From: Candidatus Segetimicrobium genomatis
Lineage (GTDB): Bacteria; Sysuimicrobiota; Sysuimicrobiia; Sysuimicrobiales; Kaftiobacteriaceae
Length of the DNA: 35,534 bases
Assembly: GCA_005882295.1 (NCBI GenBank)
Contig: VBAI01000010.1
Span: forward strand, 1-35,534
Direction: 5' to 3'
Made by a program: the position numbers and the translations under genes
Shown: positions 1-35,534 of the stretch, one piece after another
How positions within the stretch are numbered: position 1 is the first letter of the stretch
How the letters are laid out: each line of letters opens with the position of its first letter
Notes under the pieces: model-generated
What the model was told of the DNA's origin: nothing
Databases searched by the model: none
The model's input: only the letters and a program-made list of their open reading frames with translations

Positions 1-428
1 CGCACCGCCGATCGCGCGACCACCGGCGCGAGCGCCTGGACGGTCACGCCGCTGATCCTTGCGGCTCGCAGCGCGTCCGCGAGTCCCCCCTCGGCCAGGA
101 GTTCCTCAGGTTCTTTGGCCAGCAGCCGGACCAGTCCGATCATCGCTTCCGTGTTCGCCTCCTTGTGTAAGACCAGGCCGGCGATCCGCCGGGCCGCGAG
201 GTGCGCCCGCAACTGGGGAACATGGCGGTCTTCGGTGGGCTGCGGGATCGCCTGCACAATCACCGTGCGTTCGTCGATTTCGATCTGCACCGGCGCCTGC
301 TGCAGATCAGGTTGAACGATCCGAAAGAATTGCTCTGCCGCGTCCCTGGTCGCCGGATGGTCCCCGCCGTAAAGCCGCACCTGCTGCACGGCGACCAGCA
401 AGGTGCGGACGGCCTCGAGGTGGAGCAT
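1..428 (-). CDS. Hypothetical protein, N-terminal 142 residues (3' end outside window)
   Basis: The frame is open from an ATG at 428 to the left edge. The ATG lies 2 nt after the stop of the upstream HEAT-repeat gene (431-433), so translation is probably coupled. The product begins MLHLEAVRTLLVAV and has an LYGGDHPATRDA segment, alternating with amphipathic helices and a short strand region (VQIEIDERTVIVQ). This region aligns by eye with the N-terminus of the next gene (LYSAGHARAQQG), including the following pattern of a helix, a two-strand part, and a helix ending in an LLAKEPEEL/LLETL element. The two are therefore diverged tandem paralogues sharing an N-terminal domain. I do not recognise the function; no signal peptide or membrane segment is seen in the visible part. 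Confidence 0.7.
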   Translation of the reverse strand, partial: MLHLEAVRTLLVAVQQVRLYGGDHPATRDAAEQFFRIVQPDLQQAPVQIEIDERTVIVQAIPQPTEDRHVPQLRAHLAARRIAGLVLHKEANTEAMIGLVRLLAKEPEELLAEGGLADALRAARISGVTVQALAPVVARSAV

Positions 429-430
429 CG

Positions 431-2068
431 TTATGCCTGCGGCGCCTTGCCCGCGTTTAGCCAGTGCGCCGCGAAGGCCCGCGTCTCGGCATCGGGATGG
501 TGCAATACTTCGGTCAGCGTGGCCGTCGCCTCCGGCGTCCCCAGCGTCCCCAGCGCCGCGATGGCTTCTTTGCGGACCCGCAGGTCCCCATGCTGGAGCG
601 CCGTTTTCGCGTAGGGCACCAGGGTGGAGCTGCCCATTTCCGCCAGCGCCGTCACGACGTTCCGCGCCACATACCAGCGAGGGTCCGTGAGATGCGCGGC
701 GAGCAGCGCCGGCCGGTCGCGGGCCAGCACCGCCAGCAGCGTCACAAGCTGCCGGCGCTCGTGGAGGCGTGCTTCATCAGCCAGGACCTCCAGCAGCACC
801 GGCACGGCGTCCTCCGGGACTGCCGCGAGTGCCTGCCGCAGCGGATGCTGCTCGTCAACCAGTTGCGCCAGGTTCCTGGCCACCAGATCGCGTGCTGCAG
901 TGGAGAGCGTCCAGCGCAGTGCCGCCCGAGCGAGGTCCGCCCGCGCATCCGGGAGGCGAATGAGGACTCCGAGGTCTGCGACCACCCGGACCACGGTATC
1001 GAGGTCCCGGATTTCGACGGCGCTGACGACGTCCCGTTCGATGAGCTTGAGTCCCTCTTCGAAGCGCGGGATGTCCAGCGCGGCAAGGACGCGGAACAGC
1101 GTGGCCAGGTCATACCCGGGCGGCGCCACGCCGCGGGTCTGGCCGAGCGCCACCCGGGTGGCGTCACGCTCCTCTACAGAGACGGCGGGAGCCGGAGGGA
1201 TGCGAGCAGTCGACGGCCCGCGGTGCAGTGCTCGCAACACGGTGATCATCGTGTCCCCACCGATAGCCTGCTGATCCTCGCCAGACCCCGCGATTCCTGC
1301 GATGAGGTTTTGCGGCCACCGGGCGGCGATGGATGCCGCCCACGGTTCGTGGAGGGCCGACGCGATCTGGCGGCAGAGGGGCACCTGCAGCGACGGGGTC
1401 GTGGCCACGATGGCGGCGGCCAGGTTTCTCCAGGCGGTCTCCTGCTCCGCCCGCGACCAGCTGACCAGGATATGGTCGAGGGCTCGCAGCAACTGCACCG
1501 CTCCCATTACGTCCCCACCGGCAGTCTCGGCTAGTCTCGCCGCGAGCTGATCGGGAGCGGTGTACAGCGTTTCGATCACCCGCTCGGTGCCGGTCGTGGG
1601 CCGTGGCGCGGATGGGACAATGCCGAGGTCCTGCAGCGCGATGGTCTGCACGCCTCGTTCCCGCAGCATTTTGCCAACCCCGCCAGCCCGGTCAATGACG
1701 GGGATGGGAAGACGCAGCGTCTCCAACAGCGCGGCGATCTCTGCGATGCTGACTCCGGCCACAAACTGGACGTTCCCGACCCTGAGGGATGTGAGTGAGC
1801 GGCTCAGTTCAGCCACGATGTCGTCCTCGTACGGATGAGGCTGGAAATCGAAGGCGATCCCTCGCCCGGCCGGCGTCCAACCCAGCGGCCCGTAGGCGGT
1901 CAGATACGCGCGAAGCGCTTCCTGAGCTTCAAGCAAACCTTGCTGTGCGCGGGCATGACCGGCGGAGTAGAGGCGGTGCACCCGCAGCGCAAGACCCACC
2001 GCCCGCACCGCCTTGCGCGCGGATAGGAGACGAGCATCACCAACGCCGGCAGGCTGCAGGACCCCCAC
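431..2068 (-). CDS. HEAT-repeat protein with N-terminal paralogous domain
   Basis: This 545-residue soluble protein has an N-terminal domain (about residues 15-115) shared with the neighbouring partial gene, a helical middle, and a C-terminal run of HEAT-like helical pairs from about residue 415. Examples are ALAEMGSSTLVPYAKTAL, ALGTLGTPEATATLTEVL and a final HPDAETRAFAAHWL. HEAT solenoids bind proteins or other partners and have no catalytic signature, so the role is unknown; a regulatory or scaffold function is inference. The start is a GTG at 2068. A GGAGG run abuts it directly, so a slightly later GTG (for example at the KAVRAVG segment) is possible. It lies 57 nt downstream of valS on the same strand and may be read from the valS transcript. 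Confidence 0.7.
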   Translation of the reverse strand: MGVLQPAGVGDARLLSARKAVRAVGLALRVHRLYSAGHARAQQGLLEAQEALRAYLTAYGPLGWTPAGRGIAFDFQPHPYEDDIVAELSRSLTSLRVGNVQFVAGVSIAEIAALLETLRLPIPVIDRAGGVGKMLRERGVQTIALQDLGIVPSAPRPTTGTERVIETLYTAPDQLAARLAETAGGDVMGAVQLLRALDHILVSWSRAEQETAWRNLAAAIVATTPSLQVPLCRQIASALHEPWAASIAARWPQNLIAGIAGSGEDQQAIGGDTMITVLRALHRGPSTARIPPAPAVSVEERDATRVALGQTRGVAPPGYDLATLFRVLAALDIPRFEEGLKLIERDVVSAVEIRDLDTVVRVVADLGVLIRLPDARADLARAALRWTLSTAARDLVARNLAQLVDEQHPLRQALAAVPEDAVPVLLEVLADEARLHERRQLVTLLAVLARDRPALLAAHLTDPRWYVARNVVTALAEMGSSTLVPYAKTALQHGDLRVRKEAIAALGTLGTPEATATLTEVLHHPDAETRAFAAHWLNAGKAPQA

Positions 2069-2125
2069 CCTCCTCGCACTGGCCTATCCGTGGATTCGGT
2101 GCGTGCGACGCGGCTTTCCTGCGGT

Positions 2126-4849
2126 CTATTTCACGGAGGAGAGGGAGTCCAGGAGTTCTTGCAGGCGCTGCGTCTTCGCGCGCAGCTCCTCCGCGCGCCG
2201 ACGCTGTTGTGAGACCACGTCGGCGGGGGCCCGCCCGGTAAAGTCGCGGTCCTCCAGACGCTGCTGGAGACGCTCCATCTCCATCCGGGTCGCCGCGAGT
2301 GTCTTCTGCAGGCGCGAGCGCTCGGTGGGTACATCGATGAGGCCTCCCAGCGGAATCGCGATTTCCGCCTCGGCCAGGACGGTGGTGACGCTGCCGGCAG
2401 GCCGCGGGGTGCCCGGGGCGTCAAACCGGATGGGGTCGACTCTCGCCAGAACCGCCAGATAGGGTCGGGTGCGCTCGAGGATCTGTTGCCCCTCCTTGCC
2501 GGCCCGCAGAGAAAGCGGGACCCGCTGCGCAGGGGGGATGGAGAGTTCCGTCCGCAGACTCCTGATCGCGCGCACGACGGCCATGAGCGCGTTCATCTCG
2601 CGCTCGGCGGCGGGATCGGTCCACCTCGACGGCGGCTGCGGCCACGGGGAGATCATGATGCTGGGTCCGTCGTGCGGCAGGTGCTGCCAGATCTCTTCGG
2701 TGATGAACGGCATGATCGGATGCAACAGCTTCATCGTGTTGGACAGCACGCACCACAACGTGTGCTGCACGGCATTCCGGCGCTCTTGTCGCGTTCCCGC
2801 GTTCCCGCGTTCCCGCGCGCCGCCCCGAGCCGGCGAAGCCGGCGTGGGGGTTCCCGCTTGCAGGTCCACTTTCGCCATCTCAAGATACCAGTCGCAGTAT
2901 TCGCTCCAGATGAAGTCATAGAGCGCCCGGGCGGTCCTGTCGAACTCGTAGGCCTCCAGGTGTGCGGTGACGTCCTCCACCAGCCGCGCATACCGGCTGC
3001 GGATCCAGCGGTCGGCGGCGGAAAGCACCGCCGGGGCCGGTGCCGGGGCGCGGGGGTCGAACTCTCCCAGGTTCATCAGCACGAAGCGCGCCGCGTTCCA
3101 GATCTTCGTGCTGAAGTTCCGCACGTCGGCAATCATCTTCTCGCTGAAGCGCAGGTCCTGTTGTTCCTGAGAGCACCTGGACACCAGGGCAAACCGTACG
3201 GCATCGGCGCCGTACCCCCGCGCCTCGACCATTTCCATCGGGTCGATCCCGGTTCCCAGCGACCTGCTCATCCGGCGGCCGTCCAGCGTCATCACCGTGG
3301 GCGCGACGTACACGTCGGTGAAGGGCACGTCGCCCGTGAAGTGCAGCCCGAGCATGATCATCCGGGCAATCCACAGGAACAGGATGCCCCGATCGGACAC
3401 CAGCACGTCACCGGGGTAGAAGTACCGCAAATCGGTCGTATCGGCCGGCCAGCCGAGTGTGGCGAATGGCCAGAGGCCCGAGCTGAACCAGGTGTCGAGC
3501 ACATCGGGGTCCTGGGCAAGGGTCTGCCCTCCGCACCGCGGACAGCGCTGCGGGGGCGTCGTAGATGCCGCGCGCTCGCCACACGCATCGCATTGCCACA
3601 CCGGGATGCGGTGCCCCCACCACAACTGGCGAGAGATCGTCCATGGCCGGATGTGGTCGAGGAAGTTCAGAATCACCTTCGCCCAGCGCTCGTGGTGGAA
3701 ACGCACGCGCCCGTCCCGGATGGCCGCGGCGGCCCGGGCGGCCATCTCCTTCATGTCGCAGAACCACTGATCGCTGATGTACGGCTCGATCACGGCATGG
3801 CAGCGGTCACACGTGCCCACGTTGGTGCGATAGGCTTCGACCTTCTCGACGAGCCCCAGGGTCTTGAGATCCTCTCCCACCATTTTGCGGGCCTCAAACC
3901 GGTCCATCCCGGCGTATTTCCCAGTCTCAGGCGTCATGCGGCCCTTGGGATCCAACACCACCAGGACCGGCAGGCCGTGGTCCGCCCCGATCTCGTTATC
4001 GACCAGGGCGTGGCCTGGGGTAATCTTGAGCGCGCCTGTCCCAAACTGCGGATCCACCCGCGCATCCGCGATGACCGGCACGCGGCGGTTCACGATCGGC
4101 ACCAGCACGTGCGTCCCCACCAGCCGGCGGTACCGGTCGTCGTCCGGATGCACCCCCACGGCCACGTCCGCCATGATCGTCTCCGGACGCTGCGTGGCGA
4201 TGACGATCCCCGGGCTCCCGTCTGCGCCGGGGTAGCGCACGTACCAGAGGGACGTGTCCATCTCCACGTACTCCACCTCGAGATCGGAGATGGCGCTGCC
4301 ATCGCGCGGACACCAGTTCACCATCCGCTTCCCGCGGTAGATCAGACCCTCGTGGAAGAGACGCACGAACGCCTCGGTGACCGACGCGGAGTAGCCGGGA
4401 TCCAGGGTGAAGACATAGCGGTCCCAGTCCAGCGAGAACCCCATGCGCTTGAGTTGCTCGTCGATGATGCCTCCGTACCGGTACTTCCACTGCCAGACCC
4501 GCTCCACGAACTTCTCGCGGCCGAGCTGCTGCAGGGTGAGGCCTTCCTTGGCGAGCTCGCGTTCCACGACATTTTGCGTGGCGATGCCCGCGTGGTCTGT
4601 GCCCGGCTGCCAGAGCGCGTTGCGGCCCTGCATCCGGCGCCAGCGGATGAGCACGTCCTGGATGGAGAAGGTGGAGCCGGTGCCGATGTGCGACTCGCCC
4701 GTCACGTTGGGGAGGGGAAGCATGATGACGAATGGCTCTCGTGACGGGTCGACCGCGGCGTGGAAATACCCACTGTCCATCCAGGTCTTGTACCACGCCA
4801 TCTCGACCTGGCGCGGATCATAGGTTGCGGGCAACGTCTTCGTAGCCAC
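2126..4849 (-). CDS. valS: Valine--tRNA ligase (ValRS), with unusual class I signature motifs
   Basis: Class I aminoacyl-tRNA synthetase of about 907 residues that charges tRNA-Val in the cytoplasm. Visible are PNVTG followed by the HIGH-box position, TDHAGIATQ, the editing-domain segment ATQRPETIMAD, WTISRQLWWGHRIPVW, a zinc-ribbon-like CDACGER...CPRCGG insert, DVLDTWFSSGLWP, the KMSKS position, the anticodon-binding region (LLHPIMPFITEEIW) and a C-terminal coiled coil. The HIGH box reads HIGT (about residues 54-57) and the KMSKS loop reads RMSRS (about residue 523). The frame is open 63 nt further upstream, but that part is the T-box terminator. I chose the GTG at 4849 because GGAGGTGA (4861-4868) precedes it by 11 nt. 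The anticodon-binding domain holds an in-frame repeat-derived insertion (2783-2858). T-box controlled. Confidence 0.9.
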   Translation of the reverse strand: MATKTLPATYDPRQVEMAWYKTWMDSGYFHAAVDPSREPFVIMLPLPNVTGESHIGTGSTFSIQDVLIRWRRMQGRNALWQPGTDHAGIATQNVVERELAKEGLTLQQLGREKFVERVWQWKYRYGGIIDEQLKRMGFSLDWDRYVFTLDPGYSASVTEAFVRLFHEGLIYRGKRMVNWCPRDGSAISDLEVEYVEMDTSLWYVRYPGADGSPGIVIATQRPETIMADVAVGVHPDDDRYRRLVGTHVLVPIVNRRVPVIADARVDPQFGTGALKITPGHALVDNEIGADHGLPVLVVLDPKGRMTPETGKYAGMDRFEARKMVGEDLKTLGLVEKVEAYRTNVGTCDRCHAVIEPYISDQWFCDMKEMAARAAAAIRDGRVRFHHERWAKVILNFLDHIRPWTISRQLWWGHRIPVWQCDACGERAASTTPPQRCPRCGGQTLAQDPDVLDTWFSSGLWPFATLGWPADTTDLRYFYPGDVLVSDRGILFLWIARMIMLGLHFTGDVPFTDVYVAPTVMTLDGRRMSRSLGTGIDPMEMVEARGYGADAVRFALVSRCSQEQQDLRFSEKMIADVRNFSTKIWNAARFVLMNLGEFDPRAPAPAPAVLSAADRWIRSRYARLVEDVTAHLEAYEFDRTARALYDFIWSEYCDWYLEMAKVDLQAGTPTPASPARGGARERGNAGTRQERRNAVQHTLWCVLSNTMKLLHPIMPFITEEIWQHLPHDGPSIMISPWPQPPSRWTDPAAEREMNALMAVVRAIRSLRTELSIPPAQRVPLSLRAGKEGQQILERTRPYLAVLARVDPIRFDAPGTPRPAGSVTTVLAEAEIAIPLGGLIDVPTERSRLQKTLAATRMEMERLQQRLEDRDFTGRAPADVVSQQRRRAEELRAKTQRLQELLDSLSSVK
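2783..2858 (-). repeat. Repeat-derived in-frame insertion inside valS
   Basis: The plus strand shows three and a half copies of GCGTTCCC (2791-2818), then a palindromic segment GCCGGCGAAGCCGGC within 2829-2845, then another TTCCCGC. Read on the minus strand this adds roughly 25 residues of Pro/Arg/Gly/Thr (GTPTPASPARGG, then RERGNAGTRQERR) between KVDLQA and NAVQHTLW, where ValRS proteins normally have a short linker. The GGGAACGC units resemble the GGGAAGC-type arrays found between genes at 15643, 15862, 22075 and 22186. The reading frame is kept. Confidence 0.7.
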
Positions 4850-4871
4850 CGTGTTCAGCTTCACCTCCACC

Positions 4872-4905
4872 ACAAACAAAAACGCTCCGTCCCTCAGGAC
4901 GGAGC
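4872..4905 (-). terminator. T-box-controlled intrinsic terminator of valS
   Basis: On the minus strand GCTCCGTCC-TGAG-GGACGGAGC forms a perfect 9-bp stem followed by GTTTTTGTTTG. It lies immediately after the T-box sequence and just before the valS Shine-Dalgarno site, as expected for the terminator that uncharged tRNA-Val must prevent. Confidence 0.9.
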
Positions 4906-5091
4906 TCATCACCCCGCGGTACCACCCGTGTTCTACGCCGCATCAGCGGCGCAACGCTTCACGCGCTGTCACGGGCGCAACCCGATTTGCTCCGGGGCGA
5001 CCTTCCCCGCCGCGCCGCTTCAGGAGACCTTCCAGCCGCGGGATCTCCTTTGCTGGGAGGGCGAGCGGGTACTCCTCCCCCTCATTGCTTC
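4884..5091 (-). promoter_or_regulatory. T-box leader of valS (Val specifier GTC)
   Basis: The canonical T-box core GGTGGTACCGCGG lies at 4914-4926 (minus strand). Stem I can be drawn: base GGGG/CCCC, 5' specifier-loop side GAGGAGTA, helix CCCGC/GCGGG, 3' side GAAGGTC. The three bases one nucleotide before the closing base helix are GTC (4999-5001), a valine codon, matching the downstream valS gene. Uncharged tRNA-Val should pair with the specifier and the T-box bulge and stop the terminator at 4884-4905 from forming, raising valS expression on valine shortage. The leader starts near 5091, as judged from the -10 box at 5098-5103. Confidence 0.93.
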
Positions 5092-5097
5092 GCGGAC

Positions 5098-5106
5098 ATT
5101 ATAGCA
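5098..5106 (-). promoter_or_regulatory. valS promoter, extended -10
   Basis: The minus strand reads TGCTATAAT, a consensus -10 hexamer with the TGn extension. No good -35 hexamer is seen at the usual distance, which is common for extended -10 promoters. The position fits the start of the T-box leader. Confidence 0.65.
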
Positions 5107-5135
5107 ACCCGCCTGGGAGAAGGGAAGTCCGGCAC

Positions 5136-5155
5136 AAAACCGATTGCGAAATCGG
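5136..5155 (-). terminator. Terminator after pilB
   Basis: On the minus strand CCGATT-TCGC-AATCGG is followed by TTTTG, 18 nt after the pilB stop. An 11-bp direct repeat (AATCGGCAATT at 5150-5160 and 5164-5174) overlaps the stem and the pilB stop codon. Confidence 0.6.
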
Positions 5156-5172
5156 CAATTCATAATCGGCAA

Positions 5173-6900
5173 TTATTCTTCCAGGTAGATCACTCTGCGG
5201 AGCTCCCCCACGCTGGTCGTGCCGTCCAGGACGCGGGCTTTGGCTGATTCCTGGATCGTGGTCATCCCGCTGGCGATGGCCGCGTCCCGCAGCGTGGAGG
5301 CCGGCTTGTGGGCCAGGACCAGGTCCCGGATGGAGTCATTCATCCGGAAGATTTCCATGACGCACAGGCGACCGCGGTAGCCGGTCTGGTCACACTCCGG
5401 GCAGCCCGCCGGCTTATAGAGGGTGGCGTTGCTGTTTTTGGGGAGCCCCAGCTCTGTGGCGAGTTCCTTCGTGACGTGGTACGACTTCCGGCAAGATGGG
5501 CACAGCCGCCGCATCAATCGCTGCCCGACGGTGGCGATCAGCGATGAGGTGATGAAATATGGCTCGATGCCCATGTCCACCAGGCGCACCACGGACCCGG
5601 CGGCGTCGTTGGTATGCAGAGTGGAAAACACCAGGTGGCCGGTCAACGCCGCGTGGACCGAGATTTTCGCCGTCTCGGCGTCGCGGATCTCGCCGACCAT
5701 GACGATATCAGGATCCTGCCGCAGAATGCTGCGCAAGCCGGTGGCAAACGTCACCCCCGCGCGGGATCGGACCGGGATCTGCGAGATGCCGTCCAGGTAA
5801 TACTCGACGGGGTCCTCGATGGTAATGATGTTCAGCGCCGAATCGTTGATGGTGTGCAGGCATGAGTACAGGGTCGTCGTCTTCCCGCTGCCAGTCGGCC
5901 CGGTGACGAGGATCATCCCGTGCGGCTTGCGGATCAGCGACTTGATGATCTGCTCCTGGTCCGGCGGAATGCCCAGTCGCTCTAGGCCCAGCATCACGCT
6001 GGTCTTGTCCAGCAGTCGCATCACCACCCGCTCCCCGAATGCGGTGCTGGTGATACCGACGCGCACGTCGTACTCCCGGTCCCTCAACCGCATCGTGATC
6101 CGGCCGTCCTGCGGCTTACTGTGCTCGGCAATGTCCAGGGCGGCCAGAATCTTGATCCGGCTGACCACCGCCGCGTAGATCAGACGGGGGATCGAGGCCT
6201 TGTCGTAGAGCATGCCGTCGATGCGAAAGCGGACACGGGCATTCTGCAGGTGCGGTTCCAGGTGAACGTCGGTGGTGCGGGCCCCGATGGCACCCTGGAG
6301 GATCGAGTCGACCATCTGGATGACTGGGGGCGACTGCTCGTTGCCGAGGATCAGGATCCCTTCGTCCACACCGTCGCCGTTGGTGTGCCTCTCGCCGAAC
6401 TCGATCGCATCGACCAGCGAGACGGCTTTGTTCACCTTGCCGCTGACGTCATCAAACAACTGCGCCAGCGCCCACTCCAGGTCGGTCTCGGTGGTGAACA
6501 CCGGCTGGACGCGGAGGCCGGTGGCGCGCGTAATCTCGTCCAGGGCCAGGATGTCCGATGGGTCTGCCATCGCCACGATGAGGTCCTTGCCCTCCTGCCG
6601 GATGGGCAACGCCATCAGACGGCGGGCGAACGGTTCAGGGAGCAATTGCGCGATATGGACATCGATGGGCTCGGCGGTGAGGCTTACGTACTCGTAGCCT
6701 TGCTGCAGCGCCAGCCAGCGTCCGGCCTCGCCCTTCGCCAGCAGGCCCCGCTCAATGAAAATCTGGGCCATGCGCTTGCCGGTGCGCTTCTGCTCCTCCA
6801 GCACCTCGGACAGCTGCGCCTCAGTAACGACGCCAGCTTCCAGGAGGAGTTCTCCCAGACGTTTAGTCGATCGCGAAGGAGTTGCCCTTGAAGTTGCCAT
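5173..6900 (-). CDS. pilB: Type IV pilus assembly / type II secretion ATPase PilB (GspE family)
   Basis: Hexameric cytoplasmic ATPase that powers pilus extension. The N-terminal MshEN-type region (about residues 10-150: LGELLLEAGVVTEAQL, ALPIRQEGKDLIVAMADP) is followed by the ATPase core with Walker A GPTGSGKTTT (about residue 333), the Asp box around TIEDPVEY, Walker B RQDPDIVMVGEIRD and the His box TGHLVFSTLHTND. A tetracysteine zinc motif (CPSC and CPEC, about residues 464-503) marks the PilB/GspE rather than the PilT branch. About 575 residues, full length. The ATG at 6900 is preferred; a TTG 12 nt upstream is in frame. The Shine-Dalgarno site is weak. No pilT, pilC, pilin or prepilin-peptidase gene lies nearby, so this gene stands apart from a pilus cluster. 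Confidence 0.93.
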   Translation of the reverse strand: MATSRATPSRSTKRLGELLLEAGVVTEAQLSEVLEEQKRTGKRMAQIFIERGLLAKGEAGRWLALQQGYEYVSLTAEPIDVHIAQLLPEPFARRLMALPIRQEGKDLIVAMADPSDILALDEITRATGLRVQPVFTTETDLEWALAQLFDDVSGKVNKAVSLVDAIEFGERHTNGDGVDEGILILGNEQSPPVIQMVDSILQGAIGARTTDVHLEPHLQNARVRFRIDGMLYDKASIPRLIYAAVVSRIKILAALDIAEHSKPQDGRITMRLRDREYDVRVGITSTAFGERVVMRLLDKTSVMLGLERLGIPPDQEQIIKSLIRKPHGMILVTGPTGSGKTTTLYSCLHTINDSALNIITIEDPVEYYLDGISQIPVRSRAGVTFATGLRSILRQDPDIVMVGEIRDAETAKISVHAALTGHLVFSTLHTNDAAGSVVRLVDMGIEPYFITSSLIATVGQRLMRRLCPSCRKSYHVTKELATELGLPKNSNATLYKPAGCPECDQTGYRGRLCVMEIFRMNDSIRDLVLAHKPASTLRDAAIASGMTTIQESAKARVLDGTTSVGELRRVIYLEE

Positions 6901-6951
6901 GGGACACCCCAATATTGGAGCAACTCGCGTGCCGACCCGCCTAGAATGGAT

Positions 6952-6985
6952 GGGCGGGACCTTTCGTGGCCGATCAGTCCCGCCC
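6952..6985 (-). terminator. Hairpin downstream of lon
   Basis: A perfect 9-bp inverted repeat, GGGCGGGAC and GTCCCGCCC (6952-6960 and 6977-6985), lies 27 nt after the lon stop. There is no U-tract after it, so it may be a weak terminator or an RNA-stabilising 3' hairpin. Confidence 0.5.
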
Positions 6986-7011
6986 CTGCTGGTAGAAGGT
7001 TTCTGGGAAGT

Positions 7012-9429
7012 TTAGGACAACATCTGCTGCGTTGGCTGCTGGGGCGGCCGCACGGCCGGCTCGACGACCGGCGGCGGCAGGATCCGCTCCTTGGCCGCCA
7101 CCGGCGCGGCCAGCAGCGCTTCCGCCAGGACCTGATCCATGTGCTCGACAAGGACGAACCGCAGCTTCTTGCGCACGTGCTGCGGGATCTCCTCCAGGTC
7201 CTTCTCGTTCTCCTTGGGCAGGATCACGGTCTTGATACCCGCCCGGTGCGCGGCCAAGACCTTCTCCTTCACCCCGCCGATCGGCAGCACTTTGCCGCGC
7301 AGCGTGATCTCGCCGGTCATAGCCACGTCCTTATGCACCGGCCGGCCGGTCACCGCCGACGCCAGCGCCGTGGCCAGCGTGATGCCGGCTGACGGCCCGT
7401 CCTTGGGCACCGCGCCCGCGGGAATGTGGATGTGCACGTCGTACTTCTGGTACCACTCCTCGTCGATGCCCAGACGCCGCGCCCGCGACCTGATATAGGA
7501 CACCGCCGCCTGCCCGGACTCCTTGAGGACGTCGCCCAGCTGGCCGGTGAGGGCCAGCTTCCCCTCTCCGCGCATCAGCGTGGCTTCCACCGAGATGACG
7601 TCGCCGCCCATCTCGCTATAGATCAACCCGGTCGCGGTGCCCACTTCGTCCACCTGCTCAGCCAGACCGTAGCGGAAGCGCGGCGGGCCCAGAAAGCGGT
7701 GCAGCAGCGCCGCCGTAACCTTGACCGCCGTCGCCCTGCCGGTCGCGATCTCGGTGGCCACTTTGCGAAACACTGACGCGATCTCCCGCTCGAGATTGCG
7801 CACGCCGGCCTCGCGGGTATACTCCCGGGTGATGTGGCGGAGAGCTTCCCCCGTCATCGCCACCTGGTCCGCCGTCAGGCCGTTCTCCTTGCGCTGCTTG
7901 GCGATCAAGAACTGGGTGGCGATCTTCAGTTTCTCCTCTTCAATGTAGCCCGGGAACCGGATGACCTCGAGCCGGTCGCGCAAGGCGGGCGGAATGGTGT
8001 CCAGGATGTTCCCGGTGCAGATGAACATGACCTCAGAGAGGTCGAGCGGAATCTCCAGGTAGTGATCGCTGAAGCTGTGGTTCTGCTCGGGGTCGAGCGC
8101 CTCCAGCAGCGCGGAGGACGGATCGCCCCGCCAGTCCACGCCCAACTTGTCGATCTCATCCAGCATGAACACGGGGTTCTTACTGCCGGCGGTCTTCAGC
8201 CCCTGGACGATCCGGCCGGGCAGCGCCCCCACATAGGTGCGGCGGTGGCCGCGGATCTCCGCTTCATCGCGCACGCCGCCCAGGCTGACCCGCACAAACT
8301 TCCGCCCCAGCGCCCGGGCGATCGACCGGCCCAGGGACGTCTTGCCGGTCCCGGGGGGACCGATGAAGCAGAGGATCGGGCCCTTGGAGGTCGGCGACAG
8401 CTTGCGCACCGCCAGGTATTCAATGACGCGGTCCTTTGCCTTGTCCAGCCCGTAGTGATCCTCATCGAGGATGCGCCGTGCCTCGGTGATGTCGAGCCGG
8501 TCTTCTGTCCGAACCGCCCACGGCACGGCCAGCAGCCAGTCCAGATACGTGCGCACTACCACCGCCTCGGCCACCATCGGCGGCATCTTCTCGAGACGGC
8601 TGAGCTCCTCCAGCGCCTTCTCTTTGACGTGCTCGGGGAGGTTGGCGGCCTCGATCTTCTTCTTGTACTCGGCCACCTCGCTCTGCCGCTCGTCGCTCTC
8701 CCCCAGCTCCTGCTGGATGGCCTTCATCTGTTCTTTCAGGAAGTACTCCCGCTGGCTTTTCTCCATCTGCTTGCGGACCCGGTTTTGAATCTTGCGCTCC
8801 AGTTCCAGGATGTTGACCTCCCGGGTCAGGACCTGGCTGAGGAGTTCCAGCCGGTCCTTGGGAGCCAGTTCCAGCAGCTGCTGGCGCTCTTCCAGTTTGA
8901 GGGGCAGGTGCTGGCTGACCAGGTCGGCCAGCTTGCCCGGTTCGTCGGCCTGCATGGCGGCCGCGTACTGCTCGGGGGCCACGGACCGGCTGAACCGCGC
9001 GAAGCGCTCAAATTGCGACACGACCCCGCGCATCAGGGCTTCCGTCTCCAGGTTCTTCTCGACGGAATCCGGCCGCGGTGCCACGCGCATCTCAAAGTAT
9101 GGCTCGATCTGCTCCACGCCCAGCAGGTCGGCGCGCACGACGCCCTCGACGATGACCTGCAGCACGCCGTCCGGCTGCTTGCCCACCTGCAGGATTTTGC
9201 AAATGGTGCCGACGGGGTAAATATCGGCGGGAGTAGGGTTTTCCTGATCGTCCTGCTTTTGCGCGGCCAGCAGAATCATGCGGTCCCCGGCCAGGGCGGT
9301 TTCCAGGGCACGCAGCGACTTCGGCCGGCCCACGCCCAGGGGCGCGACCTGGTGCGGCATGATCACCGTGCCCTTGAGGGGAAGCAGCGGCAGGACGTTC
9401 TTGTTCGGGATCTCAGTGCGTTCGGTCAT
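7012..9429 (-). CDS. lon: ATP-dependent protease Lon
   Basis: Cytoplasmic AAA+ serine protease that degrades damaged and regulatory proteins. Order of domains: N-terminal LON substrate-binding domain (residues 1-200, [15 protein letters not shown]), coiled-coil region (about 190-260), AAA+ module with Walker [11 protein letters not shown] (about 357) and Walker [12 protein letters not shown], and protease domain with the catalytic Ser in KDGPSAG (about 680) and Lys in [14 protein letters not shown] (about 721). 805 residues, normal for LonA, plus a short Pro/Gln-rich tail. The ATG at 9429 has a GAGGAGG Shine-Dalgarno site. It follows tig-clpP-clpX on the same strand, a widespread synteny, but a terminator-like hairpin separates it from clpX. 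Confidence 0.97.
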
Positions 9430-9507
9430 GTCGCCTCCTCAGCCTCGTTGAACAGCTCACCTTGATACAGCGACGGCGCGGAGCCAATTGTTCCCGGGGG
9501 ATCTGAT

Positions 9508-9536
9508 AACAACAAAGGGGGACTTCGGGGCCCCCC
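9508..9536 (-). terminator. Terminator between clpX and lon
   Basis: On the minus strand GGGGG and CCCCC (9531-9535 and 9517-9521) enclose a 9-nt loop, followed by TTTGTTGTT. It lies 54 nt after the clpX stop. Its partial U-tract suggests that lon has its own promoter or is only partly read through; I could not identify that promoter. Confidence 0.55.
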
Positions 9537-9589
9537 TCCGTCGAACGAACTACCTACTATTATTGTACCATCCAGGTCAAACCCGCAGA

Positions 9590-10870
9590 CTACGCAGGTT
9601 TTTCCTTGGGCATCTTCTTCAGGTCGTTCGCGGTCAGCAGCATCGGGGCGGTACGCCGCAGCGCGGCGTCCTCCGTGACGACACAGCGCTTCACATCCGC
9701 GCGCGAGGGAATCTCGTACATGATCTCCAGCATGATATCTTCGATGATGGTCCGCAGGCCCCGGGCGCCGGTGTTGCGTCCCATCGCTTCCGAGGCAATC
9801 GCGCGCAGCGCCTCGTCTGTGAAGATGAGCTCCACCCCGTCCATCTCCAGGATCTTCTGGTATTGACGCACCAGGGCGTTCTTCGGTTCCACCAGGATAC
9901 GGACCAGGTCGGCCTCGTCCAGGGGGTCCAGCGGGACGATGATGGGCAGCCGGCCGATGAACTCCGGGATCATGCCGTACTTGAGCAGGTCCTGGGGCAT
10001 GAGGTGCGACAGGGTCTCCGACAGCGACCGCTTGCTCTTCGGCTCGATATGCGCGCCAAACCCGATGGCAGTCTGGCGGATGCGCGACTCGATGATCTTG
10101 TCCAGCCCCTCGAACGCCCCACCGCACACGAAGAGGATGTTGGTCGTGTCGATCTGGATAAACTCCTGGTGGGGATGCTTGCGCCCGCCCTGGGGCGGGA
10201 CGTTGGCCACGGTACCCTCCAGGATCTTGAGCAGGGCCTGCTGGACGCCCTCCCCCGAGACGTCACGGGTGATCGACGGGTTTTCGGATTTCCGCGCGAT
10301 CTTGTCGGTCTCGTCGATGTAGATGATCCCCCGCTCCGCCTTCTTCACGTCGTAGTCGGCGGCCTGAATCAGGCGCAGCAAGATGTTCTCCACGTCTTCG
10401 CCGACGTAGCCGGCTTCGGTGAGAGAGGTGGCATCCGCGATGGCAAACGGCACGTCAAGGATCTTGGCCAGCGTCTGGGCCAGGAGGGTCTTCCCACAGC
10501 CCGTGGGGCCAATGAGCAGGATGTTGGCCTTCTGCAGCTCGACATCGCTGGGTCGCCGGGTGCTGATGCGCTTGAAGTGGTTGTAGACGGCCACCGACAG
10601 GGCCTTCTTGGCCCGGTCCTGCCCGATGACGTACTGGCACAGGGTATCGTAGATCTCGCGGGGCTTGGGGGTGTGACGCGGCGCCGCCGGGGCCTCGCTC
10701 TCCCCGTACAGCTCCTCTTCAATGATCTCGGTGCACAGTTCGATGCACTCGTCGCAGATGTAGACGCCGGGGCCGGCTACGAGCTTTCGCACCTGCTCCT
10801 GCGATTTGCCGCAGAAGGAGCACTTGAGTTTTTCTCCGTCCCCAAAGCGGAACATCCGGTCGCGCGTCAT
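9590..10870 (-). CDS. clpX: ATP-dependent Clp protease ATP-binding subunit ClpX
   Basis: AAA+ unfoldase that feeds substrates to ClpP. The N-terminal zinc-binding domain has Cys17, Cys20, Cys39 and Cys42 ([17 protein letters not shown]). Walker [16 protein letters not shown] lies near residue 120; [13 protein letters not shown] is Walker B (with T where most ClpX have I). [24 protein letters not shown] and the arginine/sensor regions follow. 426 residues, full length. The ATG at 10870 has GGGGTGA 7 nt upstream; a second in-frame ATG at 10855 (MFRFG) is less likely. It starts 30 nt after clpP and is almost certainly co-transcribed with tig and clpP. Confidence 0.97.
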
Positions 10871-10900
10871 TCGCGATTCACCCCAGCGCGTCGCGCCTGC

Positions 10901-11509
10901 CTAGCGGTCACGGGCGATATGGATCTTCTCACGGGGCTTCATGATGTCATCGACCAGCCCGTACTCTTTCGCCGTCTGCGCATCCATCCAGAAGTCCCGG
11001 TCGGTGTCGTGCTCCAGGCGCTCAATGGGCTGCCCCGTATGCTTGGCTAGGATCTCGTTCACCAGGGCGCGGAGCTTGAGGAACTGCTTCGCCTGTATAT
11101 CTATATCGGCGGTCGTGCCCTGGGCTCCACCCCACGGTTGATGGATGAGCACCTGCGAGTACGGAAGGGCCACGCGCTTCCCCTTGGCGCCTCCAGCCAG
11201 GATCACCGCCGCCACGCTGGCGGCCAGGCCGACGCAGATGGTGGCCACGTCGGGCCGGACGTACTGCATGGTGTCGTAGATCGCCAGGCCGGCCTGCAGC
11301 ACCCCGCCGGGGCTGTTGACATAGAGGTTGATGTCCTTGTCCGGATCTTCGCCTTCCAGGAACAGTAGCTGGGCGATAACCAGATTGGCTACGTCATCGT
11401 CGATGGGCCCGCCGACAAACACAATACGGTCTTTGAGCAGGCGGGAGTAGATGTCGTACGCCCGTTCTCCGCGCGCGGAGGATTCGACGACGATGGGGAC
11501 CAGCGTCAT
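10901..11509 (-). CDS. clpP: ATP-dependent Clp protease proteolytic subunit ClpP
   Basis: Self-compartmentalising serine protease partnered by ClpX. The catalytic triad is visible: Ser98 in GLAASVAA, His123 in LIHQP and Asp172 in [22 protein letters not shown] and [16 protein letters not shown] are typical. After the active Ser the family usually has MGSF/MGAF; here it is VAAV, a mild deviation that keeps the Ser. 202 residues. The start codon overlaps the tig stop by 4 nt (ATGA), indicating translational coupling. Confidence 0.97.
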
Positions 11510-12813
11510 TCCTGCCCACCCTTTCCACCCGGCTCGCGGGCACCCGCCGCCGTAGCGGCGGCCGGATCACCGTACGCGGACTGTATCAAGAAGGTCAGCG
11601 CCTTGCGCCGGCGGAGCGTCGCCCGCAACATATCCAAACGCCCGTTCTGCGCCAGCCATTCCCGCACCCGCGCAAGTTCTTGCTGCAACCCGCGGGCAAC
11701 GTTCTCTACCTCGCGATCCATCTCCTCCTGTGTCGGTTGGAGGTCCTCCAGGCGCGCCAGTTCATCCAGCGCCAGCTGCGTGCGCAGCCGCTTCTCTGCG
11801 GCCGGCCGCAGCTCCGCCCGCAGCTGCTCCTCCGTCTTCTCCTGCACCTGCAGGTAGCGTTCCATCGTGATCCCGCGGCGCCCCAGCGACTCGGCCAGAT
11901 CGGCGATGAGATGGTGGACTTCATGGTCGACCAGGCTGGTGGGCAGCTCGATGGTCGCGCGCTGCAGTAGGGCGTCCACGGCCTTTTGTTCGTCTTCCTG
12001 TTCCGCGCGCTGCTGGGCCTCGCGGTGCGCTCGCTCCCGGAGCGTCTCCCGGAGCACGGGGACTGTCTCGACCCCCGCGGCGGTCCTGGCGAACTCGTTG
12101 GTGAGGTCAGGCAGCCTGCGCCGCTTCACGTCGACAACCTCGTAGGTCACCGCCGCGCCGCTGGCGAGCGTGGCCGTCCCTCGACGACCGGATGCGGCCT
12201 GCAGCAATCCCGTTTCCAATTCGGGCGGATAAGTACCCCCGCCGACCTCGACCAGGTACTCCTTGCCAGGCACGAATCGGCCCGCCGCCCCACTGATCTC
12301 GGTGACCCTGACCAGCACATAGTCTCCCGACGCGGCCGGTTGGTCGCCCAGGGTCTCCAGCTGCGCGTGCCGGGCACGGAGGTCCTCAATGGCTGCGTCG
12401 ATGTCGGCGTCGGTGACCGCGGCGGGGGTTCGCTCCGCCCGGATCGCCCTGTAATCACCCAGCCTGACGTCGGGGACCAGATCGACTGTGGCTACAAACC
12501 GCAGGGGCTTTCCTTCTTCAACCGCCTGGACCTGAATCTCCGGCTGGGCGATGGGGTGCATCCCGGACTGCTGGATGGCCTGGGAGTAGGCGTCGGGGAC
12601 CAGGAGCTTGACGGCCTCCTCGTAGATGGCGTCCTTGCCCACATACCGCTCCAGGAGGGTCTTCGGCGCCTTCCCGCGCCGGAACCCGCGGATCTCCACC
12701 CGCCGGTTCAACTGCTCCAGCGCGCGTTCCATCCCCTGACTGACGGTCTCGGGCGGCAGCTCGACTTCGAGCACCGCGCGGCTGGGCGCCTCCTTGCGCA
12801 CCTCGACCTTCAT
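11506..12813 (-). CDS. tig: Trigger factor, ribosome-associated chaperone
   Basis: Folding helper that binds nascent chains at the ribosome exit. The N-terminal ribosome-binding domain carries the signature [15 protein letters not shown] (about residues 45-60). The middle domain (about 150-240) is a shortened FKBP-like PPIase region with [16 protein letters not shown], and a long helical C-terminal domain follows. 435 residues. The frame is open farther upstream, into the tRNA-Leu gene. I chose the ATG at 12813 (MKVEV, the usual family start) because GAGGG precedes it and the upstream part is tRNA. Alanine/Gly-rich C-terminal tail. Confidence 0.95.
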
Positions 12814-12859
12814 CGGTCCCTCGTCCCCAATCCCTAGTCCCGCAGTTTCGTTTAGCAAG

Positions 12860-12943
12860 TGCGGGCGGAGGGAGTCGAACCCCCACAGGCTTGCGCCCAC
12901 GGGCTCCTAAGGCCCGCGCGTCTTCCAGTTCCGCCACACCCGC
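12860..12943 (-). tRNA. tRNA-Leu, anticodon TAG
   Basis: The minus strand folds into a class II tRNA of 84 nt: acceptor GCGGGTG/CGCCCGC, an anticodon loop CTTAGGA giving TAG, a variable arm, and T-arm GGGGGTTCGACTCCC. The discriminator is A (12860). The CCA end is not encoded. It lies 47 nt upstream of tig. Confidence 0.95.
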
Positions 12944-12950
12944 ATAACCA

Positions 12951-12992
12951 CAGTCTACCCAGTCTTCCCCGTCTTCCCAGTCTACACTGTCT
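12951..12992. repeat. Short-repeat array, left arm
   Basis: Degenerate 8-10 bp units of the CAGTCTTCC/CAGTCTACC type (plus strand) fill this segment between the tRNA-Leu and tRNA-Lys genes. The reverse complement, GACTGGGAAG-like units, recurs at 13061-13100, so the two arrays form a long imperfect inverted repeat. Confidence 0.65.
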
Positions 12993-13060
12993 TACAAATG
13001 TATTGCGGCCTTACTGGCCCGTCAGCCTGGTCGACCCCGCTAGCCGGTTCAAATGCCGGA

Positions 13061-13100
13061 GACTGTGTGGACTGGGTGGACTGGGAAGACTGTGCAGACT
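13061..13100. repeat. Short-repeat array, right arm
   Basis: Units of GGACTGGGT/GGACTGGGAA/GACTGTG on the plus strand are inverted relative to 12951-12992. Together they could pair in the tRNA-Lys to tRNA-Leu precursor transcript and bracket the roughly 70 nt between, in which I see no gene. Confidence 0.65.
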
Positions 13101-13113
13101 CCGCAGGAGCGGG

Positions 13114-13189
13114 TGGGGGGCCGTCCGGGACTCGAACCCGGAACCAGCGGATTAAGAGTCCGCTGCTCTACCAGTTGAGCTAACGGCCC
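13114..13189 (-). tRNA. tRNA-Lys, anticodon CTT
   Basis: 76 nt on the minus strand: acceptor GGGCCGT/ACGGCCC, D-arm TAGCTCAACTGGTAGAGCA, anticodon loop CTCTTAA giving CTT, T-arm CCGGGTTCGAGTCCCGG. The gene is followed by C then CCA. The CCA may be encoded, but the discriminator would then be C73, which is unusual for tRNA-Lys; the run of six C makes this ambiguous. Without CCA the gene is 13117-13189. Confidence 0.95.
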
Positions 13190-13204
13190 ACCGTACCGCT
13201 ACAC

Positions 13205-13232
13205 ATTATACACGTGGCCGCACTGTGCGCAA
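13205..13232 (-). promoter_or_regulatory. Promoter of tRNA-Lys (and probably tRNA-Leu, tig)
   Basis: Minus strand TTGCGC, 16 nt, then TATAAT (13205-13210), ending 15 nt before the tRNA-Lys 5' end. The -10 is consensus and the -35 is partial. Confidence 0.65.
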
Positions 13233-13237
13233 TTGGA

Positions 13238-13732
13238 TCAGTTCTGCTCGTCGAGAACCTTCAGCACGTTGCGCAGATCGAGCACGTCAGGTTGCGCCCG
13301 CAACGTACGCACCGGCCCCACGCCTTGCCGCACCTGTTCCAGCATCATCGGATTGTCGTCGACAAACAGGACTTCCTCTGGCTGCAATACCGTTCCTTCC
13401 CCTGCCAGCTCGGCGAGCAGCGCGGTAATCATTCTGTCTTTGTGAGGATGAAACTCCACCTTGGGGTGGACAAAGTACTGGGTCAGGCCGAGCAGGTCGA
13501 GGATGGCAAAGACCAGATCTGCGCGGTTCCAGCTGCACAGTGAGATCAGGATGCCGCGGCGCCGCAGCGCATCCAAGAGCTCGCGGGCTCCCGGCGCGAG
13601 CCGGACCTTCTCCCCCTGCGCGTCCTGGACAGTTTGCCCATCGACACGCGTGAAGGGCGGTTGGAGCGTAAAGACGTCTTCATGCTCCCACAGCGTACGG
13701 TCGCAATCGAGGATGACCAGCCGGATCGCCAC
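13238..13732 (-). CDS. HAD-superfamily phosphatase (MDP-1/HAD-IIIC-like)
   Basis: Small 164-residue haloacid dehalogenase-type hydrolase. The nucleophile motif is DCDRTLW (Asp9 and Asp11), motif II is the Ser in LISLCSWN, and the motif III/IV region is HPHKDRMI then VLFVDDNP. DxDxTLW and SxWN are features of magnesium-dependent phosphatase-1-like proteins, which lack a large cap domain. The substrate cannot be told. The start is the GTG at 13732, chosen because GGAGG lies 6 nt before it; a GTG 15 nt further upstream would put that site inside the gene. Divergent from the peroxiredoxin-like gene. Confidence 0.82.
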   Translation of the reverse strand: MAIRLVILDCDRTLWEHEDVFTLQPPFTRVDGQTVQDAQGEKVRLAPGARELLDALRRRGILISLCSWNRADLVFAILDLLGLTQYFVHPKVEFHPHKDRMITALLAELAGEGTVLQPEEVLFVDDNPMMLEQVRQGVGPVRTLRAQPDVLDLRNVLKVLDEQN

Positions 13733-13803
13733 CAGAAGCCTCCACACCGTATTGTAACCACCAGGGAATCCCTCGTCGGAGGCGGAACTAGCACTGCGTC
13801 ACG

Positions 13804-14460
13804 ATGACCGCCGTCGATCAGCAGCAGTCCGCCGCAGAACAGGAATGGCTGCAGGCCTGGTTGTCCGGGCCATCCCGGACGAGATACTCCGCGCTGCCGC
13901 CCCAGGTTGGCGATCCGGCCCCGGAGCTCGAACTTCCGGACACCTCCGGCAGGAAACGGCGGCTGAGTGATTTCTGGCAGGCGAAACCGGCCCTAATACT
14001 ATTCTTGCGCCATTTCGGATGCAGCTGCTTGGCCGAGCGCTGGGACCAGCTCAAGGGGGACCTTGGTGCATTCGCCGTGGCCGGCGCGCAGGTCGTGGCC
14101 ATCTGCCAGGGCGAGCCGGAGAGGACGGCCGCCCTGGCAACGCGGCGCGGCTATCCCTTCCCCCTCCTGTGTGATCCCGATCGCCGGGCGTACCACCTCT
14201 ACGGGCTGCTGGAGGGAACGCCCGCGCAAATCCTTCATGATTTCGCCTGGAAGCCCCAGGACCGGGAGACCGGCGAGAAGATGCTGGCCTCCCGGCGGGG
14301 GACCGAGCGGGCGCTGGTGGACAACCCCTGGCAACTCCCCGGCGAGTTCGTCGTCGCAACGTCGGGACGACTCGTCCTCACGCACCGGTATCAGTACTGC
14401 GAAGACTTCCCGCCTAAGACCGTGCTGCTGGGAGCAATGGCGGCCGCGGGGCGCCGGTGA
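13804..14460 (+). CDS. Peroxiredoxin-like protein (AhpC/TSA, thioredoxin fold)
   Basis: 218-residue cytoplasmic protein with the AhpC/TSA layout: VGDPAPELELPDTSG (about residues 35-50), LILFLRHFGCSC (Cys73 and Cys75), and later LLCDPDRRAYHLYGL. The RHFGCSCLAERW motif resembles the PRXL2/FAM213-like branch (RHFGCxxC) rather than the TxxC of classic peroxiredoxins. Peroxide or disulfide reduction is likely but the substrate is unknown. No clear Shine-Dalgarno site is seen before the ATG. It is 7 nt upstream of the xpt-like gene and probably co-transcribed with it. Confidence 0.82.
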   Translation: MTAVDQQQSAAEQEWLQAWLSGPSRTRYSALPPQVGDPAPELELPDTSGRKRRLSDFWQAKPALILFLRHFGCSCLAERWDQLKGDLGAFAVAGAQVVAICQGEPERTAALATRRGYPFPLLCDPDRRAYHLYGLLEGTPAQILHDFAWKPQDRETGEKMLASRRGTERALVDNPWQLPGEFVVATSGRLVLTHRYQYCEDFPPKTVLLGAMAAAGRR

Positions 14461-14467
14461 GCACGCG

Positions 14468-15052
14468 GTGGGCCCCGTAACCGTGGACGCGCTGCGCGAA
14501 CGTATCCTGCAGGATGGCCGTAACCTCGGACGGGGTATCTTGAAGGTCGATAGCTTCCTCAACCACCAGGTGGATCCGCTGCTCATCGATGCGTGTGGTC
14601 GCGAACTGGCATGGCGCTTCCAGCACGTCGGCGCCACCAAGGTGCTGACCGCGGAGATCTCAGGGATCGCCCCCGCCGTAACCACAGCCCTGCATCTCCG
14701 CGTTCCGCTGGTCTACGCGCGGCGCAGCCGGCCAGTGACGATGCCCGATCAGGTGCTCCTGACCGTCGCCCCATCCCATACCCGCGGGCACATGGTGGAA
14801 CTAATCGTCTCGCCGGAATATCTCCGGCCCGACGATCGGGTACTCATCGTCGATGATTTCTTGGCGACCGGGCAGACCATCCTCGGCCTGGCCCGGCTGG
14901 CTCAGACCGCGGGTGCGGCCGTGGTCGGTGTCGGCGCGGTCATCGAGAAGTCGTTTGAGGGCGGACGGGAGGCGCTGACCCGGCTGGAGGTTCCGGTGGA
15001 AACTCTGGCGATCGTCACCGACATGAGCGACGGGAGAATTGTGGTGGCATAA
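14468..15052 (+). CDS. xpt: Xanthine phosphoribosyltransferase-like protein
   Basis: Purine salvage PRTase: base + PRPP to nucleotide monophosphate + PPi. The start VDALRERILQDGRNLGRGILKVDSFLNHQ is the usual Xpt N-terminus, split here by a Gly/Pro-rich first few residues. TAEISGIAPAVTTAL follows, and the PRPP-binding loop VLIVDDFLATGQT is at about residues 125-137. 194 residues, as in the family. The frame is open far upstream over the peroxiredoxin gene, so I chose the GTG at 14468, with GGTGAG 8 nt before it; GTG at 14483 is the alternative. No purine riboswitch is seen, since it follows another gene closely. Confidence 0.87.
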   Translation: MGPVTVDALRERILQDGRNLGRGILKVDSFLNHQVDPLLIDACGRELAWRFQHVGATKVLTAEISGIAPAVTTALHLRVPLVYARRSRPVTMPDQVLLTVAPSHTRGHMVELIVSPEYLRPDDRVLIVDDFLATGQTILGLARLAQTAGAAVVGVGAVIEKSFEGGREALTRLEVPVETLAIVTDMSDGRIVVA

Positions 15053-15060
15053 CTAAGGGG

Positions 15061-15097
15061 CCCCCCGACGAAGGAAGCCCCCCGTCGTTCGGTGGGG
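15061..15097. terminator. Imperfect hairpin between convergent genes
   Basis: CCCC-CCGA-CGA on the left can pair with TCG-T-TCGG-T-GGGG on the right, with two bulged T. It lies just after the xpt stop and before the 3' end of the convergent membrane-protein gene. There is no U-tract, so termination activity is uncertain. Confidence 0.4.
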
Positions 15098-15105
15098 AAC
15101 CCGTC

Positions 15106-15480
15106 CTACGATTTCGGCCTGGCCGACCACACCCAGGCAGCGAGAACGACGTTAATAATGATCGGGACACCGGCGTTACGAAGCGTAAACAGGTGTCCTG
15201 CCCATCCCCACAGCAACCACAGCGTACCGATGGCCGTCGCGATCACCACGTGCATCGCGAGACCGCCATACTTGCTCACGTTGCTGGCGATTCCCCACAG
15301 CAACACGCCCAGACCCAGGAGCGTGCCCGAAAGCACGCGCAGGACTCCCGCGTCCCCAACCGCATACCCGAAGACGGAACTGACCATCCCCGGCGAAAGC
15401 GTGATCAGGCCAAGAAGAAGAATATAGACCGCATTAACGGTGATAGGCGTCCGGAGCTTCTCCAACTCCACCACCTCCAT
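15106..15480 (-). CDS. Small four-helix membrane protein, unknown function
   Basis: 124 residues with four hydrophobic segments: AVYILLLGLITLSPG, VLRVLSGTLLGLGVLLWGIA, MHVVIATAIGTLWLLWG and VPIIINVVLAAWVW. It ends in Arg-Pro-Lys-Ser, so it is probably an inner-membrane protein of the small DoxX/DUF-type four-TM kind. I do not recognise a catalytic motif. The frame is open upstream through the tRNA-Arg gene; I take the ATG at 15480 (MEVVELEK). The GGAGGTGG just inside this start might instead serve a slightly later start. It follows tRNA-Arg by 58 nt. Confidence 0.7.
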   Translation of the reverse strand: MEVVELEKLRTPITVNAVYILLLGLITLSPGMVSSVFGYAVGDAGVLRVLSGTLLGLGVLLWGIASNVSKYGGLAMHVVIATAIGTLWLLWGWAGHLFTLRNAGVPIIINVVLAAWVWSARPKS

Positions 15481-15538
15481 CGAGCAAGTTGGGTAGCTAT
15501 TTCGGGGAGTTCGTGCGAAGAGCCTGCCCACTCGTGTT

Positions 15539-15614
15539 TGGCGCGCCCGGAGGGAATCGAACCCCCAACCCCCAGCTTCGAAGGCTGGTGCTCTATCCGT
15601 TGAGCTACGGGCGC
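15539..15614 (-). tRNA. tRNA-Arg, anticodon TCG
   Basis: 76 nt including an encoded CCA: acceptor GCGCCCG/CGGGCGC, discriminator G, D-arm TAGCTCAACGGATAGAGCA, anticodon loop CTTCGAA giving TCG, T-arm GGGGGTTCGATTCCC. It reads CGA, and by wobble other CGN codons. Confidence 0.95.
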
Positions 15615-15624
15615 ACCGTGAGTG

Positions 15625-15630
15625 ATTATA
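15625..15630 (-). promoter_or_regulatory. -10 box of tRNA-Arg
   Basis: TATAAT on the minus strand, 11 nt upstream of the tRNA-Arg 5' end. The -35 position falls at the edge of a GGGAA-type repeat array and is not a recognisable hexamer. Confidence 0.5.
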
Positions 15631-15642
15631 CACCACAGAAAA

Positions 15643-15672
15643 CCGGGAACGGGAAACGGGAAGCGGGAAGCA
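15643..15672. repeat. Heptamer repeat array (GGGAAGC type)
   Basis: Four consecutive 7-bp units: CGGGAAC, GGGAAAC, GGGAAGC, GGGAAGC. The array is on the plus strand in this orientation; an inverted array lies at 15862-15882, and the two bracket a 54-codon ORF. Confidence 0.8.
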
Positions 15673-15685
15673 GGTCAGGATCACG

Positions 15686-15850
15686 CTACCGGTGGCGCTT
15701 TCGCCTAGCAGACTTCACCCGTTTGGGCTTCGCGGAGAGCTTGGCGAGTAGGCGCACCGACTTACCGGTAACCCGCATCCCATACCGCGCTTTGCGGCGC
15801 TTTTGTTCGCGGATTGCGGCATGGCGGTCAGGTTCCTCGTGCGATATCAT
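15686..15850 (-). CDS. Small basic protein, 54 aa, hypothetical
   Basis: The ATG at 15850 opens 54 codons to a TAG at 15686. The product starts MISHEEPDRHAAIREQ and becomes very basic (KRRKARYGMRVTGKSV, then RLLAKLSAKPKRVKSARRKR, ending HR). Its C-terminal half resembles nucleic-acid-binding tails. No Shine-Dalgarno site is clear and the gene sits exactly between two inverted heptamer arrays, so it may be the cargo of a repeat unit or a chance ORF. No family is recognised. Confidence 0.4.
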   Translation of the reverse strand: MISHEEPDRHAAIREQKRRKARYGMRVTGKSVRLLAKLSAKPKRVKSARRKRHR

Positions 15851-15861
15851 CACGCGCTGAT

Positions 15862-15882
15862 GTTTCCCGTTTCCCGCTTCCG
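15862..15882. repeat. Heptamer repeat array, inverted copy
   Basis: TTTCCCG, TTTCCCG, CTTCCG: three units in the opposite orientation to the array at 15643-15672. Confidence 0.75.
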
Positions 15883-15892
15883 TCAGTTCGGG

Positions 15893-16096
15893 TCAGGCCG
15901 GCGGATAGCCGACCAAGTTCAGGGTGGCTCGGATCTTCTGCTCGTTGACCTGCGCCGGGTCGAACTGCACTTTGACTTCCTTGGTGACCTCACTGGCCTC
16001 CACGGCTGTGACGCCAGGGAGTTTGCGCACCGCGTTCGTCACAGTGTTCACGCAGCCGTCGCAGTGGATTCGGGGAACCTTCAACGTCGCCAGCAT
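15893..16096 (-). CDS. copZ: Copper chaperone, HMA domain (CopZ-like)
   Basis: 67-residue heavy-metal-associated domain that carries Cu(I) in the cytoplasm and hands it to the P-type ATPase. The metal site is the CxxC in IHCDGCVNTV (Cys12 and Cys15). Then come the ferredoxin-like strands VTAVEASEVTKEVKVQFD and the C-terminal LNLVGYPPA. I chose the ATG at 16096 because GGAGGTGA ends 5 nt before it; an ATG 15 nt upstream would start inside that ribosome-binding site. It lies 30 nt after copA in the csoR-copA-copZ unit. In many CopZ the motif is MxCxxC; here Ile-His replaces Met-x. Confidence 0.9.
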   Translation of the reverse strand: MLATLKVPRIHCDGCVNTVTNAVRKLPGVTAVEASEVTKEVKVQFDPAQVNEQKIRATLNLVGYPPA

Positions 16097-16126
16097 CGCC
16101 TTCACCTCCATGTGCCCGTGCCGGGA

Positions 16127-18403
16127 TCAAGCCGTGACTGGCCGAAACCATCTCAACCGCAGACTGTTGGTCACAACACTCACCGAACTAAGCGCCATCG
16201 CCAGGGCCGCCAGCATCGGATTCAGCAGGATCCCGAAGAGCGGGTAGAGCGCGCCGGCGGCTAGCGGGATCAGGACCACGTTGTAGGCGAACGCCCAGAA
16301 GAGGTTCTGTTTGATCGTCCGCATCGTCTGCTTGGACAACGCGATGGCGGTCAGAATCCCCCGCAGATCTTCGCCAATCAACACGATGCCGGCCGACTCG
16401 ATAGCCACGTCGGTCCCGGCGCCAATCGCCACCCCCAGATCCGCCTGCGCCAGCGCCGGGGCATCGTTTATCCCGTCGCCGACCATGGCCACGCGCCGGC
16501 CCGCTGACTGCAATTTTCGTACCTCCTCCGCTTTGTGCTGCGGCAGCACCTCGGCCAGGACATGCTCCACCCCAAGCTGGGCGGCGATGGCCTGTGTGGT
16601 GACTCGATTGTCACCGCTGAGCATCACCACGTCCAGCCCCATCCGTCGCAGCGCCTGGACAACATCGCGCGAATGTACCTTCAACGTATCCGCCACGGCG
16701 ATGACGCCGGCGACCTTCTTGTCGATGGCGACGTAGATCGGCGTCTTGCCTTCGCGGGCCAGCTCGCGGCCGGTTGCCTCAGCGCCGGCCAGCGAGATCT
16801 GCCGGTCACGGAGCATCTGCGGATTCCCAACCAGAATCGTCCGTCCGCCGACCGTGGCCTCGATGCCGTGACCCGGGACAGCGCCAAACCGGTCCGGGCG
16901 CGTGAGATCGACTGCCTGCTCTGTCGCCCGGCGCACAATCGCTTCACCCAGCGGGTGTTCGGATCCCCACTCGGCGGATCCCGCACCCCGCAGCACATCT
17001 ACGGCACGAAATCCATCAAACGGAACGACATCAGTGACCGACGGCTGACCGCGGGTCAGCGTTCCTGTTTTGTCCAGGACCACCGTATCGATGCGGTGCG
17101 CCGTCTCCAGCGCCTCACCACTCTTGATCAGGACCCCCTGTTCCGCGCCGCGTCCCGTTCCGACCATGATGGCCGTCGGCGTCGCGAGCCCCAACGCGCA
17201 CGGACAGGCAATGATCAAGACCGCGATGAACGTGACCAGCGCATACGCCAGCGATGGTGCCGGGCCGAACGCCAGCCAGGCCAACAAGGTCAGCGCCGCG
17301 ACCCCGATCACTGCCGGCACAAAATAACTCGCCACGCGATCGGCCAGCCGCTGGATCGGGGCCTTCGAGCCCTGCGCGTCCTGCACCAGCCGGATGATCT
17401 GGGCCAGCACGGTGTCACGCCCCACCCGGGTCGCCCGCAGCGAAAACGCCCCGGTCTTGTTGATGGCCGCGCCGATGACGGTGTCCCCCGGTCCTTTGTC
17501 CACCGGCAGCGACTCCCCGGTGAGCATGGACTCGTCGAGGGCCGACTGGCCCTCCTCGACGACCCCGTCCACCGGGACCTTTTCACCGGCCCGCACGACG
17601 ACGAGGTCACCCACCTGCACGTCCTCGACCGGGATGTCGAGTTCGCGTCCGTCGCGCCGAACGCGCGCAGTCTTGGCTTGGAGGTTGATCAACTTGCGGA
17701 TGGCTTCCGAAGTCTGGCCCTTGGCCCGCGCCTCGAGGAACCGGCCCATCAGGACCAGTACGATGATGATGGCGGATGTCTCGTAATAGACCTGTGGTTC
17801 TACGCCGGCGGCGCTGAACGCGCGCGGGAAAAAGGTCGCCGCGATGCTGGAGCCGAAGGCGGCGCTGGTGCCCACGGCGATCAGCGTGTTCATATCCGTA
17901 GCCCGCCGCCGGGCCATTGCCCATGCCCCGCGGTAAAATTGCCAGCCGACCCAGAACTGCACGGGTGTGGCCAGCACCAGCTGAACGTACCAATTCATCA
18001 AGATCCCAGGGCTCCAGATCCCCCGGACCCCCATGTGCGCCAGGCTGCCCCACAGGAGGGGGAGGCTCAGCACGGCGCCGGCGATGAGCTTCCGGCGCAG
18101 CGCGGCAATCTCTCGCCGGCGAGCCTCGCGCTCGTCATCGTGCACGGCCTCGCCCACCACTTCAAGTGGCTCGTAGCCAGCCTCGCGCACCGCTCGACGC
18201 AAATCGGCCACCGGCGTCGTCGCGACCGCCTCGACGGTGGCGCGCTCCATGGCGAGGTTTACTGAAGCGCTGAGCACGCCGTCCACGCCCCGCAGTGCGT
18301 GCTCCACCTTGTGCACGCATGAAGCGCACGACATCCCGCGCACGGGAATTTGTACCCTGTTGGTCTGCACATCACGGCCCTGCCCGGACACGTGCGAAAT
18401 CAC
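16127..18403 (-). CDS. copA: Copper-exporting P1B-type ATPase CopA
   Basis: Membrane Cu(I) efflux pump of 758 residues. One N-terminal HMA domain has the metal site GMSCASC (Cys26 and Cys29), followed by an eight-helix P1B layout. The actuator loop is [11 protein letters not shown], the membrane metal site CPC is in [13 protein letters not shown] (about residue 402), the phosphorylation site is DKTGTLT (about residue 440), and [10 protein letters not shown] closes the P domain. CPC together with the neighbouring CsoR and CopZ supports Cu(I). The GTG start overlaps the csoR stop (GTGA), so the two are coupled. Expression is expected to be released from CsoR by copper. Confidence 0.95.
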
Positions 18404-18708
18404 AGACGCCCGGACGTCTCAAACACATCGAGGAGTTCCCGGATGGTGTGCTCACGCTCGCGCTGATCCGCAGATCGGATGGCCGTGCTGGCACACGTCT
18501 GGAGATGGTCTTCCAGCAACAGCGCATTGACCTTCTCCAGCGCACGCTGGATGGCCACGGTCTGTTTGATGATATCGATGCAGTAGGTCCCATCCTCGAC
18601 CATCCGGGCCACGCCCCGCACGTGTCCCTCGACGCTGCGCAGGCGGACGGCGGCCTGGGCCCTAACGTGCGCGGTGCCATGCTTGAGGTGGACCTTGGAC
18701 ATCGCCAT
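18400..18708 (-). CDS. csoR: Copper-sensing transcriptional repressor CsoR
   Basis: 102-residue all-helical DUF156/CsoR-RcnR family repressor. The Cu(I) ligands are in place: Cys43 (TYCIDI), His68 (EDHLQ) and Cys72 (QTCA), the Cys-His-Cys set of copper sensors. [19 protein letters not shown] is the typical DNA-contact helix region. The ATG at 18708 has GGAGG 6 nt before it. First gene of csoR-copA-copZ, autoregulated through the operator at 18727-18755. Confidence 0.95.
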
Positions 18709-18726
18709 ACAGCGCCTCCCCCAACG

Positions 18727-18766
18727 CTACCCCCCTCCCCTATGGGGTGGGGTACGTCCCATCATA
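18727..18766 (-). promoter_or_regulatory. csoR promoter and CsoR operator
   Basis: The minus strand shows an extended -10, TGCTATGAT (hexamer 18761-18766). Next comes GTACCCCACCCCAT-AGGGGAGGGGGGTAG (18727-18755), a G-tract/C-tract pseudo-palindrome flanked by TAC and GTA like known CsoR operators. Bound CsoR would cover the transcription start. No clear -35 is seen. Confidence 0.75.
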
Positions 18767-18792
18767 GCATCACCCCGGGGGTTTCGCATCGC

Positions 18793-18826
18793 CATCCTAC
18801 CGGGAGACGCATCCTACCGGGAGACG
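18793..18826. repeat. Perfect 17-bp tandem duplication
   Basis: CATCCTACCGGGAGACG occurs twice head to tail (18793-18809, 18810-18826). The second copy contains the last codons and stop of the secreted OB-fold-like gene, and the first repeats that stop in the 3' flank. Confidence 0.85.
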
Positions 18827-19162
18827 CCGATCACCTGCACCTCCCGCGCAGCCACCGTGCCGTCGCCGTTGGCTTGCCCGACGATCACGACGCGATCGTT
18901 GGCCTGCAGCGCCGCCCAGGACGCCCGGAAGCCGTGGAACCGCGTCCTCGCGCTGATGATGATGATGCGGGTCTCGCCGGTGTCGAGGACAACAATCAGA
19001 TTCGGCCCGCGCGCCACCACGACTCCGCGGCAGTTGATGTCGCTTCCCTCCACCGTCATCCGGCCTACAGGCGCCGCATCGCGATCACTGGCCTGCGCGG
19101 GCAGCACCAGGCAAGCCGCGGTAACCAGTACAATAGGGATAGCGACAAGATGTCGTTCGCAC
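18814..19162 (-). CDS. Secreted DUF5666/OB-fold-like protein, frameshifted in the signal peptide
   Basis: The mature part (about 90 residues after LPAQA) reads MTVEGSDINCRGVVVARGP, LIVVLDTGETRIIIISART, and DRVVIVGQANGDGTVAAREV. This is the strand-rich pattern of DUF5666-like small beta-barrels. Upstream in the same frame is a perfect signal-peptide core (LVAIPIVLVTAACLVLPAQA), but it has no start codon: the frame closes at a TGA within the Shine-Dalgarno region. The GGAGGTGA followed 5 nt later by GTG at 19162 lies in another frame and enters MRTTSCR before diverging. One single-base indel near 19140-19150 would join them. Either a recent frameshift, a sequencing or assembly error, or translation from the internal GTG at 19107 giving an unsecreted form. 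Confidence 0.6.
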
Positions 19163-19376
19163 CGGTGTCACCTCCACAGTTGATACGCACCCTGGAGGGC
19201 GAGGGTTCCGGAGGGGGACGGAAAAACGTCAACGGCTGCCGCCGAGTGACCCAAGGATCTCTCGGCCTGACGCAGCCGCTGACAGCCGCCCTTGAGAAAC
19301 CGCCAGCCTTGTACCAGGTGCGGGATCCGGTGGTCTTTGCGTGCACCCAGCGTTGCTATGGTCCTCGTCGAGGCGG
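19163..19376 (-). ncRNA. Structured 5' leader of the DUF5666-like gene, class unresolved
   Basis: A strong promoter at 19383-19411 starts a leader of about 214 nt that contains a long terminator hairpin before the Shine-Dalgarno site. That is the layout of a riboswitch or attenuator. The upstream half (about 19290-19376) contains GCACGCAAAGACCACCGG and later ACAAGGCTGGCGG. These recall one half of the c-di-GMP-I aptamer (ACGCAAAGCC..CCGG), but the matching GGCAAACC half is not found. I therefore call only a candidate regulatory RNA. Confidence 0.4.
19222..19283 (-). terminator. Leader terminator/attenuator upstream of the DUF5666-like gene
   Basis: On the minus strand GTCAGCGGCTGC (19272-19283) pairs over 12 bp, with one G-U, with GCAGCCGTTGAC (19228-19239), followed by GTTTTT. 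An inner stem GCCGAG/CTCGGC sits in the loop. The structure lies about 60 nt before the start codon. Confidence 0.7.
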
Positions 19377-19382
19377 GACGTT

Positions 19383-19411
19383 ACTGTAGCATGCGTCCCC
19401 TACTCTGTCAA
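19383..19411 (-). promoter_or_regulatory. Near-consensus promoter of the structured leader
   Basis: Minus strand TTGACA (19406-19411), 17-nt spacer ending in TGC, then TACAGT (19383-19388). This is an excellent sigma-70-type promoter with an extended -10. Confidence 0.75.
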
Positions 19412-19453
19412 GGAAAGGTCTATGGAGGATGCCGGGCCGGGCATTTCATCGAT

Positions 19454-20128
19454 GTGCTGCGCGCAGGACGGTGGGCGACGGTCATCGTGGTGGCGCTGGC
19501 GCTGGCCTGGCCGGTGGGTGCGGCGCCGACGCCTCTGCCGCAGGCCTCGCCCGGCATCGATCAGCTCCGCCAGTTTCTGCAGGCCGTAATCGTTCACATC
19601 GATATCGACATGCCTGAGCGGCGCGGCGTCTGCACCGGGTGGGTCGGATGGACCGAATCCGCACGGAGCGCCGTCTATACAGCCGCCCATTGCTTCCAAC
19701 CGGATGCGCGGTACCGCGTGACGATCGGGACCGAGAATATCCTCTCAGCCGGATTCACCAAGTGGGATGCTCTGGATTTGATGGCGTTGTGGATCCCGCG
19801 GGGCCAGCTGCCGGTCTTGCGGGCCTGGAAGCACATGCCGGATACCCCGTTCCGGGCGATGTACATGCTCACCGAGCGCGGCAACGGGTCGCGGCTGATC
19901 GAGGTGGACATTCCCCGCGTCTATTCGGAGATCCGATTCGAAAACCGGCCTGCCGCGGTGGCCCTCCCGCTGTACAGTTATCCCGGCACGAGCGGCTCGC
20001 CGATCATCGACCTGGCGGACGGCCGGCTCATCGGGATGGTCGTGGGGTACCTCGACGACCGGCCTGACATCGCCGCGGTGGTGCCGGCCCAGTCCATCTA
20101 CGACGCGCTGATCGCCGCCACCCGATAG
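19454..20128 (+). CDS. Secreted trypsin-like serine protease
   Basis: Chymotrypsin-fold (S1/S1B-like) protease with the catalytic triad in order: His in YTAAHCF, Asp in WDALDLMAL, Ser in YPGTSGSPIID. A following RLIGMVVGYL matches the C-terminal barrel. The N-terminus is a signal peptide (ATVIVVALALAWPVGA) with likely cleavage after GAA, so it acts outside the membrane. From the GTG at 19454 the protein is 224 residues with an ideal short n-region. An in-frame ATG at 19394 would add 20 residues but lies within the divergent gene's promoter; neither has a good Shine-Dalgarno site. Substrate unknown. Divergent from the frameshifted secreted protein. Confidence 0.8.
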   Translation: MLRAGRWATVIVVALALAWPVGAAPTPLPQASPGIDQLRQFLQAVIVHIDIDMPERRGVCTGWVGWTESARSAVYTAAHCFQPDARYRVTIGTENILSAGFTKWDALDLMALWIPRGQLPVLRAWKHMPDTPFRAMYMLTERGNGSRLIEVDIPRVYSEIRFENRPAAVALPLYSYPGTSGSPIIDLADGRLIGMVVGYLDDRPDIAAVVPAQSIYDALIAATR

Positions 20129-20318
20129 CCACAGGCCAGGAGACTCCCGCCAAGGGCAACTCCGTCGCGATCGACCAAATTGCAGCACCGCCACACACCC
20201 TCCAGGATCAGGAGAAACAGGGCTAGGGCCCGCTGCCCTCGGGCGGCTGTGGCGGGGTGGTCATGCCCCCGAGCATAGGAGGCGGGGGGTCGGGGGGCCC
20301 CCGGTGTCGAAAAGGGTC
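20129..20318. other. Intergenic segment between protease and groEL promoter
   Basis: No convincing gene, repeat or RNA is seen. It is G/C-run rich and includes a CGGGGGGCCCCCGG palindrome near 20291-20304 that may help end the protease transcript, though it has no U-tract. Confidence 0.4.
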
Positions 20319-20348
20319 TTGATTTAGCGCCCGATCCTCTTTAAGAAT
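20319..20348 (+). promoter_or_regulatory. groEL promoter
   Basis: TTGATT (20319-20324), 18-nt spacer, AAGAAT (20343-20348). The CIRCE operator begins 6 nt after the -10, covering the expected start site. Confidence 0.6.
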
Positions 20349-20353
20349 AATGG

Positions 20354-20380
20354 TTAGCAGTCGAAGGAGAAGAGTGCTAA
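20354..20380 (+). promoter_or_regulatory. CIRCE operator (HrcA binding site)
   Basis: TTAGCAGTC-N9-GAGTGCTAA: the conserved 9-9-9 inverted repeat of CIRCE with one mismatch (G for C at position 7 of the left arm). It predicts heat-shock control of groEL by HrcA. Confidence 0.93.
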
Positions 20381-20437
20381 CTCCCCCGGGGGCCACGGCG
20401 GACCAGGGCGGAGACAATCTGCGGGGAGGGTTCATCA

Positions 20438-22066
20438 ATGCCAGCAAAGATCTTGCTGTACGACGAGGAAGCCCGCCGCGCGCTCCAGCGTGGCGTGGAG
20501 AAGGTCGCCAGCGCCGTCCGGGTGACGCTGGGCCCAAGGGGCCGCAATGTCGTGCTTGAGAAGAAATGGGGTTCGCCCACCATCACGAAGGACGGCGTCA
20601 CGGTGGCCAAAGAGATCGAGCTGGAAGACCCCAACGAGAACATGGGGGCGCAGCTCGTGAAGGAAGTCGCCAGCAAGACCAACGATTTGGCCGGAGACGG
20701 CACGACCACGGCAACCGTGCTGGCCTGGGCGATCGTGCGGGAGGGCTTGAGGAACGTCGCGGCCGGCAGCAACCCGATGCTCCTCAAACGAGGCATCGAT
20801 AAAGCGGTTGATGCTGTGGTGGACGAGTTGAAGAAGATCTCCATTACGATCGAGGGCAAGCAGGACATTGCCCACGTCGCCGGCATTGCGGCCAACGATA
20901 CCGACGTCGGGGAGATCATCGCCGATGCCATGGAGAAGGTCGGGAAGGACGGCGTGATCACCATCGAAGAGGGCAAAGGGATCGAGACCACCGTCGAGGT
21001 GGTCGAGGGCATGCAATTCGACCGTGGCTACATTTCACCGTACTTCATCACCGACCCCGACAAGATGGAGTGCGTGCTCGAGGAACCCTACATCCTCCTG
21101 ACGGAGAAGAAGATCAGCGCGGCGCGTGACATCGTCCCGATCATGGAGAAGGTCATCCGCTTCGGGAAGCCGCTGGTGGTCGTCGCCGAGGACGTGGAGG
21201 GTGAGGCACTGGCCACGCTGGTCGTGAACAAACTGCGCGGCGTGCTGCAGAGCGTCGCCGTGAAGGCGCCAGGCTACGGCGATCGACGCAAGGCGATGCT
21301 GCAGGACATGGCCGTGCTCACCGGCGCGAAAGTGATCTCCGACGATATTGGCATCAAGTTCGAGTCGGTGGAGATAGACATGCTCGGCCGGGCGGAGAAG
21401 GTCAAGGCCGACAAGGACGACACCACGGTCATCGGGGGCAAGGGGGACCGTAAAGACATCCAGGGCCGTATTGCTCAGATCAAGAAGGAGATCGAGGACA
21501 CGACCAGCGACTACGATCGCGAGAAACTGCAGGAACGGCTGGCCAAACTGTCCGGCGGCGTGGCGGAGATCAAGGTGGGCGCGGCCACCGAGACAGAGAT
21601 GAAGGAGAAGAAACACCGCTTCGAGGACGCGCTCAACGCGACCAAGGCGGCCGTCGAGGAAGGTGTCGTCCCGGGCGGCGGGACTGCGTACATCCGGGCG
21701 CTCCCCGCGCTTGACAAGATCGAGGCCGAGGCAGATGAGGCCATCGGTGCGAACCTGGTACGCAGGGCGCTGGAGGAACCGGCCCGGCAGCTGGCGGCCA
21801 ACGCCGGCGTGGAAGGTAGCCTCATCGTTGAGCGGTTGAAGCGGGAGAGCGGCCGCACCGGCTACGATGTGGCTAAAGGTGAGTTTGCTGACATGATCAA
21901 GGCGGGGATCGTCGACCCCACCAAGGTGACCCGCCTGGCATTGCAGAATGCCGCGTCAGTCGCCGGGTTGCTCTTGACCACCGAGGCCATCGTCGTCGAG
22001 AAGCGGGAGAAGAGGAAGGCGGCCATGCCGGCCCCCGGCGGCGGCATGCCGGAGGACGAATTCTGA
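20438..22066 (+). CDS. groEL: Chaperonin GroEL (60 kDa, Hsp60)
   Basis: Barrel-forming ATP-dependent chaperonin, 542 residues. Visible signatures are [27 protein letters not shown], the nucleotide-binding [26 protein letters not shown]-like region [27 protein letters not shown] and GYDVAKGEF. The C-terminus is [12 protein letters not shown]: it has one GGGM instead of the usual repeated GGM tail. GGGGAGGG precedes the ATG. No groES lies upstream within the CIRCE-controlled unit, where it normally does. It could be a second, solo groEL copy, or groES may be elsewhere. Confidence 0.97.
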
Positions 22067-22074
22067 AGACGGCA

Positions 22075-22097
22075 TCGGGAAACGGGAAGCGGGAAGC
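22075..22097. repeat. Heptamer repeat array (GGGAAGC type)
   Basis: CGGGAAA, CGGGAAG, CGGGAAG, C just after the groEL stop, in the same units and orientation as 15643-15672. Confidence 0.8.
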
Positions 22098-22113
22098 AAA
22101 GCAACTGTAGAGA

Positions 22114-22148
22114 ATCAACGGGCCGTCGAAACCTGACGGTCCGTTGAT
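22114..22148 (+). terminator. groEL terminator
   Basis: ATCAACGGGCCGTC pairs over 14 bp (one G-U) with GACGGTCCGTTGAT around a 7-nt loop, followed by CTTATT. It serves groEL and, read the other way, may end the convergent ilv-leu operon. Confidence 0.75.
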
Positions 22149-22185
22149 CTTATTCAGGTGAAGCATTCCTTGGGCTGTGCCACCG

Positions 22186-22212
22186 GAACCGTTACCCGTT
22201 ACCCGTTTCCGT
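22186..22212. repeat. Heptamer repeat array, inverted copy
   Basis: CCGTTAC, CCGTTAC, CCGTTTC, CG: units inverted relative to 22075-22097, so the pair brackets the terminator. Confidence 0.7.
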
Positions 22213-22215
22213 CGG

Positions 22216-22371
22216 TTAGTGTTTGGCCTCCTTCGCCATCTTCAACACTTCTTCGCGGGTGATGGTCTTGCCGTGAGCGGCGCGCATGTGCTCTTGCGCC
22301 TTGCGGACCATCTCCTCGTCGGAATCCGCGTGGGTCATGTGTCCGCACTCACACGTCAGATGCTTGTGCAT
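22216..22371 (-). CDS. DUF1059 family small protein
   Basis: 51 residues: MHKHLTCECGHMTHADS, DEEMVRKAQEHMRAAHGKT, ITREEVLKMAKEAKH. The C-x-C-G-H start, the D/E-rich EEMVRKAQEHMRAAHG helix and the final helix match the DUF1059 family, whose function is unknown. GGGGAGC lies 5 nt before the ATG. It begins 13 nt after ilvD and is the last gene of the ilv-leu operon. The Cys/His content suggests metal binding, which is inference. Confidence 0.8.
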   Translation of the reverse strand: MHKHLTCECGHMTHADSDEEMVRKAQEHMRAAHGKTITREEVLKMAKEAKH

Positions 22372-22384
22372 GGTCTGCTCCCCT

Positions 22385-24058
22385 CTAGGATGTGACGGCG
22401 CCCGCCGACGCCGAGGACACCATCTTCGCGTACTTGGCCATCGCCCCTGTCGGATAGCGCGGCGCCGGCGGCGTCCAGCGCGCCCGCCGGGACTTCAGTT
22501 CCTGCTCGCTGAGCTCTGCGTCCAGGCGGCGGCCCTGTGCATCGATGACGATGGTGTCGCCGTCGCGCAGCAGCGCAATCGGCCCACCCTTCGCCGCCTC
22601 GGGCGCCACATGGCCGACCATGAACCCGTGCGTCGCACCTGAGAACCGCCCGTCGGTGATCAAGGCCACCGACTCACCGAAACCCGCCCCGACCAGCGCC
22701 GCCGTCACGGCCAGCATCTCCCGCATTCCCGGACCGCCCATCGGCCCTTCATACCGGATGACGATGACGTCGCCGGCGTTGATCGTCTTCCGCCGGATGG
22801 CGTCGAAGGCATCCTCTTCACTGTCGAACACGCGCGCCGGGCCGCGGTGGCGCAGGCGCTCATGGCCAACCAGTTTGACCACGGCCCCCTCGGGCGCCAG
22901 GTTCCCCCGCAGGATAGCGATGCCGCCCGACTTCTTCAGTGGGTTCGAAAGCGGTCTGATCACTTCTTGCCTGGGGGTCTCCTTCGCCTGCGCCGCTTCT
23001 TCGGCCATCGTTTTGCCGGTCACGGTGAGCGCATCGCCGTGCAGGAGGCCCGCGTCCAGCAACCGCTTGGCCAGCACCCGCATGCCGCCGGCCCGGTAGA
23101 GGTCGACGGCTACGAACCGGCCGCCCGGCTTGAGGTCGGCGAGGATGGGTGTGCGGGCCGAGATCCGGTCGAAATCGTCCAACGTCAGCTCGATCCCGGC
23201 CTCGCGGGCCACGGCCAGCAGATGGAGCACCGCGTTGGTCGACCCCCCTGATGCCGCCACCGCCGTGATGGCGTTCTCCAAGGATTTCGTGGTGATGATC
23301 TGGCGTGGCCGGAGTTCACGCTGCAGGAGATCCATGACCAGGCGGCCCGCCGACTCGACGACCGCCGCCTTCCGCGAGTCGACCGCGGGCACCTCGTTGG
23401 TGCCCATCGGCGAGATGCCCATCATTTCGAAGGCCATCGCCATCGTGTTGGCGGTGAACTGACCGCCGCAAGCGCCGGGCCCGGGACAGGCGACGGCTTC
23501 AAGCCGTCGCAGGGACTCCAGGCTGGTCTTGCCGGCGTGGTACGCGCCGACCGCTTCGAAGACATCCTGGATGGTGACGGCCCGGCCTTCGAACTCACCC
23601 GGCATGATGGATCCGCCGTAGACCATCAGGGCCGGCAGGTCCAGGCGCGCGAGAGCCATGACGGTGCCTGGGATTGTCTTGTCGCACCCGGAGATGGCCA
23701 CGAGGCCGTCCAGCGAATACCCTCGGGCCACGAGCTCAATCGAGTCGGCGATGATCTCCCGGCTGACCAGAGAGGTCCGCATCCCCTCCGTGCCCATGCT
23801 GATGCCGTCCGAAATCGCGATGGTGTTGAACTCTACGGGGGTCCCGCCAGCCGCCCGTACGCCAGCCTTCACCTGCTCCGAGACGCCGCGGAGGTGGGAG
23901 TTGCAGGGCATCATCTCGATCCACGTGTTGGCGATACCGATCAGGGGTTTGCGTAGATCGTCTTCGGTGAATCCGATGGCGTAGAAATAGGAACGCGCTG
24001 GGGCCCGGTCCGGGCCCTCCAGCATGCGGGCACTGCGAGATCGCACGGTTGTCGGCAT
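22385..24058 (-). CDS. ilvD: Dihydroxy-acid dehydratase
   Basis: Fe-S enzyme of valine/isoleucine synthesis that dehydrates 2,3-dihydroxy acids to 2-oxo acids. 557 residues, full length. Cluster-ligand Cys residues lie in MMPCNSHL, AISGCDKTIPG and ACPGPGACGGQFTANTM; GGSTNAVLHLLA and the C-terminal DGRFSGATHGFMVGHV are family signatures. AGGGGA precedes the ATG at 24058. It follows leuB by 17 nt. Confidence 0.97.
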   Translation of the reverse strand: MPTTVRSRSARMLEGPDRAPARSYFYAIGFTEDDLRKPLIGIANTWIEMMPCNSHLRGVSEQVKAGVRAAGGTPVEFNTIAISDGISMGTEGMRTSLVSREIIADSIELVARGYSLDGLVAISGCDKTIPGTVMALARLDLPALMVYGGSIMPGEFEGRAVTIQDVFEAVGAYHAGKTSLESLRRLEAVACPGPGACGGQFTANTMAMAFEMMGISPMGTNEVPAVDSRKAAVVESAGRLVMDLLQRELRPRQIITTKSLENAITAVAASGGSTNAVLHLLAVAREAGIELTLDDFDRISARTPILADLKPGGRFVAVDLYRAGGMRVLAKRLLDAGLLHGDALTVTGKTMAEEAAQAKETPRQEVIRPLSNPLKKSGGIAILRGNLAPEGAVVKLVGHERLRHRGPARVFDSEEDAFDAIRRKTINAGDVIVIRYEGPMGGPGMREMLAVTAALVGAGFGESVALITDGRFSGATHGFMVGHVAPEAAKGGPIALLRDGDTIVIDAQGRRLDAELSEQELKSRRARWTPPAPRYPTGAMAKYAKMVSSASAGAVTS

Positions 24059-24074
24059 GATCCGATCCCCTGGC

Positions 24075-24156
24075 GTCAGACCCCTTTCTTCGGGGTCTGA
24101 CCCCTTTGAAATGCGGCACGTTTCTTCGGGGTCTGACCCTTTTGAAGTGCGGCGCG
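24075..24156. repeat. 36-bp tandem repeat with GGGGTCTGACCCC-type palindrome
   Basis: Two near-identical 36-bp units (24085-24120, 24121-24156) begin TTTCTTCGGGGTCTGACCC and end TGCGGCACG/TGCGGCGCG. A partial third (GTCAGACCCC, 24075-24084) precedes them. The palindromic core resembles REP-type intergenic repeats widespread in bacteria. Because 36 is a multiple of 3 the repeat reads through as the leuB tail. Confidence 0.85.
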
Positions 24157-25251
24157 GGCGGCGGGGCGACCGGTGGCCGCCGGCGCACCGCCAACTTCCT
24201 CGACGATATGATCCCCCACCTGCGCGGTCGTCGCTCCTCCCCCGAGATCGGGGGTGCGGATCCCGGCCTCCAGGACGCGTTCCACCGCAGTCTCCACCGC
24301 CGCGGACGCGTCCTCGCGACTGAGGGAATGGCGCAGCATCATCGCCACGCTGAGGATCGCCCCGATCGGGTTGGCAATCCCCTTCCCCGCGATATCCGGC
24401 GCAGAACCATGTACGGGCTCGTAGAAGAACGGTGGGTGGTCCCCGAGGCTGGCGGACGGGAGCAGCCCCAGCGAGCCCACAACCGCGCCGGCCTCATCGC
24501 TGAGGATGTCGCCGAATGTGTTCTCCGTTACGATGACGTCAAACATCCCGGGGGCGCGGATGAGCTGCAGGGCACAGGTATCGACCAGGAGATGCTCCAG
24601 GGTGACATCGGGAAACTCGCGCCGCACAGACTCGACGGTCTGCCGCCAGAGCCGCGATGTTTCCAGCACATTGGCCTTATCCACCGAGGTCACCTTCCGG
24701 CGGCGCCCGCGGGCCATCGCGAACGCCACCCGCGCCACCCGTCCAATCTCCTCAGTAGAGTAGCGCATCGTGTCCACGGCGCTGTCCTGGGTCCGGCCGC
24801 GGGGCTGGCCGAAGTACAGACCGCCGAGCAGTTCGCGGACGATGAGCAAGTCCGTGCCGGCGGCGACCTCTGGCCGTAACGGTGACACCGCGCCGAGCGA
24901 CGCGGACAGCCGCACCGGGCGGAGGTTGGCGAAGACGCCGAGCGCGCGGCGCAGCTGCAGCAGGCCGGCCTCAGGTCGCGCTGGACCAGGCAGGCGGTCC
25001 CACTGGGGACCACCCACTGCGCCCAGCAGTACCGCGTCAGCGCGCAGGCATGACTGCAGGGTGACGTCGGGAAGCGGCGTCCCCGTCGCGTCGGTGGCCG
25101 CTCCCCCGATTGGCAGCTCCGTGAACCCCAGGGAGAGGTGAAAGCGGACTGCTACCGCCTGCAGAACCTTGACCGCTTCGCGGATGACCTCGGGGCCTAT
25201 CCCGTCCCCGGGGAGAAGGACAACCCGGACCTCACCGGGCACGGCTGTCAA
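24076..25251 (-). CDS. leuB: 3-isopropylmalate dehydrogenase, with repeat-derived C-terminal tail
   Basis: Oxidises and decarboxylates 3-isopropylmalate with NAD in leucine synthesis. Seen are LLPGDGIGPEVI, GAVGGPQWD, RELLGGLYFGQPRG, SVDKANVLETSRLWRQTV, DTCALQLIRAPGMFDVIVTENTFGDILSDEA-type segments and EPVHGSAPDIAGKGIANP. 391 residues against about 355 normally: the extra C-terminus is two 12-residue repeats (AALQKGQTPKKR, AAFQRGQTPKKG) made by a 36-bp tandem repeat at 24085-24156. Even the TGA stop falls in the next partial repeat. A TTG start at 25251 (AGGA 4 nt upstream) is likely; GTG at 25242 is possible. It overlaps the upstream 50-codon ORF. Confidence 0.94.
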   Translation of the reverse strand: MTAVPGEVRVVLLPGDGIGPEVIREAVKVLQAVAVRFHLSLGFTELPIGGAATDATGTPLPDVTLQSCLRADAVLLGAVGGPQWDRLPGPARPEAGLLQLRRALGVFANLRPVRLSASLGAVSPLRPEVAAGTDLLIVRELLGGLYFGQPRGRTQDSAVDTMRYSTEEIGRVARVAFAMARGRRRKVTSVDKANVLETSRLWRQTVESVRREFPDVTLEHLLVDTCALQLIRAPGMFDVIVTENTFGDILSDEAGAVVGSLGLLPSASLGDHPPFFYEPVHGSAPDIAGKGIANPIGAILSVAMMLRHSLSREDASAAVETAVERVLEAGIRTPDLGGGATTAQVGDHIVEEVGGAPAATGRPAARAALQKGQTPKKRAAFQRGQTPKKGV

Positions 25252-25384
25252 ATGAATCCTGGATGCGTTCGATCACCCAGTCGGTGTCCTGAGCATCCTG
25301 CCCTCCCGGCCGACGCGGCTCTGCGAGTGCGTCGGTCAGCACCTTGAACAAGGACTCCAGATGCTCCCGGCCTGCGGACTCCAT
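25232..25384 (-). CDS. Small protein of the leu operon, 50 aa, unknown
   Basis: An ATG at 25384 with a strong GGAGG Shine-Dalgarno site begins a 50-codon frame ending 19 nt inside leuB. The product starts MESAGREHLESLFKVL, is acidic to neutral and probably helical at both ends, with DTDWVIERIQDSFDS near the C-terminus. It fills the gap between leuD and leuB and overlaps the leuB start, so it may couple leuB translation, act as a small accessory protein, or both. No family is recognised. Confidence 0.55.
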   Translation of the reverse strand: MESAGREHLESLFKVLTDALAEPRRPGGQDAQDTDWVIERIQDSFDSRAR

Positions 25385-25406
25385 CTCCTCCGACCTCCCC
25401 TACAGG

Positions 25407-25910
25407 TTACTGCCGTTCCCGCGCGAGCTCCGCGCGGACATATCCCACGATGCCTCCGGCCGTCAGCAATCGCAGCATGAACTCCGGGACCGGCGTCCCC
25501 TTGTACGCCTCGCCGCGGGTCACGTTGCGGATCACCCCGGTCGCCAGATCCACGTCAAGCTCGTCGCCCTCAGACACGCGGGCCTGGACGTCCTGGCATT
25601 CCACTACCGGCAGGCCAATGTTGAAGGCGTTGCGATAGAAGATGCGGGCGAACGACACCGCCACGATGCAGGAGATCCCCACTCCCTTGATGGCAATCGG
25701 CGCGTGCTCCCGGGAACTGCCTTGCCCGAAATTCTCCCCGGCCACCAGCACGTCGCCCGGCGCGATGCGTTGCCGCAGCGACGGGTCGAGATCTTCAAAG
25801 ACGTATTTGGCCAGTTCCGCCGGGTCGGTCGTCACCAGGTACCGGGCCGGAATGATGACGTCGGTATCGATATGGTGCCCCACCGTGTGCGCCTTGCCTC
25901 GAATCGCCAT
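25407..25910 (-). CDS. leuD: 3-isopropylmalate dehydratase small subunit
   Basis: Swivel-domain subunit that completes the LeuCD isomerase. 167 residues: HIDTDVIIPARYL, GENFGQGSSREHAPIAI and YRNAFNIGLPVV are the hallmark segments. The length is that of the short archaeal/thermophile-type LeuD rather than the roughly 200-residue proteobacterial type. The ATG at 25910 follows the leuC stop by 6 nt. Confidence 0.96.
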   Translation of the reverse strand: MAIRGKAHTVGHHIDTDVIIPARYLVTTDPAELAKYVFEDLDPSLRQRIAPGDVLVAGENFGQGSSREHAPIAIKGVGISCIVAVSFARIFYRNAFNIGLPVVECQDVQARVSEGDELDVDLATGVIRNVTRGEAYKGTPVPEFMLRLLTAGGIVGYVRAELARERQ

Positions 25911-25916
25911 GGCCGT

Positions 25917-27197
25917 CTACACTGGCACCGGGTCGCGCACGACCTCGTCGGGATGCACGAGTTTGCCCGCCACCGCCGCGGCGGCCGCCACCGCTGCGTT
26001 GCTGAGATACACCTTGCTGCCGCGATGTCCCATCCGGCCTACGAAATTGCGACTGCTGGTGGACACACACACCTCCCCGTCGGCCAGGACCCCCATGTGC
26101 CCGCCGATGCATGGTCCGCATGTAGAGGTGCTGAAGGCCGCGCCCGCGTCGAGAAAGATCTGCACCAGCCCCTCGTCCAGCGCCTGGCGGTAGACGGCCG
26201 GGGTCGCGGGGATGACCAGCAGCCGGGTGCGGGGATGCACCTTCCGCCCGGCCAGGACCCTGGCCGCCAGGCGCATGTCTTCGATGCGCCCGTTGGTGCA
26301 GGTGCCGATGAAGCACTGGTCCACCTTCACGCCCCCTACCTCCCGCACCGACACGACGTTGCCGGGAGAGGCCGGCGCCGACACGACCGGATCCAGGGTG
26401 GACACGTCGACCTCGCGCACATCCACGTAGCTCGCGCCGGGGTCGCTCCGGTAGACGGTGATCGCCCGGCGAGCACGGGGTCGTATCCATTCCAGCACCA
26501 CATCGTCGGCCTCCATAATGCCGTTCTTCGCCCCGGCCTCAACGGCCATGTTTGTGATCGAGAACCGCTCGTCCATCGTCAGGTGTGTCAGGGTATCGCC
26601 GCAGAACTCCATCGCGCCATACCGGGCGCCGTCCACGCCGATCTCGCCGATGACTTTCAGGATCAGATCCTTCCCCGTCACCCATGGCCGCGGCCGCCCG
26701 TGGAAGACAAACTTCATCGACTCCGGGACGCGCAGCCACAACCGGCCCAGAGCCATCGCAGCGGCGAGGTCGGACGAGCCGACGCCTGTCGAGAACGCCC
26801 CCAGCGCGCCGTGATTGCACGTGTGGGAGTCTGCGCCGACGAAGACATCCCCCGGCACAACGTAGCCCAGTTCGGCCAGCAGGACGTGGGCGATCCCTGA
26901 ACGTCCGACGTCGAAGAAGTGCGGCAGGTTGTGCCCGTCGACAAAGTCCCTTGTGATCTTGCACTGCTGCGCCGAGGCGATGTCTTTGTTGGGGACGTAG
27001 TGATCGAAGACAAAGGCGACCCGGTCAGGATCAAAGACCTGCGCGACGCCCATCTTCTCGAACTCCTTGATCGCCAGCGGCGCGGTGATGTCGTTGGCGA
27101 ATAGGAAGTCGACCGTGCAGTCAATGAGCTCGCCCGGATGGACCTCGGGCCGGCCGGCGTGGGCCGCCAGGATCTTCTCCGTCATCGTCATGGCCAT
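25917..27197 (-). CDS. leuC: 3-isopropylmalate dehydratase large subunit
   Basis: Aconitase-family [4Fe-4S] subunit interconverting 2- and 3-isopropylmalate. About 426 residues in the HacA/LeuC2 size class that pairs with short LeuD. Visible are MTEKILAAHAG, VDFLFANDITAPLA, the cluster Cys regions FIGTCTNGR and TCGPCIGG, and GADSHTCNHGALGAF. The frame stays open upstream into a repeat (27219-27312); ATG at 27197 is chosen, with GAGGGGG 10-11 nt before it, and in-frame ATGs at 27191 and 27185 are alternatives. Confidence 0.95.
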   Translation of the reverse strand: MAMTMTEKILAAHAGRPEVHPGELIDCTVDFLFANDITAPLAIKEFEKMGVAQVFDPDRVAFVFDHYVPNKDIASAQQCKITRDFVDGHNLPHFFDVGRSGIAHVLLAELGYVVPGDVFVGADSHTCNHGALGAFSTGVGSSDLAAAMALGRLWLRVPESMKFVFHGRPRPWVTGKDLILKVIGEIGVDGARYGAMEFCGDTLTHLTMDERFSITNMAVEAGAKNGIMEADDVVLEWIRPRARRAITVYRSDPGASYVDVREVDVSTLDPVVSAPASPGNVVSVREVGGVKVDQCFIGTCTNGRIEDMRLAARVLAGRKVHPRTRLLVIPATPAVYRQALDEGLVQIFLDAGAAFSTSTCGPCIGGHMGVLADGEVCVSTSSRNFVGRMGHRGSKVYLSNAAVAAAAAVAGKLVHPDEVVRDPVPV

Positions 27198-27219
27198 GGC
27201 TATGACATCCCCCTCTTCG

Positions 27220-28854
<1,635 letters not shown>

Positions 28855-28862
28855 GAGACGCC

Positions 28863-29885
28863 TCAGGGCGTACCGACTGGCTGCTTGGTCCCTTTGCGGG
28901 ACAGCCAGGGCATCATCGCCCGCAGCCGCCGGCCTACGTCTTCAATCGGGTGCGCCTGCTCCTGCTTGCGCTGCTCCTTGAAGTTCGGCCGCCCGGCCTG
29001 GTTCTCGCTCACCCACTCCCGGGCAAACGTCCCATCCTGCACCTCACGCAGAATCCGTTTCATCTCGGCGCGCACCCGGTCGCTGATCACCCGGTGGCCG
29101 CGGCTGTAGTCGCCGTATTCGGCGGTATCCGACACAGAGTACCGCATGTAGGACAGCCCGCCCTCGTACATCAGATCCACGATCAGCTTCATCTCATGCA
29201 GGCACTCGAAGTAGGCAATCTCCGGCTGGTAGCCTGCCTCGACGAGGATGTCGAAGCCCGTCTTGATCAGGCTGGAAATCCCACCGCACAGCACGGTCTG
29301 CTCGCCGAACAGATCGGTTTCGGTCTCTTCCTTGAACGTGGTTTCGATGACCCCGGCTTTCGTGCAGCCGACCGCGCGGCCGTAGGCCAGGGCGGTCTCC
29401 TTCGCGTGTCCCGTCACATTCTGGTGCACGGCCAGCAGCCCGGGCACCCCCACGCCTTCCACGAACAACTCCCGCATGCGATGGCCCGGCGCCTTCGGCG
29501 CGATCATCACCACGTCCACCGTGGGAGCAGGGACGATCTGTCCGAAGTGAATATTGAACCCGTGGGCAAAGAGGAGCGCGGCCCCGGGCCGCAGCGCCGG
29601 ACCAATTTCCTGCTCATAAATGCTTCGCTGCACGTGGTCCGGCGCGAGCATGGCCACCAGGTCGGCCTTCGCCGCGGCATCACCAACGGTGGCGACCCGA
29701 AACCCGTCCCCTTCGGCCTTGGCCCAGGACGGGCTGCCCCGGTACAAACCGACGACGACGCTCACACCGCTGTCCCGAAGGTTCTGGGCATGGGCGTGGC
29801 CCTGGCTGCCGTAACCGATGACGGCCACGGTTTTCCCCCGCAGCGGCTCCAGCGACGCATCCTTGTCGTAGTAGATGGTGGCCAT
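28863..29885 (-). CDS. ilvC: Ketol-acid reductoisomerase
   Basis: Class I (340-residue) KARI that isomerises and reduces acetolactate or acetohydroxybutyrate. NAD(P) Rossmann motif [19 protein letters not shown], then [15 protein letters not shown]-type substrate region and metal ligands in [16 protein letters not shown] and [16 protein letters not shown]. The cofactor-loop GLYRGSPSW keeps an Arg and Ser, suggesting NADPH. GGGGGGA lies 7 nt before the ATG. Confidence 0.97.
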
Positions 29886-29905
29886 TAATATCCCCCCGAC
29901 ACTTT

Positions 29906-29984
29906 GTCATTGCGAGGCCCGAAGGGCTGAAGCAATCTCCGTGACCAGGGGATCGCCACGGCCCCTGCGGGGCCTCGCGATGAC
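29906..29984. mobile_element. MITE-like element between ilvN and ilvC
   Basis: 79 bp bounded by imperfect terminal inverted repeats: GTCATTGCGAGGCCC at the left and the complement of GGGGCCTCGCGATGAC at the right. It carries AAGCAATCTC and an internal GGCCCCTGCGGGGCC hairpin. GTCATTGCGAG...AAGCAATC is a repeat family I recognise from many unrelated bacterial genomes. It lies in the ilv operon without breaking a gene. Confidence 0.8.
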
Positions 29985-30000
29985 GCGGTCTACGCCCGCG

Positions 30001-30501
30001 TCACGTGTTCTGTGATCCCCGCACGAGGGTGACCTGGCCTGTGCGGGCCATCTCCCGGATGCCGTATTTGGTCAGCAGGGTGACAAAGGCGTCGACTTTC
30101 TCGCCCCTGCCGGTGACTTCCAGCGTCATCGTCTTGTCGGTGAGGTCCACCACGCTGGCGCGGAAGACGTTGGCGATCTCCATGATCTCCAGCCGTGTCC
30201 CCGGTGTGACATTGACCTTGATCAGCGCCAGCTCGCGATCGACCGCTGGGGTGCTGTCCAGCGACGTCGCCCGAAGCACTTCGACCAGCTTGCGCAGTTG
30301 CTTGGCAAACTGCTCCGTACGCTCCGGCGCCGTGTCCACCACGATCGTCATCCGGGAGATGCTCGGATCCTCTGTGGGCCCAACAGACAGGCTGTGGATG
30401 TTCACACCCCGCCTGCGGATCAGTCCCGCCACACGCACCAGCACCCCCGGTGCATTCTGCACCAGCACCGAGATGGTGGCCGCGTGTTGCAGGTCAGTCA
30501 T
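30001..30501 (-). CDS. ilvN: Acetolactate synthase small (regulatory) subunit
   Basis: 166 residues. An N-terminal ACT domain (ATISVLVQNAPGVLVRVAGLIRRRGVNIHSL) binds valine for feedback inhibition, and a second C-terminal ACT-like domain (LALIKVNV, VVDLTDKTMTLEVTG) follows. The same gene is called ilvH in some species. It overlaps the ilvB stop by 8 nt, so the two subunits are translationally coupled. Confidence 0.96.
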   Translation of the reverse strand: MTDLQHAATISVLVQNAPGVLVRVAGLIRRRGVNIHSLSVGPTEDPSISRMTIVVDTAPERTEQFAKQLRKLVEVLRATSLDSTPAVDRELALIKVNVTPGTRLEIMEIANVFRASVVDLTDKTMTLEVTGRGEKVDAFVTLLTKYGIREMARTGQVTLVRGSQNT

Positions 30502-32221
30502 CCAGGATCATCTCCGCCACCGACTGCCCGGACGGAATCATCGGCAGGCAGTTCTCCTCCGGGTCGCAGAGGATGTCGACCACGCACGGCACACCTTCCG
30601 TGGCCAGCGCGGTGCGCAGGGCCCCCTCAACCTCTTCGGGCCGCTCGACGCGGATGCCGCGTGCGCCGTAGGCGTCGCCCAGCTTGGCGAAGTCAGGGTT
30701 GCGCAGGATGGATGATGAGAAGCGGCCGCGGTAGAAGAACGACTGCCACTGCCGGACCATGCCGAGCGCGCCGTTGTTGAGGATGAAAATCGGCAGGCTC
30801 AGCCGATGCTCCACCGCGGTAATCAGGTCCTGCATGGTCATCTGGAACCCGCCGTCACCCACCAGGGCCAGGACCTGCTTGTCCGGACGCGCGAACTTGG
30901 CGCCCAGGGCGGCCGGGAAGCCGAAGCCCATGGCCCCCAGCCCGCCGGAAGAGATGAAGGTGCGGGGTTCGCGGCACTTGTACCACTGGGCCATCCACAT
31001 CTGATGCTGGCCGACGTCGGTGGCCACAATGGCCTGCCCGCCGGTCAGCCGGTTGAGCAGGTCACAGACATACTGGTGGCTGATGCGACCATCGCGCTGC
31101 CGGTAGCGGAACGGATACTTCTCCCGCCACTCCTCAATTTGTTTCCACCACGCCTCAATCTTCGGGGCACGCACCAACGGCACGAGCGCAGCCAGCACCC
31201 GCTTGGCGTCGCCAACGATGGGGATGTGCGCCGGCTTGTTCTTCCCAATCTCGGCCGGGTCGATGTCGATATGGATGAACCGGGCGTGAGGGGCAAAATC
31301 CTTGAGCCGGCCGGTGACGCGGTCGTCGAAGCGCACCCCCACCGCCAGAATGACGTCGGCGCGGTTGATGGCCCAGTTGGCAAAGGCGCTGCCGTGCATG
31401 CCGAGCATGCCCAGACAGCGCGGGTGTGTCTCATCCATCGCCCCCTTGCCCATCAGCGTGAGCGCGACAGGGATGCCGGTCCGGTCGGCCAGCGCCGTGA
31501 GCTCAGGCGTGGCCCCGCTGCTGAGGATGCCCCCTCCGGCGTAGACGATGGGGCGCTCCGCCGCGGACAGCGCCTCGGCCGCCTCGGCGATCTGGCTGGG
31601 GTTGCCGTCTAGCACCGGCCGGTACCCCGGGAGCGCGGGCTCCTCATCGAAATCCGGCTCGCACAGTTCCTGAGACACGTCGCGCGGGATATCTACCAGC
31701 ACCGGGCCAGGCCGCCCGGTTCCGGCCAAGTGGAACGCCGCGCGGACGGCGTTGGGGATATCGACCGCACGCATCACGAGCGTGTTGTACTTGGTGATGG
31801 GCATGGTAATACCGGTGACGTCGGCTTCCTGGAAGGCATCGTTGCCGATCACCGGCCGCGGCACCTGCCCCGTGATCGCAACCACCGGGACGGAATCCAT
31901 CATCGCGTCGGTGAGCCCGGTGATGAGGTTCGTAGCGCCGGGGCCCGACGTCGCTGTGCACACCCCCACGCGGCCGGAAGCGCGCGCGTATCCCACGGCC
32001 GCATGGGCGGCGACCTGCTCATGGCGGACGAGAATATGATGGATATCCTGCGCATCGTACAGCGCGTCATAGATTGGAAGCGACGCGCCGCCCGGGTGGC
32101 CGAAGAGGACCTCGACACCTTCCCGCCGGAGCGACTCCACAAGCGTCTGCGCGCCGTTCATCTGGCGGGACCGCACGGCCGGAGCCGGCGGTTTTGAGGC
32201 CGTGATCTGGCGAGCCATCAT
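30494..32221 (-). CDS. ilvB: Acetolactate synthase large (catalytic) subunit
   Basis: ThDP/FAD enzyme that condenses two pyruvates, or pyruvate with 2-ketobutyrate. Features: FGHPGGASLPIYDAL, the catalytic Glu in LVRHEQVAAHAAVGYARASG, QVPRPVIGNDAFQEADV, FAD-binding middle domain with VGVRFDDRVTGRL, and the ThDP/Mg motif GDGGFQMTMQDLITAVEHRL...NNGALGMV. 575 residues. AGGTGA lies before two consecutive ATGs (32221 and 32218); the spacing favours the second slightly. First gene of the operon behind the riboswitch/T-box leader. Confidence 0.97.
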   Translation of the reverse strand: MMARQITASKPPAPAVRSRQMNGAQTLVESLRREGVEVLFGHPGGASLPIYDALYDAQDIHHILVRHEQVAAHAAVGYARASGRVGVCTATSGPGATNLITGLTDAMMDSVPVVAITGQVPRPVIGNDAFQEADVTGITMPITKYNTLVMRAVDIPNAVRAAFHLAGTGRPGPVLVDIPRDVSQELCEPDFDEEPALPGYRPVLDGNPSQIAEAAEALSAAERPIVYAGGGILSSGATPELTALADRTGIPVALTLMGKGAMDETHPRCLGMLGMHGSAFANWAINRADVILAVGVRFDDRVTGRLKDFAPHARFIHIDIDPAEIGKNKPAHIPIVGDAKRVLAALVPLVRAPKIEAWWKQIEEWREKYPFRYRQRDGRISHQYVCDLLNRLTGGQAIVATDVGQHQMWMAQWYKCREPRTFISSGGLGAMGFGFPAALGAKFARPDKQVLALVGDGGFQMTMQDLITAVEHRLSLPIFILNNGALGMVRQWQSFFYRGRFSSSILRNPDFAKLGDAYGARGIRVERPEEVEGALRTALATEGVPCVVDILCDPEENCLPMIPSGQSVAEMILDD

Positions 32222-32243
32222 CCCTCACCTCGCGAAGAAGCCG

Positions 32244-32292
32244 ATAAAAAATACAGACCGCGGGCCCACCCTAAGGGCGGATGCTCCGCGGT
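32244..32292 (-). terminator. T-box-controlled terminator of the ilv-leu operon
   Basis: ACCGCGG (part of the T-box itself, 32286-32292) pairs with CCGCGGT (32257-32263), with an inner CCGCCC/GGGTGG stem, followed by ATTTTTT. It is mutually exclusive with the T-box antiterminator. Confidence 0.85.
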
Positions 32293-32316
32293 ACCACCTT
32301 AGTTCCCGCCAACAGA

Positions 32317-32376
32317 GTTGAAGAGTCCGAAAGTTGAAGAGTTGGATCCAACTTTCCAACTCTCCAACTTTTCAAC
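32317..32376. repeat. Short-repeat hairpin inside the ilv T-box leader
   Basis: On the minus strand GTTGAAAAGTTGGAGAGTTG and AAAGTTGGATCCAACT, then CTTCAACTTTC and CTCTTCAAC, form units of (A)AGTTGGA in one orientation followed by their complement. They can fold as one long imperfect stem closed by GTTGAA/TTCAAC around GGATCC. The unit pattern parallels the other short-repeat arrays in this window. Confidence 0.75.
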
Positions 32377-32554
32377 CTCTGTCAGAGGGCTCTCAGCCCG
32401 ATCACGGGGGGATCCGGCGGCGCCTACCTCAGTCGGCACCACGGCTTGGGGACGAGTTCGGCGGCCGTTTGCTACCGGTTCCCAGAACTCCCGGTTTTCT
32501 TGAAAAGCAACCGGCTGCCTACTACTTCCCCGCCTCGCCTTGCGGCGTACGATG

Positions 32555-32602
32555 AAAAAGCCTGAGCGATAGATTCTTGAGGAACCTATCCCTCAGGCTT
32601 TT
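32555..32602 (-). terminator. Terminator of the ykkC-class riboswitch
   Basis: Minus strand AAAAGCCTGAGGGATAG and CTATCGCTCAGGCTTTTT form a stem of about 16 bp with one mismatch and a loop of about 13 nt, ending in five T. Its 5' arm contains TGAGGG (32590-32595), the 3' strand of aptamer P1, so aptamer and terminator compete. Confidence 0.85.
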
Positions 32603-32706
32603 CCCCTGACGGTGTAGCGGCCCCGAGGACCGCCTGCGCCGCTCGGACCAACCGGCCCTTGTGGGAGCCGTGGAACCCTAGGCGCACTTCCTCGTGCTAT
32701 TGAGGG
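32590..32706 (-). ncRNA. ykkC-class riboswitch aptamer, probable ppGpp sensor (subtype 2a)
   Basis: The minus strand carries the conserved ykkC blocks in order: GCGCCTAGGGTTCC, GGCCGGTTGGTCCGAGCGGC, GCAGGCGG, GCCGCTACACCGT, and GGGGAAAAGCC. P1 is CCCTCA (32701-32706) with TGAGGG (32590-32595). ykkC subtypes sense guanidine, ppGpp, PRPP or (d)ADP. The ppGpp subtype is the one known to precede branched-chain amino-acid genes, so ppGpp is inferred from context, not from a diagnostic base. Ligand-stabilised P1 would sequester the terminator's 5' arm, an ON switch during starvation. Confidence 0.8.
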
Positions 32707-32716
32707 CTTTTTAAGG

Positions 32717-32745
32717 ACGTTAGCAAAGGCGCGGCCGGATGTCAA
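32717..32745 (-). promoter_or_regulatory. Promoter of the ilv-leu operon
   Basis: Minus strand TTGACA (32740-32745), 17-nt spacer ending in TGC, TAACGT (32717-32722). Transcription should start near 32710, a few bases before P1 of the riboswitch, giving a leader of about 490 nt. Confidence 0.8.
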
Positions 32746-32817
32746 CCCCTGAAAGTCACGCGGGGACGAGTCGGGGGCGGAACCTCACACGCGCCCCATC
32801 CGTCAAGGACAATAGGA

Positions 32818-33321
32818 ATGCCGCGCGAAGGAGTCACCACGGCCATGACACGTGGTCTTCACACGCGCTTGCTCATCTGCATCGGAATCGTCGCGGGGGC
32901 ACTGCTTCCGGTCTCTGCGCAAAGTGGTACTGACGTCCCGTTTGTCACGATCGCTGCGGGAACGGTCTCCGGGATTCGCCATCTTGTTCACGTCATCATC
33001 CGGGATCAGCCTGCCTGGGAAAGTCTGTGGCGCCGCCACTCGGGTTCAATGGTAGCTCCACCCGTGGACTTCAGCCACAGTATGGCGATTGCTGTATTTG
33101 CCGGAGAGTTCACCGAGCCAGCGGCCTTGACGATCGTGCGAATTCGTCGCGAAGGCAACCGGCTGGTCGTTCTGTACCGATCGGGTCCGACGCGTCCGGC
33201 GCTGGATGGCGCAAGTACCGTCCCGGTAACGCCGTTTCACATTGTCAGGACAGCCCGCGCGATGCTGACGGTCACGTTTTCCGAGATCAACACGCCCCCA
33301 GTCGTGGTGCCGCCACCCTGA
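32818..33321 (+). CDS. Secreted protein with PrcB C-terminal-like domain
   Basis: 167 residues. A signal peptide (LLICIGIVAGALLPVSAQ) is followed by VSGIRHLVHVIIRDQPAWESLWRRH, PPVDFSHSMAIAVFAGE and LTIVRIRREGNRLVVLYRSG, ending in PVTPFHIVRT. The W..LW.....P.VDFS..MAIAVF.GE pattern is that of the PrcB C-terminal domain, found in a protease-complex protein of spirochaetes and in many secreted proteins of unknown role. The ATG at 32818 has AAGGA 8 nt upstream; ATG at 32845 with GGAG at 11 nt gives a shorter signal peptide. Divergent from the ilv-leu operon. Confidence 0.78.
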   Translation: MPREGVTTAMTRGLHTRLLICIGIVAGALLPVSAQSGTDVPFVTIAAGTVSGIRHLVHVIIRDQPAWESLWRRHSGSMVAPPVDFSHSMAIAVFAGEFTEPAALTIVRIRREGNRLVVLYRSGPTRPALDGASTVPVTPFHIVRTARAMLTVTFSEINTPPVVVPPP

Positions 33322-33332
33322 CGTGTACGCGT

Positions 33333-33373
33333 GCTGTGGGCCTCGCGCAGATTTGCCGCCCGAGGCCCACAGC
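33333..33373. terminator. Bidirectional terminator between convergent genes
   Basis: GCTGTGGGCCTCG and CGAGGCCCACAGC form a perfect 13-bp stem with a 15-nt loop between the PrcB-like gene and the propeller gene. U-tracts are poor on both sides. Confidence 0.75.
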
Positions 33374-33383
33374 CTCTCTGTCC

Positions 33384-35168
33384 TTAATGCTTCCCCGCGG
33401 GGAAGAAGGCGAAGTACATGTCCTCATCAACGGCGCCGTCTCGGCCTCGGGTATCCCCCCAGACGATCCCCGCGCCGAAGCTGTTTGCGTCGATGCCCAT
33501 ATAATCGCCGAGGAATCCCGCTTGCAGCGGGTTGTTTGCGACGACCAGATTGGGCATTGAGGCTGTCGTGATGCGGTGGTACGCGAACGTTGCACCCTGG
33601 TCGCGAGTGACGGCCAGGGTAATGTCGTTGCAGCCCGTGAACTCGCAGTCGCCATAGTGCCGGTCGTAGTAGGCGACGTACAGCGTTCCGTCGGGTCCCA
33701 TCGCGTTCCACGGTTGCCACTGGGCGCTCGGACCAAACTGGATGGCTGGCGTCACGTCGATTGGACTCCCCCACGTCGTCCCTCCGTTCGTCGAAACGGC
33801 AAGGAAGACGTCGTTGTTGCATGGAGGGACAGAAGTCGCAGTGCTGCCCGTGTTGCAGGGAGGCCCGCCGTTCCGGAAGTCGGCCCAGGTCACGAACAAC
33901 CGCGAAGGATTGGTGGGATCGACCCGGCCGGTGATGGAGGTGATTTCCGGCACGCGATAGCCGTTGGGCGGCAAGCAACGCCTCCCCCCGGGGCAACCCG
34001 TGACTGGGTTCGACCCGGTTTGCCGCGGATGCGTCCCGATGAGATCCGCGACCTTGACAGGCGACGTCCAGTTGGCCACGGTCAGACAGTCGGCTGAGCC
34101 CGGGCATTTCACCATCACAATCTGGTTGATCCCGACTCCTGGCGTGTTCGTATTTCCAAAGAACACGTACAGCGTTCCATCGGGCCCCACCTCTGGCCAG
34201 GATCCCTGGTTATCGTTACAGGGGCCAGCGACGGGGGACGTGCAGATGGCGAGGTTCGAGCCATCTATCTCAACGCCAGGCGACCAGGTGGCTCCACCGT
34301 CGGTAGATTGCGAGAAGTAGATCGGGCTATGCCCGCCGCTGAAACGGGTCCAGGTCACGTAGACATTGTTCTTCTTCGGGCTCCCCGGGTTGCGGTCTGC
34401 GTTGATAAATTCCTTGTCGTTGGCGACCGTCGGGTCGGTGTCAGTGGCGACGACTCCAAGCGGGAGCGTCCTGTACGTTTGAAACGTGATGTTTGCTGGA
34501 GAATGGAAGAACGATCCGCCAAATTCCTTGTTGGATTTGGCCACAACGATCGCATTCGCGGCTGCGACGGCGTCGAAGATAATGCACGTGAAGTACGCGT
34601 TCCCGTCAGCATCAAAGGTGATGGCGGGATCGCTGCCCGCGTCAGCAACGTGCCCGTCAAGCAGCATAAACTGCCAGAACGGCGGGGTCATATCCCCCCA
34701 CGTCCGGCCCCGATCAAACGAGAAGTCGATGCCGCAGTGGTTGAATCCAAGGCGGCTGTCGTTCTGACCCGCGACAATATTATCAGGATCCGTGGGGTTG
34801 AAGACGATGAACTCCTCGGCCTGCCGGCGCAAGGAGCAGTCCTGGCTCGCCTTGACGTTCTTGAACTCGCCGGGGAAGGAACTGCTGCACCCGACCGTTC
34901 GCTTGGGTCCAGACGGACCTGCCCTACCAGGCTGGACGCTCAGCCTGTCCGTCATTTCGCGATATGTGGTGACAACACCACCGGACACTCCCGGCTGTTT
35001 GAGCGAGCCCTCGGCAAGGCCGAGTTCCACCTGCGCTTCATGTTCCAGGATCTGGTTCGGCGTTGGAAGTTGTTGCTGCGATGACACCTGCTGCATGCTG
35101 CTGAACGACAGCAGTGCCCCGAAGGCAAGCGCCATCAAGATCGATGTGCTGACCCGCAATCGCCGCAA
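33384..35168 (-). CDS. Secreted BNR/sialidase-like beta-propeller protein
   Basis: 594 residues. A signal peptide (MRRLRVSTSILMALAFGALL) is followed by a six-bladed-propeller type sequence with Asp-box/BNR motifs: FSFDRGRTW (about 150), STDGGATW (about 292), STNGGTTW (about 466) and a weaker TRDQGATF (about 541). Other repeated elements are DPAITFDADGNAYF, WPEVGPDGTLYVFF and WNAMGPDGTLYVAYYD. Several Cys pairs suggest disulfides outside the cell. A sialidase catalytic Arg triad and Glu/Tyr pair are not evident to me, so glycosidase activity is unproven. A TTG start at 35168 with GGGGGGAG 4 nt before it is used. No neighbour hints at a substrate. Confidence 0.85.
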   Translation of the reverse strand: MRRLRVSTSILMALAFGALLSFSSMQQVSSQQQLPTPNQILEHEAQVELGLAEGSLKQPGVSGGVVTTYREMTDRLSVQPGRAGPSGPKRTVGCSSSFPGEFKNVKASQDCSLRRQAEEFIVFNPTDPDNIVAGQNDSRLGFNHCGIDFSFDRGRTWGDMTPPFWQFMLLDGHVADAGSDPAITFDADGNAYFTCIIFDAVAAANAIVVAKSNKEFGGSFFHSPANITFQTYRTLPLGVVATDTDPTVANDKEFINADRNPGSPKKNNVYVTWTRFSGGHSPIYFSQSTDGGATWSPGVEIDGSNLAICTSPVAGPCNDNQGSWPEVGPDGTLYVFFGNTNTPGVGINQIVMVKCPGSADCLTVANWTSPVKVADLIGTHPRQTGSNPVTGCPGGRRCLPPNGYRVPEITSITGRVDPTNPSRLFVTWADFRNGGPPCNTGSTATSVPPCNNDVFLAVSTNGGTTWGSPIDVTPAIQFGPSAQWQPWNAMGPDGTLYVAYYDRHYGDCEFTGCNDITLAVTRDQGATFAYHRITTASMPNLVVANNPLQAGFLGDYMGIDANSFGAGIVWGDTRGRDGAVDEDMYFAFFPAGKH

Positions 35169-35372
35169 AGTGCTCCCCCCTTTGCACCAGCAGATTTACC
35201 TGTCATCTAGCCCGAGCCGTTCTCACCCCTTCCCTACACAACGATACGAATAGTTCACCATGGAAATAGAGGCTCCCAAGACATCATGCGCAAAAACATT
35301 CTCAGGGGGTGCCCATTTGTTCGACCGTGACCAGCAGGATTCCTACCGCCGGGGCGGGGCTGGCTCATCAAC

Positions 35373-35405
35373 AACGAGAGACCGGCCGGCGGCCGGTCTC
35401 TCGTT
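35373..35405. terminator. Terminator of the right-edge gene
   Basis: AACGAGAGACCGGCC and GGCCGGTCTCTCGTT form a perfect 15-bp stem around GGC. It lies about 43 nt after the stop of the cut minus-strand gene at the window edge, and is symmetric enough to work both ways. The remaining space to 35169 shows no gene. Confidence 0.85.
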
Positions 35406-35447
35406 CAAACAAACTGTCAACGCGGTCTCTACACCCCTTGTGGGCTT

Positions 35448-35534
35448 CTACTGTCCGATGGTCTTGAGCGCTTCACCAAGCATATCGGCGACCTTCGACG
35501 CTCCCGCTTTGACCTGAGCGAGATCCGTCAGCTT
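35448..35534 (-). CDS. Hypothetical protein, C-terminal 28 residues only
   Basis: A minus-strand frame enters from the right edge and ends at TAG (35448-35450). The visible end reads KLTDLAQVKAGASKVADMLG then EALKTIGQ, an amphipathic helix. The strong terminator after it supports a real gene end. Too little is seen for a function. Confidence 0.55.
   Translation of the reverse strand, partial: KLTDLAQVKAGASKVADMLGEALKTIGQ

Follow-up and report, generated by a model that had tools for sequence, protein, structure and literature searches.

A predicted ppGpp riboswitch and a leucine T-box in tandem before a branched-chain amino-acid operon of an uncultured bacterial group

The ilv-leu operon of Bacillus subtilis is controlled through transcription termination by a single T-box for leucine, without a ppGpp aptamer in front of it. 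The combination of a ppGpp riboswitch with a leucine T-box has been described as a tandem AND gate (PMC5912903, Fig. 6C), and the reports date from 2018 and 2022. In the later compilation 31 cases were counted, 15 with ppGpp followed by T-box(Leu) and 16 in the reverse order (PMC9481103, Table 2). The same Rfam pair before ilv/leu genes in Bacillota was also listed under the name 'T-box Guanidine-' (PMC12452182). In the guanine-PRPP tandem, a ykkC subtype 2 aptamer likewise stands in tandem with another sensor, but the ligand is PRPP, the logic is IMPLY and the genes are those of purine metabolism (PMC5912903).

The leader analysed here is located on the minus strand of a 35,534-nt stretch of DNA (the window), which is one whole contig. 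Its elements follow each other in the order ykkC aptamer, terminator 1, T-box, terminator 2 and ilvB. With the published ppGpp/T-box(Leu) tandems it shares the RNA classes, the order (that of 15 of the 31), the separate expression platforms, the leucine specifier, the branched-chain genes and the ON direction of both switches, and with B. subtilis it has the leucine-specifier T-box in common. Because PMC5912903, PMC9481103 and PMC12452182 already describe or list it, the pairing is of a known type, and the preliminary description, made from the sequence alone, was mistaken in suggesting that it has been little noticed. Compared with the 'T-box Guanidine-' entry, the RF00230 and ykkC pair and the pathway are the same. 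However, that entry takes the ykkC element to sense guanidine and places the T-box first (PMC12452182, Table 2), whereas in the window the ykkC element comes first and its ligand-site residues point to ppGpp. What is new is the conservation of the tandem in a group labelled Armatimonadetes that is probably Sysuimicrobiota (CSP1-3), where it is kept in most members of two families while sister families carry the T-box alone, together with a palindromic repeat in the T-box linker of the window leader. From its sequence and the published systems, the leader very probably consists of a ppGpp riboswitch (ykkC subtype 2a) and a T-box for tRNA-Leu, both having terminators of their own and together forming a serial AND gate before a branched-chain operon. 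The features are as follows.

32717..32745, minus strand: promoter, by sequence reading; TTGACA at 32745-32740, 17-nt spacer, extended -10 TGC-TAACGT at 32722-32717
32579..32693, minus strand: ykkC subtype 2a (predicted ppGpp) aptamer from P0 (GAGGAA/TTCCTC) to P3, containing the RF00442 match
32554..32604, minus strand: terminator 1, the expression platform of the aptamer, by RNA fold; T-run at 32559-32555
32270..32544, minus strand: T-box leader of the leucine type, full-length RF00230 match
32454..32456, minus strand: specifier CTC (a Leu codon), located in the specifier loop of Stem I by Rfam alignment
32317..32376, minus strand: 60-nt palindromic dispersed repeat in the linker of the T-box, 5' of the antiterminator; 24 matches in its own genome
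32271..32302, minus strand: T-box antiterminator, A1 CTAAGG/CCTTAG, bulge TGGTACC, A2 GCGGA/TCCGC, by consensus fold of 16 leaders
32246..32292, minus strand: terminator 2, by sequence; ACCGCGG...CCGCGGT then TATTTTTT, T-run at 32251-32246
30494..32221, minus strand: ilvB for the large subunit of acetolactate synthase, with which the operon begins (Pfam TPP_enzyme N, M and C)
22385..30501, minus strand: rest of the operon, by Pfam, comprising the next seven lines
30001-30501, minus strand: ilvN
28863-29885, minus strand: ilvC
27220-28854, minus strand: leuA
25917-27326, minus strand: leuC
25407-25910, minus strand: leuD
24076-25251, minus strand: leuB
22385-24058, minus strand: ilvD

From gene order and strand, we infer that ilvB-ilvN-ilvC-leuA-leuC-leuD-leuB-ilvD are co-transcribed. 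The closest ilvB genes (84% and 79%) were found in metagenome-assembled genomes labelled Armatimonadetes.

When the whole window was searched with Rfam at the gathering threshold, three tRNAs were reported and neither ykkC nor T-box, so a looser search was required. At the permissive setting, RF00442 matched end to end on the minus strand at 32588-32692 with 59.3 bits (E 5.5e-10), and RF00230 matched over positions 1-219 of 219 at 32270-32544 with 79.6 bits (E 1.4e-17; E 1.5e-17 in a whole-genome search). The gathering scores of the two families are 63 and 93, and since both matches fall under them, a default search of this window shows only tRNAs. The covariance check suggested by the preliminary description thus gave significant E-values for both families when run permissively and neither family at the gathering threshold. 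That description counted the lack of a hit above threshold against the element; taken literally, this rule would discard a real one, because both scores are sub-gathering. In the relatives, the RF00442 scores reach 71.1 bits, and some pairs exceed the gathering cut-offs. By sequence criteria, the E-values together with the conservation in 18 genomes settle that the pair is real. The ykkC blocks and the complete T-box that had been read ahead of ilvB correspond to the full-length RF00442 and RF00230 matches in that order. Matches to miRNA families at 32305-32389 in the permissive search were attributed to chance, as palindromic repeat sequence underlies them. A second T-box is present in the window at 4892-5094 on the minus strand (52.3 bits, E 1.5e-10, sub-gathering); it has a valine specifier (GAA-G-GTC-G) and lies directly 5' of the valyl-tRNA synthetase gene at 2126-4912.

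The comparison set consisted of 43 species genomes of the phylum, all of one order. A ykkC element followed by a T-box in a single leader was found in 18 of them, before ilvB or a TPP-enzyme-like gene: in all ten genomes of the window's family, in 7 of the 11 of a second family and in the one genome of a third. The T-box without ykkC precedes ilvB in at least 14 genomes, belonging to two further families plus one genome of the second family. Sysuimicrobiota (CSP1-3) has been described as a phylum that comprises a single class with a single order and was once placed in Armatimonadota (PMC11604079), and the single-order make-up of the present set fits the view that the group carrying the tandem is probably this phylum. 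For structure and residues, 16 tandem leaders were aligned, and positions 49 and 96 were surveyed in 38 aptamers. In three genomes (G003, G004 and G016; leaders L014, L015 and L106) the first gene after the tandem encodes a TPP-enzyme-like protein (IDTLRRWGI.FFAGVNGGGVIHVAKHMEPF...) unlike IlvB. In G016 ilvB follows this gene, and a full ilvB was sought in G003 and G004 and not found.

The architecture of two terminators in series is present in the leader, as seen from the RNA fold, the conservation of pairing and the antiterminator consensus. Folding of 32551-32693 gave a hairpin of 22 bp with TTTTT at its end (z = -5.82), whose 5' arm takes the 3' strand of P3 and part of the 3' strand of P0. 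A terminator borrowing the 3' strand of the aptamer had been proposed before and is borne out, with the borrowed strands being those of P3 and P0 where the earlier reading named P1. Its pairing is retained in 89% of cells, versus 31-53% for slid versions; the covariation support is weak because there is little two-sided variation. Terminator 1 is thus the alternative pairing to P0, and the P0 helix feeds a switch of the ON type. The second terminator of the preliminary description was also recovered, at 32292-32257 with its T-run. It overlaps the antiterminator, so that the two folds are mutually exclusive. In the consensus fold of the 16 leaders, the helices of the antiterminator are conserved, as is the TGGTACC bulge.

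Without ppGpp, the 3' strands of P3 and P0 would pair downstream and terminator 1 would form, and with ppGpp the aptamer would hold these strands and RNA polymerase would proceed into the T-box. There, uncharged tRNA-Leu(GAG) is expected to pair with the CUC specifier and the UGGU bulge, which would stabilise the antiterminator and prevent terminator 2. As two ON switches stand in series, this architecture suggests an AND gate in which full expression would need both ppGpp and uncharged tRNA-Leu. The two-terminator AND logic of the preliminary description is therefore consistent with the architecture and the literature, but its second signal is the charging of leucine tRNA and not of isoleucine tRNA. 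The promoter had been called near-consensus. The perfect TTGACA and the 17-nt spacing agree with this (TTGACA upstream of the aptamer is retained in 15 of the 16 tandem leaders), but the extended -10 is weak, and a consensus scan of the leader at a 9/12 cut-off gave no match. Between the T-run of terminator 1 and the T-box there are about 10 nt, which leaves no room for a promoter and makes a separate T-box-only transcript unlikely.

The alternative that survives best, although it is improbable, is that only one switch works here, the other decaying or bypassed, and that there is no AND logic. At otherwise invariant columns of the 16 aligned leaders, the window copy is among the three most divergent; it has six lone departures, of which three (G45A, G47A and G59C in A3) lie in the distal module of Stem I and a fourth lies in the loop of P3. 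It also carries the repeat in the T-box linker, and 14 relatives manage with the T-box alone before ilvB. Because of the six departures the window copy may work less well than those of its relatives, and the linker repeat could add to this, or both could be neutral. Against decay or bypass, the specifier is intact, as are the two terminators and the two alternative folds, the stretch between the elements has no place for a promoter, and the repeat insertion is common to G008, whose T-box exceeds the gathering cut-off. G008 has its insertion at the same place in the linker, where G009 has a different sequence.

The palindromic repeats are characteristic of the genome as a whole, since 47 long inverted repeats were found in 318 kb sampled, about one per 7 kb, and they are not confined to T-box leaders. 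A special association with these leaders was rejected, though several of the genome's five T-boxes carry one. Most of the inverted repeats belong to several families built of degenerate units of about 8 nt, including GTTGGAGA, CTACACAA, GGGACTGG, GTGATTCG, CGGGAACG and GTCTTCCC. They were seen at 32317-32376 of the window and at L265, L266, L268, L270, L276 and other loci. The linkers of the ileS and proC T-boxes hold palindromes of other families, and that of the pheS T-box holds a GGGAACGC-type array (L002, L003 and L005). T-boxes seem to tolerate repeats in their linkers.

The ligand of the aptamer was assessed from its conserved structure and from three positions. Among the 16 aligned tandem aptamers, P0, P1, P2 and P3 pair in 97-100% (P0 in 99%) and P1a/b in 86%, and seven base pairs show two-sided changes, with slid controls scoring far lower. 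Position 49 is C (32641), as in 38 of 38 aptamers inspected; position 75 is C (32614), invariant across the 16 tandem aptamers; and position 96 is A (32593), as placed by the Rfam alignment and also by counting 18 nt from C78, and A is found there in all 38 aptamers of the group inspected. According to PMC6031431, a pyrimidine at 49 marks ykkC subtype 2 while guanidine-I has A49; C75 pairs with the guanine base of ppGpp or with G96, and U75 goes with adenine ligands; PRPP aptamers have G96 in more than 97% of cases, and the G96A change by itself converts the ligand to ppGpp. Given C49, C75, A96 and a RelA/SpoT homologue encoded in the window genome, ppGpp is the expected, predicted ligand. The subtype 2a call of the preliminary description agrees with these residues, with the literature and with the gene contexts. 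Outside the tandems, ykkC elements standing alone occur ahead of gltB in several families and, in G002 and G005, ahead of a leuA/cimA-type gene; gltB and citramalate/isopropylmalate-synthase-like contexts are known for subtype 2a (PMC5912903). The gltB-associated elements at L017, L019, L020 and L021 have an extra hairpin of the CCGGAAGG...CCTTCCGG type between the aptamer and the 3' arm of the terminator.

That the aptamer belongs to a PRPP (2b), (d)ADP (2c) or guanidine-I (subtype 1) riboswitch, the last with the meaning proposed in PMC12452182, is slightly less likely still than the failure of one switch. The sole matching Rfam family carries the name Guanidine-I, and the consensus sequences of 2a and 2b are closely alike. 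However, the window has C where guanidine-I has A49, C rather than U at 75 speaks against adenine ligands, and A rather than G at 96 speaks against PRPP. The associated genes are of the ilv/leu, gltB and cimA-like kinds, and none is a purine, NUDIX or guanidine-transport gene. PRPP, guanidine and ADP were rejected on these residues and contexts, in favour of ppGpp.

The T-box had been described as an isoleucine T-box with the specifier ATC. The codon is CTC (Leu) at 32456-32454, within the specifier loop GAA-CTC-G. CTC was found in 16 of 16 tandem leaders and in the T-box-only ilvB leaders that could be read; the loop is GAA-T-CTC-G or GAA-A-CTC-A in the other tandems and GAA-C-CTC-G in the T-box-only leaders. 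A serine reading (TCG, in GAA-C-TCG) was excluded by the relatives with GAA-T-CTC-G. As controls, T-boxes of the same genome have GAA-G-ATC (ileS), GAA-G-GTC (valS) and GAA-G-TTC (pheS). Since CTC occupies the loops of the relatives whereas the ileS T-box has ATC, the T-box is, as its sequence is read, leucine-specific and not isoleucine-specific. Sensing of tRNA-Ile through ATC is scarcely credible, for although the operon makes isoleucine too and ATC triplets exist in the leader (e.g. GGATCC near 32412), these lie 3' of the specifier loop, and the loops of the window, its relatives and the ileS control all speak for leucine. tRNA-Leu(GAG) is present in the near-complete relative G005; it was sought in the window's own genome, an incomplete assembly, and not found.

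These results correct two labels: the T-box is of the leucine type, and matches named 'Guanidine-I' can, as judged by ligand-site residues, be ppGpp sensors where they precede ilv/leu genes. They bring little-studied uncultured bacteria into the range of a natural RNA logic gate that has two inputs and is rare, and at least 18 related tandem leaders with T-box-only relatives are available for comparative and in vitro work. The chances seem about evenly balanced that some families of this uncultured, phylum-level group gained a ppGpp riboswitch ahead of a leucine T-box that they already had, the pairing having arisen outside Bacillota, either independently or by transfer. If this is true, the T-box-only and AND-gate species would be a natural series in which to ask what the second input contributes.
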